A DNA stretch of 64,000 bases from an uncultured Bacteroidota bacterium. GTDB lineage: Bacteria; Bacteroidota; Bacteroidia; Flavobacteriales; Flavobacteriaceae. The notes beneath the pieces were generated by a model, which ran no database searches, was not told where the DNA came from, and worked only from the letters and a program-made list of their open reading frames with translations. The DNA lies in assembly GCA_902598295.1 (NCBI GenBank), contig CACKBA010000003.1, forward strand, positions 24,544-88,543, read 5' to 3'. Below, piece by piece: positions 1 through 64,000 of this stretch (position 1 is its first letter; every line of letters starts with the position of its first letter). The translations under genes were made by a program, and so were the position numbers.

Positions 1-2385
1 GTTTTTTAACATATATTGCATTCGTTCTAAAGTTTTTCTTTCGCCACATAGGGAAATAAAAGCCTCTCTCTCAAGTTCAAGCAAATATTGCTCGGAAACT
101 TTTGTTGGTTGAGAGAGGTCTCCACCACATAACACATATGCAATCTTATTTGCAATTTTTTTATCATGATCTGAAATATAATCACCAGCCCTTAATGAAT
201 CAACACCGACATAAAGCATTCCTAGTGCTTGTTTACCCAATACTTTTATATCATTCCTCTCTATTGGCTTTGTGTATCCTGCTTCAAACAAATTTAAAGC
301 CTTTTGTTTTGCAATATAGATTTGATTTTTTTTGTTCATGACAGTTATATCTCTCCCCTTGATAAAGTAATCCAAATCATAACCCTCAAATCCTGATGTT
401 GCTGTTTTTCCCATTCCAATATTCATAAAGTATTCTTGTAGGATGTTTACTTCAACATCATTTTTTTTGAATTTATCGGATGCACGCAAAATCATTTCCT
501 TCATTCCTCCCCCGCCAGGAAGCAATCCGATTCCAGCTTCAACCAATCCTATGTAGGTTTCACTATAAGGTATTACTGCGTCACATTGTAGACATAATTC
601 ACATCCACCACCAAGAGTGTAACCGTGAGGTGCAGCAACAACTGGGATAGCAGAATATCTTAATCTCATCATGGTGTCTTGGAAAATTTTCATGACATGA
701 TTAAGTTCATCATATTCTTGCTCAATCGATAGCAAAAAAATCATACTTATATCAGCACCAGCTGAAAAGTGAGATCCCTCATTACCAATAACTAAACCTT
801 TGAAATCTTTTTCTGCAATTTCAACACCTTTTTTAAGTGAGCTGATTATATTTTGATTGATGACATTCATTTTGGAGGAAAACTCAAGATTTACGATGTC
901 ATCTCCTATGTCATATAGAGTGGCTTCTGAGTTTGACCAAACGATTTTATCTCCTAAAATATTTTTAAGTATTATGAAACCTTCTTGACCGGGTTTTATT
1001 TTATATTTTTTTGATGTTAGGTCATAATATTCAACAATACCTTCAGATTCTCTGTAGAATTCATTGTATCCATTTAATAACATGTCATCAATCCATTTAG
1101 CAGTTTCTAAACCATATACTTTCATCAATTCTTTCCCCTCATTTATACCGATATAATTCCATATTTCGAACGGACCATCTTTCCATCCAAATCCAGCTTT
1201 CATTGCTTCGTCAATACTAAAAATTGAATCAGAGATTTCTGGAATTCTGTTTTGAATGTAGTGAAACATCCTTGAGAAATTTTCTTTGTAAAAATTAGAT
1301 GCTTTATCATCACCGCTGACTAAAAATTTAAATTTTTCATTGGATGCCTTAATTTTTCTTGCTTTAGAAAGAATATCAAAATTGACTTTTTTTTGCTCAA
1401 CATATTCCATAGAATCAAAATCTAAGCGAAGTATTTTAGATTTCCCGCCTTTGTCTTTAATTTTTTTATAAAAACCCTTGCCTGTTTTGCTGCCTAAGGC
1501 ATTATTTTCAACCATTTTTTTTAAAAAATCAGGCTCTTTAAAAATCTCAATTGATTCATCATTTTTGCAAGAGTCATAAATTCCTTTTGATACGCTTATT
1601 AGAGTATCAAGTCCAACAACATCAGCAGTTCTGAAAGTCGCTGATTTTGGTCTACCAATAATACTTCCTGTAAGCTTATCAATTTCTTCAATAGTATAAT
1701 CTCCATTTTTAACCTGGTGAAACAAGCTTTGTATTCCAAAGGTCCCTATTCGATTTCCTATGAATGCAGGTGTATCTTTGGCCAAAATGGAGGTTTTGCC
1801 TAAATATTTTTCACCATATTTCAATAAAAAATTAAGAAGATCTTTATCGCAATTGGGGCTAGGAATAACCTCAAATAAATTAAGATAACGTGGTGGATTA
1901 AAAAAATGAGTAATCGCAAAATTTTTATTAAAATCATCGGATCTTCCTTTACTCATTAGTTTAATTGGTATTCCAGATGTATTTGAAGTTACTATAGTTC
2001 CAGGTGTTCTGTGCTTTTCAATCAAATCAAAAACTTGTTGTTTTATCTCTAGTTTTTCTACAACAACTTCTATAATCCAATCAGCATTCTTGATTTCATG
2101 AATATCATCATTAAAATTTCCAAGTTTTATTCGATTAAGAAAGTTTTTTGAATAAATCGGAGAGGGTTTTGATTTAATACATTTGTTAAACATTTCATTT
2201 ACAATCCTATTTTTAACAGCTTTTGAATCTAAACTTAATTTCTTTTGTTTTTCACTTTCGTTAAGTTCATTCGGGCAAATATCCAGTAACAGTACCTCAA
2301 TACCAATGTTTGCAAAATGGCACGCGATACCTGAACCCATGATACCTGAACCTAAAACTGCAACTTTAGAAATATTTTTTTTCAT
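1..2385 (-). CDS. fadN: 3-hydroxyacyl-CoA dehydrogenase / enoyl-CoA hydratase (FadN-like), C-terminus beyond window edge
   Basis: Minus-strand reading from ATG at 2385 gives MKKNISKVAVLGSGIMGSGIACHFANIG (Rossmann NAD motif), open to the window edge; overlaps marR stop (ATGA). Confidence 0.85.
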   Translation of the reverse strand, partial: MKKNISKVAVLGSGIMGSGIACHFANIGIEVLLLDICPNELNESEKQKKLSLDSKAVKNRIVNEMFNKCIKSKPSPIYSKNFLNRIKLGNFNDDIHEIKNADWIIEVVVEKLEIKQQVFDLIEKHRTPGTIVTSNTSGIPIKLMSKGRSDDFNKNFAITHFFNPPRYLNLFEVIPSPNCDKDLLNFLLKYGEKYLGKTSILAKDTPAFIGNRIGTFGIQSLFHQVKNGDYTIEEIDKLTGSIIGRPKSATFRTADVVGLDTLISVSKGIYDSCKNDESIEIFKEPDFLKKMVENNALGSKTGKGFYKKIKDKGGKSKILRLDFDSMEYVEQKKVNFDILSKARKIKASNEKFKFLVSGDDKASNFYKENFSRMFHYIQNRIPEISDSIFSIDEAMKAGFGWKDGPFEIWNYIGINEGKELMKVYGLETAKWIDDMLLNGYNEFYRESEGIVEYYDLTSKKYKIKPGQEGFIILKNILGDKIVWSNSEATLYDIGDDIVNLEFSSKMNVINQNIISSLKKGVEIAEKDFKGLVIGNEGSHFSAGADISMIFLLSIEQEYDELNHVMKIFQDTMMRLRYSAIPVVAAPHGYTLGGGCELCLQCDAVIPYSETYIGLVEAGIGLLPGGGGMKEMILRASDKFKKNDVEVNILQEYFMNIGMGKTATSGFEGYDLDYFIKGRDITVMNKKNQIYIAKQKALNLFEAGYTKPIERNDIKVLGKQALGMLYVGVDSLRAGDYISDHDKKIANKIAYVLCGGDLSQPTKVSEQYLLELEREAFISLCGERKTLERMQYMLKN

Positions 2386-2816
2386 TTAAATATTTGACCG
2401 TCTTTAATTGTTTTGTTAATTGATTTTAAAACATCAAAAAAAATGTCTAGCTTTTTTTCCCCAATTTTATTTAAAACTATCTTATTAAATTTGTTACCAT
2501 TTTTTTTTGATATTGCCCTTAGTTCTTTTCCTTTATTTGTTAATAAAATAAAAACACCTCTTCTATCTTCCTCATTGGGAACCCTTTTTATTAAACCATT
2601 AATCTCCATTGACTTAAGGGTTCTGCCTAAGCTTGTGGATTCAAGTCCCATCTTTGGACCAAGAGATGTTGAGGGTGTTCCTTTATTTGGATTTAAATTC
2701 AATAATACAACAGCTTGGGCTAATGTACCACCTGCTTTAATTGCTTGTTCATTATGCATCTTATATATAGACCTCCAAGTATATCTAATATGATGCTCAA
2801 CAAATTTTTCTGACAT
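2382..2816 (-). CDS. MarR family transcriptional regulator
   Basis: 144 aa, winged-helix pattern (TSLGRTLKSMEINGLIKRVPNEEDRRGVFILLTNKGKEL); coupled to fadN. Confidence 0.85.
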   Translation of the reverse strand: MSEKFVEHHIRYTWRSIYKMHNEQAIKAGGTLAQAVVLLNLNPNKGTPSTSLGPKMGLESTSLGRTLKSMEINGLIKRVPNEEDRRGVFILLTNKGKELRAISKKNGNKFNKIVLNKIGEKKLDIFFDVLKSINKTIKDGQIFK

Positions 2817-2832
2817 TCCTTTAATTTACAAA

Positions 2833-2860
2833 AAAAATACTATGCATGCATAGTATTTTT
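2833..2860. promoter_or_regulatory. 28-bp perfect palindrome, putative MarR operator
   Basis: AAAAATACTATGCATGCATAGTATTTTT, perfect inverted repeat 17 bp upstream of the marR start. Confidence 0.65.
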
Positions 2861-2894
2861 GAATTTATTAAAGAAAATATAATCTAAAATTAAA

Positions 2895-5800
2895 CTAAGT
2901 GGACTTTAACCATTCATAGGCGTTTTTGAAAGCCTGTATCCAAGGTGAAATATTGTGAGCGTTTTTTTTATCTGGATAAAAACCCCAGTTCCAAGGAAAT
3001 ATTGATCTTTCTAGATGAGGCATCATTGCAATATGTCGACCATCTTTATTTGCTAAAATTGCTGTATTGAAATCAGATCCGTTTGGATTGGATGGAAATG
3101 AGTTTTTTGCATATTTACCAATTATATTATAATCAGTTTCTTTACCAGGAAGTACAAATTTTCCCTCTCCATGGGCGGACCAAATACCCAGGTTTGTATT
3201 TTGAAAGTTCTTAAACATTATAGAATTATTTTCTTCAATTTTGACTGAAGTAAATACACACTCAAATTTACCTGAATCATTAAAGTCCATAAATGTTTTA
3301 TTTTTTGAGTCAACAGTTATTAAACCAAGTTCCATGAATAACTGACAACCATTACAAACCCCCAATGATAAATTATCATTTTTTGAGTAAAAATTTTTAA
3401 GACTTTTTTTTGCTTTTTCATTATATAAGAAAGTCCCTGCCCATCCCTTTGCAGATCCTAGAACATCGGAATTTGAAAAACCTCCAACTGCAACCAAAAA
3501 TTTTATATCACGGAGATTCTCTCTGCCTGACATTAAGTCTGTCATGTGTATATCAACAACATCAAAACCTGAAACATACATTGCATACGCCATCTCTCTT
3601 TCTGAGTTACTTCCTTTTTCTCTAAGTATTGCTGCCTTAATTTTATTATTATGGATTTTTTTAAATTCACCATCAAACCACTTTGGAAATTTAAATTTTA
3701 GCCCATTTGATTTTAAATTTGTGTATCTTTTTTTAGCATATTTTAATCCACTTTGTATGGAATCGAGTTTAAGTGATTTATCGAACCATTTTTTTCTGTA
3801 TTCATCAATATTGAGTGTATAATTTTTTTTATTTTTTTGAATTTCAATATTATCTGAACCAACAGTTTTTCCTAAACGTAAAAACTTTATGTTATTATTA
3901 ATCAAATCAGATTCAATTGTTTTTTCAGCTTCTACAACTATCGCATGATTTTCCGCAAATAAAATTTTAATTAAATCATCATTAAATTCATCTAAAAATA
4001 TTTCTAAACCAATTCCACGTGAGACAAAAGACATCTCAAGAATTGTTGTTATTAGTCCTCCAGAACTCACATCATGACCCGAATATATTTTTCCTTCATT
4101 AATTAGTAGTTGTATGGAATTAAATACCTTTTTAAAATATTTAGCATTTAAGATGTCATTTGATATATGACCTACTTTATTGTTTGATTGCATTAATGCA
4201 GATCCGCCCAAATTTAAGTCACATGATGACATATCAATGTAATATAAATTTGAGTTTAATTTTTTAAAAAACGGTTCCACACACTTACTTACATCACTAA
4301 CCTCACCAACTGCAGAAATTATGACCGTACCAGGTGAAAGAACTTCATCATTTTTGTATTTCTGTTTCATGGACATTGAGTCTTTGCCCGTAGGAACATT
4401 AATACCAAGTTCAATGCAAAAATCAGAACAAGCTTTAACAGCTGAATAAAGCCTGTCATTTTCGCCAACATTGTTTGCTGGCCACATCCAATTAGCAGAT
4501 AGAGATACAGATTTAAGTCCATTTTTTAATGGTGCCCAAATAATATTTGTCAATGCTTCACCTACTGAATTTCTTGAGCCTGTTGCAGGATTGATTAAAG
4601 CTGTTGTTGGACTATGTCCCACTGACGTTGCGACACCGTATTTTGATTCGTAATCTAAAGCCATTACTCCACAATTATTGAGAGGAAGTTGGTATGGACC
4701 TGTACATTGCTGGAGTGCAACTTTTCCTGTTACACATCTATCAACTTTATTTGTTAACCAATCTTTACATGAGATAGATTCTAATTTAAAAATTTCATCC
4801 AAATAGTTTTTGAAGTTATCTGGTTTAAATTCGTGGTCAGTAAAAACTATTTTTTCAGAATTATCTTTCAATATGGTTTGAGGTGAATTTCCAAAAAAAT
4901 CATCAATTGTTAAGTCAATAGTGTATTCATCTTTATTCCATGATTTGACTTTAAATTTTTTATCTTCAGTGACTACTCCCACAATATAGTAAGGAGCATT
5001 TTCTCTCAAGCATATTTGCTTCAGTTTACTTAGATATTTTTTTTCAATTACGATGCCCATTCTTTCTTGAGATTCATTGCCAATTATTTCCTTTTCGGAT
5101 AGTGTTTTATCTCCAATTGGCAACTTATTTATGTCAATTGTACCACCGACATTTTCTACAAGTTCAGAAAGACAATTGAGATGCCCTCCAGCACCATGAT
5201 CATGAATAGATTTGATGAAATTTTCCCCAGACTCAAGTATTGATCTAATTACATTGAAAACTCTTTTCTGCATCTCTGGATTTGATCTCTGTACTGCATT
5301 AAGCTCTATACCAGAGCTATACTCACCTGTATTTGTAGAAGAAACAGACGCACCACCCATCCCAATTCTATAATTATCTCCCCCCAGCACAACTATTAAA
5401 TCCCCTTTCGATAAATTTGATTTAAATGAATATTCTTTTTTCCCATAACCAATTCCACCTGCCAGCATAATAACTTTATCATATCCCCATGATTTTCCAT
5501 TTTCTTGGTGTTCAAATGTAAATAGCGACCCTGCAATTAGAGGTTGTCCGAACTTATTGCCAAAATCTGATGCACCATTTGATGCTTTAACTAGTATCTC
5601 CGCAGGTTTTTGATACAACCATTCGCGTTTTTTAAAACCAAACTTTGAATCGTCAAACCTGGGGTAGGGTGTCATATAAACAGCCGTACCTGCAAGGGGA
5701 ATTGAACCCTGACCTCCAGCCATTCTATCTCTAATCTCTCCTCCTGAACCAGTAGCTGCTCCACTGAAAGGTTCAACTGTAGTCGGAAAATTGTGAGTTT

Positions 5801-6536
5801 CTGCCTTTATAGAAATTATGGATTTGAAGTTAGACAACTTGTATTCAGACTGAGTTTCAGCTTTTATGGGTGCAAATTGTTTAATGTTAGGTCCTTCAAT
5901 AAACGCCACATTATCCTTGTAGGCAGAGACCACACTATTCTTATTAAGTTTTGTTGTTTTCTTAATTAGATCAAAAAGTGAGTCTTTTCTTTCAATATCA
6001 TCAATAATAAATCTACCGTTGAATATTTTGTGTCTACAATGCTCAGAGTTGACTTGAGAAAAACCAAACACTTCAGAATCTGTTAGTTTTCTGCCTATTT
6101 TTTTTGATAATGATTCAAGGTAAGTTATTTCATCATCACTTAACGCGAGTCCTTCACTCAAATTATATTGATGTATGTTGTCAATGTGTTGTCTTTTTTC
6201 AGGATTTCGACTTATTTTAAACAATTCCTGATCCAACTTCACATATTTTTCTGAAATCATGTAATCAAATACATCAGATTCACCAATGGGATTAAATAAT
6301 TCAATCCTATCAATAAATTCAATACCCATATTTTTAGTTATTTCAACAGCGTTTGTTGACCAGGGGGTAACCATTGCTTTTCGTGGACCAATAAAAGTAG
6401 ATTCAATGATTTTTGTTTTTAGAAATTTACTATTTCCAAACAACCATGCTAATTTTCTTATATCATTTTGGGAAATGGGATTCTTACTATCAACAGCATA
6501 AATTTGTTTATTGTTGTTTTGAAAGAATGATATCAT
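2895..6536 (-). CDS. purL: phosphoribosylformylglycinamidine synthase
   Basis: 1213 aa; FGAM synthase with C-terminal glutaminase (LGVCNGCQLFMELGL, PHLERSIFPW). Confidence 0.96.
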   Translation of the reverse strand: MISFFQNNNKQIYAVDSKNPISQNDIRKLAWLFGNSKFLKTKIIESTFIGPRKAMVTPWSTNAVEITKNMGIEFIDRIELFNPIGESDVFDYMISEKYVKLDQELFKISRNPEKRQHIDNIHQYNLSEGLALSDDEITYLESLSKKIGRKLTDSEVFGFSQVNSEHCRHKIFNGRFIIDDIERKDSLFDLIKKTTKLNKNSVVSAYKDNVAFIEGPNIKQFAPIKAETQSEYKLSNFKSIISIKAETHNFPTTVEPFSGAATGSGGEIRDRMAGGQGSIPLAGTAVYMTPYPRFDDSKFGFKKREWLYQKPAEILVKASNGASDFGNKFGQPLIAGSLFTFEHQENGKSWGYDKVIMLAGGIGYGKKEYSFKSNLSKGDLIVVLGGDNYRIGMGGASVSSTNTGEYSSGIELNAVQRSNPEMQKRVFNVIRSILESGENFIKSIHDHGAGGHLNCLSELVENVGGTIDINKLPIGDKTLSEKEIIGNESQERMGIVIEKKYLSKLKQICLRENAPYYIVGVVTEDKKFKVKSWNKDEYTIDLTIDDFFGNSPQTILKDNSEKIVFTDHEFKPDNFKNYLDEIFKLESISCKDWLTNKVDRCVTGKVALQQCTGPYQLPLNNCGVMALDYESKYGVATSVGHSPTTALINPATGSRNSVGEALTNIIWAPLKNGLKSVSLSANWMWPANNVGENDRLYSAVKACSDFCIELGINVPTGKDSMSMKQKYKNDEVLSPGTVIISAVGEVSDVSKCVEPFFKKLNSNLYYIDMSSCDLNLGGSALMQSNNKVGHISNDILNAKYFKKVFNSIQLLINEGKIYSGHDVSSGGLITTILEMSFVSRGIGLEIFLDEFNDDLIKILFAENHAIVVEAEKTIESDLINNNIKFLRLGKTVGSDNIEIQKNKKNYTLNIDEYRKKWFDKSLKLDSIQSGLKYAKKRYTNLKSNGLKFKFPKWFDGEFKKIHNNKIKAAILREKGSNSEREMAYAMYVSGFDVVDIHMTDLMSGRENLRDIKFLVAVGGFSNSDVLGSAKGWAGTFLYNEKAKKSLKNFYSKNDNLSLGVCNGCQLFMELGLITVDSKNKTFMDFNDSGKFECVFTSVKIEENNSIMFKNFQNTNLGIWSAHGEGKFVLPGKETDYNIIGKYAKNSFPSNPNGSDFNTAILANKDGRHIAMMPHLERSIFPWNWGFYPDKKNAHNISPWIQAFKNAYEWLKST

Positions 6537-6547
6537 AAAGTATCACT

Positions 6548-6555
6548 CAAAAGTA
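6548..6555 (-). promoter_or_regulatory. TAnnTTTG -7 box (TACTTTTG) of purL
   Basis: Exact match to the Bacteroidetes -7 consensus 11 nt upstream of the purL ATG. Confidence 0.5.
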
Positions 6556-6626
6556 TGTTAAAAAATGAAAGAAATAATAAGCGGTTTGTGATGATTTTAA
6601 TAGACTTCTAAAAAATTTATTAACAA

Positions 6627-7061
6627 TTATTTATTATTTCTAGCTCTTGAAATCATAAGTTGTCTGAATTTTAGTTCAACCGAGGGAAGCCTAACAAGAT
6701 TTTCATTTTCGATAATTTTGGAAAGTTCTGAAAACATATTCTTTTTTAATTCTAAACTTTTTGAACCATTTTCATAGGTTTTTTGAATTAATTCTTGGAT
6801 TTCAAAGTCTTCAATTATCTTATTTTGAAGAAGTTTCCTGTTTGTCATAGCGATTTCTCGACTTAAAACCAACCTTTGCGAGTCATATTTTTCATAAATA
6901 TCCCAAAACTTTTTTTCGATATCTTCATTCAGTTCTAATTCGTTGAGTATAAACAGTTTTTTTTCAGCATAGAATTTTTCTTGCGTCATTCTTTTTGCTT
7001 CATCTTGAGCAACGTTGGTTTGAAAAAAAAAGACAAATAATATTAAAAAAAACCTTATCAT
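6627..7061 (-). CDS. secreted helical protein (Spy/CpxP-like sensor associated with ECF sigma factor)
   Basis: 144 aa, N-terminal signal peptide, charged helical body; third gene after ECF sigma gene. Confidence 0.55.
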   Translation of the reverse strand: MIRFFLILFVFFFQTNVAQDEAKRMTQEKFYAEKKLFILNELELNEDIEKKFWDIYEKYDSQRLVLSREIAMTNRKLLQNKIIEDFEIQELIQKTYENGSKSLELKKNMFSELSKIIENENLVRLPSVELKFRQLMISRARNNK

Positions 7062-7481
7062 TTATTCAACTATTATATAATCAAAATCGTTATCTAAATT
7101 AGACATAATTATCTGATTATCAAAGTTTTGATATGTGTAGTTTTTGGAGTATTGGTTGATATAGAGATTTTCACCAATGTAATCATAATTTTCTTCCAGA
7201 ATGTCGTTGACTAAAAAAGTTTCATCAACAAATTCTTTTTCACCAAAATTATTAAAGACCAATAGAATAATAAGAACCAGTGTAATGGAACTTGTTATAA
7301 ATAAGTTTCTATAAAAAGTCTTTGTTTTTTCTTTTTCAATAATTCTTTCCGTGCTAATACTTTCAAAATAGTTTTCAGGAACATTAAAAATATTTTTATT
7401 AAGTTTTATTTTTTCTAAGATTTCAACATCAAAATTCTTAAAATATTTATTAGGGACTTTAAATGAACTACTACTTCTCAT
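7062..7481 (-). CDS. single-pass membrane protein, putative anti-sigma factor
   Basis: 139 aa with one TM segment (LFITSSITLVLIILLVF), directly downstream of the ECF sigma gene. Confidence 0.5.
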   Translation of the reverse strand: MRSSSSFKVPNKYFKNFDVEILEKIKLNKNIFNVPENYFESISTERIIEKEKTKTFYRNLFITSSITLVLIILLVFNNFGEKEFVDETFLVNDILEENYDYIGENLYINQYSKNYTYQNFDNQIIMSNLDNDFDYIIVE

Positions 7482-7503
7482 ATAATCTAAGACAATTGTT
7501 TTG

Positions 7504-8082
7504 TCAAAAGGTTTGATTATCAGATATTTCTTTTTTTATTTTATTTTTTGCAAGATGATATGAAGTTTTTAATGCACCAACTGAGGTTCCAAGTATCTGA
7601 GATATCTCTTTGAACTTTAAATCATCATAATATTTCATTTGAAAAACTACCTTTTGTTTTGGTGGAAGTTTAGCAATTATTGCCTGTAATTTAATGTCTA
7701 ATTCATCCCCATCAAAATATGGATCTTCCCTTAAATTATTAATCATCGTATTATACATAACATCTGAACTAAAAAGGTATTTTTTTTCTTTAGATTTTAG
7801 ATAATTAATTGATTCGTTGTAAGCAATTCTATACATCCATGTTGAAAGTTTACTTTCTTCTTTAAATTTTTGAATTGATCTGTAGATTTTTATATATACA
7901 TTTTGTAATACATCGTTTGTGTCTTCATGGTCTAACAATAATCTTCTGATTTGAAAGTATAGATTTTTTTTACTTTGATTAACTAATTCCCTAAAGGCAC
8001 TATCTTTTGATTTTGAGTTTTTAAGTTTTTTTATTAACTCTTTTTCTAGTGCTGATATTACAACTGATTTCTTTTGCCTCAT
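7504..8082 (-). CDS. RNA polymerase ECF-type sigma-70 factor
   Basis: 192 aa; region 2 (DVLQNVYIKIYRSIQKFKEESKLSTWMYRIAYNESINYLK) and region 4 (LPPKQKVVFQMKYYDDLKFKEISQILGTSVGALKTSYH). Confidence 0.93.
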   Translation of the reverse strand: MRQKKSVVISALEKELIKKLKNSKSKDSAFRELVNQSKKNLYFQIRRLLLDHEDTNDVLQNVYIKIYRSIQKFKEESKLSTWMYRIAYNESINYLKSKEKKYLFSSDVMYNTMINNLREDPYFDGDELDIKLQAIIAKLPPKQKVVFQMKYYDDLKFKEISQILGTSVGALKTSYHLAKNKIKKEISDNQTF

Positions 8083-8098
8083 ACAATAATAATATTCA

Positions 8099-9913
8099 TC
8101 AGTTCAAAGATTGTAGTGAGATTAAATTGTTGTAAATACCTTTTTTCTTAATTAAATCATTATGCGTACCCATTTCAATAATTTTACCTTTATCCAATAC
8201 AACTATATTTTGGGCATATTTAACAGTAGATAATCTATGCGCAATCACAATTGATGTTTTATTATCCATTAACTTAATAAGCGCATCTTGTACTAGTTTC
8301 TCTGATTTCGAATCAAGCGATGATGTGGCCTCGTCTAAGATTAGGATTGGAGATTTTGAAATAATAGCACGAGCTATGGAAATTCGTTGCTTTTGACCAC
8401 CAGAAAGGTTTGCTCCGTTGTCAGCTATTTTGTGATCTAACTTCTCACTAAATTCATTAATAAAATCAAGAGCATTGGCGGTTTTAAGAGCATCATAAAC
8501 CTCATTATCATCAATTTGTTTTCCTAACAATATATTATCTCTAATAGTACCATTAAATAGGATAGATTGTTGACTAACAATTCCTATCAGTGATCTTATA
8601 CTCTTTTTACTAATTTTCTTTAATTCAATACCATCAATTAATATTTCACCAGAATTATAATTATAAAACCTAGGTAAAAGGTTTGCAAGGGTAGATTTAC
8701 CACTACCTGATGGACCAACAATTGCTAAGGTTTCACCCTTTTTTATATTTAGATTAATATTTTTTAAAATCTCTAATTCCTCATAATTAAACGAAACATT
8801 TTTTATTTCAATTTTTTGGTTAAACGATTTAATGTTTTCAAGGTTTTGTGACTCAAATTCATTTTCTGAGTCGATAAGTTCATAAACTCTTTCTGCAGCA
8901 GCATTCCCTTTTTTCAAAGCATAAAGTGCTTTACTGATTGATTTAGCAGGTGTCAAAACACCATATGCTAAGCCCATATAGGTTATAAAGGCAGCAGGTT
9001 TTAAGTTCATATCAATTAAAACTAATTTTCCTCCATACCAAAGCAAAACACCAATCACTAATATTCCAAGAAATTCGCTTAGAGGGGCTGCAATATTTTG
9101 TCGATTTACCAAACTATTAGAATACTTGAAGAATTTTGAATTAGATTTCAAAAACTTTTTCGTAAAAAAGGTTTCTGAAACAAAAGCTTTAATTACACTA
9201 ATTCCGTTTAAAGTTTCCTCAGTAATTGATGTCAACTCACCTTGTTCTTTTTGAACAATTAAAGATCTTCTTCTCAAAGTTTTACCTATGTAAGAAATGA
9301 TAAACGCTGAAAATGGAATGAATACGATTACAAATAAAGTAAGTTCCATGCTTATTATAAACATTGCTGTAATTGTAAAAATTATTGATAATGGATCTCT
9401 GATAAAAATTTCGATAATGGATAGATAAGAATTTTGAACTTCAATGACATCTGATGTTATTCTTGAAATAATATCACCTTTCTTGTTTTTTGAAAAAAAG
9501 TTCATTGGAAGAACAATTAGGCTTTCAAATATTTGTTTTCTGATGATTCTAATAACCCCATTTCTCATGATTGTTGAAAAGAAAAGAGCAAAATAATTGA
9601 AGACATTTTTTAAAAAAAATAAGAAAATAACAACAAAAACTACAAATATTATTGCTTTTTGATTGTCCTCACCAGCAAATACAACAACCTGGTAATTTAA
9701 CCAGTTTTCTAAAAAACTTCCCAAATTCACTGATGAATCATATGTGGGCTTAACTATTGTTTGATTTGTGCCATTGAATAAAACTTCGAGCATTGGCATT
9801 AGAGAGAAAAAAGCAATGGCACTGAACAGAGCGTATAATGCACTAAATAATATATTAAGAAGAAATTCTCTTTTAAATAATTTTAAATTTTTTATAACTC
9901 TATTAAAATACAT
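8099..9913 (-). CDS. ABC transporter, fused permease/ATPase (MsbA-like)
   Basis: 604 aa; Walker A GPSGSGKST, signature LSGGQKQRISIARA. Confidence 0.92.
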   Translation of the reverse strand: MYFNRVIKNLKLFKREFLLNILFSALYALFSAIAFFSLMPMLEVLFNGTNQTIVKPTYDSSVNLGSFLENWLNYQVVVFAGEDNQKAIIFVVFVVIFLFFLKNVFNYFALFFSTIMRNGVIRIIRKQIFESLIVLPMNFFSKNKKGDIISRITSDVIEVQNSYLSIIEIFIRDPLSIIFTITAMFIISMELTLFVIVFIPFSAFIISYIGKTLRRRSLIVQKEQGELTSITEETLNGISVIKAFVSETFFTKKFLKSNSKFFKYSNSLVNRQNIAAPLSEFLGILVIGVLLWYGGKLVLIDMNLKPAAFITYMGLAYGVLTPAKSISKALYALKKGNAAAERVYELIDSENEFESQNLENIKSFNQKIEIKNVSFNYEELEILKNINLNIKKGETLAIVGPSGSGKSTLANLLPRFYNYNSGEILIDGIELKKISKKSIRSLIGIVSQQSILFNGTIRDNILLGKQIDDNEVYDALKTANALDFINEFSEKLDHKIADNGANLSGGQKQRISIARAIISKSPILILDEATSSLDSKSEKLVQDALIKLMDNKTSIVIAHRLSTVKYAQNIVVLDKGKIIEMGTHNDLIKKKGIYNNLISLQSLN

Positions 9914-11611
9914 TTAAATTAATTCTTTAATAAGTTGATTCAATTTTGAATCCAAATCACTCTTTATTTTGATATAGTGGTCTGCTGATTTTAAACTTGA
10001 ATTAACACTAAAGTAATATTTTATTTTAGGTTCAGTTCCACTTGGGCGTAAACAAACTGATGTTTCGTCTTCACATTTTAGGATTATTAAGTTTGACTTT
10101 GGCAATTTAATTTTTTCTGTTTTTTTTGTTTTTAGATTTAATTTCTCACCCAAAAGATAATCTTCCTTAATCAAGACATCACTATTACCAATTTTTTTTG
10201 GAGGGTTCTTTCTTACATCATCTATAATTGACTCTATTTTCTTTTTTCCGTCTAAACCATTTAGTTTTTTTGTAACTAATTTTTCGCTGTAAAATCCGTA
10301 TTTAGTGTAACAATCAATAAGTATACTTAAAAAAGATTTATTTTTCTCTTTCAATTCATTAAATATTTCACAAATTAGTAGAGAAGAAGCAATTGCATCT
10401 TTATCTCTTACAAAATCACCAAATAAAAAGCCATAACTCTCTTCACCGCCTGCAATAAAATACTTTTGAGGAAAATCATTAATCATCTTACCAATCCATT
10501 TAAAACCGGTTAAAGAAAGTTTTATTTCAACATTGTTTTGCTTTGCTATTTTTTCAATCATTGGTGTTGAAACAACTGTTGACGCAATAAATGAACTTTT
10601 TTGATTTGTTTTTATTTTTTTTAATAAATAATCTAGCATTACCGCCATTGTTTGATTGCCATTAAGTAAAATAAATTCATTGTCATGCTTGAAAGCAATT
10701 CCAAATCTATCAGAGTCTGGGTCTGTACCAACTACAATATCATAATTATATTTTTTTGCCAAACCAATACCATGAGCTAGTGCTTCGGCTTCCTCTGGAT
10801 TTGGAGATTTAACAGTAGAAAAGTTACCATCTGGAATCATTTGTGATTCTACAGTTTTGTATTCAAACCCGTAATCTTCCAACAATAATGGAATCATCTT
10901 ATATGAGGTGCCATGAATTGGTGTAAAAACAACTTTTAATTTTTTCTTCTTCTTTTTTATATTGATTCTTTTTAGATAATCGCTTAATTTTTTTAAATAT
11001 TCCTTTTCAATTTTATTATAGTCAGTTGTTTTTAAATTATTTTTGGCTGCAAAATTTATGTCTGTATAATTCGTTCTAGAAATTGAATCAATTAATTTTT
11101 TATCAATAGGTGGAACAATTTGACCTCCATCAGACCAGTATACTTTGTATCCATTGTAATCAGGTGGATTATGGGAAGCAGTAATAACAATACCACAAAC
11201 ACAAGATAATTCTCTGACTCCAAAGGAAATAATTGGTGTTGGTTTGATTTCGTCAAAAATATATGTTTTTATATTATTTGCAGTAAAAATATCTGCAACA
11301 ACTTCAGAAAGGTACTTGCCATTATTTCTACTGTCATAACCTATTATAACTTTAGGATTTTTAGTACCCAAATCATGAATAAAATTACATATCCCCTGAG
11401 TTGCTTTTCCCAAGCTGTATTTATTTATCCTATTTGGTCCTACACCCATAATTCCTCTAATTCCCCCAGTACCAAATTCTAGATTTTTGTGAAAAATGTC
11501 ATTAAAATCTGATTGATTAAGTTCTTTTTTTAGTTTGTAAACTTCTTTAATTGTTTCCTTATCAAAAGGTTTTTTCGACCATACTTTAAAATTTTCTTCA
11601 GAGGAGTCCAT
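9914..11611 (-). CDS. phosphoglucomutase/phosphomannomutase (phospho-sugar mutase)
   Basis: 565 aa; TASHNPPDYNGYKVYW active-site loop and GTDPDSDR metal loop. Confidence 0.93.
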   Translation of the reverse strand: MDSSEENFKVWSKKPFDKETIKEVYKLKKELNQSDFNDIFHKNLEFGTGGIRGIMGVGPNRINKYSLGKATQGICNFIHDLGTKNPKVIIGYDSRNNGKYLSEVVADIFTANNIKTYIFDEIKPTPIISFGVRELSCVCGIVITASHNPPDYNGYKVYWSDGGQIVPPIDKKLIDSISRTNYTDINFAAKNNLKTTDYNKIEKEYLKKLSDYLKRINIKKKKKKLKVVFTPIHGTSYKMIPLLLEDYGFEYKTVESQMIPDGNFSTVKSPNPEEAEALAHGIGLAKKYNYDIVVGTDPDSDRFGIAFKHDNEFILLNGNQTMAVMLDYLLKKIKTNQKSSFIASTVVSTPMIEKIAKQNNVEIKLSLTGFKWIGKMINDFPQKYFIAGGEESYGFLFGDFVRDKDAIASSLLICEIFNELKEKNKSFLSILIDCYTKYGFYSEKLVTKKLNGLDGKKKIESIIDDVRKNPPKKIGNSDVLIKEDYLLGEKLNLKTKKTEKIKLPKSNLIILKCEDETSVCLRPSGTEPKIKYYFSVNSSLKSADHYIKIKSDLDSKLNQLIKELI

Positions 11612-11617
11612 AATTGG

Positions 11618-12559
11618 TCATTTAGTTTTTTCAACTATTGAATAATTATCACCATTTCTTTTAGATCTTAGAATTAGCTCACCCAAAAATCCAGCAATAA
11701 AAAAAATCAACCCCATTAACATAGTAACAAGTGAAATATAAAATAGAGGTCTTTCTGTAATCAATCTTCCAGTTTTATTTACAAAAAGTTTATCATAACC
11801 AATGTAAATAGAAATTATCAATCCAGTTAAAACCATAACAGTTCCAATTAATCCAAAAAAATGCATTGGTCTTTTACCAAATCTTTGGATAAAGGACAAT
11901 GTCACAAGATCTAAAAACCCTTTAATAAATCTATCAGCACCATATTTTGTTTTCCCATGTTTTCTGGGGTGGTGCTTGACCTCTTTTTCGGATATTTTAG
12001 AAAAACCAGCATTTTTAGCTAGAACTGGAATGTATCTGTGCATTCCATCAGTAAGGGTTATGTTTTTAATTACTTCTGATTTATATGCCTTTATTCCACA
12101 GTTAAAATCATTTAATTTTATTCCAGATGCTTTTCGTGCTGCCCAATTAAAAAGTTTAGATGGTATGTTTTTAAAAATGATTGAGTCGTATCTCTTTTTT
12201 TTCCAACCTGAGACTAAATCTAAGTTTTGCTTAGTGATTATATCAAATAGTGGATAAATTTCGTTTGGATCGTCTTGTAAATCAGCATCCATAGTGACAA
12301 CAATATTTCCAATAGCTCTTTTGAAGCCTGCATGAAGGGCCATGGATTTTCCATAATTTTTTTGAAACTTAAGTCCATAGATGTTTTTATTTCTTGACAA
12401 ATTACTTATAATGGACCAGGAATTATCAGTGCTGCCATCATCAATATATATTATTTCAAAGTCTAAATTTTTTCCGTTTAATGACCTTATGATAGATTTA
12501 TTAAGTTCATTTAGGGATTCAGACTCATTATATAATGGTATTATAATAGATAGATCCAT
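11618..12559 (-). CDS. glycosyltransferase family 2 (DPM1/GtrB-like) with C-terminal TM helices
   Basis: 313 aa; MDLSIIIPLYNESESL, DADLQDDP. Confidence 0.9.
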   Translation of the reverse strand: MDLSIIIPLYNESESLNELNKSIIRSLNGKNLDFEIIYIDDGSTDNSWSIISNLSRNKNIYGLKFQKNYGKSMALHAGFKRAIGNIVVTMDADLQDDPNEIYPLFDIITKQNLDLVSGWKKKRYDSIIFKNIPSKLFNWAARKASGIKLNDFNCGIKAYKSEVIKNITLTDGMHRYIPVLAKNAGFSKISEKEVKHHPRKHGKTKYGADRFIKGFLDLVTLSFIQRFGKRPMHFFGLIGTVMVLTGLIISIYIGYDKLFVNKTGRLITERPLFYISLVTMLMGLIFFIAGFLGELILRSKRNGDNYSIVEKTK

Positions 12560-12565
12560 TTTAGA

Positions 12566-13090
12566 TTAAGATTTTTTTATAATCAAACCCAAAATTAAAC
12601 TAAACATAAATCCAACAAAAAGATTAGATACAATTGTAAATGGATACACTAAGTTTTTAGTCCATTCAACATAGCCAATAAATTCTTCTTTAGTCCAGAA
12701 CTCTCCACTTTCAGGATTAGTCATCTGCTCAGGATTTTGTTCAATTGCAACCTCATATGCAATATTCCATGCCGTTTCCCAAAAATTAGGCTCAATAACA
12801 TTAGTAAGTAATAAAAAATATAAAATAAAAACAATAGCATTAACTACGGATATTCCAGTCCCCAACTTCAAAACAGTTTTTAAATCTATTATTCCTTTAT
12901 TTATTTTTTTAAAATTTAAACTACACGCTGTTATTCCCACAATTAAGATTAACAAACCTACAATGTTTGATGTTGTATCGTTTTCATAATGAGTGCCCAG
13001 GACTACCTGCATTATTGAAAAGGATACAGTGAAAAATGCAGTGTATATTCCAAATTTCTTTATCTCATTTTTGCTTGATATTGTTTCCAT
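12566..13090 (-). CDS. DUF4199 family membrane protein
   Basis: 174 aa, four TM segments, family-typical layout next to GT2. Confidence 0.7.
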   Translation of the reverse strand: METISSKNEIKKFGIYTAFFTVSFSIMQVVLGTHYENDTTSNIVGLLILIVGITACSLNFKKINKGIIDLKTVLKLGTGISVVNAIVFILYFLLLTNVIEPNFWETAWNIAYEVAIEQNPEQMTNPESGEFWTKEEFIGYVEWTKNLVYPFTIVSNLFVGFMFSLILGLIIKKS

Positions 13091-13136
13091 TTTTTACTTG
13101 TAAATTTATGTAGAAATTATCTATTATTGATATTCA

Positions 13137-13166
13137 TTGCATAAATTAAAAAAAAACTTATTTTTG
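13137..13166 (+). promoter_or_regulatory. rpmE2 promoter: TTG-N19-TATTTTTG
   Basis: -33 TTG at 13137-13139, -7 TATTTTTG at 13159-13166; 15 nt before ATG. Confidence 0.65.
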
Positions 13167-13181
13167 CTCACTCAATTAAAA

Positions 13182-13673
13182 ATGAAAAAAGGTATACATC
13201 CAGAAAATTATAGACTTGTTGCTTTTAAAGATATGTCCAACAACGATGTTTTTATCACCAAATCAGCTGTTGAAACCAAAGATACAATAAATCACGAGGG
13301 TGTAGATTATCCATTAGTGAAGTTAGAAATTTCACGAACATCTCATCCATACTATACAGGTAAAACAAAACTTGTTGACACTGCCGGTAGAATAGATAAG
13401 TTTAAAAACAGATATGCTGCTTTGTCATTGAAAAAAAACGAGGGTTCAAAACCGTCTGAAGCCACACCTGCTAACGAACCTGTTGCTGAAACCACACCTG
13501 CTAACGAACCTGTTGCTGAAGCCACACCTGCTGAAGAGCCTGTTGCTAAAGAGGTACCTGCCGAAGAGCCTGTTGCTGAAGAGGCACCTGCTGAAGAGCC
13601 TGTTGCTGAAGAGGCACCTGCTGAGAATCCTGAGGATTCAGATGAAAATACAGACTCTGAGTCCGTTAAGTAA
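13182..13673 (+). CDS. rpmE2: 50S ribosomal protein L31 type B with long acidic repeat C-terminal tail
   Basis: [28 protein letters not shown]...SHPYYTGK is type-B L31; start moved from ORF-track 13137 to ATG 13182; tail [10 protein letters not shown] repeats. Confidence 0.93.
13458..13637 (+). repeat. 30-nt tandem repeat (about 6 units) encoding decapeptide (E/K)(A/T/E)(T/A/V)PA(N/E)EPVA
   Basis: Units read at 13458, 13488, 13518, 13548, 13578 and degenerate 13608. Confidence 0.95.
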
Positions 13674-13680
13674 TTGTATA

Positions 13681-15252
13681 TTACAGTTTATTTACCTCCT
13701 CCAGATTAAGCATATTAATTGCATTATTCGACATACCAACAATGTTATTGTTTAGAAGTCTTATTGACATGTCATAGTATAATGGAATGATAGGGGAGAA
13801 GTTGTATATAATATTCTCCAGTATTTCAAAATTTTTTTCAATGTGCGATTCTTCCTCGTTTAATATGTTATAGATACTATCAAATTTTTCATCCATAAAA
13901 TACGTATAATTAGGTCCATTGGGTGTTTTGTTTTTTGAAGAAAAAAGATCAAAGTAATTTTCGGGGTTGGGGTAGTCTGCAATCCAACTTGCCCTAAAAA
14001 AATCATATTTTCCTTTTGCTTTTCCTTGTCTTAGTATTGAAGGAGGAGTAATTTCAATTTTCATGTTTATACTTAGTTTCTTAAGTTCAGATTGAATAAA
14101 TTCTATTACATCTAGGTATTGGGCGTCAGTCACTACATTTAATTCAATAGATTTCTTTTTATTTTTTTCCAAATACTTATTTAAATATTTTTTAGCTAAA
14201 TCAGTATCGTAAAAATATCGTTCATTAAAAAAATCTTCATTTAGACCCGTTGGTACAATACCGCTTAAAGCTGGGTAGCCAATATTTTGTCTTAAATATT
14301 TCATCATTTTTTTTCTATCAATTGCATGATTGATAGCTAACCTTAGGTACTTTTCAGTTTCTAGTGAGTTGGTTGTATTAAATCCTAAATATTCAGTGTT
14401 TAAATACGGATTTTTTATAACATTGATATTAGAATAATCATTCTTCAATTCACCATTATTATCAAAAATTAACTCAACAATAGAATTTTCTGGTGAATTT
14501 ATCATATCAAGATTGTTGGATATAAATTCCATGAATTCACTTTTTTTATCCGGGATGAATGAGATTGCAACGCCATCAAGGTAAGGTAGTTTTTTTCCAC
14601 TCTTATCAGTTTTGAAATAGTTATTATTTCTTCTTAAAACTAATTTTATGTTTTTATCCCATTTTTTGAATATAAATGGACCTGTGCCAATAGGAATTTT
14701 ATTTAATAGTTTACCCTCATTAAATGATTCGAAGGGAACAACGGAGGAATATTTCATTGTAAGTTTGCCTAAAAAACTATTTGATTTATTTTTTAGTGTA
14801 ATTTTTAATATTGTATCGTTGACTGCTTTAAATTCCTTTACATTTTTAAAAATCCATGATCCAGGGGAAGCTAACTTTTTATCTAATATTCTGTTGAAAC
14901 TGTAGACAAAATCATTTGAAATTACTTTTCTTGTAGAGTCAATGCCAAAAATCTCTGATTTATGATAAAATACATTATCATTTAAAAAGAAAGTATATTC
15001 GTTTTTTCCCTCATCATAATACCATTCTTTTGCTATGTCAGGTTTAATTTTAAGGTTTTTATCCAATTTGACTAAGCCATTATATAACTGGTTACATGGC
15101 CACATATTTCTCAATGATGAAGAAAATGCAGGGTCTAAAGAACTGATATTTGAATATTCATTATACTTAAAAATCTTAAGATTATTTTCAGTTGGTTTTT
15201 GACAGGAAACAAAAATTAATGATAAAAAAAGACTAGAAAATATGTATTTCAC
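13681..15252 (-). CDS. ABC transporter substrate-binding lipoprotein (SBP_bac_5/OppA-like), GTG start
   Basis: 523 aa; lipobox LIFVSC; SBP_bac_5-type sequence. Confidence 0.85.
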   Translation of the reverse strand: MKYIFSSLFLSLIFVSCQKPTENNLKIFKYNEYSNISSLDPAFSSSLRNMWPCNQLYNGLVKLDKNLKIKPDIAKEWYYDEGKNEYTFFLNDNVFYHKSEIFGIDSTRKVISNDFVYSFNRILDKKLASPGSWIFKNVKEFKAVNDTILKITLKNKSNSFLGKLTMKYSSVVPFESFNEGKLLNKIPIGTGPFIFKKWDKNIKLVLRRNNNYFKTDKSGKKLPYLDGVAISFIPDKKSEFMEFISNNLDMINSPENSIVELIFDNNGELKNDYSNINVIKNPYLNTEYLGFNTTNSLETEKYLRLAINHAIDRKKMMKYLRQNIGYPALSGIVPTGLNEDFFNERYFYDTDLAKKYLNKYLEKNKKKSIELNVVTDAQYLDVIEFIQSELKKLSINMKIEITPPSILRQGKAKGKYDFFRASWIADYPNPENYFDLFSSKNKTPNGPNYTYFMDEKFDSIYNILNEEESHIEKNFEILENIIYNFSPIIPLYYDMSIRLLNNNIVGMSNNAINMLNLEEVNKL

Positions 15253-15268
15253 TTCCCCAATTTAAGTA

Positions 15269-15276
15269 TATATTTG
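15269..15276 (+). promoter_or_regulatory. TAnnTTTG -7 box (TATATTTG) of mtaB
   Basis: Exact match 11 nt before ATG. Confidence 0.5.
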
Positions 15277-15287
15277 CAATTCTTTTA

Positions 15288-16604
15288 ATGATGAAAGTCG
15301 CATTTAAAACACTAGGGTGTAAGTTGAATTTTTCTGAGACATCAACTATATCTAGGGAATTTACCAAAAATGGATATGAAAAAGTAGATTTTGATGAAAA
15401 ATCCGACATATATGTAATTAATACTTGTTCAGTCACTCAAAATGCCGATAAGGAGTTTAAATATCTTGTAAATAAAACAAAGAAAAATAATCCAAATGCG
15501 TATGTCGTAGCCATAGGTTGTTACGCCCAGTTAAAACCTAGAGAAATATCATTAATTGATGGAGTTGATTTAGTCTTGGGAGCAGATAAAAAGTTTGATA
15601 TTCTTAATTATTTAGAATTTGATAAAAAAATCAGCCAAAACTATCATTCTTGTGAAATAACTAATGTTGATAAATTCAAACCATCATATTCTTTTGGTGA
15701 TAGATCTAGATCATTTTTAAAAATTCAAGACGGCTGTGATTATCAATGTTCTTATTGTACAATACCACTTGCCAGGGGAAAATCAAGAAGTCCCTCTGTT
15801 GATAGTGTTATAGATAGTATTAAAATCTTAATTGATAAAGGAGTACAAGAGGTTGTTTTAACTGGTGTTAACATTGGAGATTTTGGAATAACTGAAAATG
15901 TAAAACCCAGGAAAAGTAATTTTTTTAATTTGCTGAATCAAATAAGTCATATAAGTGACTTAAAAAGATTAAGAATATCATCTATTGAGCCAAATCTTTT
16001 GAATAATGATATTATTGATCTTGTTAGTGACTGCGAAAAAATACTTCCTCATTTTCATATACCACTGCAAAGTGGATCTGACACGATATTGAAGCTTATG
16101 AAAAGAAGATATTTGAGAGAAGTTTATGAAACCAGATTTGATTACATAAAAGAAAAAATCCCAAATGCATGTATAGGTTCAGATGTAATTGTGGGATTTC
16201 CTGGTGAAGATGACTTAGAATTTACAGAAACTTATAATTTTCTCAAATCTATTGATATTTCTTACTTACATGTATTTTCTTATTCAGAAAGATCAAACAC
16301 CTCATCAATATCAATTAACAATAAGGTGTCTAAATCAGTTAAAAATAAAAGGAGTAAAATATTGAGAGAACTGTCTAATTCAAAAAAACTTGAGTTTTAT
16401 AAAAAGAATATCAACAACTATCATAATGTTCTTTTTGAAACAGAAAATAAAAATGGGTATATATATGGCTATACCGAAAATTATGTTAGAGTAAAATCTC
16501 TATGGTCTAACTCAAAACAAAATAAGATACTAAATTGTTACTTGGATGGTATTGACGGGGATTTCAATTGTATTGCAGAGGAAACAGTTGAACTTAAAGT
16601 CTGA
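15288..16604 (+). CDS. mtaB: tRNA (N6-L-threonylcarbamoyladenosine(37)-C2)-methylthiotransferase
   Basis: 438 aa; radical-SAM CDYQCSYCTIPLARG; MiaB/MtaB N-terminal TLGCKLN. Confidence 0.93.
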   Translation: MMKVAFKTLGCKLNFSETSTISREFTKNGYEKVDFDEKSDIYVINTCSVTQNADKEFKYLVNKTKKNNPNAYVVAIGCYAQLKPREISLIDGVDLVLGADKKFDILNYLEFDKKISQNYHSCEITNVDKFKPSYSFGDRSRSFLKIQDGCDYQCSYCTIPLARGKSRSPSVDSVIDSIKILIDKGVQEVVLTGVNIGDFGITENVKPRKSNFFNLLNQISHISDLKRLRISSIEPNLLNNDIIDLVSDCEKILPHFHIPLQSGSDTILKLMKRRYLREVYETRFDYIKEKIPNACIGSDVIVGFPGEDDLEFTETYNFLKSIDISYLHVFSYSERSNTSSISINNKVSKSVKNKRSKILRELSNSKKLEFYKKNINNYHNVLFETENKNGYIYGYTENYVRVKSLWSNSKQNKILNCYLDGIDGDFNCIAEETVELKV

Positions 16605-16884
16605 CACCAACAGGAAGTAGGTCCATATATTCCCTGTTTTTCTTCAAAAAAACTTTTATCTCACTCGATGTTGGCATCATTCTTAATTTCCTGTCCTTTA
16701 TATGTTCAAAAATTGAGACTAAAAATTCTTCTTTAAAATTATCATCAGTATTTTCTGGAATTATAATTTTTGTCAAAAAAATCTTTCTTTCTTGTAAAGC
16801 GTACTCAACTTTTGCCAGTTTGCCATTAATTTCAACTTCAAATTGACGCAAAAAGTCATTGTCATTGATCGAGAAATTGTTCAT
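16594..16884 (-). CDS. small GNAT-like N-acetyltransferase (YidJ/NATD1-like)
   Basis: 96 aa, VEINGKLAKVEYALQERKIFL ... family-like pattern. Confidence 0.65.
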   Translation of the reverse strand: MNNFSINDNDFLRQFEVEINGKLAKVEYALQERKIFLTKIIIPENTDDNFKEEFLVSIFEHIKDRKLRMMPTSSEIKVFLKKNREYMDLLPVGVRL

Positions 16885-16893
16885 AAAAGTTAG

Positions 16894-17622
16894 TTGTTTA
16901 GTTGTTTTGTTACTACAAATATAGTAAAATTGAAAGAACTATTTTTGTATATAATTCTGAATCAGGGAGATACATATGATGTTTTTTTTATGCCAGGAAT
17001 GGCAGCTAACAGTAAAATTTTTGAATTTATAAAACTTCCAAAAAATTTTAAACTTCATTATTTGGAATGGTTTCATTCAAATGAGAATGAAAACCTTAAA
17101 TCATACGTTAATAGGTTGTCAAAAGAAATCAATGGAAAAAATATTGTTCTTGTAGGTGTTTCTTTTGGGGGTATTATTGTTCAGGAGCTTTCCAAAATTA
17201 TGGTTGTGAAAAAAGTAATTATTATATCTAGTGTAAAATCCAGACATGAACTTCCCCTTATGATGCAATTAAGTAGAAAAACAAAAGCTTACAGGTTTCT
17301 TCCTTTAAATTGGATTGACGATTTTGAATCTTTAGTTGTGTTTGTTTTTGGACCTATGATAAAAAAAAGAATTTCATTGTACAGGAAGTATCTATCATTT
17401 AGGGATGAAAATTATTTAAAATGGGCTATTCACCAAATTGTGAATTGGGAGCAGAATAAACCTAACAAAAACACAATTCATATTCATGGAACACATGATC
17501 TGGTTTTTCCTTCAATTTATATTAAAAATGCAATTTTTGTAAAAGGAGGTAATCATGCCATGATTCTTAGAAAAGCAACATGGTTTAATGAAAATCTACC
17601 GAAATTAATTACCGTAGAGTAA
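16894..17622 (+). CDS. alpha/beta hydrolase (start codon uncertain; may begin near 16957-16990)
   Basis: VFFMPGMAANSKIFEF and nucleophile GVSFGG; upstream 20-30 residues probably not translated (a TATTTTTG box lies at 16940-16947). Confidence 0.75.
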   Translation: MFSCFVTTNIVKLKELFLYIILNQGDTYDVFFMPGMAANSKIFEFIKLPKNFKLHYLEWFHSNENENLKSYVNRLSKEINGKNIVLVGVSFGGIIVQELSKIMVVKKVIIISSVKSRHELPLMMQLSRKTKAYRFLPLNWIDDFESLVVFVFGPMIKKRISLYRKYLSFRDENYLKWAIHQIVNWEQNKPNKNTIHIHGTHDLVFPSIYIKNAIFVKGGNHAMILRKATWFNENLPKLITVE

Positions 17623-17693
17623 TTTATGGTAGGTTTTAATTCTAAAGGCCTTTCCATTTGTCAAAAAAATATCCATCCGCAATGCTGATGCTT

Positions 17694-18008
17694 TTAGAGT
17701 CCAAGAAATTTTCCTCGTGTAAAAGTTAAATTAATTGAATCATAATCATCAGGGGTTTCCCCCAATATTTCATTTCCTCTCAATATTAATGATTCAATAT
17801 CATTTCCTTCGTATGAATCAAGACCAGCACTCACAAAATCGTATCCTGGATTTGGATTATGAGTAAGTTTTACACACTCTAAAAACTTAAAAAATCGAGG
17901 GTCATCATCTTCAATATCAAGTATAAACTCATCGTCTGAAACGTATGGTTCAAAACCTTCAATCTCAAGTTTACGGTGTAATGAAAAATTATTATAGTAG
18001 AATGTCAT
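17694..18008 (-). CDS. hypothetical protein, 104 aa acidic
   Basis: Open frame with ATG; no family recognised. Confidence 0.55.
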   Translation of the reverse strand: MTFYYNNFSLHRKLEIEGFEPYVSDDEFILDIEDDDPRFFKFLECVKLTHNPNPGYDFVSAGLDSYEGNDIESLILRGNEILGETPDDYDSINLTFTRGKFLGL

Positions 18009-18019
18009 TATTTAAATTA

Positions 18020-18535
18020 TTATATTTTCTTCATTTGGCTTTGCATAATTTTTATTTGCTGAGTCATCATACCATGCTTATCTAATTTTTTTGCTTCATT
18101 AAGTAGCATTGTTGCCTCTCTTTTTCTTCTTTTTTGCATCAATATTCCAGCAAGGCTCAATTTTGCCATCGCAATATCATGATTCATATTAAGACCTAGC
18201 GAAAGGGCCTTTTTAAAAAACTTCTCAGCTTGAGTTAGGTTTTTTTGTGAATATATGATTCCAAATAGATAATTGTAGTATCCGTGTTGTTTTTTGATTA
18301 AAGATTTTTCCGGATTTTTGATCATGTTCAAATATCTTTCAGTGCCATCAAAATCTTGTTTTCTCATCCTTAAAAATGCCAAGATTAACATTTCATTTTT
18401 AAAATACAGTAAAATAAAGATTAGTGATAAAAATATTAGCGCTATTCCGTTCCCAATGTTATCATTCATAAACTGGATAACACAAAAAACTATGGACAAA
18501 AACGCAAGAACTAGTTTAAATAATTTATTAAACAT
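18020..18535 (-). CDS. membrane-anchored TPR-like protein
   Basis: 171 aa; two N-terminal TM helices then TPR-like helices (YYNYLFGIIYSQKNLTQAEKFFKKAL). Confidence 0.65.
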   Translation of the reverse strand: MFNKLFKLVLAFLSIVFCVIQFMNDNIGNGIALIFLSLIFILLYFKNEMLILAFLRMRKQDFDGTERYLNMIKNPEKSLIKKQHGYYNYLFGIIYSQKNLTQAEKFFKKALSLGLNMNHDIAMAKLSLAGILMQKRRKREATMLLNEAKKLDKHGMMTQQIKIMQSQMKKI

Positions 18536-18598
18536 TTGTTGTTATTTATTTCGTAAAATTAAAAAAAACTTTTATTAATGAATTAATTTCAATTATTG

Positions 18599-18606
18599 TA
18601 TATTTG
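18599..18606 (+). promoter_or_regulatory. TAnnTTTG -7 box (TATATTTG) of rpmH
   Basis: Exact match 16 nt before ATG 18623. Confidence 0.5.
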
Positions 18607-18622
18607 GCGAAATTTATTCTTG

Positions 18623-18781
18623 ATGAAAAGAACGTTTCAACCATCAAATAGAAAAAGAAAAAACAAGCACGGATTTAGAGAAAGAATGTCTACACCTGAA
18701 GGACGTAAAGTGCTTTCATCTAGGAGAAAGAAAGGCAGAAAAAAATTGACTGTTTCAAGTGAATTAAGACACAAAAAGTAA
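18623..18781 (+). CDS. rpmH: 50S ribosomal protein L34
   Basis: [45 protein letters not shown]-track start 18596 shortened. Confidence 0.97.
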
Positions 18782-18805
18782 GTTGAAAAAAAGATTACAA
18801 AAAAG

Positions 18806-18837
18806 GGTGTTGTTTTTTAAAATAACACCTTTTTTTT
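18806..18837 (+). terminator. Rho-independent terminator after rpmH
   Basis: Stem GGTGTTGTT / AATAACACC, 6-nt loop, followed by T8. Confidence 0.88.
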
Positions 18838-18856
18838 GATATATTGAAAAACGGTT

Positions 18857-21706
18857 ATGCCGCTAAGAAAAGATCTAAAAAGTATACTCATAATTGGATC
18901 AGGACCAATAGTAATTGGTCAAGCATGCGAGTTTGATTATTCTGGTTCTCAAGCCCTTAGGTCATTAAAAGAAGATGGGATTGAAACCATTTTAATTAAT
19001 TCAAATCCTGCTACTATCATGACTGATCCCGTCATGGCCGATCATATTTATTTACTCCCACTTAATACCAAATCAATTCGCAAAATTGTTCAGAAGCATA
19101 ATATTGATGCTGTTTTACCAACAATGGGCGGACAGACTGCATTAAACTTGTGTATTGAAGCAGGTGAAAAGGGGATTTGGGATGAGTTTGATATCGAAAT
19201 TATTGGAGTTGATATTGATGCAATTCAGATTACTGAGGATAGAGAAAAGTTTAGATTACTATTAGAAAAAATAGATATTCCTTATGCACCATCAGAAACA
19301 GCAACATCATTTTTAAAAGGAAAAGAAATTGCACAAAAGTTTGGTTTCCCTCTTTGTGTTAGACCCTCATTCACTTTAGGAGGTACAGGTGCTTCAATTG
19401 TATACCAAGAGGAAAAATTTGACACACTTCTAAACAGAGGTTTAGAGGCTTCACCAATTCATGAGGTAATGATAGACAAAGCCTTGATTGGATGGAAAGA
19501 ATATGAATTAGAATTATTAAGAGATAAAAATGACAATGTTGTAATAATTTGTACCATTGAAAATATGGATCCTATGGGCATTCATACTGGTGATTCAGTA
19601 ACTGTTGCTCCAGCAATGACTCTCTCTGATACAACATATCAAAAAATGAGAGATATGGCTATAAAAATGATGAGAAGTATAGGCGATTTTGCAGGCGGTT
19701 GTAATGTTCAATTTGCTGTAAGTCCAGATGAAAATGAGGACATAATTGCCATTGAAATAAACCCCAGAGTGTCAAGGTCATCTGCCCTAGCATCAAAAGC
19801 TACAGGATATCCCATTGCAAAGGTTGCAAGTAAATTAGCGATAGGTTACTCGTTGAATGAATTAGATAATCAAATAACAAAATCAACGTCTGCATTATTT
19901 GAGCCAACAATAGATTATGTAATTGTAAAAATTCCAAGATGGAATTTTGATAAGTTTGAGGGTTCAGAAAGAACTGTTGGATTGATGATGAAAGCTGTAG
20001 GAGAGGTTATGGCTATTGGAAGATCATTTCAAGAGGCTCTTCACAAGGCTACCCAGTCATTAGAAATAAAACGAAACGGTCTAGGTGCTGACGGAAAAGG
20101 ATATAGAGATTATGAAACAATTATGTCCAAATTAAAAAATCCCTCATGGGATAGGGTTTTTGTTATTTATGATGCAATTAAAGCAGGAATATCAATTAAT
20201 AGAATTCATGAGATTACAAAAATTGATTTGTGGTTTTTAAATCAATATGAAGAATTATCAAATCTGGAGGATGAAATTTCTAAATACAATATTGAATCAT
20301 TGAACAAAGAATTATTACTTGAAGCTAAGCAAAAAGGATTTGCAGACCGTCAAATTGCCCACATGTTAAAATGTCTTGAAAGTCAAGTTTACAAAAAGCG
20401 AATAAAGCTTGGTGTTAATAGAGTATATAAACTAGTTGATACTTGTGCTGCAGAATTCAAAGCTGTTACACCTTATTATTATTCTACTTTTGAGGAAGAA
20501 GTAATGGACAAAAATGGTAATATTTTTGTTGATAATGAGAGTAAATCAAGTAAGAAAAAGAAAATTATTGTTCTTGGTTCTGGTCCAAATAGGATTGGTC
20601 AAGGAATTGAATTTGACTATTGTTGTGTTCATGGTGTACTTGCAGCTTCAGAGTGTGGTTATGAAACCATCATGATTAATTGTAATCCTGAAACAGTTTC
20701 AACTGACTTTGATGTAGCTGACAAGCTTTATTTCGAGCCTGTATTTTGGGAACACATCTATGATATAATTCAACATGAAAAACCGGAGGGGGTTATAGTT
20801 CAACTTGGTGGTCAAACAGCACTTAAATTAGCTGAAAAGTTAGATAGATATGGAGTTAAAATAATCGGCACTACTTTTAAATCTCTTGATTTAGCTGAGG
20901 ACAGGGGTTCTTTTTCTGAACTTTTAAAGAAAAACAATATTCCTTATCCTGAATTTGGGGTTGCTGAAACTGCTGAGCAAGCTTTGGAATTATCAGAAAG
21001 TTTAAATTTTCCAATCCTAGTCAGACCTTCTTATGTTCTTGGTGGACAGGGAATGAAAATTGTAATTAATAAAGAAGATTTAGAAAAACATGTTGTGGAC
21101 CTTCTACAAAAAATTCCAAATAACAAATTACTTCTTGACCATTACTTAGATGGTGCAATTGAGGCAGAAGCTGATGCCATCTGTGATGGTGAAAATGTTC
21201 AAATAATTGGAATTATGGAACACATTGAGCCGTGTGGAATACATTCTGGTGATTCAAATGCAACACTTCCTCCATTTAATTTAGGTGATTATGTCATGCA
21301 GCAGATTAAAGATCATACAAAAAAAATCGCTCTTGCTTTGAAAACAGTCGGGTTAATTAATATTCAATTTGCTATTAAGGATGATACCGTTTACATAATC
21401 GAGGCAAATCCAAGAGCATCCAGGACAGTTCCCTTTATTTCAAAAGCTTACAAGCAACCTTATGTTAATTATGCCACTAAAATAATGTTGGGAAAAAATA
21501 AGATAGGTGACTTTAAATTTGAATCCAAATTAAATGGATTTGCCATAAAACAACCTGTTTTTTCTTTTAGTAAGTTCCCAAACGTAAATAAAAATTTAGG
21601 TCCAGAAATGAAAAGTACTGGTGAAAGTATTTTATTCATTGATGATCTGAAAGATGATGATTTTTATGAGATATATTCTAGAAGGAAAATGTATTTAACC
21701 AAATAA
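18857..21706 (+). CDS. carB: carbamoyl-phosphate synthase large subunit
   Basis: 949 aa, two duplicated ATP-grasp halves. Confidence 0.96.
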   Translation: MPLRKDLKSILIIGSGPIVIGQACEFDYSGSQALRSLKEDGIETILINSNPATIMTDPVMADHIYLLPLNTKSIRKIVQKHNIDAVLPTMGGQTALNLCIEAGEKGIWDEFDIEIIGVDIDAIQITEDREKFRLLLEKIDIPYAPSETATSFLKGKEIAQKFGFPLCVRPSFTLGGTGASIVYQEEKFDTLLNRGLEASPIHEVMIDKALIGWKEYELELLRDKNDNVVIICTIENMDPMGIHTGDSVTVAPAMTLSDTTYQKMRDMAIKMMRSIGDFAGGCNVQFAVSPDENEDIIAIEINPRVSRSSALASKATGYPIAKVASKLAIGYSLNELDNQITKSTSALFEPTIDYVIVKIPRWNFDKFEGSERTVGLMMKAVGEVMAIGRSFQEALHKATQSLEIKRNGLGADGKGYRDYETIMSKLKNPSWDRVFVIYDAIKAGISINRIHEITKIDLWFLNQYEELSNLEDEISKYNIESLNKELLLEAKQKGFADRQIAHMLKCLESQVYKKRIKLGVNRVYKLVDTCAAEFKAVTPYYYSTFEEEVMDKNGNIFVDNESKSSKKKKIIVLGSGPNRIGQGIEFDYCCVHGVLAASECGYETIMINCNPETVSTDFDVADKLYFEPVFWEHIYDIIQHEKPEGVIVQLGGQTALKLAEKLDRYGVKIIGTTFKSLDLAEDRGSFSELLKKNNIPYPEFGVAETAEQALELSESLNFPILVRPSYVLGGQGMKIVINKEDLEKHVVDLLQKIPNNKLLLDHYLDGAIEAEADAICDGENVQIIGIMEHIEPCGIHSGDSNATLPPFNLGDYVMQQIKDHTKKIALALKTVGLINIQFAIKDDTVYIIEANPRASRTVPFISKAYKQPYVNYATKIMLGKNKIGDFKFESKLNGFAIKQPVFSFSKFPNVNKNLGPEMKSTGESILFIDDLKDDDFYEIYSRRKMYLTK

Positions 21707-21732
21707 TTAGAATTTTTCATACCTTTTAACAA

Positions 21733-22869
21733 TTGGAAACAATTCTTTTCATAGTAATTTCTGTATTGGCATCTGCATCAATGTATTTTTTCTTAAAAAA
21801 AAATCAGTTCGGTTCAAAGATTTCGGATTTAAATCGAGAAAATGAAATGCTGAAAGTTAGATTGGAGGAGTTAGGGATTCTTAAAGATGAAAAAAAGGAA
21901 CTAGATATAAAACACCAATCCCTTGAAGAAAAGCTTTCAGATTTGGAAAAAATTAATGTTGGTTTAAAAAAAGATTTAGAACAAAGTCGGGAGACTAAGG
22001 ATGAAACGGTTGATAAATTTGCTGCGCATACCAATAGATTAAATGATCTTGAAGAAAAAAGGCAACAAAAACTACTAGATGATAAAGAATTTGAACTAAA
22101 CGAAAAAAAACTTCAGTGGAAGCAACATGAGAATGATGTTCAAAATCACATCCAGATTATATGTAAAAAAAATATAATTGAATATGTTAGTCAGGAAGAT
22201 TTTCCCCATCCTAGAAACAAACCTGATTGTTCAATTAAAATATTAGATCAACTAATTGTGTTCGATGCAAAAAGCCCGTTAGGTGACGACACCTCAAAGT
22301 TCATGACATATCTTAAAGATCAGGCAACAAATCTTAAAAAATATGCAAAACATGGTGACGTTAGAAAAGAGTTTTTTTTAGTTGTACCTACTAATACGGT
22401 TAGTTCAATAAAAGACTTTAGAATTGATTGTGGAGATTACATGGTTTTCATTGTTACTAAGGATGCTCTAGAACCAATTATCTTAAGTTTAAAAAAAATT
22501 GAGGATTATGAGTTTGCTGATAAATTAAGTCCTGACGAAAGAGATGATATATGTAGGGTAATAGGTACTTTTGCACACGCAGCAAAAAGGAGAATTCAGA
22601 TAGATCAATGGTATAACGAAATAGTTATTAATGATATCCAAAAGGCTGGAAAAATATTACCTAAAGAATTTGTTAGGCTTGTGCAACAATATGATTTAGC
22701 AGAAAAGTTAAATCCACCAATTGAAAAAAGAAATAAAAAGATTGAATTAAGTGAGTTGAAGGACAATAGTGAAGATTTTAAGAAGGAAATGAATACAAAA
22801 TTTGAAATTCTTGATAAAAATATACCTCAAATTGATCCCAAGATTATTGAAAAAACTAATGATTCTTAA
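21733..22869 (+). CDS. rmuC: DNA recombination protein RmuC (TTG start)
   Basis: N-terminal TM, coiled coil, DAKSPLGDDTSKF and FAHAAKRRIQ. Confidence 0.88.
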   Translation: METILFIVISVLASASMYFFLKKNQFGSKISDLNRENEMLKVRLEELGILKDEKKELDIKHQSLEEKLSDLEKINVGLKKDLEQSRETKDETVDKFAAHTNRLNDLEEKRQQKLLDDKEFELNEKKLQWKQHENDVQNHIQIICKKNIIEYVSQEDFPHPRNKPDCSIKILDQLIVFDAKSPLGDDTSKFMTYLKDQATNLKKYAKHGDVRKEFFLVVPTNTVSSIKDFRIDCGDYMVFIVTKDALEPIILSLKKIEDYEFADKLSPDERDDICRVIGTFAHAAKRRIQIDQWYNEIVINDIQKAGKILPKEFVRLVQQYDLAEKLNPPIEKRNKKIELSELKDNSEDFKKEMNTKFEILDKNIPQIDPKIIEKTNDS

Positions 22870-23357
22870 GAAATTAAATTAATATAGTTTTTTCTTGTAA
22901 AATAATTGTAAACCAATTTTATTAAAAAAGAATAAAACAAGTCGCCTAAAATTGTGTACCCAAAAAAAGGTATTGCATTAAAGTAGCATAAAAAAAATCC
23001 CTCAAATGTTTTGGGGTAACCTAATATCCAAACTCCAAAATTAGAAATTATAAAAAATAATAAACTTGATAAAAGAATGGAGTATAAGTTTATTTTTCCT
23101 ATAACATAACCCAATATGCTTACCAATGTGAAGGATAAGTAAACAAATATATTAATGGTATAAAATCCTAAAAAAATATCCGATAGATATAGACAAAACA
23201 GCGGAGTTAAAGTCGCTAAAAATTTGTTATCGAGTTTCGTAACTGAAAATAGAGCTATAGCAGTTATAGGGGTAAAATTTGGAGGGTGGGGAATTAACCT
23301 AGAGATAGTGGCGATTAATATCAGCAAAAAAATAAATTTGGTCTTTCCTAATTTCAA
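22866..23357 (-). CDS. DUF6580-like integral membrane protein
   Basis: 163 aa; SRLIPHPPNFTPITAIALF motif; multi-TM. Confidence 0.75.
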   Translation of the reverse strand: MKLGKTKFIFLLILIATISRLIPHPPNFTPITAIALFSVTKLDNKFLATLTPLFCLYLSDIFLGFYTINIFVYLSFTLVSILGYVIGKINLYSILLSSLLFFIISNFGVWILGYPKTFEGFFLCYFNAIPFFGYTILGDLFYSFLIKLVYNYFTRKNYINLIS

Positions 23358-24715
23358 ATTCCAGTATAATTATGAGGGCTAATTTTTTTTAGTTCATTTT
23401 TTATGTTTTCATCTATGTCCAAAGACTCAATAAATTTCATAAAAACACCCTTATCTATCTTCCTGTTGTTTCTTGTAAGTTTCTTCAGCTCTTCGTATGG
23501 ATTAGGATAACCTTCTCTTCTTAATATGGTTTGGATACCTTCAGAAATTACAATCCAGTTTTTATTCAATTCATCATTTATTTTTTCTTCATTCACTAAG
23601 AGTTTATCTATGCCCTTAATTGTTGACTTTATCGCAATGATTGAATGAGCAAAAGGAACTCCTATATTTCTTAGAACCGTACTATCAGTTAAATCTCTTT
23701 GTAGTCTAGATATGGGAAGTTTTGATGATAAGTGATTGAATATAGAATTAGCCATACCAAGATTCCCTTCAGAGTTTTCAAAATCAATAGGGTTTACTTT
23801 GTGTGGCATTGCTGACGAACCTATTTCCCTTTTTTTAATTTTTTGCTTGAAATAGTCCATTGAAATGTAAAGCCACATGTCCTGATTAAAATCAATAATT
23901 ATGTTATTTATTCTCTTAATGTTATCAAACAAAGCCGCCAAATTATCATAGTGTTCAATTTGGGTAGTAGGATAAGACAATTTGAGGCCTAAATGACTTA
24001 CAAAATCATTGGCAAATTTTTTCCATTTAATTTTAGGATAAGCTGTGTGATGTGCATTAAAATTTCCTGTTGCTCCCCCAAATTTAGCTGAATATGGAAT
24101 TTTCTTTAAAAATTTAATTTGTTCAATGATTCTTGTTGAGAAAACCCTGAACTCTTTACCAAGTTTTGTTGGTGATGCTGGTTGACCATGTGTTTTAGCC
24201 AATATCGAAATATTTTTATATTTTTTTGCTTTTTCCTCAATTTTATCAATTAACCTTACAATTTGCGCGAAGTATCCAATGTTATTATCGTCCTTGTTAT
24301 TAAATTCCAAATAATCCTTAATTAGTAGCGGTATCGCAGTGTTATTAATGTCTTGAGAAGTTAGTCCAAAGTGAATAAATTCAGAAAATTTTTTATAACC
24401 AAGTATTTCAAATTTATTTTTTAAAAAATATTCAACTGCTTTGACATCATGATTTGTGATACTTTCTATTTTTTTAATTTCTAAAGCATCGCTGTCATTG
24501 AAATTGTAATATATTTCTCTTAATGCTTTGTTGTTTTGTTTATTCCAACTCCGTAACTCCTTGATTCCTAAATTGGTTAAGGAAATAAAATATTCAATTT
24601 CAATTCTAAGCCTGTACTTGATAAGGGCTTTTTCTGAGAAAAAATTGGATAAAACTTGAACTTTATCAAAATATCTTCCATCAATTGGTGAAATTGAATT
24701 AATTTTCTGGTTCAT
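23354..24715 (-). CDS. purB: adenylosuccinate lyase
   Basis: 453 aa; SSAMPHKVNPIDFENSEGN signature. Confidence 0.96.
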   Translation of the reverse strand: MNQKINSISPIDGRYFDKVQVLSNFFSEKALIKYRLRIEIEYFISLTNLGIKELRSWNKQNNKALREIYYNFNDSDALEIKKIESITNHDVKAVEYFLKNKFEILGYKKFSEFIHFGLTSQDINNTAIPLLIKDYLEFNNKDDNNIGYFAQIVRLIDKIEEKAKKYKNISILAKTHGQPASPTKLGKEFRVFSTRIIEQIKFLKKIPYSAKFGGATGNFNAHHTAYPKIKWKKFANDFVSHLGLKLSYPTTQIEHYDNLAALFDNIKRINNIIIDFNQDMWLYISMDYFKQKIKKREIGSSAMPHKVNPIDFENSEGNLGMANSIFNHLSSKLPISRLQRDLTDSTVLRNIGVPFAHSIIAIKSTIKGIDKLLVNEEKINDELNKNWIVISEGIQTILRREGYPNPYEELKKLTRNNRKIDKGVFMKFIESLDIDENIKNELKKISPHNYTGI

Positions 24716-24722
24716 TCTTTTA

Positions 24723-24730
24723 CAAAGATA
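24723..24730 (-). promoter_or_regulatory. TAnnTTTG -7 box (TATCTTTG) of purB
   Basis: Exact match 7 nt before ATG. Confidence 0.5.
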
Positions 24731-24750
24731 GTATATATAGGTAAAGAAAT

Positions 24751-25512
24751 TTATTTTCTGTTAAGTAGTTTGAATTCCTCATAACACTGGCTTATGGCTT
24801 GAAGAATTTGTAAGTCATTAGCCGACAAAATAAAACTTTCTGAGTAGCTGCAATTTCTTAGGATTTCATCAATATCAAACTTATCTATTTGCAATAATTC
24901 TACTAAAGTTTCACGATCAAATTTTGTACTTAAAAGTTCTCTAATTTGATAATCTTCCTTCATCAACTTAAGTTTTTTCATTTGTTTAGGCTTTTTCCCA
25001 AATATGTTATAAAGAAAATCAACTGGATTAAATATGGCAGCAAAAACTTTAGTTATAGCACCGGGACTGTTAGAACCTCCTTCATATCCTCTGGAGGGTA
25101 GTCCGGGTATATTGTATCGGTATGTTTTGCTTAAAGGGATATTTCTTGCATCAATTTCTAGATAACCAGTTAGTTGGTATGGGCTTACAACAACTTCTTC
25201 TAATGCGTAGGCAAGTTCGGTTAATTTAATCTTAGATTTCTTGAACTTTATAAGGTCATTTGTAACTCTAATTTTTATAGACTTAAATCCTAAATAAGAA
25301 AAGAATAAGGTGTCATTAACCTCAGCTTTAATTTCAAACTCACCATTCTTATTTGTTATTGTGCCCTCAACTCTGTTAAGATTGATTACATGAACATTTG
25401 ATATAGGTTTTGAATCTGCGTCATTTTCTACAATTCCAACGACCAAATCTTGTGAAAATATAAACCAACTGGCACTAAAAAAAAATACAAGAAAAAAATT
25501 AATTACCCTCAT
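24751..25512 (-). CDS. carboxypeptidase-like regulatory domain (CarbopepD_reg_2) protein
   Basis: Signal peptide then VVGIVENDADSKPISNVHVINLNRVEGTITNKNGEF. Confidence 0.8.
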   Translation of the reverse strand: MRVINFFLVFFFSASWFIFSQDLVVGIVENDADSKPISNVHVINLNRVEGTITNKNGEFEIKAEVNDTLFFSYLGFKSIKIRVTNDLIKFKKSKIKLTELAYALEEVVVSPYQLTGYLEIDARNIPLSKTYRYNIPGLPSRGYEGGSNSPGAITKVFAAIFNPVDFLYNIFGKKPKQMKKLKLMKEDYQIRELLSTKFDRETLVELLQIDKFDIDEILRNCSYSESFILSANDLQILQAISQCYEEFKLLNRK

Positions 25513-25521
25513 AAATTAAAC

Positions 25522-26106
25522 TTACAATAAATTATTTTCTTTTAAATATTGTGTCATTTTATTAATTGCAATTGATCTATGACTAATTTTATTTTTTTCT
25601 TCCAGTGACATTTGAGCGAATGTTAATACATTACCATGGGGTTGAAAAATTGAATCATATCCAAAACCATTTTCTCCTTCTCTTTTGTTTGTAATTTGAC
25701 CTTCAACTATTCCTTCAAAATTTATTGTTTTATTGTTATGGATTAGAGATATCACTGTCTTAAATCTTGCTTTTCGATTTTTCTTATTTTTTAACTTATT
25801 CAACACCAAATCAATATTTTTCTCAGAATTTTTCTCAATTCCTGCATACCTTGCTGAGTAAACTCCAGGTTCTCCATTTAATGAATCAATTTCTAAGCCA
25901 GTATCATCAGCGAAAACATTTTTTCCGGTCTCTTTATTAATATATTGAGCTTTGAATACTGCATTTTTCTCAACAGTTTTTTCTCTCTCAGGAATTTCAT
26001 CATTAAACCCAAGTTCATATAAACTGTAGAGTTTAATTTTATTCCCTATAATTTTTTTAAACTCATTTAATTTATCTTGATTATGACTAGCAATAATAAG
26101 TTCCAT
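25522..26106 (-). CDS. rdgB: RdgB/HAM1 non-canonical purine NTP pyrophosphatase
   Basis: 194 aa; ASHNQDKLNEFK, FADDTGLEIDSLNGEPGVYSARYAG. Confidence 0.94.
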   Translation of the reverse strand: MELIIASHNQDKLNEFKKIIGNKIKLYSLYELGFNDEIPEREKTVEKNAVFKAQYINKETGKNVFADDTGLEIDSLNGEPGVYSARYAGIEKNSEKNIDLVLNKLKNKKNRKARFKTVISLIHNNKTINFEGIVEGQITNKREGENGFGYDSIFQPHGNVLTFAQMSLEEKNKISHRSIAINKMTQYLKENNLL

Positions 26107-26148
26107 AAATTCTATTAAATTGCTAAATTAACTAAAACAAATTTTAAG

Positions 26149-28548
26149 TTGTCTGATAGATATACAGTTGAGGTTGTAATTCCAATTCCATTAAGTCAAA
26201 CTTTTGACTATATCGTTTCAAAATTGGAATTTGAAAATCTAAATATAGGTGCTCGAATCATAGTAAGTTTTGGTCAAAAGAAATTGTATACTGCAGTTGT
26301 TGTAGATAAATACATTAATAAACAATATGATTTTAATCTAAAGCAGATAGAATTCATTATAGATGATGCTCCATGCGTTTCTATTGAGCAAATTGTTTTA
26401 TTTAAATGGATTAGTGATTATTATTTATGTCCAATTGGTAAGGTTTATGAAACAGCATTACCAAAGATGTTTTTAGTTAAAAGCGAAACGGTAATAAAGT
26501 TAGCAAAAGAAGAAAACAGTATAAAACTCTCAGATCAGGCTAATTTAATATTAAAAAATATTAGTAAGAGTGGTGAAGTTAGTTTAAAAGATATAATAAA
26601 AATTTATGGAAAAGAATCTATAAAATTAGTTGATGAGTTGATTGATAAAAATAAAATTATTTTAAATGAGGAAGTATTTGATTATTACAATCCAATATTA
26701 AAAAAATATTTAAGAATCAATCACTCTGCAGATCCTTACAGTAAAGCCAAAACTCCACTTCAAAAAAAAATTATTGATTTATTTTTCCAACTAGATGAAC
26801 CTGAATTAAGTAAAAATAGAGTTTTAAATGAATTAAATATTACGGATTCTGCAATTAAATCTTTGTTAAAAACTAAGGCCTTAATCGAATCAAAAAAAAA
26901 TATTTTAAGATCTCAAGAAATTAAAAGGAAAACCAAAAGCAATATTGAATTGTCAACACATCAAAAAACTGCTTATCAGCAAATAAGTAAAGTGATTGAA
27001 GAACAAAAAGTAGTTCTATTTCATGGTGTTACATCATCAGGTAAAACTGAAGTTTATGTAGAGTGTATAAAAACCCAATTACAAAAAGGTAAGTCTGTTC
27101 TTTTTCTTGTACCAGAAATTGCATTAACTACTCAACTAGTAACAAGATTAAACTCTTTCTTTGATGACGAGTTAATAATTTATCATTCATCTGTGAATCC
27201 CCAAACTAGATATGAACTTTGGAAAAAAATAATTTGTTCAGAAAGGCCTCACTTAGTTCTAGGTGCCAGGTCAGCAGTTTTCCTGCCATTGAAAAACAAT
27301 GGTTTGATAATAGTGGATGAAGAACATGAAAACGCATACAAACAAACACAAAAATCACCATTTTATAACTCAAGAGATATTGCAGTTTATTTGTCGAAAA
27401 TTCACAAGTGTTCCGTAATACTAGGTTCTGCAACACCCAGTTTAGAGTCTTATTATAATGCAAAAACTGATAAATACTCAAAAGTCAATTTAAATAAAAG
27501 ATTTGGGAATTTTGACCCACCAAAAATTATTTTCTATAATCATTCATCAGCAAAAAAATTATTTAATGATGATATTTTAGCTCAAATCAAATCCAGATTA
27601 GATAAAAAGGAACAGGTGATAATTTTTAGAAATAGAAGAGGACATTCAACTTTTCTACAATGTAGTGCATGCAATGAGGTTGAAAATTGCCCCAACTGTG
27701 ACATTACTTTAACTTACCATCTAAAGTCCAATATATTGAAGTGTCATTACTGTGGTCACAGTGAAATGGAGAAAAAAAATTGCTCGAGTTGTGGGCTTCC
27801 ATCGTTGGAGAGAAGGGGGGTTGGCACCCAATTGATTGAAGATGAAATTAAAAAACAATTTCCAAATACTAAAGTGGCTAGAATGGATTATGATTCAACT
27901 CGATCAAAAAGAAGTTTTAAATTGTTAATTAAAGGATTTGAGGGTAAAGAGTTTGATATTTTAGTGGGTACTCAAATGGTAACTAAGGGTCTTGATTTCA
28001 GTAATGTTTCATTAGTCTGTGTCATTGAATCTGATTTTTTATTGAATTTTCCTGATTTTCGTGCTAATGAGAAATATTTTCAAATGATAAGACAAGTCTC
28101 TGGTCGAGCTGGTAGATCTAAATCTCAAGGAACTGTTCTTATTCAAACTAAGAACATAAACCACAGTTTAAATAGAAAGTTACAATCGAATGATGACGAT
28201 AATTACTACATGAGAGAATTAGCTCAAAGAGAAGAATTTAGTTACCCACCATATGTTAAACTGATTAAGATAAAATTTAGATCGAGGAATAGAAACATTG
28301 TTTACGATGGTTCTAATTGGTTTGCAAACACATTGAAAAATAATATGGCTTGTAAAATTTTAGGACCAGAGTATCCAATTATATCCAAAATAAAAAATGA
28401 ATTTCTAATGAATTTATTAATAAAAATAAAACCTGATGATAATCTATCTTCAACAAAAAAAATTATATCAAAAGTTCTAAAAAAATTTAATACGTATACT
28501 GAGTTTAGATTAATAAAGACCGATGTTGATGTAGATCCTTATAATTAA
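26149..28548 (+). CDS. priA: primosomal protein N' helicase (TTG start)
   Basis: 799 aa; GVTSSGKTEVY, DEEH, zinc-binding CSACNEVENCPNCD. Confidence 0.95.
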   Translation: MSDRYTVEVVIPIPLSQTFDYIVSKLEFENLNIGARIIVSFGQKKLYTAVVVDKYINKQYDFNLKQIEFIIDDAPCVSIEQIVLFKWISDYYLCPIGKVYETALPKMFLVKSETVIKLAKEENSIKLSDQANLILKNISKSGEVSLKDIIKIYGKESIKLVDELIDKNKIILNEEVFDYYNPILKKYLRINHSADPYSKAKTPLQKKIIDLFFQLDEPELSKNRVLNELNITDSAIKSLLKTKALIESKKNILRSQEIKRKTKSNIELSTHQKTAYQQISKVIEEQKVVLFHGVTSSGKTEVYVECIKTQLQKGKSVLFLVPEIALTTQLVTRLNSFFDDELIIYHSSVNPQTRYELWKKIICSERPHLVLGARSAVFLPLKNNGLIIVDEEHENAYKQTQKSPFYNSRDIAVYLSKIHKCSVILGSATPSLESYYNAKTDKYSKVNLNKRFGNFDPPKIIFYNHSSAKKLFNDDILAQIKSRLDKKEQVIIFRNRRGHSTFLQCSACNEVENCPNCDITLTYHLKSNILKCHYCGHSEMEKKNCSSCGLPSLERRGVGTQLIEDEIKKQFPNTKVARMDYDSTRSKRSFKLLIKGFEGKEFDILVGTQMVTKGLDFSNVSLVCVIESDFLLNFPDFRANEKYFQMIRQVSGRAGRSKSQGTVLIQTKNINHSLNRKLQSNDDDNYYMRELAQREEFSYPPYVKLIKIKFRSRNRNIVYDGSNWFANTLKNNMACKILGPEYPIISKIKNEFLMNLLIKIKPDDNLSSTKKIISKVLKKFNTYTEFRLIKTDVDVDPYN

Positions 28549-28561
28549 ATTATAATTTTTT

Positions 28562-28591
28562 TTGGAAGTCTTGATATAAAGAGTATTTTTG
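28562..28591 (+). promoter_or_regulatory. rpsF operon promoter: TTG-N19-TATTTTTG
   Basis: -33 TTG 28562-28564; -7 TATTTTTG 28584-28591; 12 nt before ATG. Confidence 0.65.
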
Positions 28592-28603
28592 CCCTCGAAA
28601 ATT

Positions 28604-28951
28604 ATGAGTCACTACGAGTCCATATTCATTCTAAATCCTGCATTATCTGAATCTCAGGTTAAGGATGTTATTAAAAAATATCAATCCTTTCTTAAGGATA
28701 ATGGTTCTAAGATTATTGACACAGAAAACTGGGGTCTGAAAAAGTTGGCTTATTCAATTCAAAATAAGCTCAGTGGGTTTTATGTGTTAATTGATTTTGA
28801 ACATGATGGAGAGTTAAATGTTATTGATAGCTATGAGACGGAGTTGAAGAGAGATGAAAGAATAATGAGATATTTAAACGTGAAACTTGACAAATATGCC
28901 ACAGAGTGGTCGGTTAAAAGAAGAAGTAGAATGAAAAAAGAAAAAGTTTAA
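28604..28951 (+). CDS. rpsF: 30S ribosomal protein S6
   Basis: [19 protein letters not shown]-track start (28589) overlaps the -7 box so ATG 28604 preferred. Confidence 0.95.
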
Positions 28952-28956
28952 CAATT

Positions 28957-29244
28957 ATGGCGGATTTAAATGTAAACACAAACCAAGGTGAAATTAGATA
29001 TTTAACCCCATTAGATATCTCAACAAAAAATAGAAAAAAGTACTGTAGATTCAAGAGACTTGGAATAAAATACATTGATTATAAAGATCCCGATTTCTTA
29101 TTAAAGTTCATAAATGAGCAAGGCAAAATCTTACCAAGGAGATTAACTGGTACATCCCTGAAATTCCAAAGAAAAATATCTGTAGCTGTAAAAAGAGCAC
29201 GTCATCTTGCTTTACTTCCTTACCAATCCGATTTACTTAAATAA
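28957..29244 (+). CDS. rpsR: 30S ribosomal protein S18
   Basis: [51 protein letters not shown]. Confidence 0.97.
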
Positions 29245-29249
29245 AAAAT

Positions 29250-29699
29250 ATGGAGATAATTTTAAAAAAAGATGTTGAAAACTTGGGCTTTGCTGACGAT
29301 GTCGTTACTGTCAAGAACGGTTATGGAAGAAACTTCTTAATCCCTCAGGGAAAAGCTATATTAGCAACAATATCAGCTAAAAAAGCCCTTGCGGAAAAAC
29401 TAAAACAATCTGCCAATAAAGACAAATCTGCAATTGAAGAAGCTAACAAAATTCTTAAAAAATTAGAAAAGTTGGAACTTACTATCTCCGCAAAAGTTAT
29501 CGAATCTGATAAACTATTTGGTTCAGTTACCAATTTGGATATTAGCAAGAAACTTACAGAAGAAGGATTTGAAATAGAAAAAAATAGTATTATTTTATCC
29601 TCAAACATCAAGAAAACTGGTAAGTATTCCGCAAAAATAAGACTACACAGAGAAGTTAATTTTGAGCTTTCATTCGAAGTTGTTTCTTCAGAAAAGTAA
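29250..29699 (+). CDS. rplI: 50S ribosomal protein L9
   Basis: MEIILKKDVENLGFADDVVTVKNGYGRNFLIPQGKA. Confidence 0.97.
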   Translation: MEIILKKDVENLGFADDVVTVKNGYGRNFLIPQGKAILATISAKKALAEKLKQSANKDKSAIEEANKILKKLEKLELTISAKVIESDKLFGSVTNLDISKKLTEEGFEIEKNSIILSSNIKKTGKYSAKIRLHREVNFELSFEVVSSEK

Positions 29700-29739
29700 T
29701 TCCTTAATTTTTTTATTTTTTTTAAAAGAGTGATATTTG

Positions 29740-31116
29740 ATGAATATGTCAAATAAATCAACCAACCCAAAAGGAACTAAAGATTATGGACCAAGTGAAT
29801 TGCTTTCAATAAGATTCATAATAAATAAAATTCGAAACGTTTTTATTTCCTTCGGCTACTCTGAAATAGAGACGCCATCAATTGAAAAAAGAGCGACACT
29901 TTACGAAAAATATGGTGATGAGGGTGATAAATTTATTTTCAATATAATTAACAGTGGGGAAAAGGTAAAAAAAGCTGATATTGAGTCATTATCTGCTGGT
30001 AAATTGAATCAGTTTGTATCATCGATTAGTGAAAAAGGTTTAAGGTTTGATTTGACTGTTCCTTTGGCGCGATTTGTTGCTCAGCACTTTAATAAGATAA
30101 ACTTCCCTTTTAAAAGGTTTCAAATTCAAAAAGTATGGAGATCTGATAGACCTCAGCGAGGAAGGTTTCAAGAGTTTACACAATGTGATGTTGATGCTAT
30201 TGGTTCTAACTCATTCCTACTCGAATTCGAGATGATTCAAATTTATTCTAAGGTTTTCAGAGAATTAGGTTTGAAAGATGTGAAAATCAAAATTAATCAC
30301 CGACAAATTTTAAATTCTATTGCCAATAAAATTGGAATAAGTGATAGTTTCAATGAATTTATAGTCCTGATCGACAAGCGAGATAAGATTGGGTCAGAAA
30401 AACTAAAAAACTTACTTAGAAATGATTTAAACATTAATGATAGTCATATAGATTATCTATTCGAATTATTTGAGTATTCAGGAAAATTTTCTGATTTAAT
30501 AAATAAAATCACAAATGAATTTTCAGACGCATTATCAATCAAAGCAGCTGAAGAAATTAATAAGATTTATGAAATGATGGAAAATTCAGATGAACTAGTT
30601 GAAATCGAATTTGATTTATCTTTAGCTAGAGGTCTGAATTATTATACAGGTATAATTTATGAAGTTGTTGCTCCTGACTCTAATATAGGATCATTGGGTG
30701 GTGGTGGAAGATATTCGGATTTGACAAAATCTTTTGGTGTTGATAACCTACCAGGCATAGGAATATCCTTCGGACTTGAAAGGATTCATTTGTTAATGGA
30801 TGAGAAGAATCTTTTTCCAGAACTAAAGGTACTTTCTAATGATATTCTAATTATCAACTTTGATATTAATTTTATTAATGAAATCAAAAATATAATAGAT
30901 GGTTTAAGATCTCATGGTAGAAATGTATTTGTTTATCCTGATTCAACAAAAGTTTCAAAGCAGTTTTCATTTGCAGATAAGAATAACTTCAATTTTGTAA
31001 TAATTTATGGTCAAGAAGAAAAAGATGGAGATAATATTAAAATAAGATTAATGGATAATGGAGAGGAGAGATTATTCAAGCTCAAAAATTTTATTCAGGA
31101 ATTTTCTAAAATGTAG
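29740..31116 (+). CDS. hisS: histidyl-tRNA synthetase
   Basis: PKGTKDYGPSE, RSDRPQRGRFQEFTQCDVDAIG, ARGLNYYTGIIYE. Confidence 0.95.
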   Translation: MNMSNKSTNPKGTKDYGPSELLSIRFIINKIRNVFISFGYSEIETPSIEKRATLYEKYGDEGDKFIFNIINSGEKVKKADIESLSAGKLNQFVSSISEKGLRFDLTVPLARFVAQHFNKINFPFKRFQIQKVWRSDRPQRGRFQEFTQCDVDAIGSNSFLLEFEMIQIYSKVFRELGLKDVKIKINHRQILNSIANKIGISDSFNEFIVLIDKRDKIGSEKLKNLLRNDLNINDSHIDYLFELFEYSGKFSDLINKITNEFSDALSIKAAEEINKIYEMMENSDELVEIEFDLSLARGLNYYTGIIYEVVAPDSNIGSLGGGGRYSDLTKSFGVDNLPGIGISFGLERIHLLMDEKNLFPELKVLSNDILIINFDINFINEIKNIIDGLRSHGRNVFVYPDSTKVSKQFSFADKNNFNFVIIYGQEEKDGDNIKIRLMDNGEERLFKLKNFIQEFSKM

Positions 31117-31187
31117 CGAGGGGGAGACTTGAACTCCCGACCTCCGGGTTATGAATCCGACGCTCTAACCACCTGAGCTACCTCGCC
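31114..31187 (-). tRNA. tRNA-Met (CAT anticodon), elongator-like
   Basis: Minus strand GGCGAGGTAGCTCAGGTGGTTAGAGCGTCGGATTCATAACCCGGAGGTCGGGAGTTCAAGTCTCCCCCTCGCTA folds as cloverleaf; C11:G24 D-stem pair. Confidence 0.92.
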
Positions 31188-31196
31188 AAAAGTGCT

Positions 31197-31226
31197 CAAA
31201 GATAAAAACAATATAACTACAGTCAA
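31197..31226 (-). promoter_or_regulatory. tRNA-Met promoter: TTG-N19-TATCTTTG, preceded by a T16 tract (31236-31251)
   Basis: -33 TTG (caa 31224-31226), -7 TATCTTTG (31197-31204). Confidence 0.65.
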
Positions 31227-31287
31227 ACACTGTTCAAAAAAAAAAAAAAAATAGTTGATTTTGATTTTTTAGTATTATATTGTCTGT

Positions 31288-31674
31288 ATGTCAGAAAAAA
31301 TTAAATATGAGCTAGAGTTCCCTATTCAAGCATCTCCAAACATGCTTTATCAGTATATCTCATCAGCCTCAAATTTATCCGAATGGTTTGCAGATAATGT
31401 AAACTCCAGAGGAAAGATTTTTTCTTTCTTTTGGGACGGAGTTGAGGAAAAGGCTGAACTAATTTCTTTTAAGAATAACAAGTATGTTCGATTTAAGTGG
31501 TTGGATAATGATGATGATTCTTTTTTTGAAATTAATATTGTGGTTGATGAGCTTACTAAAGACGTTTCACTTGTTGTATTTGATTTTGCCGAAGAAGACG
31601 AGGTAGAGGAGGGAAAAATGCTATGGGAAAGTCAAATTTCTGACCTAAAACAGGTTATTGGATCTTCTCAATAA
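31288..31674 (+). CDS. START-like / AHSA1-type domain protein
   Basis: 128 aa; YELEFPIQASPNMLYQYISSASNLSEWFADNV. Confidence 0.8.
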   Translation: MSEKIKYELEFPIQASPNMLYQYISSASNLSEWFADNVNSRGKIFSFFWDGVEEKAELISFKNNKYVRFKWLDNDDDSFFEINIVVDELTKDVSLVVFDFAEEDEVEEGKMLWESQISDLKQVIGSSQ

Positions 31675-31679
31675 ATTTA

Positions 31680-32510
31680 ATGATTAATTTTAACGGTCAG
31701 CTTACAGAGCAATCATATCAAATTGAAAATAATCGAGGTTTTTTATATGGCGACTCAGTATTTGAATCGATAAGAATAATTGATGGAAAAATATGTTTTT
31801 GGGAGGATCATTATTTTAGATTAATTTCTTCAATGAGAATCCTTAGGATTGATATTCCCGATCATTTTACACCCGATTTTTTTGAGGAAAATATAATGAG
31901 ATTACACAATGTTACTTCAAATAATGCTTGTTCAAGAGTTCGTTTATCAGTTTTTAGAAACTCTGCGGGCAAATACAGACCTTTATCGAATGAATGTAAG
32001 TTTTTGATATCCTGTGAAAATTTGAAATCAAAAAAATTTACAATTAATCAAGGTAACTATAAAGTTGATATTTTTAAAGAATATTACATAGACAAACAAT
32101 TAATTTCCTCAATAAAATCAAATAATAAAATTATAAATGTAATTGCATCCATATATGCAAAAGAGAATCTTTTGGATAATTGTATACTGCTAAATAACGA
32201 CAAAATGGTATGTGAATTTATTAATGCAAATCTATTTTTGATTAAGGATGGTTGTTTTTTAACACCTGATTTGAAGTCGGGTTGTTTAAATGGAGTTATG
32301 CGAAAAAATATTATTAGGATTCTAAAAAAAAATAATATTGAAATAGTTGAGAGGAGTATTCATTCTTATGAATTGATTGATTCGGATGAGATTTTTGGTT
32401 GCAACTCTATCGAAGGAATTTTTTCAATTACAGAATATAGAAAAAATAAATTAAAGTCTGATTTGACTAATAAAATATTATCAATTTTGAATGATCAAGT
32501 TCAATTATAA
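31680..32510 (+). CDS. aminotransferase class IV
   Basis: 276 aa; GDSVFESIRIIDGKICFWEDHYFRL fold-type IV pattern. Confidence 0.85.
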   Translation: MINFNGQLTEQSYQIENNRGFLYGDSVFESIRIIDGKICFWEDHYFRLISSMRILRIDIPDHFTPDFFEENIMRLHNVTSNNACSRVRLSVFRNSAGKYRPLSNECKFLISCENLKSKKFTINQGNYKVDIFKEYYIDKQLISSIKSNNKIINVIASIYAKENLLDNCILLNNDKMVCEFINANLFLIKDGCFLTPDLKSGCLNGVMRKNIIRILKKNNIEIVERSIHSYELIDSDEIFGCNSIEGIFSITEYRKNKLKSDLTNKILSILNDQVQL

Positions 32511-33046
32511 TTTGGGTTTTGCGGTGAGTTTGCCCATATTTTATATTTGTCTCCTAAATTTAAGAGTATTTTTTTCCAAAAATCTTTCTTGCATTTAAAA
32601 ATATCATCTGAACTGAAATTATTTTGAATCAACCATGAATTTTCACTTATTTCACTCTCCAGCTGTTTATGTTCCCAACCTGAATAGCCCATAAAAAATT
32701 TAATATTCCCAATATCAATTTTTTTTTTTCTAATCAGCGATATTAACTTGTCAAAGTCTCTACCCCAATATATTTCATTTGAAACTTTTTCACTGCTACT
32801 TAACATTTTATTTTCTCTGTGTATGAAATGAATAGTATCTACGCTAACAGGGCCTCCGAAGTATATAGGGGCTTTAATATCACTGAACTCTTTGTCTAGA
32901 TCACAAATTTTATAAGAAGATTTTTTATTTATAACAAAGCCAATAGAACCCTCATCATTATCCTTTGTAAGGTAAATTACTGACCTGTTAAATTCTAGAT
33001 CATTGATGAGTGTATAATTTGATATTAATAAGTTTCCCTTTCTCAA
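32501..33046 (-). CDS. YqgE/AlgH family protein
   Basis: GNLLISNYTLINDLEFNRSVIYL, FMGYSGWEHKQLESEI. Confidence 0.9.
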   Translation of the reverse strand: MRKGNLLISNYTLINDLEFNRSVIYLTKDNDEGSIGFVINKKSSYKICDLDKEFSDIKAPIYFGGPVSVDTIHFIHRENKMLSSSEKVSNEIYWGRDFDKLISLIRKKKIDIGNIKFFMGYSGWEHKQLESEISENSWLIQNNFSSDDIFKCKKDFWKKILLNLGDKYKIWANSPQNPNYN

Positions 33047-33975
33047 AAAAATTGTATTTTTTTTCTTTGGATTCCATTAAGAAAATCAAGACCACTTTGC
33101 TCTTTTTTACCCTCAACTTTTATTTTAAAAATATTAATGTATCCATCTTTTACTTTTACCATACAATTTTTATTAATCGATAAAACACAGCCGTTAATAC
33201 CTTTCAGACCTTGTTTAGGAATAAATGACGAATCTAGAATTTTTAATCTAATTTCACTGGATTTTATAGTTGACCATGCTCCTGGGTATGGTGAAAGCCC
33301 TTTAATTAAATTATTAATTTTCCGACCATCAATATCCCATCTAATCCTCGTATTTTTTTTATCAATTTTAGGTGCTTTCAAAAGTTCTGATTTTATTTTA
33401 GATTGTTTTACTGGTTTTAATCCATTCTCAATGCATTCGATTGTATCAATTATAAAACCCGAGCTTAATTTCTTCAATTTTGTATAAAGTGAACCAAAGT
33501 TATCACTCTCAGATATTTTTAATTCTTTTTTCATAATAATATCTCCAGTATCAATACCTTCATTTATATAAAAACTTGTAAGTCCTGTCTTTCTAAGTCC
33601 ATTAATTATAGCCCAGTTAATAGGAGCAGCTCCGCGAAGTTGTGGTAATAAAGATGCGTGTATATTAATGGTCCCCTTACTAGGTATTTCCCAAATGATT
33701 TTCGGTAGTATTTTAAAAGCAACAACAACGAAAAGATCTGCTTTAAAACTTTTTAGACTATTGATAAAAACTTTATCATTAAAAGCAAGCGGCTGCAAGA
33801 GTTTTATACAATTTGAAATACAATATCTTTTAACTGCACTTTCTTTCATCTTTTGACCTCTACCTGCTTTTTTATCTGGTGTTGTGACAACACCACATAA
33901 ATCATGATTTGATTTGTAAATAGAATCAAGACTATCAACAGCAAAATCAGGCGTCCCCATAAAAATAATCCTCAT
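33043..33975 (-). CDS. fmt: methionyl-tRNA formyltransferase
   Basis: MRIIFMGTPDFAVDSL; INIHASLLPQLRGAAPINWAII. Confidence 0.96.
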   Translation of the reverse strand: MRIIFMGTPDFAVDSLDSIYKSNHDLCGVVTTPDKKAGRGQKMKESAVKRYCISNCIKLLQPLAFNDKVFINSLKSFKADLFVVVAFKILPKIIWEIPSKGTINIHASLLPQLRGAAPINWAIINGLRKTGLTSFYINEGIDTGDIIMKKELKISESDNFGSLYTKLKKLSSGFIIDTIECIENGLKPVKQSKIKSELLKAPKIDKKNTRIRWDIDGRKINNLIKGLSPYPGAWSTIKSSEIRLKILDSSFIPKQGLKGINGCVLSINKNCMVKVKDGYINIFKIKVEGKKEQSGLDFLNGIQRKKIQFF

Positions 33976-34502
33976 ATATTGATTCTATTTAATATAAATT
34001 CTACTCTATCATTAACTGATCCAAAAGGTAAACTTATTAATTCAGCATTAAATTGTTTGTATGTTGATACTATACTCTGATGAATCACTTCACATTGATT
34101 AAATGTCTCTTCTCTGATTTCATCATTTACATAGATTTTTTCCCAAGGCTCAGCAATGAAATAAAAATCATATTTAATCGTTTTGGAGAGATTAATTAGT
34201 CTTTCAGGACAATTAATTTTCTTGAATTTAAGATATGCAATGGAATCAATTGGTCCTCTGTCGTAAAATATACTGTCAGTTTTTATTTCTTTTACGTATT
34301 GATTTCTTCTTAGATCAAATAATTTATTTGTAAAATCTATTGGGTTAGAATCAAAATAATTTTTCACACCATCACTTCCACTCGAAAATTTTAATTCTCT
34401 TACAATTTCAGGAAAACAAAAGTATCCTCTGTTCAATAGTTCATTTATTACAGATGTTTTTCCTGTACCTGGACCGCCCGTTATTAAAATTTTAGTAGAC
34501 AT
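33972..34502 (-). CDS. AAA_28-type ATPase
   Basis: Walker A GGPGTGKTS; FYDRGPIDSIAYL. Confidence 0.8.
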   Translation of the reverse strand: MSTKILITGGPGTGKTSVINELLNRGYFCFPEIVRELKFSSGSDGVKNYFDSNPIDFTNKLFDLRRNQYVKEIKTDSIFYDRGPIDSIAYLKFKKINCPERLINLSKTIKYDFYFIAEPWEKIYVNDEIREETFNQCEVIHQSIVSTYKQFNAELISLPFGSVNDRVEFILNRINI

Positions 34503-34544
34503 TAATCTTAAAAATTACGTAAAAATAAAACTATAATTTGTTAG

Positions 34545-34552
34545 TATATTTG
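34545..34552 (+). promoter_or_regulatory. TAnnTTTG -7 box (TATATTTG), 4 nt before GTG start of DUF493 gene
   Basis: Exact motif match. Confidence 0.5.
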
Positions 34553-34556
34553 AATT

Positions 34557-34841
34557 GTGACAAAATCCTCAGAAATTTTTTATAATAACTTGAAACAAAG
34601 TCTAGATGAATGCCATCATTGGCCTACACAATACCTCTTTAAATTTATAGTGGAAAATACTCCGAATAAAAGAGAGCAGTTAATATCATTATTTGATTCA
34701 GAAAATGTTTCTGTAAAAGAGAAAATATCTTCTAACTCAAAATATATTTCATTTTCAATCACTAAAAAGGTTTCATCTGCAGAAAGTGTAATAAAAACAT
34801 ATAAATCAGTTTCTAAAATTGAGGGTATTATATCTCTATAG
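34557..34841 (+). CDS. DUF493 family protein (GTG start)
   Basis: 94 aa; WPTQYLFKFIVENTPNKREQL ... SKNSKYISFSITKK-type pattern. Confidence 0.8.
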   Translation: MTKSSEIFYNNLKQSLDECHHWPTQYLFKFIVENTPNKREQLISLFDSENVSVKEKISSNSKYISFSITKKVSSAESVIKTYKSVSKIEGIISL

Positions 34842-34855
34842 TTAAAAAAATCTAT

Positions 34856-34863
34856 TACTTTTG
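34856..34863 (+). promoter_or_regulatory. TAnnTTTG -7 box (TACTTTTG), 5 nt before DUF4290 ATG
   Basis: Exact motif match. Confidence 0.45.
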
Positions 34864-34868
34864 AAATT

Positions 34869-35507
34869 ATGATAGATTCGTTAGAATATAATAGTGAGAG
34901 AATCGACTTAATTATTCCTGAGTATGGCAGACACATACAAAAGATGGTAAATCAAGCTGTTGAGTGTGAAAATAAGTCAGAGAGGAATAATATGGCTAAG
35001 GCAATAATTGGAGTAATGGGTAATTTAAACCCTCACCTTAGAGATGTTGCAGATTTTCAACATAAACTATGGGATCAATTATTTATAATGTCAGAATTTA
35101 GGTTGGATGTAGACTCACCATTCCCTAAACCTGAAAAAGAATTATTGGAAGAAAAACCAGAAAAGCTAAACTATCCACAAAATTATCCGAAATACAGATT
35201 TTATGGTAATAACATAAAAAAAATGATTGACATAGCTGTTAGTTGGGATCAAGGTGAACTAAAAGATAAATTAATCTATGTCATAGCAAACCACATGAAA
35301 AAATGTTTTCTGACTTGGAATAAGGATACCGTAGATGACAAGGTCATATTTGACCACATGTTTGAACTATCGGATGGTAAAATTAAGTTAGATAGAGATT
35401 CGAAACCTCTAACTGATTCAAAAGATCTAATTATAATGTCTAACAAAAGGTTTACAAAATCTCCAAAAAAAGGGAAAAAGTCCTATCGAAATTATAAAAG
35501 AAAGTAA
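34869..35507 (+). CDS. DUF4290 family protein
   Basis: 212 aa; EYNSERIDLIIPEYGRHIQKMVNQAVECENKSERNNMAKAIIGVMG. Confidence 0.88.
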   Translation: MIDSLEYNSERIDLIIPEYGRHIQKMVNQAVECENKSERNNMAKAIIGVMGNLNPHLRDVADFQHKLWDQLFIMSEFRLDVDSPFPKPEKELLEEKPEKLNYPQNYPKYRFYGNNIKKMIDIAVSWDQGELKDKLIYVIANHMKKCFLTWNKDTVDDKVIFDHMFELSDGKIKLDRDSKPLTDSKDLIIMSNKRFTKSPKKGKKSYRNYKRK

Positions 35508-36817
35508 TGAGCTCTTTTGAAGTAGTTGGAGGAAAAAAACTATCTGGAACAATTTATCCCCAAGGTGCTAAAAATGAAGCACTACAAATAATTTGCGGAG
35601 TACTATTGTCTGACCAAAAAATAACTATCAAAAACGTTCCTGATATAATTGACGTAAATAAATTAATTGATTTATTAAAATCACTAGGAGTTCTAGTGGT
35701 AAAAGTTTCTAAAGGAGTATTTCAATTTCAGTCCAAAAATATTGATTTAGGTTACTTAAACTCTGAAGATTTTGAGTTAAAATGCAAAAGTCTGAGAGGT
35801 TCTATAATGATTGTGGGGCCATTACTGGCCAGGTTTGGCTCAGCTTCCATCCCTAGACCTGGTGGTGATAAGATTGGTAGAAGAAGATTGGATACACATT
35901 TTGAAAATTTAATAAAATTGGGTGGAAAATTTAGTTATGATAAAGAAAATAAGAAATATAAGATTGAAACTAAAAAATTAAAAGGTTGTAAAATTTTATT
36001 AGATCAGCCGTCGGTTACAGGCACTGCAAATATCATTATGGCATCCGTCTTGGCTGAGGGAAAAACAACAATCTACAACGCAGCTTGTGAACCTTACATT
36101 CAGCAATTGTGTTCAATGCTAAGTTCAATGGGGGCATCAATAAGTGGAGTAGGTTCAAATTTATTACATATCGATGGTGTTGATAGATTAAATGGTTGTG
36201 TTCATACAATTCAACCAGATATAATCGAAATTGGAAGTTGGATTGGTCTCGCAGCATTGACTCGAAGTGAATTAAGAATTAAAAATGTTCATGTAGAGTC
36301 CTTGGAACAAATTTTATCAGTTTTCTCTAAAATAGGTGTTAAAACATATATAGAAGGTAATGACATAAAGATTCCCGCTCATAAAAATGGTTATGAAATT
36401 CAGAATAATATTGATGGTAGTGTTCTAACAATTTCCGATGGACCGTGGCCACTTTTTACACCTGACTTAATTAGTATAATTTTGGTTGTTGCTACACAGG
36501 CAAAAGGTAGTGTATTGATTCATCAAAAAATGTTTGAAAGCAGATTGTTTTTTGTAGATAAATTAATTGATATGGGAGCGAAAATTATTTTATGTGACCC
36601 CCACAGAGCTGTTGTTATTGGACATAATTTTAAGTCTAGATTAAAAGCAACTAAGATGTCCTCGCCAGATATACGGGCTGGAATATCATTATTAATCGCT
36701 GCTCTTTCTGCAAAAGGAATTAGTACAATAAATAATGTTGAGCAAATTGATAGGGGATATGAGAATATTGATGAGAGGTTGACTGCAATTGGAGCAAAAA
36801 TAAATAGAGTTATTTAA
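35507..36817 (+). CDS. murA: UDP-N-acetylglucosamine 1-carboxyvinyltransferase
   Basis: 436 aa; GGKKLSGTIYPQGAKNEALQ; MSSPDIRAGISLLIAAL. Confidence 0.95.
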   Translation: MSSFEVVGGKKLSGTIYPQGAKNEALQIICGVLLSDQKITIKNVPDIIDVNKLIDLLKSLGVLVVKVSKGVFQFQSKNIDLGYLNSEDFELKCKSLRGSIMIVGPLLARFGSASIPRPGGDKIGRRRLDTHFENLIKLGGKFSYDKENKKYKIETKKLKGCKILLDQPSVTGTANIIMASVLAEGKTTIYNAACEPYIQQLCSMLSSMGASISGVGSNLLHIDGVDRLNGCVHTIQPDIIEIGSWIGLAALTRSELRIKNVHVESLEQILSVFSKIGVKTYIEGNDIKIPAHKNGYEIQNNIDGSVLTISDGPWPLFTPDLISIILVVATQAKGSVLIHQKMFESRLFFVDKLIDMGAKIILCDPHRAVVIGHNFKSRLKATKMSSPDIRAGISLLIAALSAKGISTINNVEQIDRGYENIDERLTAIGAKINRVI

Positions 36818-37079
36818 ACTTATTATTAGAAATATTTTTTTGTCTACTGCATTTAAATTTTACAAAATCTATTTCTCTATTCTCCCTCAATTTTAGATGT
36901 TTTGTAGTTCTTCCGTTAACTCTTTTCCGCCAAAGTTTAAAACTGGATTTCTTTAAATTGTTTCTCATTAACTTGATAACTTCGCTCTCATCAAAGCCAA
37001 ACTGATTTTTGATTGCCTCAAAGGGTGTTCTGTCTTCCCAAGCCATTTCAATGATACGATCAATTTTTTCAATTTCCAT
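36810..37079 (-). CDS. TIGR03643 family protein
   Basis: 89 aa; DRIIEMAWEDRTPFEAIKNQFGFDESEVIKLMR. Confidence 0.85.
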   Translation of the reverse strand: MEIEKIDRIIEMAWEDRTPFEAIKNQFGFDESEVIKLMRNNLKKSSFKLWRKRVNGRTTKHLKLRENREIDFVKFKCSRQKNISNNKFK

Positions 37080-38548
37080 TATGAAATTGATTTTAAAAAG
37101 TTATCGGAAGTTACGTTGATGGTTTCCTTTTTTTCTGGATTCATTTTATCATAAGTACTTACTAACATTCTCATTCTCGGATTGGTAATAAAAAAATCTC
37201 TTTGATTATTTATGAAATTCCAAAATAAAGAGTCCCAAATTGGACACCATTCCCCTTTTTTATAATTACTCATTTTAAGAACGTAACTACTTCCACTGAT
37301 ATAGGGTTTAGTTGACATCAATCCACCATCAGCAAATTGGCTCATTCCATATACGTTAGGTACCATTACCCAGTCGTATGAGTCAATAAAAAGTTCCATA
37401 AACCACTTATATACATCATCAGGATCAAATTCACATAGAAGCATGAAATTACCTACAATCATCAATCTCTCAATGTGATTTGCATATGCCGAATTGTTTA
37501 TTTTTTTTATTGTGTCGTCAAGTGGTTCAATTCCTGTTGTTCCATCATAAAATGATCTGGGTATTTTTCTTTTGAATCCCCAAAAGTTTTTTGTTCTTTC
37601 TTCTGAACCTTTGGCAATATAAACACCTCTAATAAATTCTCTCCAACCTATAACCTGTCTGATAAATCCTTCACAAGAGTTCAGTCTAATATCATTGTCA
37701 TTATAAAATTTAACCGATTTTTCCATGATTAATTTTGGGTTCAAAAGTCCAGAATTAATAATTGGTGAAAGAACACTATGATTCAGAACAGACTTTTCTT
37801 TAACAACAGCATCTTCATAGGGACCAAATTCATCATATCTTTCAATAAGGAAAGCTTCAAACCAACTATCTGCTGTACTGAAATCATAAGGATAAATTTT
37901 ATCTTTGTTTAATTTTCCAGGATTAAGATTGAAATTTTTTTCTATGTAGCATTTTGCTGATTCATAATCATCATTTGCCTCTACATAATTTATGTTTGGT
38001 GGTGTTTTGTCTTTGGGATATTTTTCACGGTTCATGTCATCATAAGTCCATTTACCTCCCTCAGGTTTCCCCTCTTCCATCAATATGTTGAATTTTAGTC
38101 TCTGGCTTTTGTAAAAACTCGTTTGAAAAAATTTTTTCTTGTCAGCTCTAAAAAAAGAGTACAACTCAATTTTTTTAGTTATAAAAAGTTGATTTTCGTA
38201 TACATTAACTTTTATGTTGTTTTTTGAGCAGGCCTTTATAATTCTTTTTTCTAACCAATTATCTTCGGGATCGTAGATATTTATTGATTTGATAGATTGC
38301 TTTTTATCAAGAAACAACCTTATGTCTGAAATTTCCTCACAACTATCAACATATTCTACATCAATATTTTTTGACTTTAGGAAACTTTCATACTTTTTCA
38401 TTGACATCCTGTGGAAGAGAATTTTTTGTTTGTGAAATTTGAAATGATTAAAAAATAGAAACTCCTCAATAAGAAATGTTTTATTCGAATTGTTGATTAG
38501 TACACCATCTCTGAAAAGTTGATTCGGAAAAATAAGATTTACTTCCAT
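37079..38548 (-). CDS. cryptochrome/photolyase family protein (FeS-BCP/PhrB-like clade)
   Basis: 489 aa; DSYDWVMVPNVYGMSQFADGGLMSTKPYISGSSYVLKMS. Confidence 0.88.
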   Translation of the reverse strand: MEVNLIFPNQLFRDGVLINNSNKTFLIEEFLFFNHFKFHKQKILFHRMSMKKYESFLKSKNIDVEYVDSCEEISDIRLFLDKKQSIKSINIYDPEDNWLEKRIIKACSKNNIKVNVYENQLFITKKIELYSFFRADKKKFFQTSFYKSQRLKFNILMEEGKPEGGKWTYDDMNREKYPKDKTPPNINYVEANDDYESAKCYIEKNFNLNPGKLNKDKIYPYDFSTADSWFEAFLIERYDEFGPYEDAVVKEKSVLNHSVLSPIINSGLLNPKLIMEKSVKFYNDNDIRLNSCEGFIRQVIGWREFIRGVYIAKGSEERTKNFWGFKRKIPRSFYDGTTGIEPLDDTIKKINNSAYANHIERLMIVGNFMLLCEFDPDDVYKWFMELFIDSYDWVMVPNVYGMSQFADGGLMSTKPYISGSSYVLKMSNYKKGEWCPIWDSLFWNFINNQRDFFITNPRMRMLVSTYDKMNPEKKETINVTSDNFLKSIS

Positions 38549-38550
38549 TG

Positions 38551-39837
38551 TTAATTAACAGCCTCTTTGTAAGTTTCAAGGCATCTTTGTCTTGCGAATT
38601 TATGGTCAACAATTGGTTGTTCTTTGTAACCATTTGGAAGCCACTTCTTAACATAGGTTCCAAACTTGTCAAATTTCTTTTGTTGCTCGTAAGGATTAAA
38701 TATTCTAAAGTATGGAGAAGCGTCGACACCGCATCCAGCTACCCACTGCCAATTTCCAACATTACTTGATTGTTCATAATCAAATAACATATCCGAAAAA
38801 TACTTTTCTCCCAATCTCCAATCAATTAAAAGGTGCTTGCAAAGAAAACTAGCAACAACCATCCTAACTCGATTATGCATAAACCCCGTGGAATTTAACT
38901 CATTCATTCCGGCATCTACTATTGGATATCCAGTTTTACCCTCACACCAAAGTTTAAATTCTTCCATATTATTCCTCCATTTAACTCTTTCATATTTTTC
39001 TTTGAATGATGTTTTCGTTGTTTTAGGGAAGTGCCAAAGTATTTGCATAAAAAACTCTCTCCAAATCAATTCTTTTAGGTAGGTTTTATCAATGGCTTTA
39101 TCAGACTTTTTAACTGCTTTTCTAATACTTATATTACCAAATCGAAGAAATACTCCAATTTTGGAGGTTTTGTCAAGATAGGGAAAGTTTCTAGTTTTAT
39201 TGTATTGGTTAATAATTTGTTCTGTAAAACGTAGTTCTGGTGGGTCTATAGTACTTTTACTAAATTTTAATTTGATATCATCATGATTAAAAAAGTCACT
39301 GTTTACCATTCTTTCTAGCAAATTCTCAGACTTATAATTTTTAATTTGTTCTTTAGAAAACTTTTCTAACCATTTTTTTGAATATGGAGTGTATACTACA
39401 TATGGTTTTCCATCATCTTTGGTTACTTCAACTTCTTCAAAAATGACCTGGTCTTTAAAACCCTCAAAGCTTATGGAATTTTTTATTAATAAATTTTTTA
39501 TAGAATTATCTCTTTTTAAAGCATATGGCTCGTAGTCTTTGTTGTAATAAACTTTAGAAATTTTATTATTTCTAATTAATGACTTAAATATTTCTAAGGG
39601 TTTGCCCTTGAATGTGAATATTTTTTTGTTAAGTTTTTTTAAATCTAGATTTAATTTTTCGACTGAATTAAAAATGTGTTTTAGGCGATGATCATTATCA
39701 ATTATCTTATCTGTTATATCACTATCATAAATAAATATTGGTACTACAGAACTGGACTCTTTCAATGCTCTATATAGACCGTGATTATCATCAAGTCTGA
39801 GATCTCTTCGAAACCAAAAAATTATTGAATTTTCCAA
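38551..39837 (-). CDS. phr: deoxyribodipyrimidine photolyase (class I), TTG start
   Basis: MENSIIFWFRRDLRLDDNHGLYRAL; NVGNWQWVAGCGVDASPYFRIFNP. ORF-track start 39873 overlaps the SDR gene. Confidence 0.93.
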   Translation of the reverse strand: MENSIIFWFRRDLRLDDNHGLYRALKESSSVVPIFIYDSDITDKIIDNDHRLKHIFNSVEKLNLDLKKLNKKIFTFKGKPLEIFKSLIRNNKISKVYYNKDYEPYALKRDNSIKNLLIKNSISFEGFKDQVIFEEVEVTKDDGKPYVVYTPYSKKWLEKFSKEQIKNYKSENLLERMVNSDFFNHDDIKLKFSKSTIDPPELRFTEQIINQYNKTRNFPYLDKTSKIGVFLRFGNISIRKAVKKSDKAIDKTYLKELIWREFFMQILWHFPKTTKTSFKEKYERVKWRNNMEEFKLWCEGKTGYPIVDAGMNELNSTGFMHNRVRMVVASFLCKHLLIDWRLGEKYFSDMLFDYEQSSNVGNWQWVAGCGVDASPYFRIFNPYEQQKKFDKFGTYVKKWLPNGYKEQPIVDHKFARQRCLETYKEAVN

Positions 39838-39838
39838 T

Positions 39839-40528
39839 TTAGGATAGAGTAGAGGTTCCACCGTCAACACCAATAATTTGTCCAGTCATCCAACTTGATT
39901 TTTCAGACAAAAGGAATTTGATAATATCAGCTATATCACTTGCTTGACCGATTCTTTTTAGTGGGTGTTTTTCAGCAGACTTTTCAACTTTAAGCTCATT
40001 ATTGAGAAATCGATTAGCTAAGGGTGTATCAACTATTGAAGGTGCTACTGCGTTTACTCTAACTTTTGGAGCATACTCAGCAGCCAATGATTTTGTCAAA
40101 CCTTCAATTGCACCTTTAGAAGCCGCAACGCTACTATGGAAGGGCATTCCCCTTTGTACGGCAACTGTACTCATTAAAACGACACTACTAGATGTTGAGT
40201 TTGTCAATTTGGGCATGACATCCTTCAGGACTTTTATTAAAGAAATTAAGTTTATTTCTAAGTCATCTCTAAAAGCTTCAATTGACAGACCTTTAAATGG
40301 TCTTAAATTTATGCTACCCGGGAGATAGACAAACCCATGTAACTCATCAGGAAGAAGTGATGTGTCAATGGTATCATTCAATGCATCAAATTTGATAAAA
40401 TTTGCGTTTTCGGAATTTAAATTTTCGTTAGTCCTACATGCTGTATAAACATTAAAATTTTCATTGAGTTTTTTTACCAATGATAGTCCAATTCCATAGG
40501 ATCCTCCAATTAATAATATATTCTTCAT
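39839..40528 (-). CDS. SDR family oxidoreductase
   Basis: GGSYGIGLSLVKKL; S-Y/S..K-type active site region; C-terminal TGQIIGVDGGTSTLS. Confidence 0.9.
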   Translation of the reverse strand: MKNILLIGGSYGIGLSLVKKLNENFNVYTACRTNENLNSENANFIKFDALNDTIDTSLLPDELHGFVYLPGSINLRPFKGLSIEAFRDDLEINLISLIKVLKDVMPKLTNSTSSSVVLMSTVAVQRGMPFHSSVAASKGAIEGLTKSLAAEYAPKVRVNAVAPSIVDTPLANRFLNNELKVEKSAEKHPLKRIGQASDIADIIKFLLSEKSSWMTGQIIGVDGGTSTLS

Positions 40529-40989
40529 TTTAGTTCACCAAATATTTCGTTTAACTTTTTTCTTCTGTATTCAAAAATGTGGCCAAGTTTATTTTTAATT
40601 ATTAAATAATTCATCATGTAACCGATGAAGCCAAGAGGGATTTTATAATGAATTATATCTTCCATTTCAATTCCTCCTTCAACCTCTTTTATAAAATGTT
40701 TATGGTGCCAGAGAGAGTATGGTCCAAACCTTTGTTCATCAACAAAAAACTTTTTATCGACCACGTGAGTAATTTCAGTAACCCATTTTAAAGGAATGTT
40801 AAGCAAAGGAGTTACAGTATATTGAATTATTTGACCAGGGTAAATTTTTTTATAATCACAGTCAGTAATATTGAAATTCATCGTGTTTGGTGTAATTTCT
40901 TTTAAATTTTTTGGATTTGAAAGAAAATCCCAAGCGACTTGAATTGTAATTGGAAGTTTTTGTTTGGTATGAAGTTTAAAAATTTTCAT
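40525..40989 (-). CDS. SRPBCC family protein
   Basis: MKIFKLHTKQKLPITIQVAWDFLSNPKNLKEITP; ORF-track start 41133 runs antisense through DUF2911 gene and was shortened. Confidence 0.85.
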   Translation of the reverse strand: MKIFKLHTKQKLPITIQVAWDFLSNPKNLKEITPNTMNFNITDCDYKKIYPGQIIQYTVTPLLNIPLKWVTEITHVVDKKFFVDEQRFGPYSLWHHKHFIKEVEGGIEMEDIIHYKIPLGFIGYMMNYLIIKNKLGHIFEYRRKKLNEIFGELK

Positions 40990-41014
40990 AATATTGGGTA
41001 TATAAACAAAAGTC

Positions 41015-41860
41015 ATGCAAAAATTATTTTTTTTATTATCAATATTTCTAAGCACTGCTACATTAAGTGCACAATTAAAGTCACCAGTTGCCAGTCCAAG
41101 AGCAAAGCTTAGCCAAAATATAGGTTTGGTCAATGTTGCTGTAGATTATTCAAGACCTTCAAAGAAGGGGAGAATAATTTTTGGAAGTTTAGTCCCTTAT
41201 AATAAAATTTGGAGAACAGGAGCCAATCAAGCCACAACATTTAGCGTATCCGATGACATCAAGATAAATAATCAACTAGTGCCTAAGGGTGAATATCATA
41301 TTTATTCTGTTCCAAGGGAAAAAAGATTGGATTTAATAGTTTACAAAAAAACTGATAATTGGGGTTCTTTAAAAGAATTTGATGAAAGTTTAATTGTCGC
41401 GAGAGTGGTGTCAGATTTTATAGAACTCCCATTTTCTGTTGAAACATTTGAAATATCTTTTGATAATATCAGTAATAACGGATCAACCTTAAATTTGATC
41501 TGGGACAACATGCTGGCTATATACTATATTGATGCTTTGACAAAGGACAAAATGGTTAATAATATTAAAAATACTTTATCTAAAAACCCCAAGCCTAGTG
41601 ATTATCAAAAAGCTGCATTATATTATTACGAAGAGGGTTTAGACAAGGAAAAGGCTTATGAGTGGATTAATCTAGCTTTTGAAAGTTATAAGGAACCAAA
41701 ATATTGGCAACTCAGAGTTAAAGCATTAGTTTATAATTACTACGGGAAGAAGAGAGAAGCTTTAAAAATTGCTAAGCAAGGATTAAAGCAAGCCAAAAAA
41801 TCAGATGCTCCAGATGGTTTGAATACATTGAGCTTATTGGTTGATAGGCTTTCTAAATAA
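41015..41860 (+). CDS. DUF2911 domain secreted protein
   Basis: Signal peptide; SPRAKLSQNIGLVNVAVDYSRPSKKGRIIFGSLVPYNKIWRTGANQAT. Confidence 0.88.
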   Translation: MQKLFFLLSIFLSTATLSAQLKSPVASPRAKLSQNIGLVNVAVDYSRPSKKGRIIFGSLVPYNKIWRTGANQATTFSVSDDIKINNQLVPKGEYHIYSVPREKRLDLIVYKKTDNWGSLKEFDESLIVARVVSDFIELPFSVETFEISFDNISNNGSTLNLIWDNMLAIYYIDALTKDKMVNNIKNTLSKNPKPSDYQKAALYYYEEGLDKEKAYEWINLAFESYKEPKYWQLRVKALVYNYYGKKREALKIAKQGLKQAKKSDAPDGLNTLSLLVDRLSK

Positions 41861-43510
41861 TGTAAGATTAAAAATTGTTGATAATATTATGGTATTAACA
41901 GCACCGATAAAATTCAACCACAAATATCCAATATCTGTATTAAAATAAATACCAAAAATTATTGCTTGTGAAATGCATGCTGCATAAAAAATTGAATTTC
42001 CACCAACCTTTTTAAAAAAGAAAGCTACTAGAAATATCCCCAAAACAGTACCGTAGAAAATTGAACCTATAATGTTGACAAGTTGAATCAAATTTTCAAA
42101 TAATGTCCCAAAACTTGCGAAACTTATTGCTATTAATCCCCAGACTAGAGTGAAAAATTTTGATGCCATCAAATAATGATGTTCACTTTTACTTTCTTTG
42201 TGATTTCTCTTGTAAAGGTCAATTGTTGTCGTTGCAGCCAATGCGTTAATTTCGGAGGCTGTTGAAGACATTGCTGCACAAATTATAACAGCAATTAAAA
42301 GACCAATAATACCTTTTGGTAGATTGTTTAGTATGTAGTGAAGGAAGACATAGTCTTTATCTAAAACCTCAATTTTTGGATTTTCACTTTTAATTTCACT
42401 ATAAATTTGAGTTTTTATTTTCCTTTCTTCGGAATGGATTTTAGTGATTAGATTTTTATCAAGCCTTGATTTTTTGATATAATCATTCAAAATATCTTTT
42501 TTTTGATCTTGAATTTTTGAATATTTTTCAAGGTAGGTGTTGTAATTAGTATTATTAGATTTCTCAATGTAATTTGTTACTTGTGGATTGAAATTTATGG
42601 GTGCTGAATTAAACTCATAAAAAACAAATACCATAACTCCCAGTAAAAGAATAAAAAATTGCATCGGAATTTTAAAAATTCCATTAAAAATCAATCCTTG
42701 TCTTATTTCTTTAATTGATTTCCCAGAGATATATCTTTGAACTTGGCTTTGATCGGTTCCAAAATAAGAAAGGGCTAAGAATAAACCACCTGTAATTCCA
42801 CTCCAAAAGGTATATCTGCTTTCATAATCAAGTGAAAAGTCCAAAATATTCAGTTTATTACTTGCACGAGAATAATCCAAAAATTTATCCACACTAAAGT
42901 TTTCAGGGTAACTTCCTATCAAAATGAAAAAAACAAAAAATAATCCTAAAAATATTACAAACATTTGTTGTTTTTGAGTCACATTAACAGCTTTTGTTCC
43001 ACCTGCTATTGTATAGATTATCACAAGAAAACCTATTATTACATTTAAAATTTTTAAATCAATATTTAAGAGTGTAGATAGAATAATAGATGGGGCAAAA
43101 ATTGTTATTCCTGCTGCAAGACCTCTTTGAATCAAAAATAACATGGCACCCAAAACCCTAGTTTTCCTATCAAATCTTTTTTCTAAGAATTCATAAGCCG
43201 TATAAACCTTTAATTTGTGATAAAGAGGGACAAAAAATACACATATGATAATCATGGCCAAGGGTAATCCAAAATAGAATTGAATAAACCCCATACCATC
43301 ATTATAAGCTTGTCCTGGAGTTGATAAAAAAGTAATCGCACTTGCTTGGGTTGCCATGACAGACAAACCAATTGTAAACCAGCCTGTGGAGTTGTTTGCC
43401 TTTAAAAATGACTGAATATTACTATTCTTTTTGGTCTTGTAAGATCCATAGATAACGATTGTTAATAAAGTTACAATTAAAACTGTCCAATCGACTAATC
43501 CCATAATCAC
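41834..43510 (-). CDS. sodium:solute symporter (SSS family)
   Basis: 558 aa, about 13 TM; STPGQAYNDGMGFIQFYFGLPLAM. Confidence 0.92.
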   Translation of the reverse strand: MIMGLVDWTVLIVTLLTIVIYGSYKTKKNSNIQSFLKANNSTGWFTIGLSVMATQASAITFLSTPGQAYNDGMGFIQFYFGLPLAMIIICVFFVPLYHKLKVYTAYEFLEKRFDRKTRVLGAMLFLIQRGLAAGITIFAPSIILSTLLNIDLKILNVIIGFLVIIYTIAGGTKAVNVTQKQQMFVIFLGLFFVFFILIGSYPENFSVDKFLDYSRASNKLNILDFSLDYESRYTFWSGITGGLFLALSYFGTDQSQVQRYISGKSIKEIRQGLIFNGIFKIPMQFFILLLGVMVFVFYEFNSAPINFNPQVTNYIEKSNNTNYNTYLEKYSKIQDQKKDILNDYIKKSRLDKNLITKIHSEERKIKTQIYSEIKSENPKIEVLDKDYVFLHYILNNLPKGIIGLLIAVIICAAMSSTASEINALAATTTIDLYKRNHKESKSEHHYLMASKFFTLVWGLIAISFASFGTLFENLIQLVNIIGSIFYGTVLGIFLVAFFFKKVGGNSIFYAACISQAIIFGIYFNTDIGYLWLNFIGAVNTIILSTIFNLTLFRKPINQ

Positions 43511-43586
43511 ATAAGGGATAAAAAAAATAAAATATAGAAGAAATTAACGACTAATAAAATAGAATATTCTTTCTTCCAATTGTACA

Positions 43587-44108
43587 TCAAATATTTTTTT
43601 GATTATTTTCTACTTTCCAATCACCATTTAATCTAAGAACTTGTTCAATCACATCTCTGACACATCCATCACCACCTTTTTTGGCTGAGATATAATCAAC
43701 AACTTCTTTAACCTCAGGACATGCGTCGGCCGGACAAGTAGAAAGACCAACATCTTTTAAAATATGAATGTCTGGTAGGTCATCACCCATAAAAAGAGTT
43801 TCCTTAACACTTAAATTATTTTTTGATAAAAAATTGTCAAAAACTTCTTTCTTGTCATCAACTCCTAAAAAAATATCCTTAACACCAAGTCTTGAAAGTC
43901 TTTTTCTAACTCCTTCATTATTTCCACCGCTTATTACACAAATATTGTATCCTATGTCTGTTGCAAATTTAACTGCAATACCATCTTTGGTATTAAAGAC
44001 TCTCATTTCATTACCTTCTGAATCAACAATTATTGATCCATCAGTAAAAACTCCGTCTACATCAAAAATAAAGTTTTTGATATTGATTAATTTTTTCTTA
44101 TAAATCAT
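43587..44108 (-). CDS. kdsC: KdsC-like HAD phosphatase
   Basis: FDVDGVFTDGSI, NTKDGIAVKF, MGDDLPDIHILKDVGLSTCPADA. Confidence 0.88.
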   Translation of the reverse strand: MIYKKKLINIKNFIFDVDGVFTDGSIIVDSEGNEMRVFNTKDGIAVKFATDIGYNICVISGGNNEGVRKRLSRLGVKDIFLGVDDKKEVFDNFLSKNNLSVKETLFMGDDLPDIHILKDVGLSTCPADACPEVKEVVDYISAKKGGDGCVRDVIEQVLRLNGDWKVENNQKNI

Positions 44109-44853
44109 TTCTTCTGATACTTTTTGTTATGATTTTATACAAATTTAGGTAATTAGATTTTTTTAAAATTTCTTCATGTTTTTTTAATGTTTTTACATCG
44201 TTTCTGACTGCGGGTCCAGTCTGAGACTCCTTTGATTTGTTACTCTGAAATTTTTTAAAAGTTTCGTTTGCAATTGGGATGAAAAATTTTTTCTCAAGTT
44301 TGAATTTATTTACTAATTCATCAGTCAACGAAAGAATGTGATTTGTAAAATTATTTGCAAATGAAGCAGCCAAATGGTAATGAAGCCTTTTTTTTGAGTC
44401 AACTTCTTCAAATTCTACTTCCAGTATTCGACATAACTCTTTTAATTTTTCTAAACTTTTTTGAGAATTACCCTCTATAAGTATTGGAGTTTTAGTAAAA
44501 TCTATTTTTTTATTAAAGCTGAATGTTTGTAATGGATAAAATACACCAAAGTTTAAATGATTAGACAAAGCGTCTTTTCCTTTAGTTCCTGATGAATGTA
44601 AAATCATACCATTTTTTGTTTTTATCTTTTTGCTTATTTCTTCAATTGAGTCATCATTGGTTAATATAAAATAAAAATCAGCTTCACTGAGACTACCAAT
44701 TTTGTTAGTGAATTTTATTTTCTTATTAAATAATTTAATGTTTTTGTTGTTTCGTGAGTATATTTCATTTAATCTAAGTTCTTTATTGCTAATAAACGCT
44801 TCACTAAGATTATATGAGAGTTTTCCAGAACCAATTATAGAAATTGTAATCAT
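44098..44853 (-). CDS. Rossmann-like / DUF2520 domain protein
   Basis: IIGSGKLSYNLSEAF; HSSGTKGKDAL; HYHLAASFANNFTNHIL. Confidence 0.85.
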   Translation of the reverse strand: MITISIIGSGKLSYNLSEAFISNKELRLNEIYSRNNKNIKLFNKKIKFTNKIGSLSEADFYFILTNDDSIEEISKKIKTKNGMILHSSGTKGKDALSNHLNFGVFYPLQTFSFNKKIDFTKTPILIEGNSQKSLEKLKELCRILEVEFEEVDSKKRLHYHLAASFANNFTNHILSLTDELVNKFKLEKKFFIPIANETFKKFQSNKSKESQTGPAVRNDVKTLKKHEEILKKSNYLNLYKIITKSIRRNDL

Positions 44854-44895
44854 AATAATAGCATAATTTACAATAAATGATTTGAATGTTTTTAT

Positions 44896-44903
44896 TAGGT
44901 TTG
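44896..44903 (+). promoter_or_regulatory. TAnnTTTG -7 box (TAGGTTTG) of ndk
   Basis: Exact match 12 nt before ATG 44916. Confidence 0.45.
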
Positions 44904-44915
44904 CAAAAAAAAATT

Positions 44916-45317
44916 ATGAATAATAAAACTTTTATGATGATCAAACCTGATGCAGTTGAAAGAGGGTTAACAGGAAAAATATTAGGCGATATTACAGACG
45001 CAGGTTTTAAAATTATTGAATTAAAAATGGTGAAACTGAGTTTAAATGATGCAAAAAGATTTTATAAAATTCATGAGAATAGACCTTTTTTTGATGATTT
45101 AACGACATATATGAGTAGAAGTCCCATTGTTGCTGCTGTTTTATCAAAGGACAATGCTGTCGATGAATTTAGAAAATTAATTGGCAGTACTGATCCAACT
45201 GATGCTGAGGAAGGAACTATTAGAAAAAAATATGCATTGTCTAAAGGTGAAAATTCAGTTCATGGATCAGATAGTAATGAAAATGCTGAAATTGAATCAA
45301 ATTTTCATTTTTCATAA
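44916..45317 (+). CDS. ndk: nucleoside diphosphate kinase
   Basis: [35 protein letters not shown]. Confidence 0.96.
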
Positions 45318-45319
45318 CT

Positions 45320-45613
45320 CTACAATAGAACTATTTTTTCAATAATATCTTGTTTCAGCTCAGAATTAATTAATTCGATAATTTTATTCTTAGAATAAGA
45401 AATTTCATCCTTAAGTATAGGATTTGAAACCTTAATGTAAAGAGTATTTCTTTTTAAGTAAATGTCTTTAGTATATTTTGAAAACTGTTTCCCGGCTGTT
45501 TTTTTCCATGCGATACCAACTTTTGAATTGAAAACACCCTGACTTATTTGCTTTTGGTTAAAAAAACTATTTAAAATTTCCTTAACGCTATTTGTTTCAT
45601 AGTTTCTCTTCAT
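45320..45613 (-). CDS. DUF721 family protein
   Basis: 97 aa adjacent to recF; DUF721-like pattern. Confidence 0.8.
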   Translation of the reverse strand: MKRNYETNSVKEILNSFFNQKQISQGVFNSKVGIAWKKTAGKQFSKYTKDIYLKRNTLYIKVSNPILKDEISYSKNKIIELINSELKQDIIEKIVLL

Positions 45614-46698
45614 ATTTCAAAAATTTCAGAGGAGTTTTTCAAACTTCTTATAACTTTTTCAATTCTAGGTTTATCAGTGTCAGAGACAAATAATTGACCA
45701 AATTCTGAGGAATTAACCAAATCAACAATATTTTTTACTCTGTGAATATCAAGTTTATCAAATATATCATCCATTAAAAGAATCGGGGCGAGGTCGTTAC
45801 TATTTTTTAGAAATTCAAATTCAGCAAATCTTAGTGAAATCAAAAAAGATTTTTGTTGACCTTGACTACCAAATCTTTTAATTGAATTATTATCAATCTT
45901 GAATATCAAATCATCTTTATGAATACCACATGAAGTAAATTGTAAAATCATATCTTTTTGAAAAGATTTTTCCAATAGGTCACCGATTTCATTCTCATTA
46001 AGATCGCTTTTATATTGTAATGTTACTTTTTCATTTTTGCCTGAAATATTATTGTATTTATCAATCACCAACGGAACAAATTCACTTACAAAATTTTTTC
46101 TGCATTCGTGAATTGGTTTGGAGAGTTTAACTATTTGGTCATTGTAAACTAAAATACTATCCATATCAATTTTGGCAGATTTATTAAAATATTTCAAAAT
46201 TTTATTTCTTTGTTTTATTAGTTTTCCGTGGGTTATTATGTTCTGAAGATAGTTTTTATCATAAGTTGATATGATACTGTCCATAAATTTTCTTCTTTCA
46301 GAACTTCCTTCAATAATTAAATTTGTATCGTAAGGAGATATTAATACAACAGGTATTAATCCAAAATGATCAGATAGTTTTTTATATATCTTTTCATTTC
46401 TCTTTAAAACTTTTGTTTCATTTCTTTTTAAGCTACACGTTATATTCTCCTTCTTATTATTTATTGAAAACAAACCGTCTAAAAGCATAAACTCTGACTC
46501 ATGGTTTATATTGTTTTCATTGGAAATCGAAAAAGAGCTTTTACCTATTGCCAAGTGATATATAGAATCTAAAATATTTGTTTTACCAACTCCGTTATTT
46601 CCTACAAAGCAGTTGATTTTATTGTCAAAATTGAATGTTTTATCTAAAATATTCTTGTAGTTTAAAATTGAAATTTTATTAATTAACAAACCTGACAT
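45610..46698 (-). CDS. recF: DNA replication/repair protein RecF
   Basis: GNNGVGKTNILDSIYHLAIGKS; LLMDDIFDKLD. Confidence 0.94.
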   Translation of the reverse strand: MSGLLINKISILNYKNILDKTFNFDNKINCFVGNNGVGKTNILDSIYHLAIGKSSFSISNENNINHESEFMLLDGLFSINNKKENITCSLKRNETKVLKRNEKIYKKLSDHFGLIPVVLISPYDTNLIIEGSSERRKFMDSIISTYDKNYLQNIITHGKLIKQRNKILKYFNKSAKIDMDSILVYNDQIVKLSKPIHECRKNFVSEFVPLVIDKYNNISGKNEKVTLQYKSDLNENEIGDLLEKSFQKDMILQFTSCGIHKDDLIFKIDNNSIKRFGSQGQQKSFLISLRFAEFEFLKNSNDLAPILLMDDIFDKLDIHRVKNIVDLVNSSEFGQLFVSDTDKPRIEKVIRSLKNSSEIFEI

Positions 46699-46768
46699 TA
46701 AATTTAATTTACTCTGAAAATTATAAAAAATAATTAACTAATTATCATGCATCATTTAAATAAAATTA

Positions 46769-46776
46769 TATTTTTG
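46769..46776 (+). promoter_or_regulatory. TAnnTTTG -7 box (TATTTTTG), 8 nt before TPR gene
   Basis: Exact match. Confidence 0.45.
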
Positions 46777-46784
46777 CCACACGA

Positions 46785-47531
46785 ATGGCAACATATAAAA
46801 AGAAATCAAACAAATTAAGAAAAAGTCGAGTTTCCAGCGAAAATAGCTCAACAAAAAAAGTTTTTGATACACTTGATGTAAGCGCCAGTAAATCGGAATT
46901 TATAATTAGTAAATACCAAAACTATTTCCTTTATGGTGTTTTAGGACTTTTAGTCCTATTTGCTCTCTACTTTACGTACGACAGATATGTTATTCAACCC
47001 AAAATTAATGAATCAAATACTGAAATATTTACCGCTCAAAAGTACTTTGACATGGCTTTAAATACCACAACTGATAAGGATTCACTCTACAAACTTGCAC
47101 TCAATGGCGCAGATGGAAAATTTGGTTTTCTAGATATTATTGATAATTACAAGGGTACTCCAGCAGCAAATATTTCATATTACTCATCTGGTATGGCATA
47201 TTATCAACTAAAAAAATATGATTTAGCTATTGAGTATCTAAATCAATTTTCATCCAAAGATGATGTTCTAAATTCTTTGTCTCTATCAACAATTGGTGAT
47301 TCTTTTGTTCAAATTAACCAATTTGACGATGCACTCAGTTATTATGAAAAAGCTATAAGAGTATCATCTAATAGTTTTACAAAACCAATTATTTTACTTA
47401 AGGCTGGTGATGTGGCAATTAAAACAGGTAACAATAATAAAGCCTTAAAATTTTTCACATCTATAAAAGAAGATTTTCCAAAATCTGCTGAAGCAGATTT
47501 GATAGACATTAAAATTGAGCAACTAAAATAA
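46785..47531 (+). CDS. membrane-anchored tetratricopeptide repeat protein
   Basis: One TM (YFLYGVLGLLVLFALYFTY) then TPR repeats; upstream of ribH. Confidence 0.85.
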   Translation: MATYKKKSNKLRKSRVSSENSSTKKVFDTLDVSASKSEFIISKYQNYFLYGVLGLLVLFALYFTYDRYVIQPKINESNTEIFTAQKYFDMALNTTTDKDSLYKLALNGADGKFGFLDIIDNYKGTPAANISYYSSGMAYYQLKKYDLAIEYLNQFSSKDDVLNSLSLSTIGDSFVQINQFDDALSYYEKAIRVSSNSFTKPIILLKAGDVAIKTGNNNKALKFFTSIKEDFPKSAEADLIDIKIEQLK

Positions 47532-48031
47532 TGTCTAGTAATTATAAGCCTGATTTAGATTTAGAAAAATTAAAATCTGCCGTCAATCTTGGCTCCGTAG
47601 GGAATCGTTATCCGAACAAAAAGTTTGCGATTATATGCTCGGAGTGGAATACAGAAATAATTAATAGATTACTTGATGGTGCTTATCGTTTTTTTGAGGG
47701 AATTGGTATTAAAAGTGATGATATTTTTGAATTGAAAGTACCAGGAAGTTATGAATTAATATATGGTTGTTCCAAAATCCAATCACTGGAAAAATACGAT
47801 GCTATATTGGCGATTGGAAGTATTATAAAAGGTGAAACTTCTCATTATAAATATATTGCTCAATCAGTTTTTGATGGTATTAAAGATTTAAACAATAATG
47901 GTAAATCTCCTATTATATTATGTCTACTCACTGATGATAACTACCAGCAGGCTTTGGATAGGAGTGGGGGAAAATATGGAAATAAAGGATATGATTGTGC
48001 AGCTGCGGCAGTCAAAATGAGTATTATTTAA
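47531..48031 (+). CDS. ribH: 6,7-dimethyl-8-ribityllumazine synthase
   Basis: FAIICSEWNTEIINRLLDGA; VPGSYELIYG; GSIIKGETSHYKYIA. Confidence 0.95.
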   Translation: MSSNYKPDLDLEKLKSAVNLGSVGNRYPNKKFAIICSEWNTEIINRLLDGAYRFFEGIGIKSDDIFELKVPGSYELIYGCSKIQSLEKYDAILAIGSIIKGETSHYKYIAQSVFDGIKDLNNNGKSPIILCLLTDDNYQQALDRSGGKYGNKGYDCAAAAVKMSII

Positions 48032-48470
48032 AATACTTAAAGGGAACTATTAGCATTCCAAAACATTCACCCCCAGTTTTGTGGATATTTTTGTGATGCA
48101 TTTTGTGTGCTCTCCTAATTCCTTTTGCATACCAGTTGTTAGCATTTCTAAATATCTTGAATCTTCTGTGAATAAATATATCGTGTACTATAAAATAAGT
48201 CAGTCCATAAAGGGCAATTCCAATAGCTATTGGTAACCCATAAACAAATCCTAATTGTGCCCATGAAAGAACAAATCCCATACTAATAACAGCATAAAAA
48301 ATGAAGAAAAAATCATTTTTTTCAAACCAGGTGTCATGGTTTTTAACATGGTGATCTTTATGGAGATACCAAAGAAATCCATGCATAATATATTTATGAC
48401 TGAACCAAGCCATGAATTCCATAAAACAAAATGTTCCTATTAATGATAATATCCAAAGAAATGTTTCCAT
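48024..48470 (-). CDS. crtZ: beta-carotene hydroxylase (fatty acid hydroxylase family)
   Basis: 148 aa; HKYIMHG, HKDHHVKNH, HDIFIHRRF, HKMHHKNIH histidine boxes. Confidence 0.9.
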   Translation of the reverse strand: METFLWILSLIGTFCFMEFMAWFSHKYIMHGFLWYLHKDHHVKNHDTWFEKNDFFFIFYAVISMGFVLSWAQLGFVYGLPIAIGIALYGLTYFIVHDIFIHRRFKIFRNANNWYAKGIRRAHKMHHKNIHKTGGECFGMLIVPFKYFK

Positions 48471-49309
48471 TATAAAATGTTTAATCTGTATCTAACATAT
48501 GACCGAGCTAAAACATCTACTTTTTGGTAATTAGGAACTCTAACTCTTTTATTCTTAATTACTGATGTTGATGTTTTATCCAATTTTTTTAACAACCTTT
48601 TGTAATATTTATAAGCAGCATAAACACCAAATTTTGAGTTATTTGGAAGCATATATATACCTTTTAATGCCACCGCGAAATCTTGTTTTATCTCATTTAG
48701 AATTTTTTTCTTTTCTAGATCATCGAATGACTTGTTAACAAGATTGGGGAAATATGTTCTTTTTAATTCTTTTAAATCGTCTTTGTAATCTCTTAAAAAA
48801 TTAACTTTTTGAAAAGCCGATCCAAGTGATATTGCATATGGTTTAAGTTGATTATACATACTAGAATCGCCTTGTACAAAAACTTTAAGACACATCAATC
48901 CAACAACATCTGCTGACCCATATATGTAACTTTTATAATCTTCATAGTTGGCATATTCTTTTTTTTCCAAATCAAGACGCATGCTACTCAAAAATGAATC
49001 AATTAGATGTTTATCAATATTGTGTTTTTTTACAGTTTTTTGAAATGAGTTTAATATAGGGTTTAAACTTATGTTGTTATTTAAAGAATATTCGAGTTCA
49101 TCTATGAATCTGTTCAGAAGTGTTTCTTTATCATAATTATGAAAAGTATCAACAATTTCATCAGCAAATCTTACAAAACCATAAATATTGTAAATATCTT
49201 CTCTAATATTTTTGGATAGCATTCTGGTGGCCAAACTGAAGGAAGTGCTGTACGTTTTGGTTACGTTTCTAGAGCAGTCAGCACATACTTTATCAAATAG
49301 TTCCTTCAT
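48470..49309 (-). CDS. crtB: phytoene synthase
   Basis: TYSTSFSLATRML; YGFVRFADEIVD; KVNFLRDYKDDLKELKRTYFP. Confidence 0.94.
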   Translation of the reverse strand: MKELFDKVCADCSRNVTKTYSTSFSLATRMLSKNIREDIYNIYGFVRFADEIVDTFHNYDKETLLNRFIDELEYSLNNNISLNPILNSFQKTVKKHNIDKHLIDSFLSSMRLDLEKKEYANYEDYKSYIYGSADVVGLMCLKVFVQGDSSMYNQLKPYAISLGSAFQKVNFLRDYKDDLKELKRTYFPNLVNKSFDDLEKKKILNEIKQDFAVALKGIYMLPNNSKFGVYAAYKYYKRLLKKLDKTSTSVIKNKRVRVPNYQKVDVLARSYVRYRLNIL

Positions 49310-50762
49310 TTTTTATAATATTTGCAACAAGTTTACCAGAAACAATTGCAGGTGGGACACCCGGTCCTGGTACTGTTAACTGTCCACTAAAATACAATTT
49401 TTTTACTTTTTTGCTTTTTAATTTTGGTCGTAAAAAGGCAGTTTGTAAAAGTGTATTTGCTAAACCATATGCATTACCACCATAGGAATTGTAGTCTTCC
49501 TTAAAATCTTTGATGCAATATGATCTTTTATAATCAATAAAACTTCTAATTTTCTGCTTTGTCAACTTTTCCATTCTATCCAAAACCATATCAAAATATT
49601 TTTCCCTGATATCATTCGAATCCTCCAAGTTAGTTGCAATTGGTATTAGAATAAAACAGTTTTCATGACCTTTAGGTGCAGTATGCTGAAAAGTTTTTGA
49701 TGTTAAGTTAACATAGAATAAAGGATTCTCAGGCCAAACTGGGTTTGTATAAATCTCGCTAGAATGTTTTTTAAAACTTGTATCAAAAAATAAATTGTGG
49801 TGATTTAGATTTTTTAATCTTTTTTTAATACCGACATAAAATAATAATGAGGATGGAGACCAAACTCTTTTTTCCCAGTATCTGGATGAATAGTTTCTGA
49901 ATTTTTTATCAAGTAAACTTTCAGTATGAGCATAATCAGCACCTGATACAAGGAAATCACAATCTAATTTTTTTCCATTTACTGTTATGCTTTTTACTTC
50001 TCCAGAATCAATATTGATTTTATCAACATTCGAATTTTTATTAAAACTAACACCCTGTTCTTCAGCAATTTTAATCATTGACTTTACCACGTCATAAAAT
50101 CCATTTTTTGGTTGCCATGTTCCTAGTCCAAAATCTGCATAATTCATAAAATTGTAAAAAGCAGGAGTCTTGTTTGGCTTAGCACCTAAAAATAGTACTG
50201 GAAATTTTAAAATTGACCTAAGCATTTCATTTTTGAAAAGGCCATTAACTTGCTTATTTATGTTAGTTAAAAAGAGGTTGAATTTTAAAATTGTTCTTAA
50301 ATTAATTAATTCTAGAATTGAAAAACCTGGCATTTTATATAGCATATCTTTGACAGCTAATTCATAATTATTTTTTGCTTCTCTCAAAAATTTTTTTAAT
50401 TTTTTTCCACTTCCTTTCTCAATATTCTCAAAGGTTTCAATAATTTTATTTACATCAGAGCTGATAGTAACTGCCTCATTATTCTTAAAAAAAACTTTGT
50501 ATCCTGGGTTCAATTTTTTTATTTCATAGAGGTCACTCGATTTTTTATTAAAATCCTTGAAAAATCTGTTAAAAACATCTGGCATCCAATACCAACTTGG
50601 GCCCATATCAAAAGTATATCCATTTGTTTTAAATTGTCTAGCTCGACCTCCAAAACTATCGTTCTTTTCAAAGATTGAAACGTCAAAACCATATTTTGCA
50701 AGATAACATGCCGCTGAAAGGGAGGAAAACCCGGAACCTATTATGAAGACCTTTTTTTTCAA
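49293..50762 (-). CDS. crtI: phytoene desaturase, TTG start
   Basis: MKKKVFIIGSGFSSLSAACYLAKYGFDVSIFEKND; C-terminal YFSGQLTVPGPGVPPAIVSGKLVA. ORF-track start 50813 lies inside the tRNA-Leu gene. Confidence 0.94.
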   Translation of the reverse strand: MKKKVFIIGSGFSSLSAACYLAKYGFDVSIFEKNDSFGGRARQFKTNGYTFDMGPSWYWMPDVFNRFFKDFNKKSSDLYEIKKLNPGYKVFFKNNEAVTISSDVNKIIETFENIEKGSGKKLKKFLREAKNNYELAVKDMLYKMPGFSILELINLRTILKFNLFLTNINKQVNGLFKNEMLRSILKFPVLFLGAKPNKTPAFYNFMNYADFGLGTWQPKNGFYDVVKSMIKIAEEQGVSFNKNSNVDKINIDSGEVKSITVNGKKLDCDFLVSGADYAHTESLLDKKFRNYSSRYWEKRVWSPSSLLFYVGIKKRLKNLNHHNLFFDTSFKKHSSEIYTNPVWPENPLFYVNLTSKTFQHTAPKGHENCFILIPIATNLEDSNDIREKYFDMVLDRMEKLTKQKIRSFIDYKRSYCIKDFKEDYNSYGGNAYGLANTLLQTAFLRPKLKSKKVKKLYFSGQLTVPGPGVPPAIVSGKLVANIIKNEGTI

Positions 50763-50772
50763 AATACTAAAG

Positions 50773-50856
50773 TGCACACGAGAGGACTCGAACCTCCAAG
50801 GGATATTTCCCACTAGGCCCTCAACCTAGCGCGTCTACCAGTTTCGCCACGTGCGC
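50773..50856 (-). tRNA. tRNA-Leu (GAG anticodon)
   Basis: GCGCACGTGGCGAAACTGGTAGACGCGCTAGGTTGAGGGCCTAGTGGG...GGTTCGAGTCCTCTCGTGTGCA; long variable arm. Confidence 0.95.
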
Positions 50857-50864
50857 TAGAATTG

Positions 50865-50937
50865 TGACCTGGCTGGGGCTCGAACCCAGGACCCTCTCCT
50901 TAAAAGGGAGATGCTCTACCAACTGAGCTACCAGGTC
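50865..50937 (-). tRNA. tRNA-Lys (TTT anticodon)
   Basis: GACCTGGTAGCTCAGTTGGTAGAGCATCTCCCTTTTAAGGAGAGGGTCCTGGGTTCGAGCCCCAGCCAGGTCA. Confidence 0.96.
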
Positions 50938-50952
50938 GGATTTAAACGCTTG

Positions 50953-50983
50953 CAAATATAGGACCAATAATATCATTTTTCAA
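50953..50983 (-). promoter_or_regulatory. Promoter of tRNA-Lys/tRNA-Leu/crtIBZ unit: TTG-N20-TATATTTG
   Basis: -33 TTG (caa 50981-50983) and -7 TATATTTG (50953-50960), 15 nt before tRNA-Lys 5' end. Confidence 0.7.
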
Positions 50984-50996
50984 AGATAATTTCCTT

Positions 50997-51004
50997 TAAA
51001 TTTG
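50997..51004 (+). promoter_or_regulatory. TAnnTTTG -7 box (TAAATTTG), 6 nt before aroK ATG
   Basis: Exact match. Confidence 0.45.
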
Positions 51005-51010
51005 TTGTGC

Positions 51011-51571
51011 ATGCACCAACACATTTTAAAAAAAATAAATCGACCAATCATTTTAATGGGTTATATGGGTTCGGGTAAAACAAGTATTGGAAAAAAAATA
51101 TCAAAAATTTTAAATATTAAGTTTTTTGACCTTGATGAATTAATAGAGAAAAACTATAATAAAAACGTTAAAAATATTTTTAATGATTTAGGTGAAATTG
51201 AATTTAGAAAAAAAGAAAGGGCAATGCTCGAAAAAATGATGTCTAAAAAAAACCTTTTTGTTTTATCACTCGGTGGGGGTACACCATGTTATTTTGACAA
51301 TATTGATTTAATCACTAAAAATACAGATTTAACAATATTTTTAAAACCAAATATCCAACAATTATCAAAAAAATTATTTAAGAAAAAATTAAATCGTCCA
51401 TTGATAAAAGAAGTTCAAACAGAGAAGCAGATGCTTGAATTTGTTTCCAAACATATGCTAGAGAGAATTCATTATTATAAAAGAGCAAAATATGAATTAG
51501 ATTATGACTTAGGTAATAAAATGGATGCATGTAACAAGATTCTGAAAATTCTAGACAAGTTCTGCTCGTAA
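51011..51571 (+). CDS. aroK: shikimate kinase
   Basis: ILMGYMGSGKTSIGKKISKIL; FFDLDELIE; LSLGGGTPCY. Confidence 0.94.
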   Translation: MHQHILKKINRPIILMGYMGSGKTSIGKKISKILNIKFFDLDELIEKNYNKNVKNIFNDLGEIEFRKKERAMLEKMMSKKNLFVLSLGGGTPCYFDNIDLITKNTDLTIFLKPNIQQLSKKLFKKKLNRPLIKEVQTEKQMLEFVSKHMLERIHYYKRAKYELDYDLGNKMDACNKILKILDKFCS

Positions 51572-52030
51572 TTTTTTCTTTTCAGATATTATTCTTACGG
51601 TATCTTCGAAATTTGTTGATAAGGAAACACCTTTTATATCTACATTAACAGGGAATTTTTTATGATCTCTATCTATCAAGACAATCGTTTTAATATTTTC
51701 AAGACCTATATTGAAAAAATAATTTACACATTTAAACAATGTTTTACCGGTGTTTAAAACATCATCAATTAAAAATATTAAACAATTTTTAGATAATTTA
51801 TGGTTAAACTTAATTGAATTACTATCATTGTTTTTTTCAATTTCAATGGAATAAAGATTTACCTTTCTTTTGGAAAAAGAAATTATTTGTTTTTCAATTA
51901 TTTCTGCGATTTCAAAACCTTTTTCTTTAATACCAACAAGAAATATGTAATCTGATTCATCGCTTTCCTCAATAATTTGATACGCGAGTCTATTGCATAT
52001 TCTAAAAATTTTGTCATTATCTAATATCAT
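51551..52030 (-). CDS. phosphoribosyltransferase family protein (PyrR/HPRT-like)
   Basis: LIFLIDDVLNTGKTL PRPP loop. Confidence 0.85.
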   Translation of the reverse strand: MILDNDKIFRICNRLAYQIIEESDESDYIFLVGIKEKGFEIAEIIEKQIISFSKRKVNLYSIEIEKNNDSNSIKFNHKLSKNCLIFLIDDVLNTGKTLFKCVNYFFNIGLENIKTIVLIDRDHKKFPVNVDIKGVSLSTNFEDTVRIISEKKKLRAELV

Positions 52031-52087
52031 ATACAGTAAAGTTTTATTATATCAAAAATATTAAGAAAATCGTATCTTGCACCAGAT

Positions 52088-52999
52088 TTGAAAAATAAAT
52101 TTACTTTATCAAACCATAAACACCTTTTCCTTTTTGTAGTTTTTCTTTTTTGTTTAGCATCTTGTAAAAAAGATGATGAAAATACCACTAATGAAATTCC
52201 AGCAAATGATTATGGAGAACAACACATTATTGAAAACGATTCAATAATTGATTTTATGCAAAATCATTTCTATAATTATGAAGATTTCTCAAACCTTGGT
52301 CCAGGTGACGCTCCCGAATTAATTATTGATTCAATCAAAGGTAATAATTCGAATAAAACTTCAATTTATGATCAGGTCAGTAGTTTCCAAATTAATGTTA
52401 AAGATTCAAATGGTGACTTATTCCCGCATACTGCTTATTATGTTATTTTGCGGGAGGGAATTGGAGAGAGTCCCACGGTAGCTGACTCTGTTTATGTTAG
52501 ATACAAAGGAATGTTGTTGAACAAAGATGTATTTGATAAAAGAAATACTCCAATTTGGCTTCAGGCTAAAAATGTTGTTAGAGGTTTTCAGGAGTTTGTT
52601 CCTTTTTTAAAAAAAGGTAATATCGACATAAATCCCAATGGTACTTATAATTTTACAAACTTTGGACTTGGCTTTATTATAATGCCATCCGGTTTAGGTT
52701 ATTACAACACTGCAACAGTTAGTATCCCATCATACTCTCCTTTGATATTTCAGGTTGAGATGATTACTCTCAATAGAACGGACCATGATAATGATACTGT
52801 ACTAACAATTCTTGAAGACTTGGATGGAGATAGTAATTTTGATAATGATGATACCGATTCGGATACAATTCCAAACTATCAAGACCCAGATGATGATAAT
52901 GACGGTGTCCCAACTAAAGATGAGTACGATGTTAATGGTGACGGGGTGGCAGATGACACAGATGGAGATGGGATACCAGACTATCTGGATAATGAGTGA
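52088..52999 (+). CDS. FKBP-type peptidyl-prolyl isomerase lipoprotein with DxDxDG (TSP3-like) C-terminal repeats; TTG start
   Basis: Lipobox LFCLASC; DSVYVRYKGMLLNKDVFDK...VVRGFQEFVPFLKKG...FGLGFIIMPSGLGYY; tail DLDGDSNFDNDDTDSDTIPNYQDPDDDNDGV...DGDGIPDYLDNE. Confidence 0.85.
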   Translation: MKNKFTLSNHKHLFLFVVFLFCLASCKKDDENTTNEIPANDYGEQHIIENDSIIDFMQNHFYNYEDFSNLGPGDAPELIIDSIKGNNSNKTSIYDQVSSFQINVKDSNGDLFPHTAYYVILREGIGESPTVADSVYVRYKGMLLNKDVFDKRNTPIWLQAKNVVRGFQEFVPFLKKGNIDINPNGTYNFTNFGLGFIIMPSGLGYYNTATVSIPSYSPLIFQVEMITLNRTDHDNDTVLTILEDLDGDSNFDNDDTDSDTIPNYQDPDDDNDGVPTKDEYDVNGDGVADDTDGDGIPDYLDNE

Positions 53000-53008
53000 G
53001 AGTACAGA

Positions 53009-53962
53009 TTATTTTCTTTTTAAAACTTTTTCACACTTACTAACAATTGAATCTGTTGATAATCCATATTTTTTCATCAAATCGGTAGGCTTGCCAGATT
53101 CTCCAAACTTATCATTGACACCAACAAATTCCATTGGAACCAATTTATTTTTAACAATTAAGGAGGCAACGGATTCTCCTAACCCACCTATTGTGTTGTG
53201 CTCTTCTGCACTAACAACACATCCTGTTTTTTTGATAGACTTAAGGATAATCTCCTGATCAAGTGGTTTAATGGTATGAATATTAATAACCTCAACAGAA
53301 ACACCTTTGTTTTTTAAAAAATCAGCAGCTTCAATAGCATGCCAAACCAGATGTCCTGTACATACAATAGTAATATCATTACCTTCAATTAATCTAACCC
53401 CTTGTCCAATTTTAAACTTTTGATTTTCGTCTGTAAAATTAGGAACTTTTGGTCTTCCAAATCTTAGATAAACAGGACCAATGTATTTAGATATTTCAAT
53501 AGTTGCTGCTTTAGTTTGATTAAAATCACATGGGTTTATGACAACCATGCCGGGAAGCATTTTCATCATCCCAATATCTTCAAGTATTTGATGTGTTGCA
53601 CCATCTTCACCTAATGTAATTCCAGCATGTGATGCACATATTTTGACATTTTTATTAGAGTAAGCAATCGATTGTCTTATTTGATCGTAAACTCTTCCTG
53701 TTGAAAAGTTAGCAAAAGTGCCTGTGTATGGAATTTTATTTCCAATCGTCATACCAGCGGCAATTCCAATCATATTTGCCTCTGCAATACCAATTTGAAA
53801 AAACCTATTTGGAAATTTTTCTTTAAAATCATTCATTTTTAATGACCCAGTTAAATCTGCACATAAAGCAACAATCTCCGTATTTTGAGTTGCAGCTTCG
53901 ACCAAACCAGCTCCAAATCCGCTTCTTGTGTCATTATTACCTAAGTTTTTATATCCAAACAT
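53009..53962 (-). CDS. transketolase, C-terminal subunit
   Basis: 317 aa; SHAGITLGEDGATHQILEDIGMM. Confidence 0.92.
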   Translation of the reverse strand: MFGYKNLGNNDTRSGFGAGLVEAATQNTEIVALCADLTGSLKMNDFKEKFPNRFFQIGIAEANMIGIAAGMTIGNKIPYTGTFANFSTGRVYDQIRQSIAYSNKNVKICASHAGITLGEDGATHQILEDIGMMKMLPGMVVINPCDFNQTKAATIEISKYIGPVYLRFGRPKVPNFTDENQKFKIGQGVRLIEGNDITIVCTGHLVWHAIEAADFLKNKGVSVEVINIHTIKPLDQEIILKSIKKTGCVVSAEEHNTIGGLGESVASLIVKNKLVPMEFVGVNDKFGESGKPTDLMKKYGLSTDSIVSKCEKVLKRK

Positions 53963-54799
53963 TTAATAATCATTTAGTGTTTCTGGGTTTTGATTTAAAG
54001 CAATCTCAAGTTCTTTGTCGTTTGGTGCAACTCCGTGCCATTTATGTGTTCCCATCATATAGTCAACTCCATTGCCCATTACAGTTTTCATAATTATAAC
54101 AACTGGCTTACCACTAAAACATTTTTCTTTAGCTTTTATTAATGCTGCCTTAACTTCATCTATATCGTTTCCATTCTCTAAATTAATTGTTAACCAACCA
54201 AAACTTTTGAATTTTGACTCAATATTTCCCAAATCTAAAACATCTTTTAAATCACCATCAATTTGTTTATTGTTATTGTCTATTGTACAAATCAAATTAT
54301 CAACTTTATTTGCAGCGGCATACATGATTGCTTCCCAGTTTTGTCCCTCTTGTAGTTCACCATCTCCATGTAGGCTATATACAATATTTTTTTCTCCATT
54401 CATTTTCTTTGTTAGTGCTGCTCCGATAGATACAGATAAACCTTGTCCTAAAGAACCACTGGCAATTCTAATTCCCGGAAGACCTTCATGGGTTGTTGGA
54501 TGTCCCTGTAACCTTGAGTTAATATCTCTAAAGGTTGATAACTCTTCAATTGGAAAGTACCCAGATCTAGCTAATACACTATAAAATACGGGTGAAATGT
54601 GACCGTTGGATAAAAAAAAGAGGTCCTCATCAAAACCATTCATATCAAAACCATCCTTTCTTTTCATTATTTGAAAAAATAAGACAACCAAAAATTCAGT
54701 ACAACCAAGCGATCCCCCAGGGTGTCCGGAGTTGTTTGAATGAACCATTCTAACAATATCTCTTCTAACTTGAAAAATTAATTTCTGGGTGGTTGTCAT
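53963..54799 (-). CDS. transketolase, N-terminal (TPP-binding) subunit
   Basis: 278 aa; HGDGELQEGQNWEAIMYAAANKVDNLICTIDNNNKQIDG. Confidence 0.93.
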   Translation of the reverse strand: MTTTQKLIFQVRRDIVRMVHSNNSGHPGGSLGCTEFLVVLFFQIMKRKDGFDMNGFDEDLFFLSNGHISPVFYSVLARSGYFPIEELSTFRDINSRLQGHPTTHEGLPGIRIASGSLGQGLSVSIGAALTKKMNGEKNIVYSLHGDGELQEGQNWEAIMYAAANKVDNLICTIDNNNKQIDGDLKDVLDLGNIESKFKSFGWLTINLENGNDIDEVKAALIKAKEKCFSGKPVVIIMKTVMGNGVDYMMGTHKWHGVAPNDKELEIALNQNPETLNDY

Positions 54800-54859
54800 A
54801 CTATGAAAATATTGATTTATAGCTACTAATCAGTAAATCTTTATCAAACTTATTAACTT

Positions 54860-54886
54860 TTGTGATATTATATATTAATATATTTG
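54860..54886 (+). promoter_or_regulatory. tgt promoter: -7 TATATTTG (54879-54886) with possible TTG at 54860; 4 nt before GTG start
   Basis: Exact -7 match; spacer to TTG is 16 nt, shorter than the others. Confidence 0.5.
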
Positions 54887-54890
54887 AAAA

Positions 54891-56021
54891 GTGCACTTCA
54901 AAATTATAAAAAAAGATATAAAAACTAGGGCGAGGGTAGGGGAAATCACGTTAAATGGTAGAAAAATAAATACTCCAATTTTTATGCCTGTTGCAACATC
55001 TGCAGCCATAAAAGGTCTACATAATAGAGATTTGGTAGAATCGTCTGACCCAGATATTTTACTAGCCAATACTTATCACTTGTACCTTCGTCCAGGTGAC
55101 GAAATAATAAAAAAATCTGGCGGAATTCATGATTTTATGTCGTGGGACAAAAATATTTTGACAGACAGTGGGGGGTATCAAGTTTATTCTCTCTCAGCCA
55201 ATAGAAAAATTGAAGAGGAAGGTGTAAAATTTAAATCTCATATTGATGGTTCATATCACTTTTTTAGTCCAGAGAAAGCAATACAAATTCAAAAAAATAT
55301 TGGAGCAGATATAATTATGGCTTTTGATGAATGTACCCCATATCCTTGTAAAAAAGATTATGCTAGAAAATCAATGAATTTAACGCACAGGTGGCTTCAA
55401 AGGTGTATAAATGAATTTCAAAAGAAAAGCGAAAACCCCGTAAGAAATCAGTTTTTATTTCCTATAGTTCAAGGCAGTGTTTACAGTGACCTGAGATCTG
55501 AATCAGCAGAATTTATTTCCTCGATGGATTTACCAGGCAATGCCATTGGAGGTCTGTCAGTAGGTGAACCTCACGATTTAATGTATGAGATGTGTGAGAT
55601 AGTATGTAATAAACTACCTGAAACTAAACCCAGATACTTGATGGGAGTTGGAACACCAAAAAATATTTTAGAAAATATATCTTTGGGTGTTGACATGTTT
55701 GATTGCGTAATGCCCACAAGAAATGCAAGAAATGGTATGCTTTTTACATCAGAGGGAAAAATCAATATAAAAAATGAAAAATGGAAAAAAGACTTTTCTC
55801 AAATAGATCCAAATGGAACAACTTTTGTCGACACTCAATATTCAAAAGCTTACTTACGTCATCTTTTTTCAATAAACGAGAATTTAGGCAAACAAATTGC
55901 AACAATACATAATTTAGGTTTTTACAGTTGGATTATAAAAAAAACAAAAGAGAAAATTTTAGATGGTAATTTTGAAAAGTGGAAAAACATAATGGTTAAA
56001 AAATTAGATAACAAGTTATAA
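54891..56021 (+). CDS. tgt: queuine tRNA-ribosyltransferase (GTG start)
   Basis: 376 aa; LTDSGGYQVYSLSANRKI; GGLSVGEPHDLMYEM; RYLMGVGTPKNILENISLGVDMFDCVMPTRNARNG. Confidence 0.96.
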   Translation: MHFKIIKKDIKTRARVGEITLNGRKINTPIFMPVATSAAIKGLHNRDLVESSDPDILLANTYHLYLRPGDEIIKKSGGIHDFMSWDKNILTDSGGYQVYSLSANRKIEEEGVKFKSHIDGSYHFFSPEKAIQIQKNIGADIIMAFDECTPYPCKKDYARKSMNLTHRWLQRCINEFQKKSENPVRNQFLFPIVQGSVYSDLRSESAEFISSMDLPGNAIGGLSVGEPHDLMYEMCEIVCNKLPETKPRYLMGVGTPKNILENISLGVDMFDCVMPTRNARNGMLFTSEGKINIKNEKWKKDFSQIDPNGTTFVDTQYSKAYLRHLFSINENLGKQIATIHNLGFYSWIIKKTKEKILDGNFEKWKNIMVKKLDNKL

Positions 56022-57097
56022 TGAAAATTCTTGATAAATACATAAGTAAGCAATTTGTGAAATCATTTCTTTTTATGTTTCTTCTTTTTATCCCGATAGG
56101 TATTTTAGTTGATATATCTGAAAAAATTGATAAGTTCAAAGAACACGACTTAAGTTTTTACGAAGTTTTTAATTACTACTTGGATTTTATATGGTATTAT
56201 GGATATTTTTTATTTCCTATTTTTGTTTTTCTCGCTGTAATTTGGTTCACTTCTAAATTATCATCAAATTCTGAAGTTGTTGCAATTTTAAGCTCTGGAG
56301 TTTCTTTTAAAAGGTATTTACAACCATTTGTTACAACTTCAATTGTTATTGCAATGGTATCTGTTTTTTCAGGAATGTTTATTGTACCGCAAAAAAATAA
56401 AAACTTTACAATATTTCAGAACAAGTATTTGAGTAAAAAAAATAGAACTAATAGCCTTCAATCTGTTTACAAACAAATATCAGAAAACGAATACCTATAT
56501 GTCAGTTCATACAATAAAACTAGAAATCAGGCTTATAATTTTTCTATTGAAAAATTTAATGGTAACAAACTTCAACAAAAAATATTTGCGAGAAACATTA
56601 GATGGATTGAGAAAGATAGTTTATTTAGACTTACTGATTATTTTAAAAGAACTTTCAAAAATCAATCAGAGGAAATAGTAAGTAAAAGAATCTTTGACAC
56701 CCTTATGAATTTTAATATGTCAGATTTGGAAATTGTAAATTTTCAAGCAAAGACCTTAAATTTTTTTGAGTTAAATAGATTTATTAATAGTGAAAGAAAA
56801 AGTGGTTCACCTCTTTTAAGTAGTCATATCTTGGAAAAAAATAAACGGATAACTATACCGGTTTCAGTAATTATTTTGACAGTTTTAGCTGTTGTAGTTT
56901 CATCTTTTAAAAAAAGGGGAGGTATTGGCTTAAATTTAGCACTGGGTATAACACTTGCTTTTATTTTTGTTTTCTTTGACAAATTTTTTTCAGTTTTAGT
57001 AACTGAGTCAAATTTAAATCCTTACGTAGGAGCTTGGATACCCAATTTAATTTTTGCATTAGTCACTGCATATATTGTCAAATTATCATTAAAATAA
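56021..57097 (+). CDS. LptF/LptG family permease
   Basis: 358 aa, YjgP/YjgQ topology; ILDKYISKQFVKSFLFMFLLF. Confidence 0.9.
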   Translation: MKILDKYISKQFVKSFLFMFLLFIPIGILVDISEKIDKFKEHDLSFYEVFNYYLDFIWYYGYFLFPIFVFLAVIWFTSKLSSNSEVVAILSSGVSFKRYLQPFVTTSIVIAMVSVFSGMFIVPQKNKNFTIFQNKYLSKKNRTNSLQSVYKQISENEYLYVSSYNKTRNQAYNFSIEKFNGNKLQQKIFARNIRWIEKDSLFRLTDYFKRTFKNQSEEIVSKRIFDTLMNFNMSDLEIVNFQAKTLNFFELNRFINSERKSGSPLLSSHILEKNKRITIPVSVIILTVLAVVVSSFKKRGGIGLNLALGITLAFIFVFFDKFFSVLVTESNLNPYVGAWIPNLIFALVTAYIVKLSLK

Positions 57098-57122
57098 AGT
57101 TTGTTGATGTATATTTATAATA

Positions 57123-58076
57123 ATGGAATATCTAGATTTTGAGTTGCCTTTAAAAGATTTGAATGAGCAATTAGAAAATTGTAAAAAATTAGGAGATGAT
57201 GGCAAGGTTGACGTAAAGGATATGTTGAAGGAAATTAAGTCACAGATAGTTTTAAAAAAAAAAGAAATTTACGAATCATTAACCCCATGGCAAAGAGTCC
57301 AACTCTCCAGGCATCCATCTAGACCTTATACTCTCGACTACATAGAAAATATGACATCCAATAATTTTCTAGAGCTTCATGGAGATAGAAATATATCGGA
57401 TGATAAGGCTATGATTGGAGGACTAGGTAAATTAAATAATCAAACTTTTATGTTTATTGGTCAGCAAAAGGGAAATAATATTAAAAGTAGACAGTATAGA
57501 AACTTTGGAATGGCTAATCCCGAAGGTTACAGAAAGGCATTAAGACTGATGAAGTTGGCCGAAAAATTTTCACTTCCAATCGTAACTCTAATTGATACAC
57601 CAGGTGCTTATCCAGGAATAGAAGCAGAAGAAAAGGGGCAGGCAGAGGCAATAGCAAGAAATTTATATGAAATGTTTAAAATAAGAACTCAAATTATTGT
57701 TGTTGTTATTGGTGAGGGTGCTTCTGGCGGTGCTCTTGGAATTGGAGTTGGTGACAAAATAATGATGTTAGAAAATACATGGTATTCTGTCATATCACCT
57801 GAATCATGTTCTTCAATTTTATGGAGAAGTTGGGATCATAAAGAACAAGCTGCTGAGGCATTAAAGTTGACACCAATGGATATGAAAAAAAATAAATTAA
57901 TTGATAAAATCATTAAGGAGCCCCTTGGTGGAGCTCATCAGAATCCAGGAAAAATATACAACTCTCTCAAAAAAGTAATTATAAATACATTTAATGAACT
58001 CAAGAAACAAAGTATTAATGAATTGTTAAAAAAAAGAATGGCAAGGTTCACAGACATAGGTGTATACAGTGATTAA
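57123..58076 (+). CDS. accA: acetyl-CoA carboxylase carboxyltransferase subunit alpha
   Basis: [41 protein letters not shown]. Confidence 0.96.
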
Positions 58077-58178
58077 TTTTGCACTATTAACAATTTTCTA
58101 ATAATTATTAACAAATAATGTTTGTTTGTTTTAGTTTAAATTTTCATAAATAATTTTTTATTTTTTTATGTTAGATAC

Positions 58179-59696
58179 GTGAAAAGGATTTCCAATACAA
58201 ATGTTAATCAGTATGGCGAAAATGCCTCCGTTTTTTCCCTTCAGAAAGGTAAATTACCACCACAAGCTATTGATTTAGAAGAAGTTGTATTAGGTGCTAT
58301 GATGATTGATAAAAAGGGAGTAGATGAAGTTATTGATATTCTTCAACCTGAAGCTTTCTACAAAGAAAGTCATCAATTAATATTCAATGCAATTATTAGT
58401 TTATTTGAAAAGCAGGAACCTATAGATATTAAGACTGTATCTTTTCAATTAAAAAAAGATGGTACTTTGAACTCTGTTGGGGGAGATTACTATCTCATTG
58501 AATTATCACAAAAAGTATCATCATCTGCCCACATAGAATTTCACTCAAGAATTATTTTACAAAAATTTATACAACGTAAGCTTATTTCCATTTCAAATGA
58601 GATAATTGAAGATTCATATGATGAAACTTCTGATGTTTTTGATTTATTGGATAAGGCAGAATCAAAAATATATGATATTTCCCAACGAAATTTGAAAAAA
58701 AATACTCAATCTGCAGAGGACTTGGTTTTGGCAGCAAAGAAAAAAATAGAGGAAATATCAAAAAAAGAGGGTTTGAGTGGTATAGCTTCAGGATTTGGCG
58801 AAATTGACAGATTAACATCAGGATGGCAACCAAGTGATTTAATTATTGTTGCAGCAAGACCAGGGATGGGTAAAACTGCATTTACGTTATCAATGGCTAG
58901 AAATATCACAGTTGAAAATAATATTCCTGTCGCTTTTTTCTCATTGGAAATGTCTGCAATACAGTTGATAACCCGTTTAATCTCCTCTGAAACTGGCCTT
59001 AATTCAGAAAAATTAAGAACTGGTAAGTTAGAAAAGTTTGAGTGGGAATTATTAAATGTAAAAGTAACTGATCTTGAGAGCGCTCCTCTTTATATTGATG
59101 ATACTCCCTCATTATCAATTTTTGAATTAAGAGCTAAAGCAAGAAGGTTATCTTCTCAGTTTGGCATAAAACTTATTGTCGTAGATTATCTTCAGCTTAT
59201 GACACTGGGTTCAAGTCAAAAATCTGGAAATAGGGAACAAGAAATATCTACTATTTCAAGAAATTTAAAAGCTCTAGCAAAGGAACTTGATATTCCAATT
59301 ATTGCTCTTTCCCAATTATCTAGAGCTGTAGAATTGAGAGGTGGTACAAAAAGACCAATCCTTTCTGACTTGAGAGAATCTGGTGCAATAGAACAAGATG
59401 CTGATATTGTATCCTTCCTATATAGACCAGAATATTATAAAATTGATGAATGGGATGATGAGGAAAGATCTCCAGCACTAGGTCAGGCAGAATTCATTGT
59501 TGCTAAACACAGAAATGGAGGTCTTAGTTCTATAAAACTTAAATTTATCAACTCTCTTGGTAAATTTGAAAATCTTTCTGCTTTTGAAAACCCCTTTGAA
59601 TATCAGTCAAAAATTAACAAGGATAAAAAAGTAAATCCTGACCAAGCATTTGAAAGTGGTGCATATAGATCTGAGGATGAAGAAGATTTATTTTAA
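58179..59696 (+). CDS. dnaB: replicative DNA helicase (GTG start)
   Basis: 505 aa; [46 protein letters not shown]. Confidence 0.96.
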
Positions 59697-60032
59697 GTTC
59701 TTAATCAATTTAGAAAACCTTTCAGAATCATTCATAGCCATATCGGCCAAAACTTTCCTGTTTATATCTATTTTATTTACTTTTAATTTATGAACTAGTT
59801 CTGAGTATGAAAGTCCATTTTGTCTAGCTGCAGCATTAATTCTAAGAATCCACAGTGACCTAAAACTTCTTTTCTTGTTTCTTCTGTCTCTGTAAGCATA
59901 TGTTAAAGCTTTTTCAACAGCATTTTTTGCGACTGTATAAACATTTTTTCTTCTACCAAAGTAACCTTTAGCTTCTTTTAGTATTTTTTTTCTTTTTCTT
60001 CTTGATGCAACTGAGTTTACTGATCTTGACAT
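59688..60032 (-). CDS. rplT: 50S ribosomal protein L20
   Basis: [43 protein letters not shown]. Confidence 0.97.
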
Positions 60033-60097
60033 ATTTTTATTTTTTTGACTTAGGTGTTATTATTAAACTTATACCTTTTGTCTGGTTAAACTATTAT

Positions 60098-60295
60098 TTA
60101 TTTTAGTCTGAGTTGTTTTTTTATGCTGTTCAAATCACTATCACTAACCAGACCATCATGAGTGAGCTTTAACTTTCTCTTTTTAGATTTCTTAGTTAAT
60201 ATATGGTTTTTAAATGCGTGTTTTCTTTTTATTTTACCACTGCCAGTTACTTTAAACCTCTTTTTGGCACTGGATTTAGTTTTCATTTTACTCAT
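60098..60295 (-). CDS. rpmI: 50S ribosomal protein L35
   Basis: [39 protein letters not shown]. Confidence 0.96.
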
Positions 60296-60298
60296 GGA

Positions 60299-60862
60299 CT
60301 ATTTCTTTACTTTTTTTGGGCTCACAAACATAATCATTTTTTTTCCTTCTAGCACAGGCAATTGTTCAACTTTTCCATATTCCTCCAATTCTTGCGCTAA
60401 TTTTAATAATAAAATTTGTCCCTGTTCTTTAAAAATGATTGATCTACCTTTAAAAAAAACAAATGCTTTTAGTTTTGCACCATCTTCTAAAAATTTTATC
60501 GCGTGCTTTTTCTTGAACTCGTAGTCATGAATATCAGTTTGAGGACCAAATCTGATTTCTTTTACAACTACCTTTTGAGTTTTTGCTTTTAGATATTTTT
60601 CTCTTTTCTTTTGATCATATAAAAACTTTTTATAATCCATTGCTTTACACACAGGTGGAAGTGCTTTTGGAGATATCTCAACCAAGTCCGTTTCTAATGT
60701 TTTTGCAATTTGTAGAGCTTCACCGACTGGATATATTCCAACTTCAACGTTATCACCTACCAGCCTGACTTCATGGGCAGTAATCTCACCGTTAATTTTG
60801 TGAGGATTTTTTTTGATTATTCTTCCGGGTCTTTTCCCTCTTTTTCTTCTTAGTGCTATGAT
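60299..60862 (-). CDS. infC: translation initiation factor IF-3, predicted non-canonical start (ATC 60862 or ATA 60859)
   Basis: Frame continues upstream of ORF-track start as [63 protein letters not shown], with no in-frame ATG/GTG/TTG until TTG at 60685. Confidence 0.9.
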
Positions 60863-62811
60863 TATGAGTTTAGATTAATTATTTGTGATTCGTTTACTTT
60901 ATGACTAATGTATTCTGTTAGAGATTCGATTTTAATGCCACCAACTAAATCACCCCCTCTGAGCCTAATTGTCACTTCATTATTTTTAATTTCTTTGTCT
61001 CCAATTATTCCCATTATATGTGTTTTTTTCATTTCTGCTTCTAGAATTTTTTTACTAACAGTTTCATTTCTAAAATCAGTTGATGCGCGAATTTCGGCTT
61101 TTTCTAATAAATTTAAAACTTTTTGAGTGTAATTTTGGTGTTTTTCACCAACTGAAATAAGGGTAATTTGATTTGTAGCAAGCCACAGAGGAAAAACACC
61201 TGCGGTATGCTCAATTAGAATAGCAATAAATCTTTCTAAACTACCAAATGGTGCTCTATGAATCATTACAGGTCTCTCGTCTTCATTATTCTTGTTTTTG
61301 AAAGTAAGATTAAACCTCTCAGGCAAGTTATAATCTACTTGAATTGTACCTAACTGCCATTCTCTTTTTAAAGCATCTTTAACCATGAAATCAAGTTTGG
61401 GACCATAAAATGCTGCTTCACCATACTCAACTCTGTAATTAAGATTTTTTGATTTTGCAGCCTTGAGAATTGCTTTTTCAGCTAGATTCCAAATATTATC
61501 AGAGCCGATATATTTCTCCATTTTTTCCTTATCTCTTAGAGATATTTGAGCAGTAAATTCCTCAAATCCAAGAGACTTGAACACATAAAGAACTAAATCT
61601 ATTACTTTTATAAATTCGTCCAATAATTGTTCTTGAGTACAGAAAATATGTGCATCATCTTGCGTAAAACCTCTAACTCTAGTTAATCCATGCAATTCTC
61701 CACTTTGTTCATAACGATAAACTGTACCAAATTCAGCGTATCTTACTGGTAAATCTTTATAACTCCACTTACGTGAACTATATATTTCACAATGATGAGG
61801 GCAGTTCATCGGTTTTAGTAGAAACTCTTCATCCTCTTTAGGAGTTTTGATTGGAAAAAATGTGCTTTCTCCATATTTTTCATAATGCCCAGATTGAACA
61901 TATAATTTTTTGTTACCGATGTGAGGTGTTATTACCATTTCATAGCCTGCCTTTTTTTGTGCAGTTTTTAAAAATCCCTCAAGACGTGATCGAAGCTCAG
62001 TTCCTTCAGGTAACCATAATGGAAGACCCAAACCAACATTTTCTGAAAATGTAAATAATCCTAATTTTTTTCCTAAAACCCTGTGATCTCTCTTCTTGGC
62101 TTCTTCAATCAAGTGAAGATATTCTTTTAATAATTTTTCTTTTGGAAAACTGATTCCATAAATTCTGGTAAGTTGTTTATTATTTTCATCACCTCTCCAA
62201 TATGCCCCAGCAATATTTAATAGTTTAACACTCTTTATGTATTTTGTCGATGGTATATGTCCTCCTTTGCACAAATCAGTAAAATCAGCATGATCACAAA
62301 AAGTTATTTTTTCATTGCCAAGACTCTTGATTAATTCACACTTGTACTCATTTTTATGTTTTTTATAGTAACTGAGTGCATCTGAATTTGAAATTTCTCT
62401 CATGTTAAAAGAATGATTTTTTCTCGCTTCCTCAATCATTTTATTTTCGATTTTAGAAAAATCATTTTCAGAAAAGGTTGAGTTTTGGAAATCAACATCA
62501 TAATAAAAACCATTTTCAATTGCAGGTCCAATTGTTAATTTGGATTTGGGAAATAAATCAAGGATAACCTGTGCTAGAAGATGCGCGGTAGAATGCCAAA
62601 AAGCCTTTTTTCCTTCATCATCATCCCATTTGAAAAATTTTATATTTCCATCGGCAAAAAGTTTTGTTTTAGTTTCAATGATTTCATTATTATATTCTAC
62701 ACTCAAAACATCTCTAGCTAATGCAGGACTAATTTTTTCGGCTATTTCAAATGGAGTTATTCCATCATCATAACTTAACTCTTTACCATCTGGAAATTTT
62801 ACTTTAATCAT
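60862..62811 (-). CDS. thrS: threonyl-tRNA synthetase
   Basis: [55 protein letters not shown]-track start 62853 shortened. Confidence 0.95.
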
Positions 62812-63043
62812 TTTTAAAATTATTATACTCTTTTTCAGATAAGGTTCTAACAATTATCATTATTCCTGAATAAAGTAAATATACTGCCATTAAGCAAAAA
62901 ATCGTTCCTAAAATTAAAACAAAATAATAAAATTCATGACCCTCGTTTTTAAAAGCAGAAAATACAACAGTTGGTCCTAAAAACATGAAGAACAAACTTA
63001 TGAGTAAACGATTAAAACCTTTTGACAAATAATTTTTTTTCAA
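62804..63043 (-). CDS. small membrane protein (DUF6095-like)
   Basis: 79 aa, two TM; overlaps both lgt end and thrS start. Confidence 0.6.
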   Translation of the reverse strand: MKKNYLSKGFNRLLISLFFMFLGPTVVFSAFKNEGHEFYYFVLILGTIFCLMAVYLLYSGIMIIVRTLSEKEYNNFKND

Positions 63044-63867
63044 ATCCTAGTTGAATTACTTCTCAGAAGTAGTATTAAACCAATAAACATAAAAGGAATA
63101 CTTAGCCATTGGCCAGTGCTAAGTAATCCAAGATAGCTCTCTATCCCTCCTTGACTTTCTTTTACATATTCCACAATAAATCTGACACCAAATAAAAAGA
63201 TTAAGAAAAATCCAAAAAAGAATCCTTTTTTATCGATTAGTTTTGTCTTGTTATACAGTGTATACAAAATTATAAATAGAATTAAATACCCCAATGATTC
63301 GTAAAGTTGAGCAGGATGTCTTGGTAAATTCTCAGATCTATTTAAAAAAATAACACCATAATTTGAGTTTGTATAGTTTCCTACAATTTCAGAATTGAAA
63401 AAATTACCAATTCTAACTAACATTCCACCCAGTGCAACAACAATAACAAGCCTATCAAAAATCCATAATACAGACTCATATTTATATTTTATCTTATAAA
63501 TAATTATCGATAAAATGATTCCAATAGTTGCACCATGACTTGATAGACCCCTGTATCCAACGAAATTCCAACCATTTTCATCAATTTTTATAGGCAGAAA
63601 TATTTCTAATAAATTGTTTTGAAAATATTCCCAATTATAAAAAAAAACTTCACCAAGTCTTGCACCTATGAGAGTACCAAGAACCATATGGACAAGAAAA
63701 GGATCTAGCAGTTTTAGATCTTTATTTTCTTTAACATAAATTTTTTCCATTAGTTTGTATCCAGCAAAAAAAGCTAACAAAAACATGAGGCTGTACCAAT
63801 AAATTGTTATCGGTCCAAAGCTTATTATAGATTCGCTTAAATTATGATTAAAAATTAATTCATCCAT
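63040..63867 (-). CDS. lgt: prolipoprotein diacylglyceryl transferase
   Basis: GFNFVGYRGLSSHGATIG-type signature (VGYRGLSSHGATIGIIL), RIGNFFNSEIVG, RHPAQLYESLGYL. Confidence 0.95.
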   Translation of the reverse strand: MDELIFNHNLSESIISFGPITIYWYSLMFLLAFFAGYKLMEKIYVKENKDLKLLDPFLVHMVLGTLIGARLGEVFFYNWEYFQNNLLEIFLPIKIDENGWNFVGYRGLSSHGATIGIILSIIIYKIKYKYESVLWIFDRLVIVVALGGMLVRIGNFFNSEIVGNYTNSNYGVIFLNRSENLPRHPAQLYESLGYLILFIILYTLYNKTKLIDKKGFFFGFFLIFLFGVRFIVEYVKESQGGIESYLGLLSTGQWLSIPFMFIGLILLLRSNSTRI

Positions 63868-63872
63868 ACATT

Positions 63873-63880
63873 CAAATATA
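63873..63880 (-). promoter_or_regulatory. TAnnTTTG -7 box (TATATTTG), 5 nt before lgt ATG
   Basis: Exact match. Confidence 0.45.
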
Positions 63881-63885
63881 GTTTA

Positions 63886-64000
63886 TTATGGAACAGGGTC
63901 GTACCCACAATTTTTATTCCATGGATTGCATTTAAAAATTCGTATTGTAGTTAAGTATAAACCTTTAATCAGCCCATATTTTTTCAATGCCCCAATAGCA
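63886..64000 (-). CDS. yidD: membrane protein insertion efficiency factor YidD (N-terminus beyond window)
   Basis: Minus strand reads [37 protein letters not shown], typical YidD C-terminus. Confidence 0.88.

Follow-up and report, generated by a model that had tools for sequence, protein, structure and literature searches.

A carotenoid gene cluster directly behind a tRNA-Lys/tRNA-Leu pair in Flavobacteriaceae and its probable read-through transcription from the tRNA promoter

Results

Organization of the crt locus

The window, that is, the whole 64,000-nucleotide stretch of DNA analysed here, carries on its minus strand a tRNA-Lys gene and a tRNA-Leu gene followed by crtI, crtB and a crtZ-like hydroxylase gene (Table 1). 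With the tRNAs first and a protein gene immediately 3' on the same strand, this is the layout of a tRNA-mRNA polycistronic operon. The gene order and coordinates of the original prediction were re-derived and are all correct, including the overlaps of 17 nt between crtI and crtB (49293-49309) and of 1 nt between crtB and the crtZ-like gene (48470). The putative promoter, of Bacteroidota type, consists of TTG (50983-50981), a 20-nt spacer and TATATTTG (50960-50953); the main sigma factor of flavobacteria recognizes TAnnTTTG as its -7 box (PMC9723704). The crtI product scored 692.9 bits against its NCBIfam profile (cut-off, 640), and no NCBIfam match was found for the crtZ-like gene in the profile search. 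The crtZ-like gene and ribH (47531-48031, plus strand) are convergent, and their ends overlap by 8 nt (48024-48031). In the window's genome (an assembly of 1.24 Mb, 75% complete), a search for lycopene cyclase of the PF05834 type, which leaves out the CrtYcd type, gave no match.

Table 1. Features of the tRNA-crt locus and of the rhodopsin neighborhood. Positions are those of the window unless a locus is named; tRNA bounds follow Rfam, and the ARAGORN 3' end is 1 base longer (encoded C74).
Feature	Position	Strand	Basis
Promoter of the tRNA-Lys/Leu(-crt) unit, TTG-N20-TATATTTG	50953..50983	-	sequence
tRNA-Lys(TTT)	50865..50937	-	ARAGORN; Rfam RF00005, 72.9 bits
tRNA-Leu(GAG)	50773..50856	-	ARAGORN; Rfam RF00005, 49.3 bits
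tRNA-crtI linker CTTTAGTATT, 10 nt, without terminator	50763..50772	-	sequence
crtI, CrtID-type phytoene desaturase, TTG start	49293..50762	-	NCBIfam NF058655
crtB, phytoene synthase family (SQS_PSY)	48470..49309	-	Pfam PF00494, 150.8 bits
crtZ-like hydroxylase (FA_hydroxylase superfamily)	48024..48470	-	Pfam PF04116, 46.8 bits
Rhodopsin and Blh-type dioxygenase genes, divergent neighbors	L213 2702-3424 and 3659-4564	-, +	

The TTG proposed as the crtI start, at 50762, lies 10 nt past the discriminator base of tRNA-Leu. Seven loci of the genus have an in-frame stop 2 to 7 codons 5' of the same TTG, which excludes a start within the tRNA; the candidate starts inside tRNA-Leu (GTG 50777 or 50813) were thereby ruled out and the proposed one was fixed. 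Among the 26 loci with this tRNA-crtI fusion, crtI begins with TTG in 19, GTG in 2 and ATG in 5, and among the non-fused loci it begins with ATG in 90 of 96, in a comparison of loci that are not phylogenetically independent; the shift may represent one or two inherited events. In Flavobacterium johnsoniae, an A favors initiation when it occupies position one of the start codon, -3 or -6 (PMC6847099). The window's crtI has T at the first of these positions, and the linker CTTTAGTATT supplies A at the other two. A weak crtI start placed behind a strong promoter is plausible as a form of tuning.

Conservation of the tRNA-crtI adjacency

The CrtI protein of the window (P0001) was used as the query against the 23 genomes of the genus (incomplete assemblies, 55-87%), 201 genomes of the family and GTDB contigs. 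Conservation in close relatives had been named as a point on which the original prediction could fail, and the adjacency is conserved: tRNA-Leu(GAG) ends (ARAGORN end) 7 to 37 nt 5' of crtI in all 20 of the genus genomes in which crtI is complete. The same adjacency recurs outside the genus in six more distinct loci (L033, L063, L064, L066, L067 and L069), which brings the fused loci to 26, all with a linker of 7 to 37 nt, and tRNA-Leu(GAG) was found directly before crtI in none of the 98 other loci. Because it is kept across the genus and in the six further loci, the adjacency is more than chance, an explanation that we ruled out.

Within the window's genome, gaps of less than 40 nt from a tRNA to an open reading frame (ORF) of at least 80 amino acids are uncommon, occurring at 3 of about 28 tRNA unit ends. 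The tRNA-Lys(TTT) of the locus is the sole tRNA-Lys found among 33 tRNA genes in this 75% complete genome, in a census of retrieved loci. A second close tRNA-protein junction is present in the same genome, where an ORF of 254 amino acids begins with ATG 8 nt behind tRNA-Gly(TCC) (L141, G000:C4:57954-58026) and resembles, by eye, a D-Ala-D-Ala carboxypeptidase.

Loss of the MerR regulator

In 77 of the 98 non-fused loci, a MerR gene with a B12-binding_2 domain lies immediately before crtI, and 30 of those 77 also have tRNA-Lys and/or tRNA-Leu(GAG) in the same orientation farther upstream. In 16 of 29 non-fused loci, a T-run hairpin separates tRNA-Leu from MerR, and TAnnTTTG stands 29 nt 5' of the MerR start in 11 of the 15 loci in which tRNA and MerR are close together. 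Flavobacterium terrigena (L065), the nearest non-fused row outside the clade of fused loci on the crtI tree, has every element: two copies of tRNA-Lys, then tRNA-Leu, the hairpin, the promoter, MerR and crtI. The fused loci have neither the hairpin nor the MerR promoter nor MerR; furthermore, none of the 23 genus genomes has MerR, the only matches there being weak ones over the HTH part. The MerR/B12 regulator in or beside the crt operon that marks CarH/LitR systems is thus missing from the window locus. As judged from these comparisons, the arrangement is derived: the terminator behind the tRNAs has gone, and so have the MerR/B12 regulator and the promoter that served it.

The MerR proteins of the relatives carry the motifs Wx9EH (63 of 72) and [DE]xHxxG (71 of 72) as defined previously (PMC9304148), and the lost regulator would accordingly have resembled CarH/LitR. 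The full classic B12 motif (D/ExHx2G-x41-SxT/V-x22-27-GG) is present in 0 of the 72; therefore, light sensing and B12 binding by the lost regulator are only presumed. MliR of Bizionia was also considered as a relative of the lost MerR and set aside, as the part of its paper available to us gives no link to carotenoids.

The crtI tree (46 rows, mixture model) places all fused loci within one supported clade of 29 rows. The same clade includes L036, which keeps MerR and with which the fused locus L066 groups, as well as L068 and L105, which have another gene upstream of crtI. The fused and non-fused labels consequently need two changes on this tree, and a single origin of the fusion was rejected on it (monophyly of the fused loci; p-AU, 0.0005). 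Two deletions, or one deletion with a later replacement, could have produced this pattern, and recombination is possible too. In L068 and L105, crtI sits behind a ThuA-domain gene; L105 has TATCTTTG 7 nt 5' of the crtI ATG, a sequence that suggests a near-leaderless crtI mRNA made from its own promoter.

Genome compaction offers another reading of the junction, in which the adjacency is a functionless by-product, read-through is trivial and the crt level is set post-transcriptionally. The genomes are indeed small (0.9-1.5 Mb), and the peptidase-like ORF 8 nt behind tRNA-Gly(TCC) fits such a process. We nevertheless regard it as rather unlikely, as the junction is kept in several genera while crtI diverges down to about 62% identity, and the regulator has been consistently lost from the whole genus.

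Promoter and terminator sequences

In all genus loci whose sequence reaches far enough upstream, tRNA-Lys is preceded by TTG-N19/20-TATATTTG, as it is in L063, from another genus; the identical TATATTTG occurs in both L063 and L033, each from another genus. From the tRNA-Lys start to crtI in the window, a Bacteroidota-type scan found no -7 box, even with one mismatch allowed, so that by consensus sequence there is a promoter ahead of the tRNAs and none in between. Near-matches to the -7 box across the clade vary in position, and nearly all are without a -33 TTG. A generic sigma-70 promoter in the linker was rejected as well, since that scan gave 31 matches against a shuffled expectation of 23.5, none of them in the linker. 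Terminator-like hairpins were found in the tRNA-Leu/crtI gap of 0 of 31 fused loci, leaving no terminator between the tRNA and the protein gene. Taken together, the adjacency, the promoter and the lack of a terminator or internal promoter give strong comparative support to the proposal of read-through from the tRNA promoter.

In L064, L067 and L069, a lone tRNA-Leu(GAG) lies between an AraC-like gene (by eye) and crtI, and a standard promoter upstream of the tRNA-Leu was not recognized. These three loci lend some weight to a different explanation, in which crtI has its own promoter hidden in tRNA-Leu or in the tRNA-Lys/Leu pair and the tRNA promoter adds little, its transcript being ended by an unrecognized signal. 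Alternative sigma factors do use other boxes (about 7% of transcription start sites in Flavobacterium psychrophilum; PMC9723704), and the TATCTTTG of L105 makes near-leaderless crtI promoters conceivable. However, the sequence of a tRNA is constrained by its function, the window lacks even a one-mismatch -7 box, the candidates in its relatives shift place and in nearly all cases have no -33 TTG, and none of the fused gaps contains a terminator-like hairpin. A hidden promoter is, in our judgment, improbable.

Formation of the mRNA 5' end

Thirteen genomes of the genus carry canonical RNase Z. Where the surroundings of rnz were looked at, the order is pyrB, a STAS-like gene, rnz and pdxH (a pyrR-pyrB-rnz-pdxH operon). 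In G003, G006, G010, G012 and G021, the genomes nearest to the window by crtI, pdxH comes immediately after the STAS-like gene, with nothing in the unbroken slot where rnz would sit (rnz-less STAS-pdxH junction near 2717 in L219, L221, L222, L223 and L224, versus L217 and L218). No other strong RNase Z match was found in these five genomes. RNase Z was likewise not found in the window's genome, where the window's own contig stops at pyrB in the 75% complete assembly. The best remaining match of the RNase Z search is a PRK02113/PhnP-like hydrolase, a protein whose role as a substitute RNase Z is not supported.

Across the sampled Flavobacteriaceae, tRNA-Lys and tRNA-Leu genes carry only C74 of the CCA end, and nearly all of the 33 tRNA genes of the window's genome encode C74 after the discriminator, mostly without the following CA. 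In the sub-clade of the window, rnz has dropped cleanly out of its operon slot, although the tRNA genes mostly lack an encoded CCA.

The original prediction had the mRNA 5' end made by tRNA 3'-end processing, which, as written, is not supported, given the absence of rnz from its slot in the five closest genomes. It implies that canonical RNase Z makes the linker-cut mRNA in the window's species; most of the genus does have rnz in the pyrR-pyrB-rnz-pdxH operon, but with the empty slot in the five nearest genomes and only the PRK02113/PhnP-like match left, we find this unlikely. RNase E/G is present, and a cut in the AU linker by this enzyme is therefore an alternative to RNase Z.

Discussion

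The gene order, its conservation, the absence of the terminator, the internal promoter and the regulator, and the shift in start codon are direct observations at these loci. They are best explained, with a probability of about 0.78, by expression of the crt operon through read-through from the tRNA-Lys/tRNA-Leu promoter once the terminator and MerR with its promoter had been lost. The crt genes would then probably be transcribed solely as an extension of an essential pair of tRNA genes.

Transcription of the unit, its RNA processing and the regulatory consequence are what we infer, and the course of events may be pictured as follows. The ancestor would have had tRNA-Lys, tRNA-Leu, a terminator, a promoter and a MerR/B12-binding regulator ahead of crtI-crtB. 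Deletion of the terminator, the regulator promoter and the regulator would have left crtI 7 to 37 nt behind tRNA-Leu, so that the sigma-A tRNA promoter would drive one long transcript of tRNA-Lys, tRNA-Leu, crtI, crtB and crtZ. RNase P would release the tRNA 5' ends, and a cut in the short AU linker would create the mRNA 5' end. Most of the genus would use RNase Z for this cut, and the sub-clade of the window a different nuclease, for which RNase E/G is a candidate. Pigment synthesis would then track stable-RNA transcription instead of the MerR regulator, with the weak TTG start restraining crtI translation. The combined scenario, in which loss of the regulator and terminator rewired a whole pigment and retinal-precursor pathway to an essential tRNA promoter, the weak start tunes it and the sub-clade separates the RNAs without RNase Z, is tentative and somewhat doubtful as a whole.

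Operons that join tRNA and protein genes are found in Escherichia coli, as in thrU-tyrU-glyT-thrT-tufB and metY-rimP-nusA-infB. As in those, the tRNA genes lead, and the protein genes would share the transcript. Unlike them, where genes for translation and transcription are attached, the locus described here carries a pigment pathway, and the attachment is derived, through loss of a regulator, a promoter and a terminator. Operons headed by tRNAs are already known; a variant in which a pigment pathway became attached as a CarH-like regulator and its promoter disappeared together with the tRNA terminator appears to be new. Searches of open-licence papers turned up no account of a crt operon driven by a tRNA promoter.

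The ancestral flavobacterial locus resembles the CarH/LitR crt operons of Myxococcus and Thermus (PMC9304148) in having a MerR/B12-binding_2 gene beside crtI, but the clade of the window lacks the regulator, and the MerR proteins of its relatives lack the full classic B12 motif (0 of 72). In Chryseobacterium lacus, transcription of the crt cluster is light induced, and no car/lit operon was found, according to the part of the report available to us (PMC7064467). That cluster also holds crtI, crtB and crtZ in a flavobacterium, as here; unlike the window, the same part describes no tRNA fusion.

Bacterial rhodopsin is encoded in 19 of the 23 genus genomes. In the window's assembly, its gene adjoins one for a Blh-type beta-carotene dioxygenase on the window's contig, about 12 kb outside the window. 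Carotenoid supply may therefore also serve retinal synthesis, and the rewiring may suit a steady need for carotenoid and retinal. The host group probably consists of marine bacteria with small genomes. For such small-genome bacteria, the locus offers a traceable case of regulatory rewiring, in which a pathway beside a light-sensor-like regulator would have passed to stable-RNA transcription. Pigment expression is predicted to be light independent and coupled to growth, and tRNA-mRNA processing without RNase Z becomes testable.
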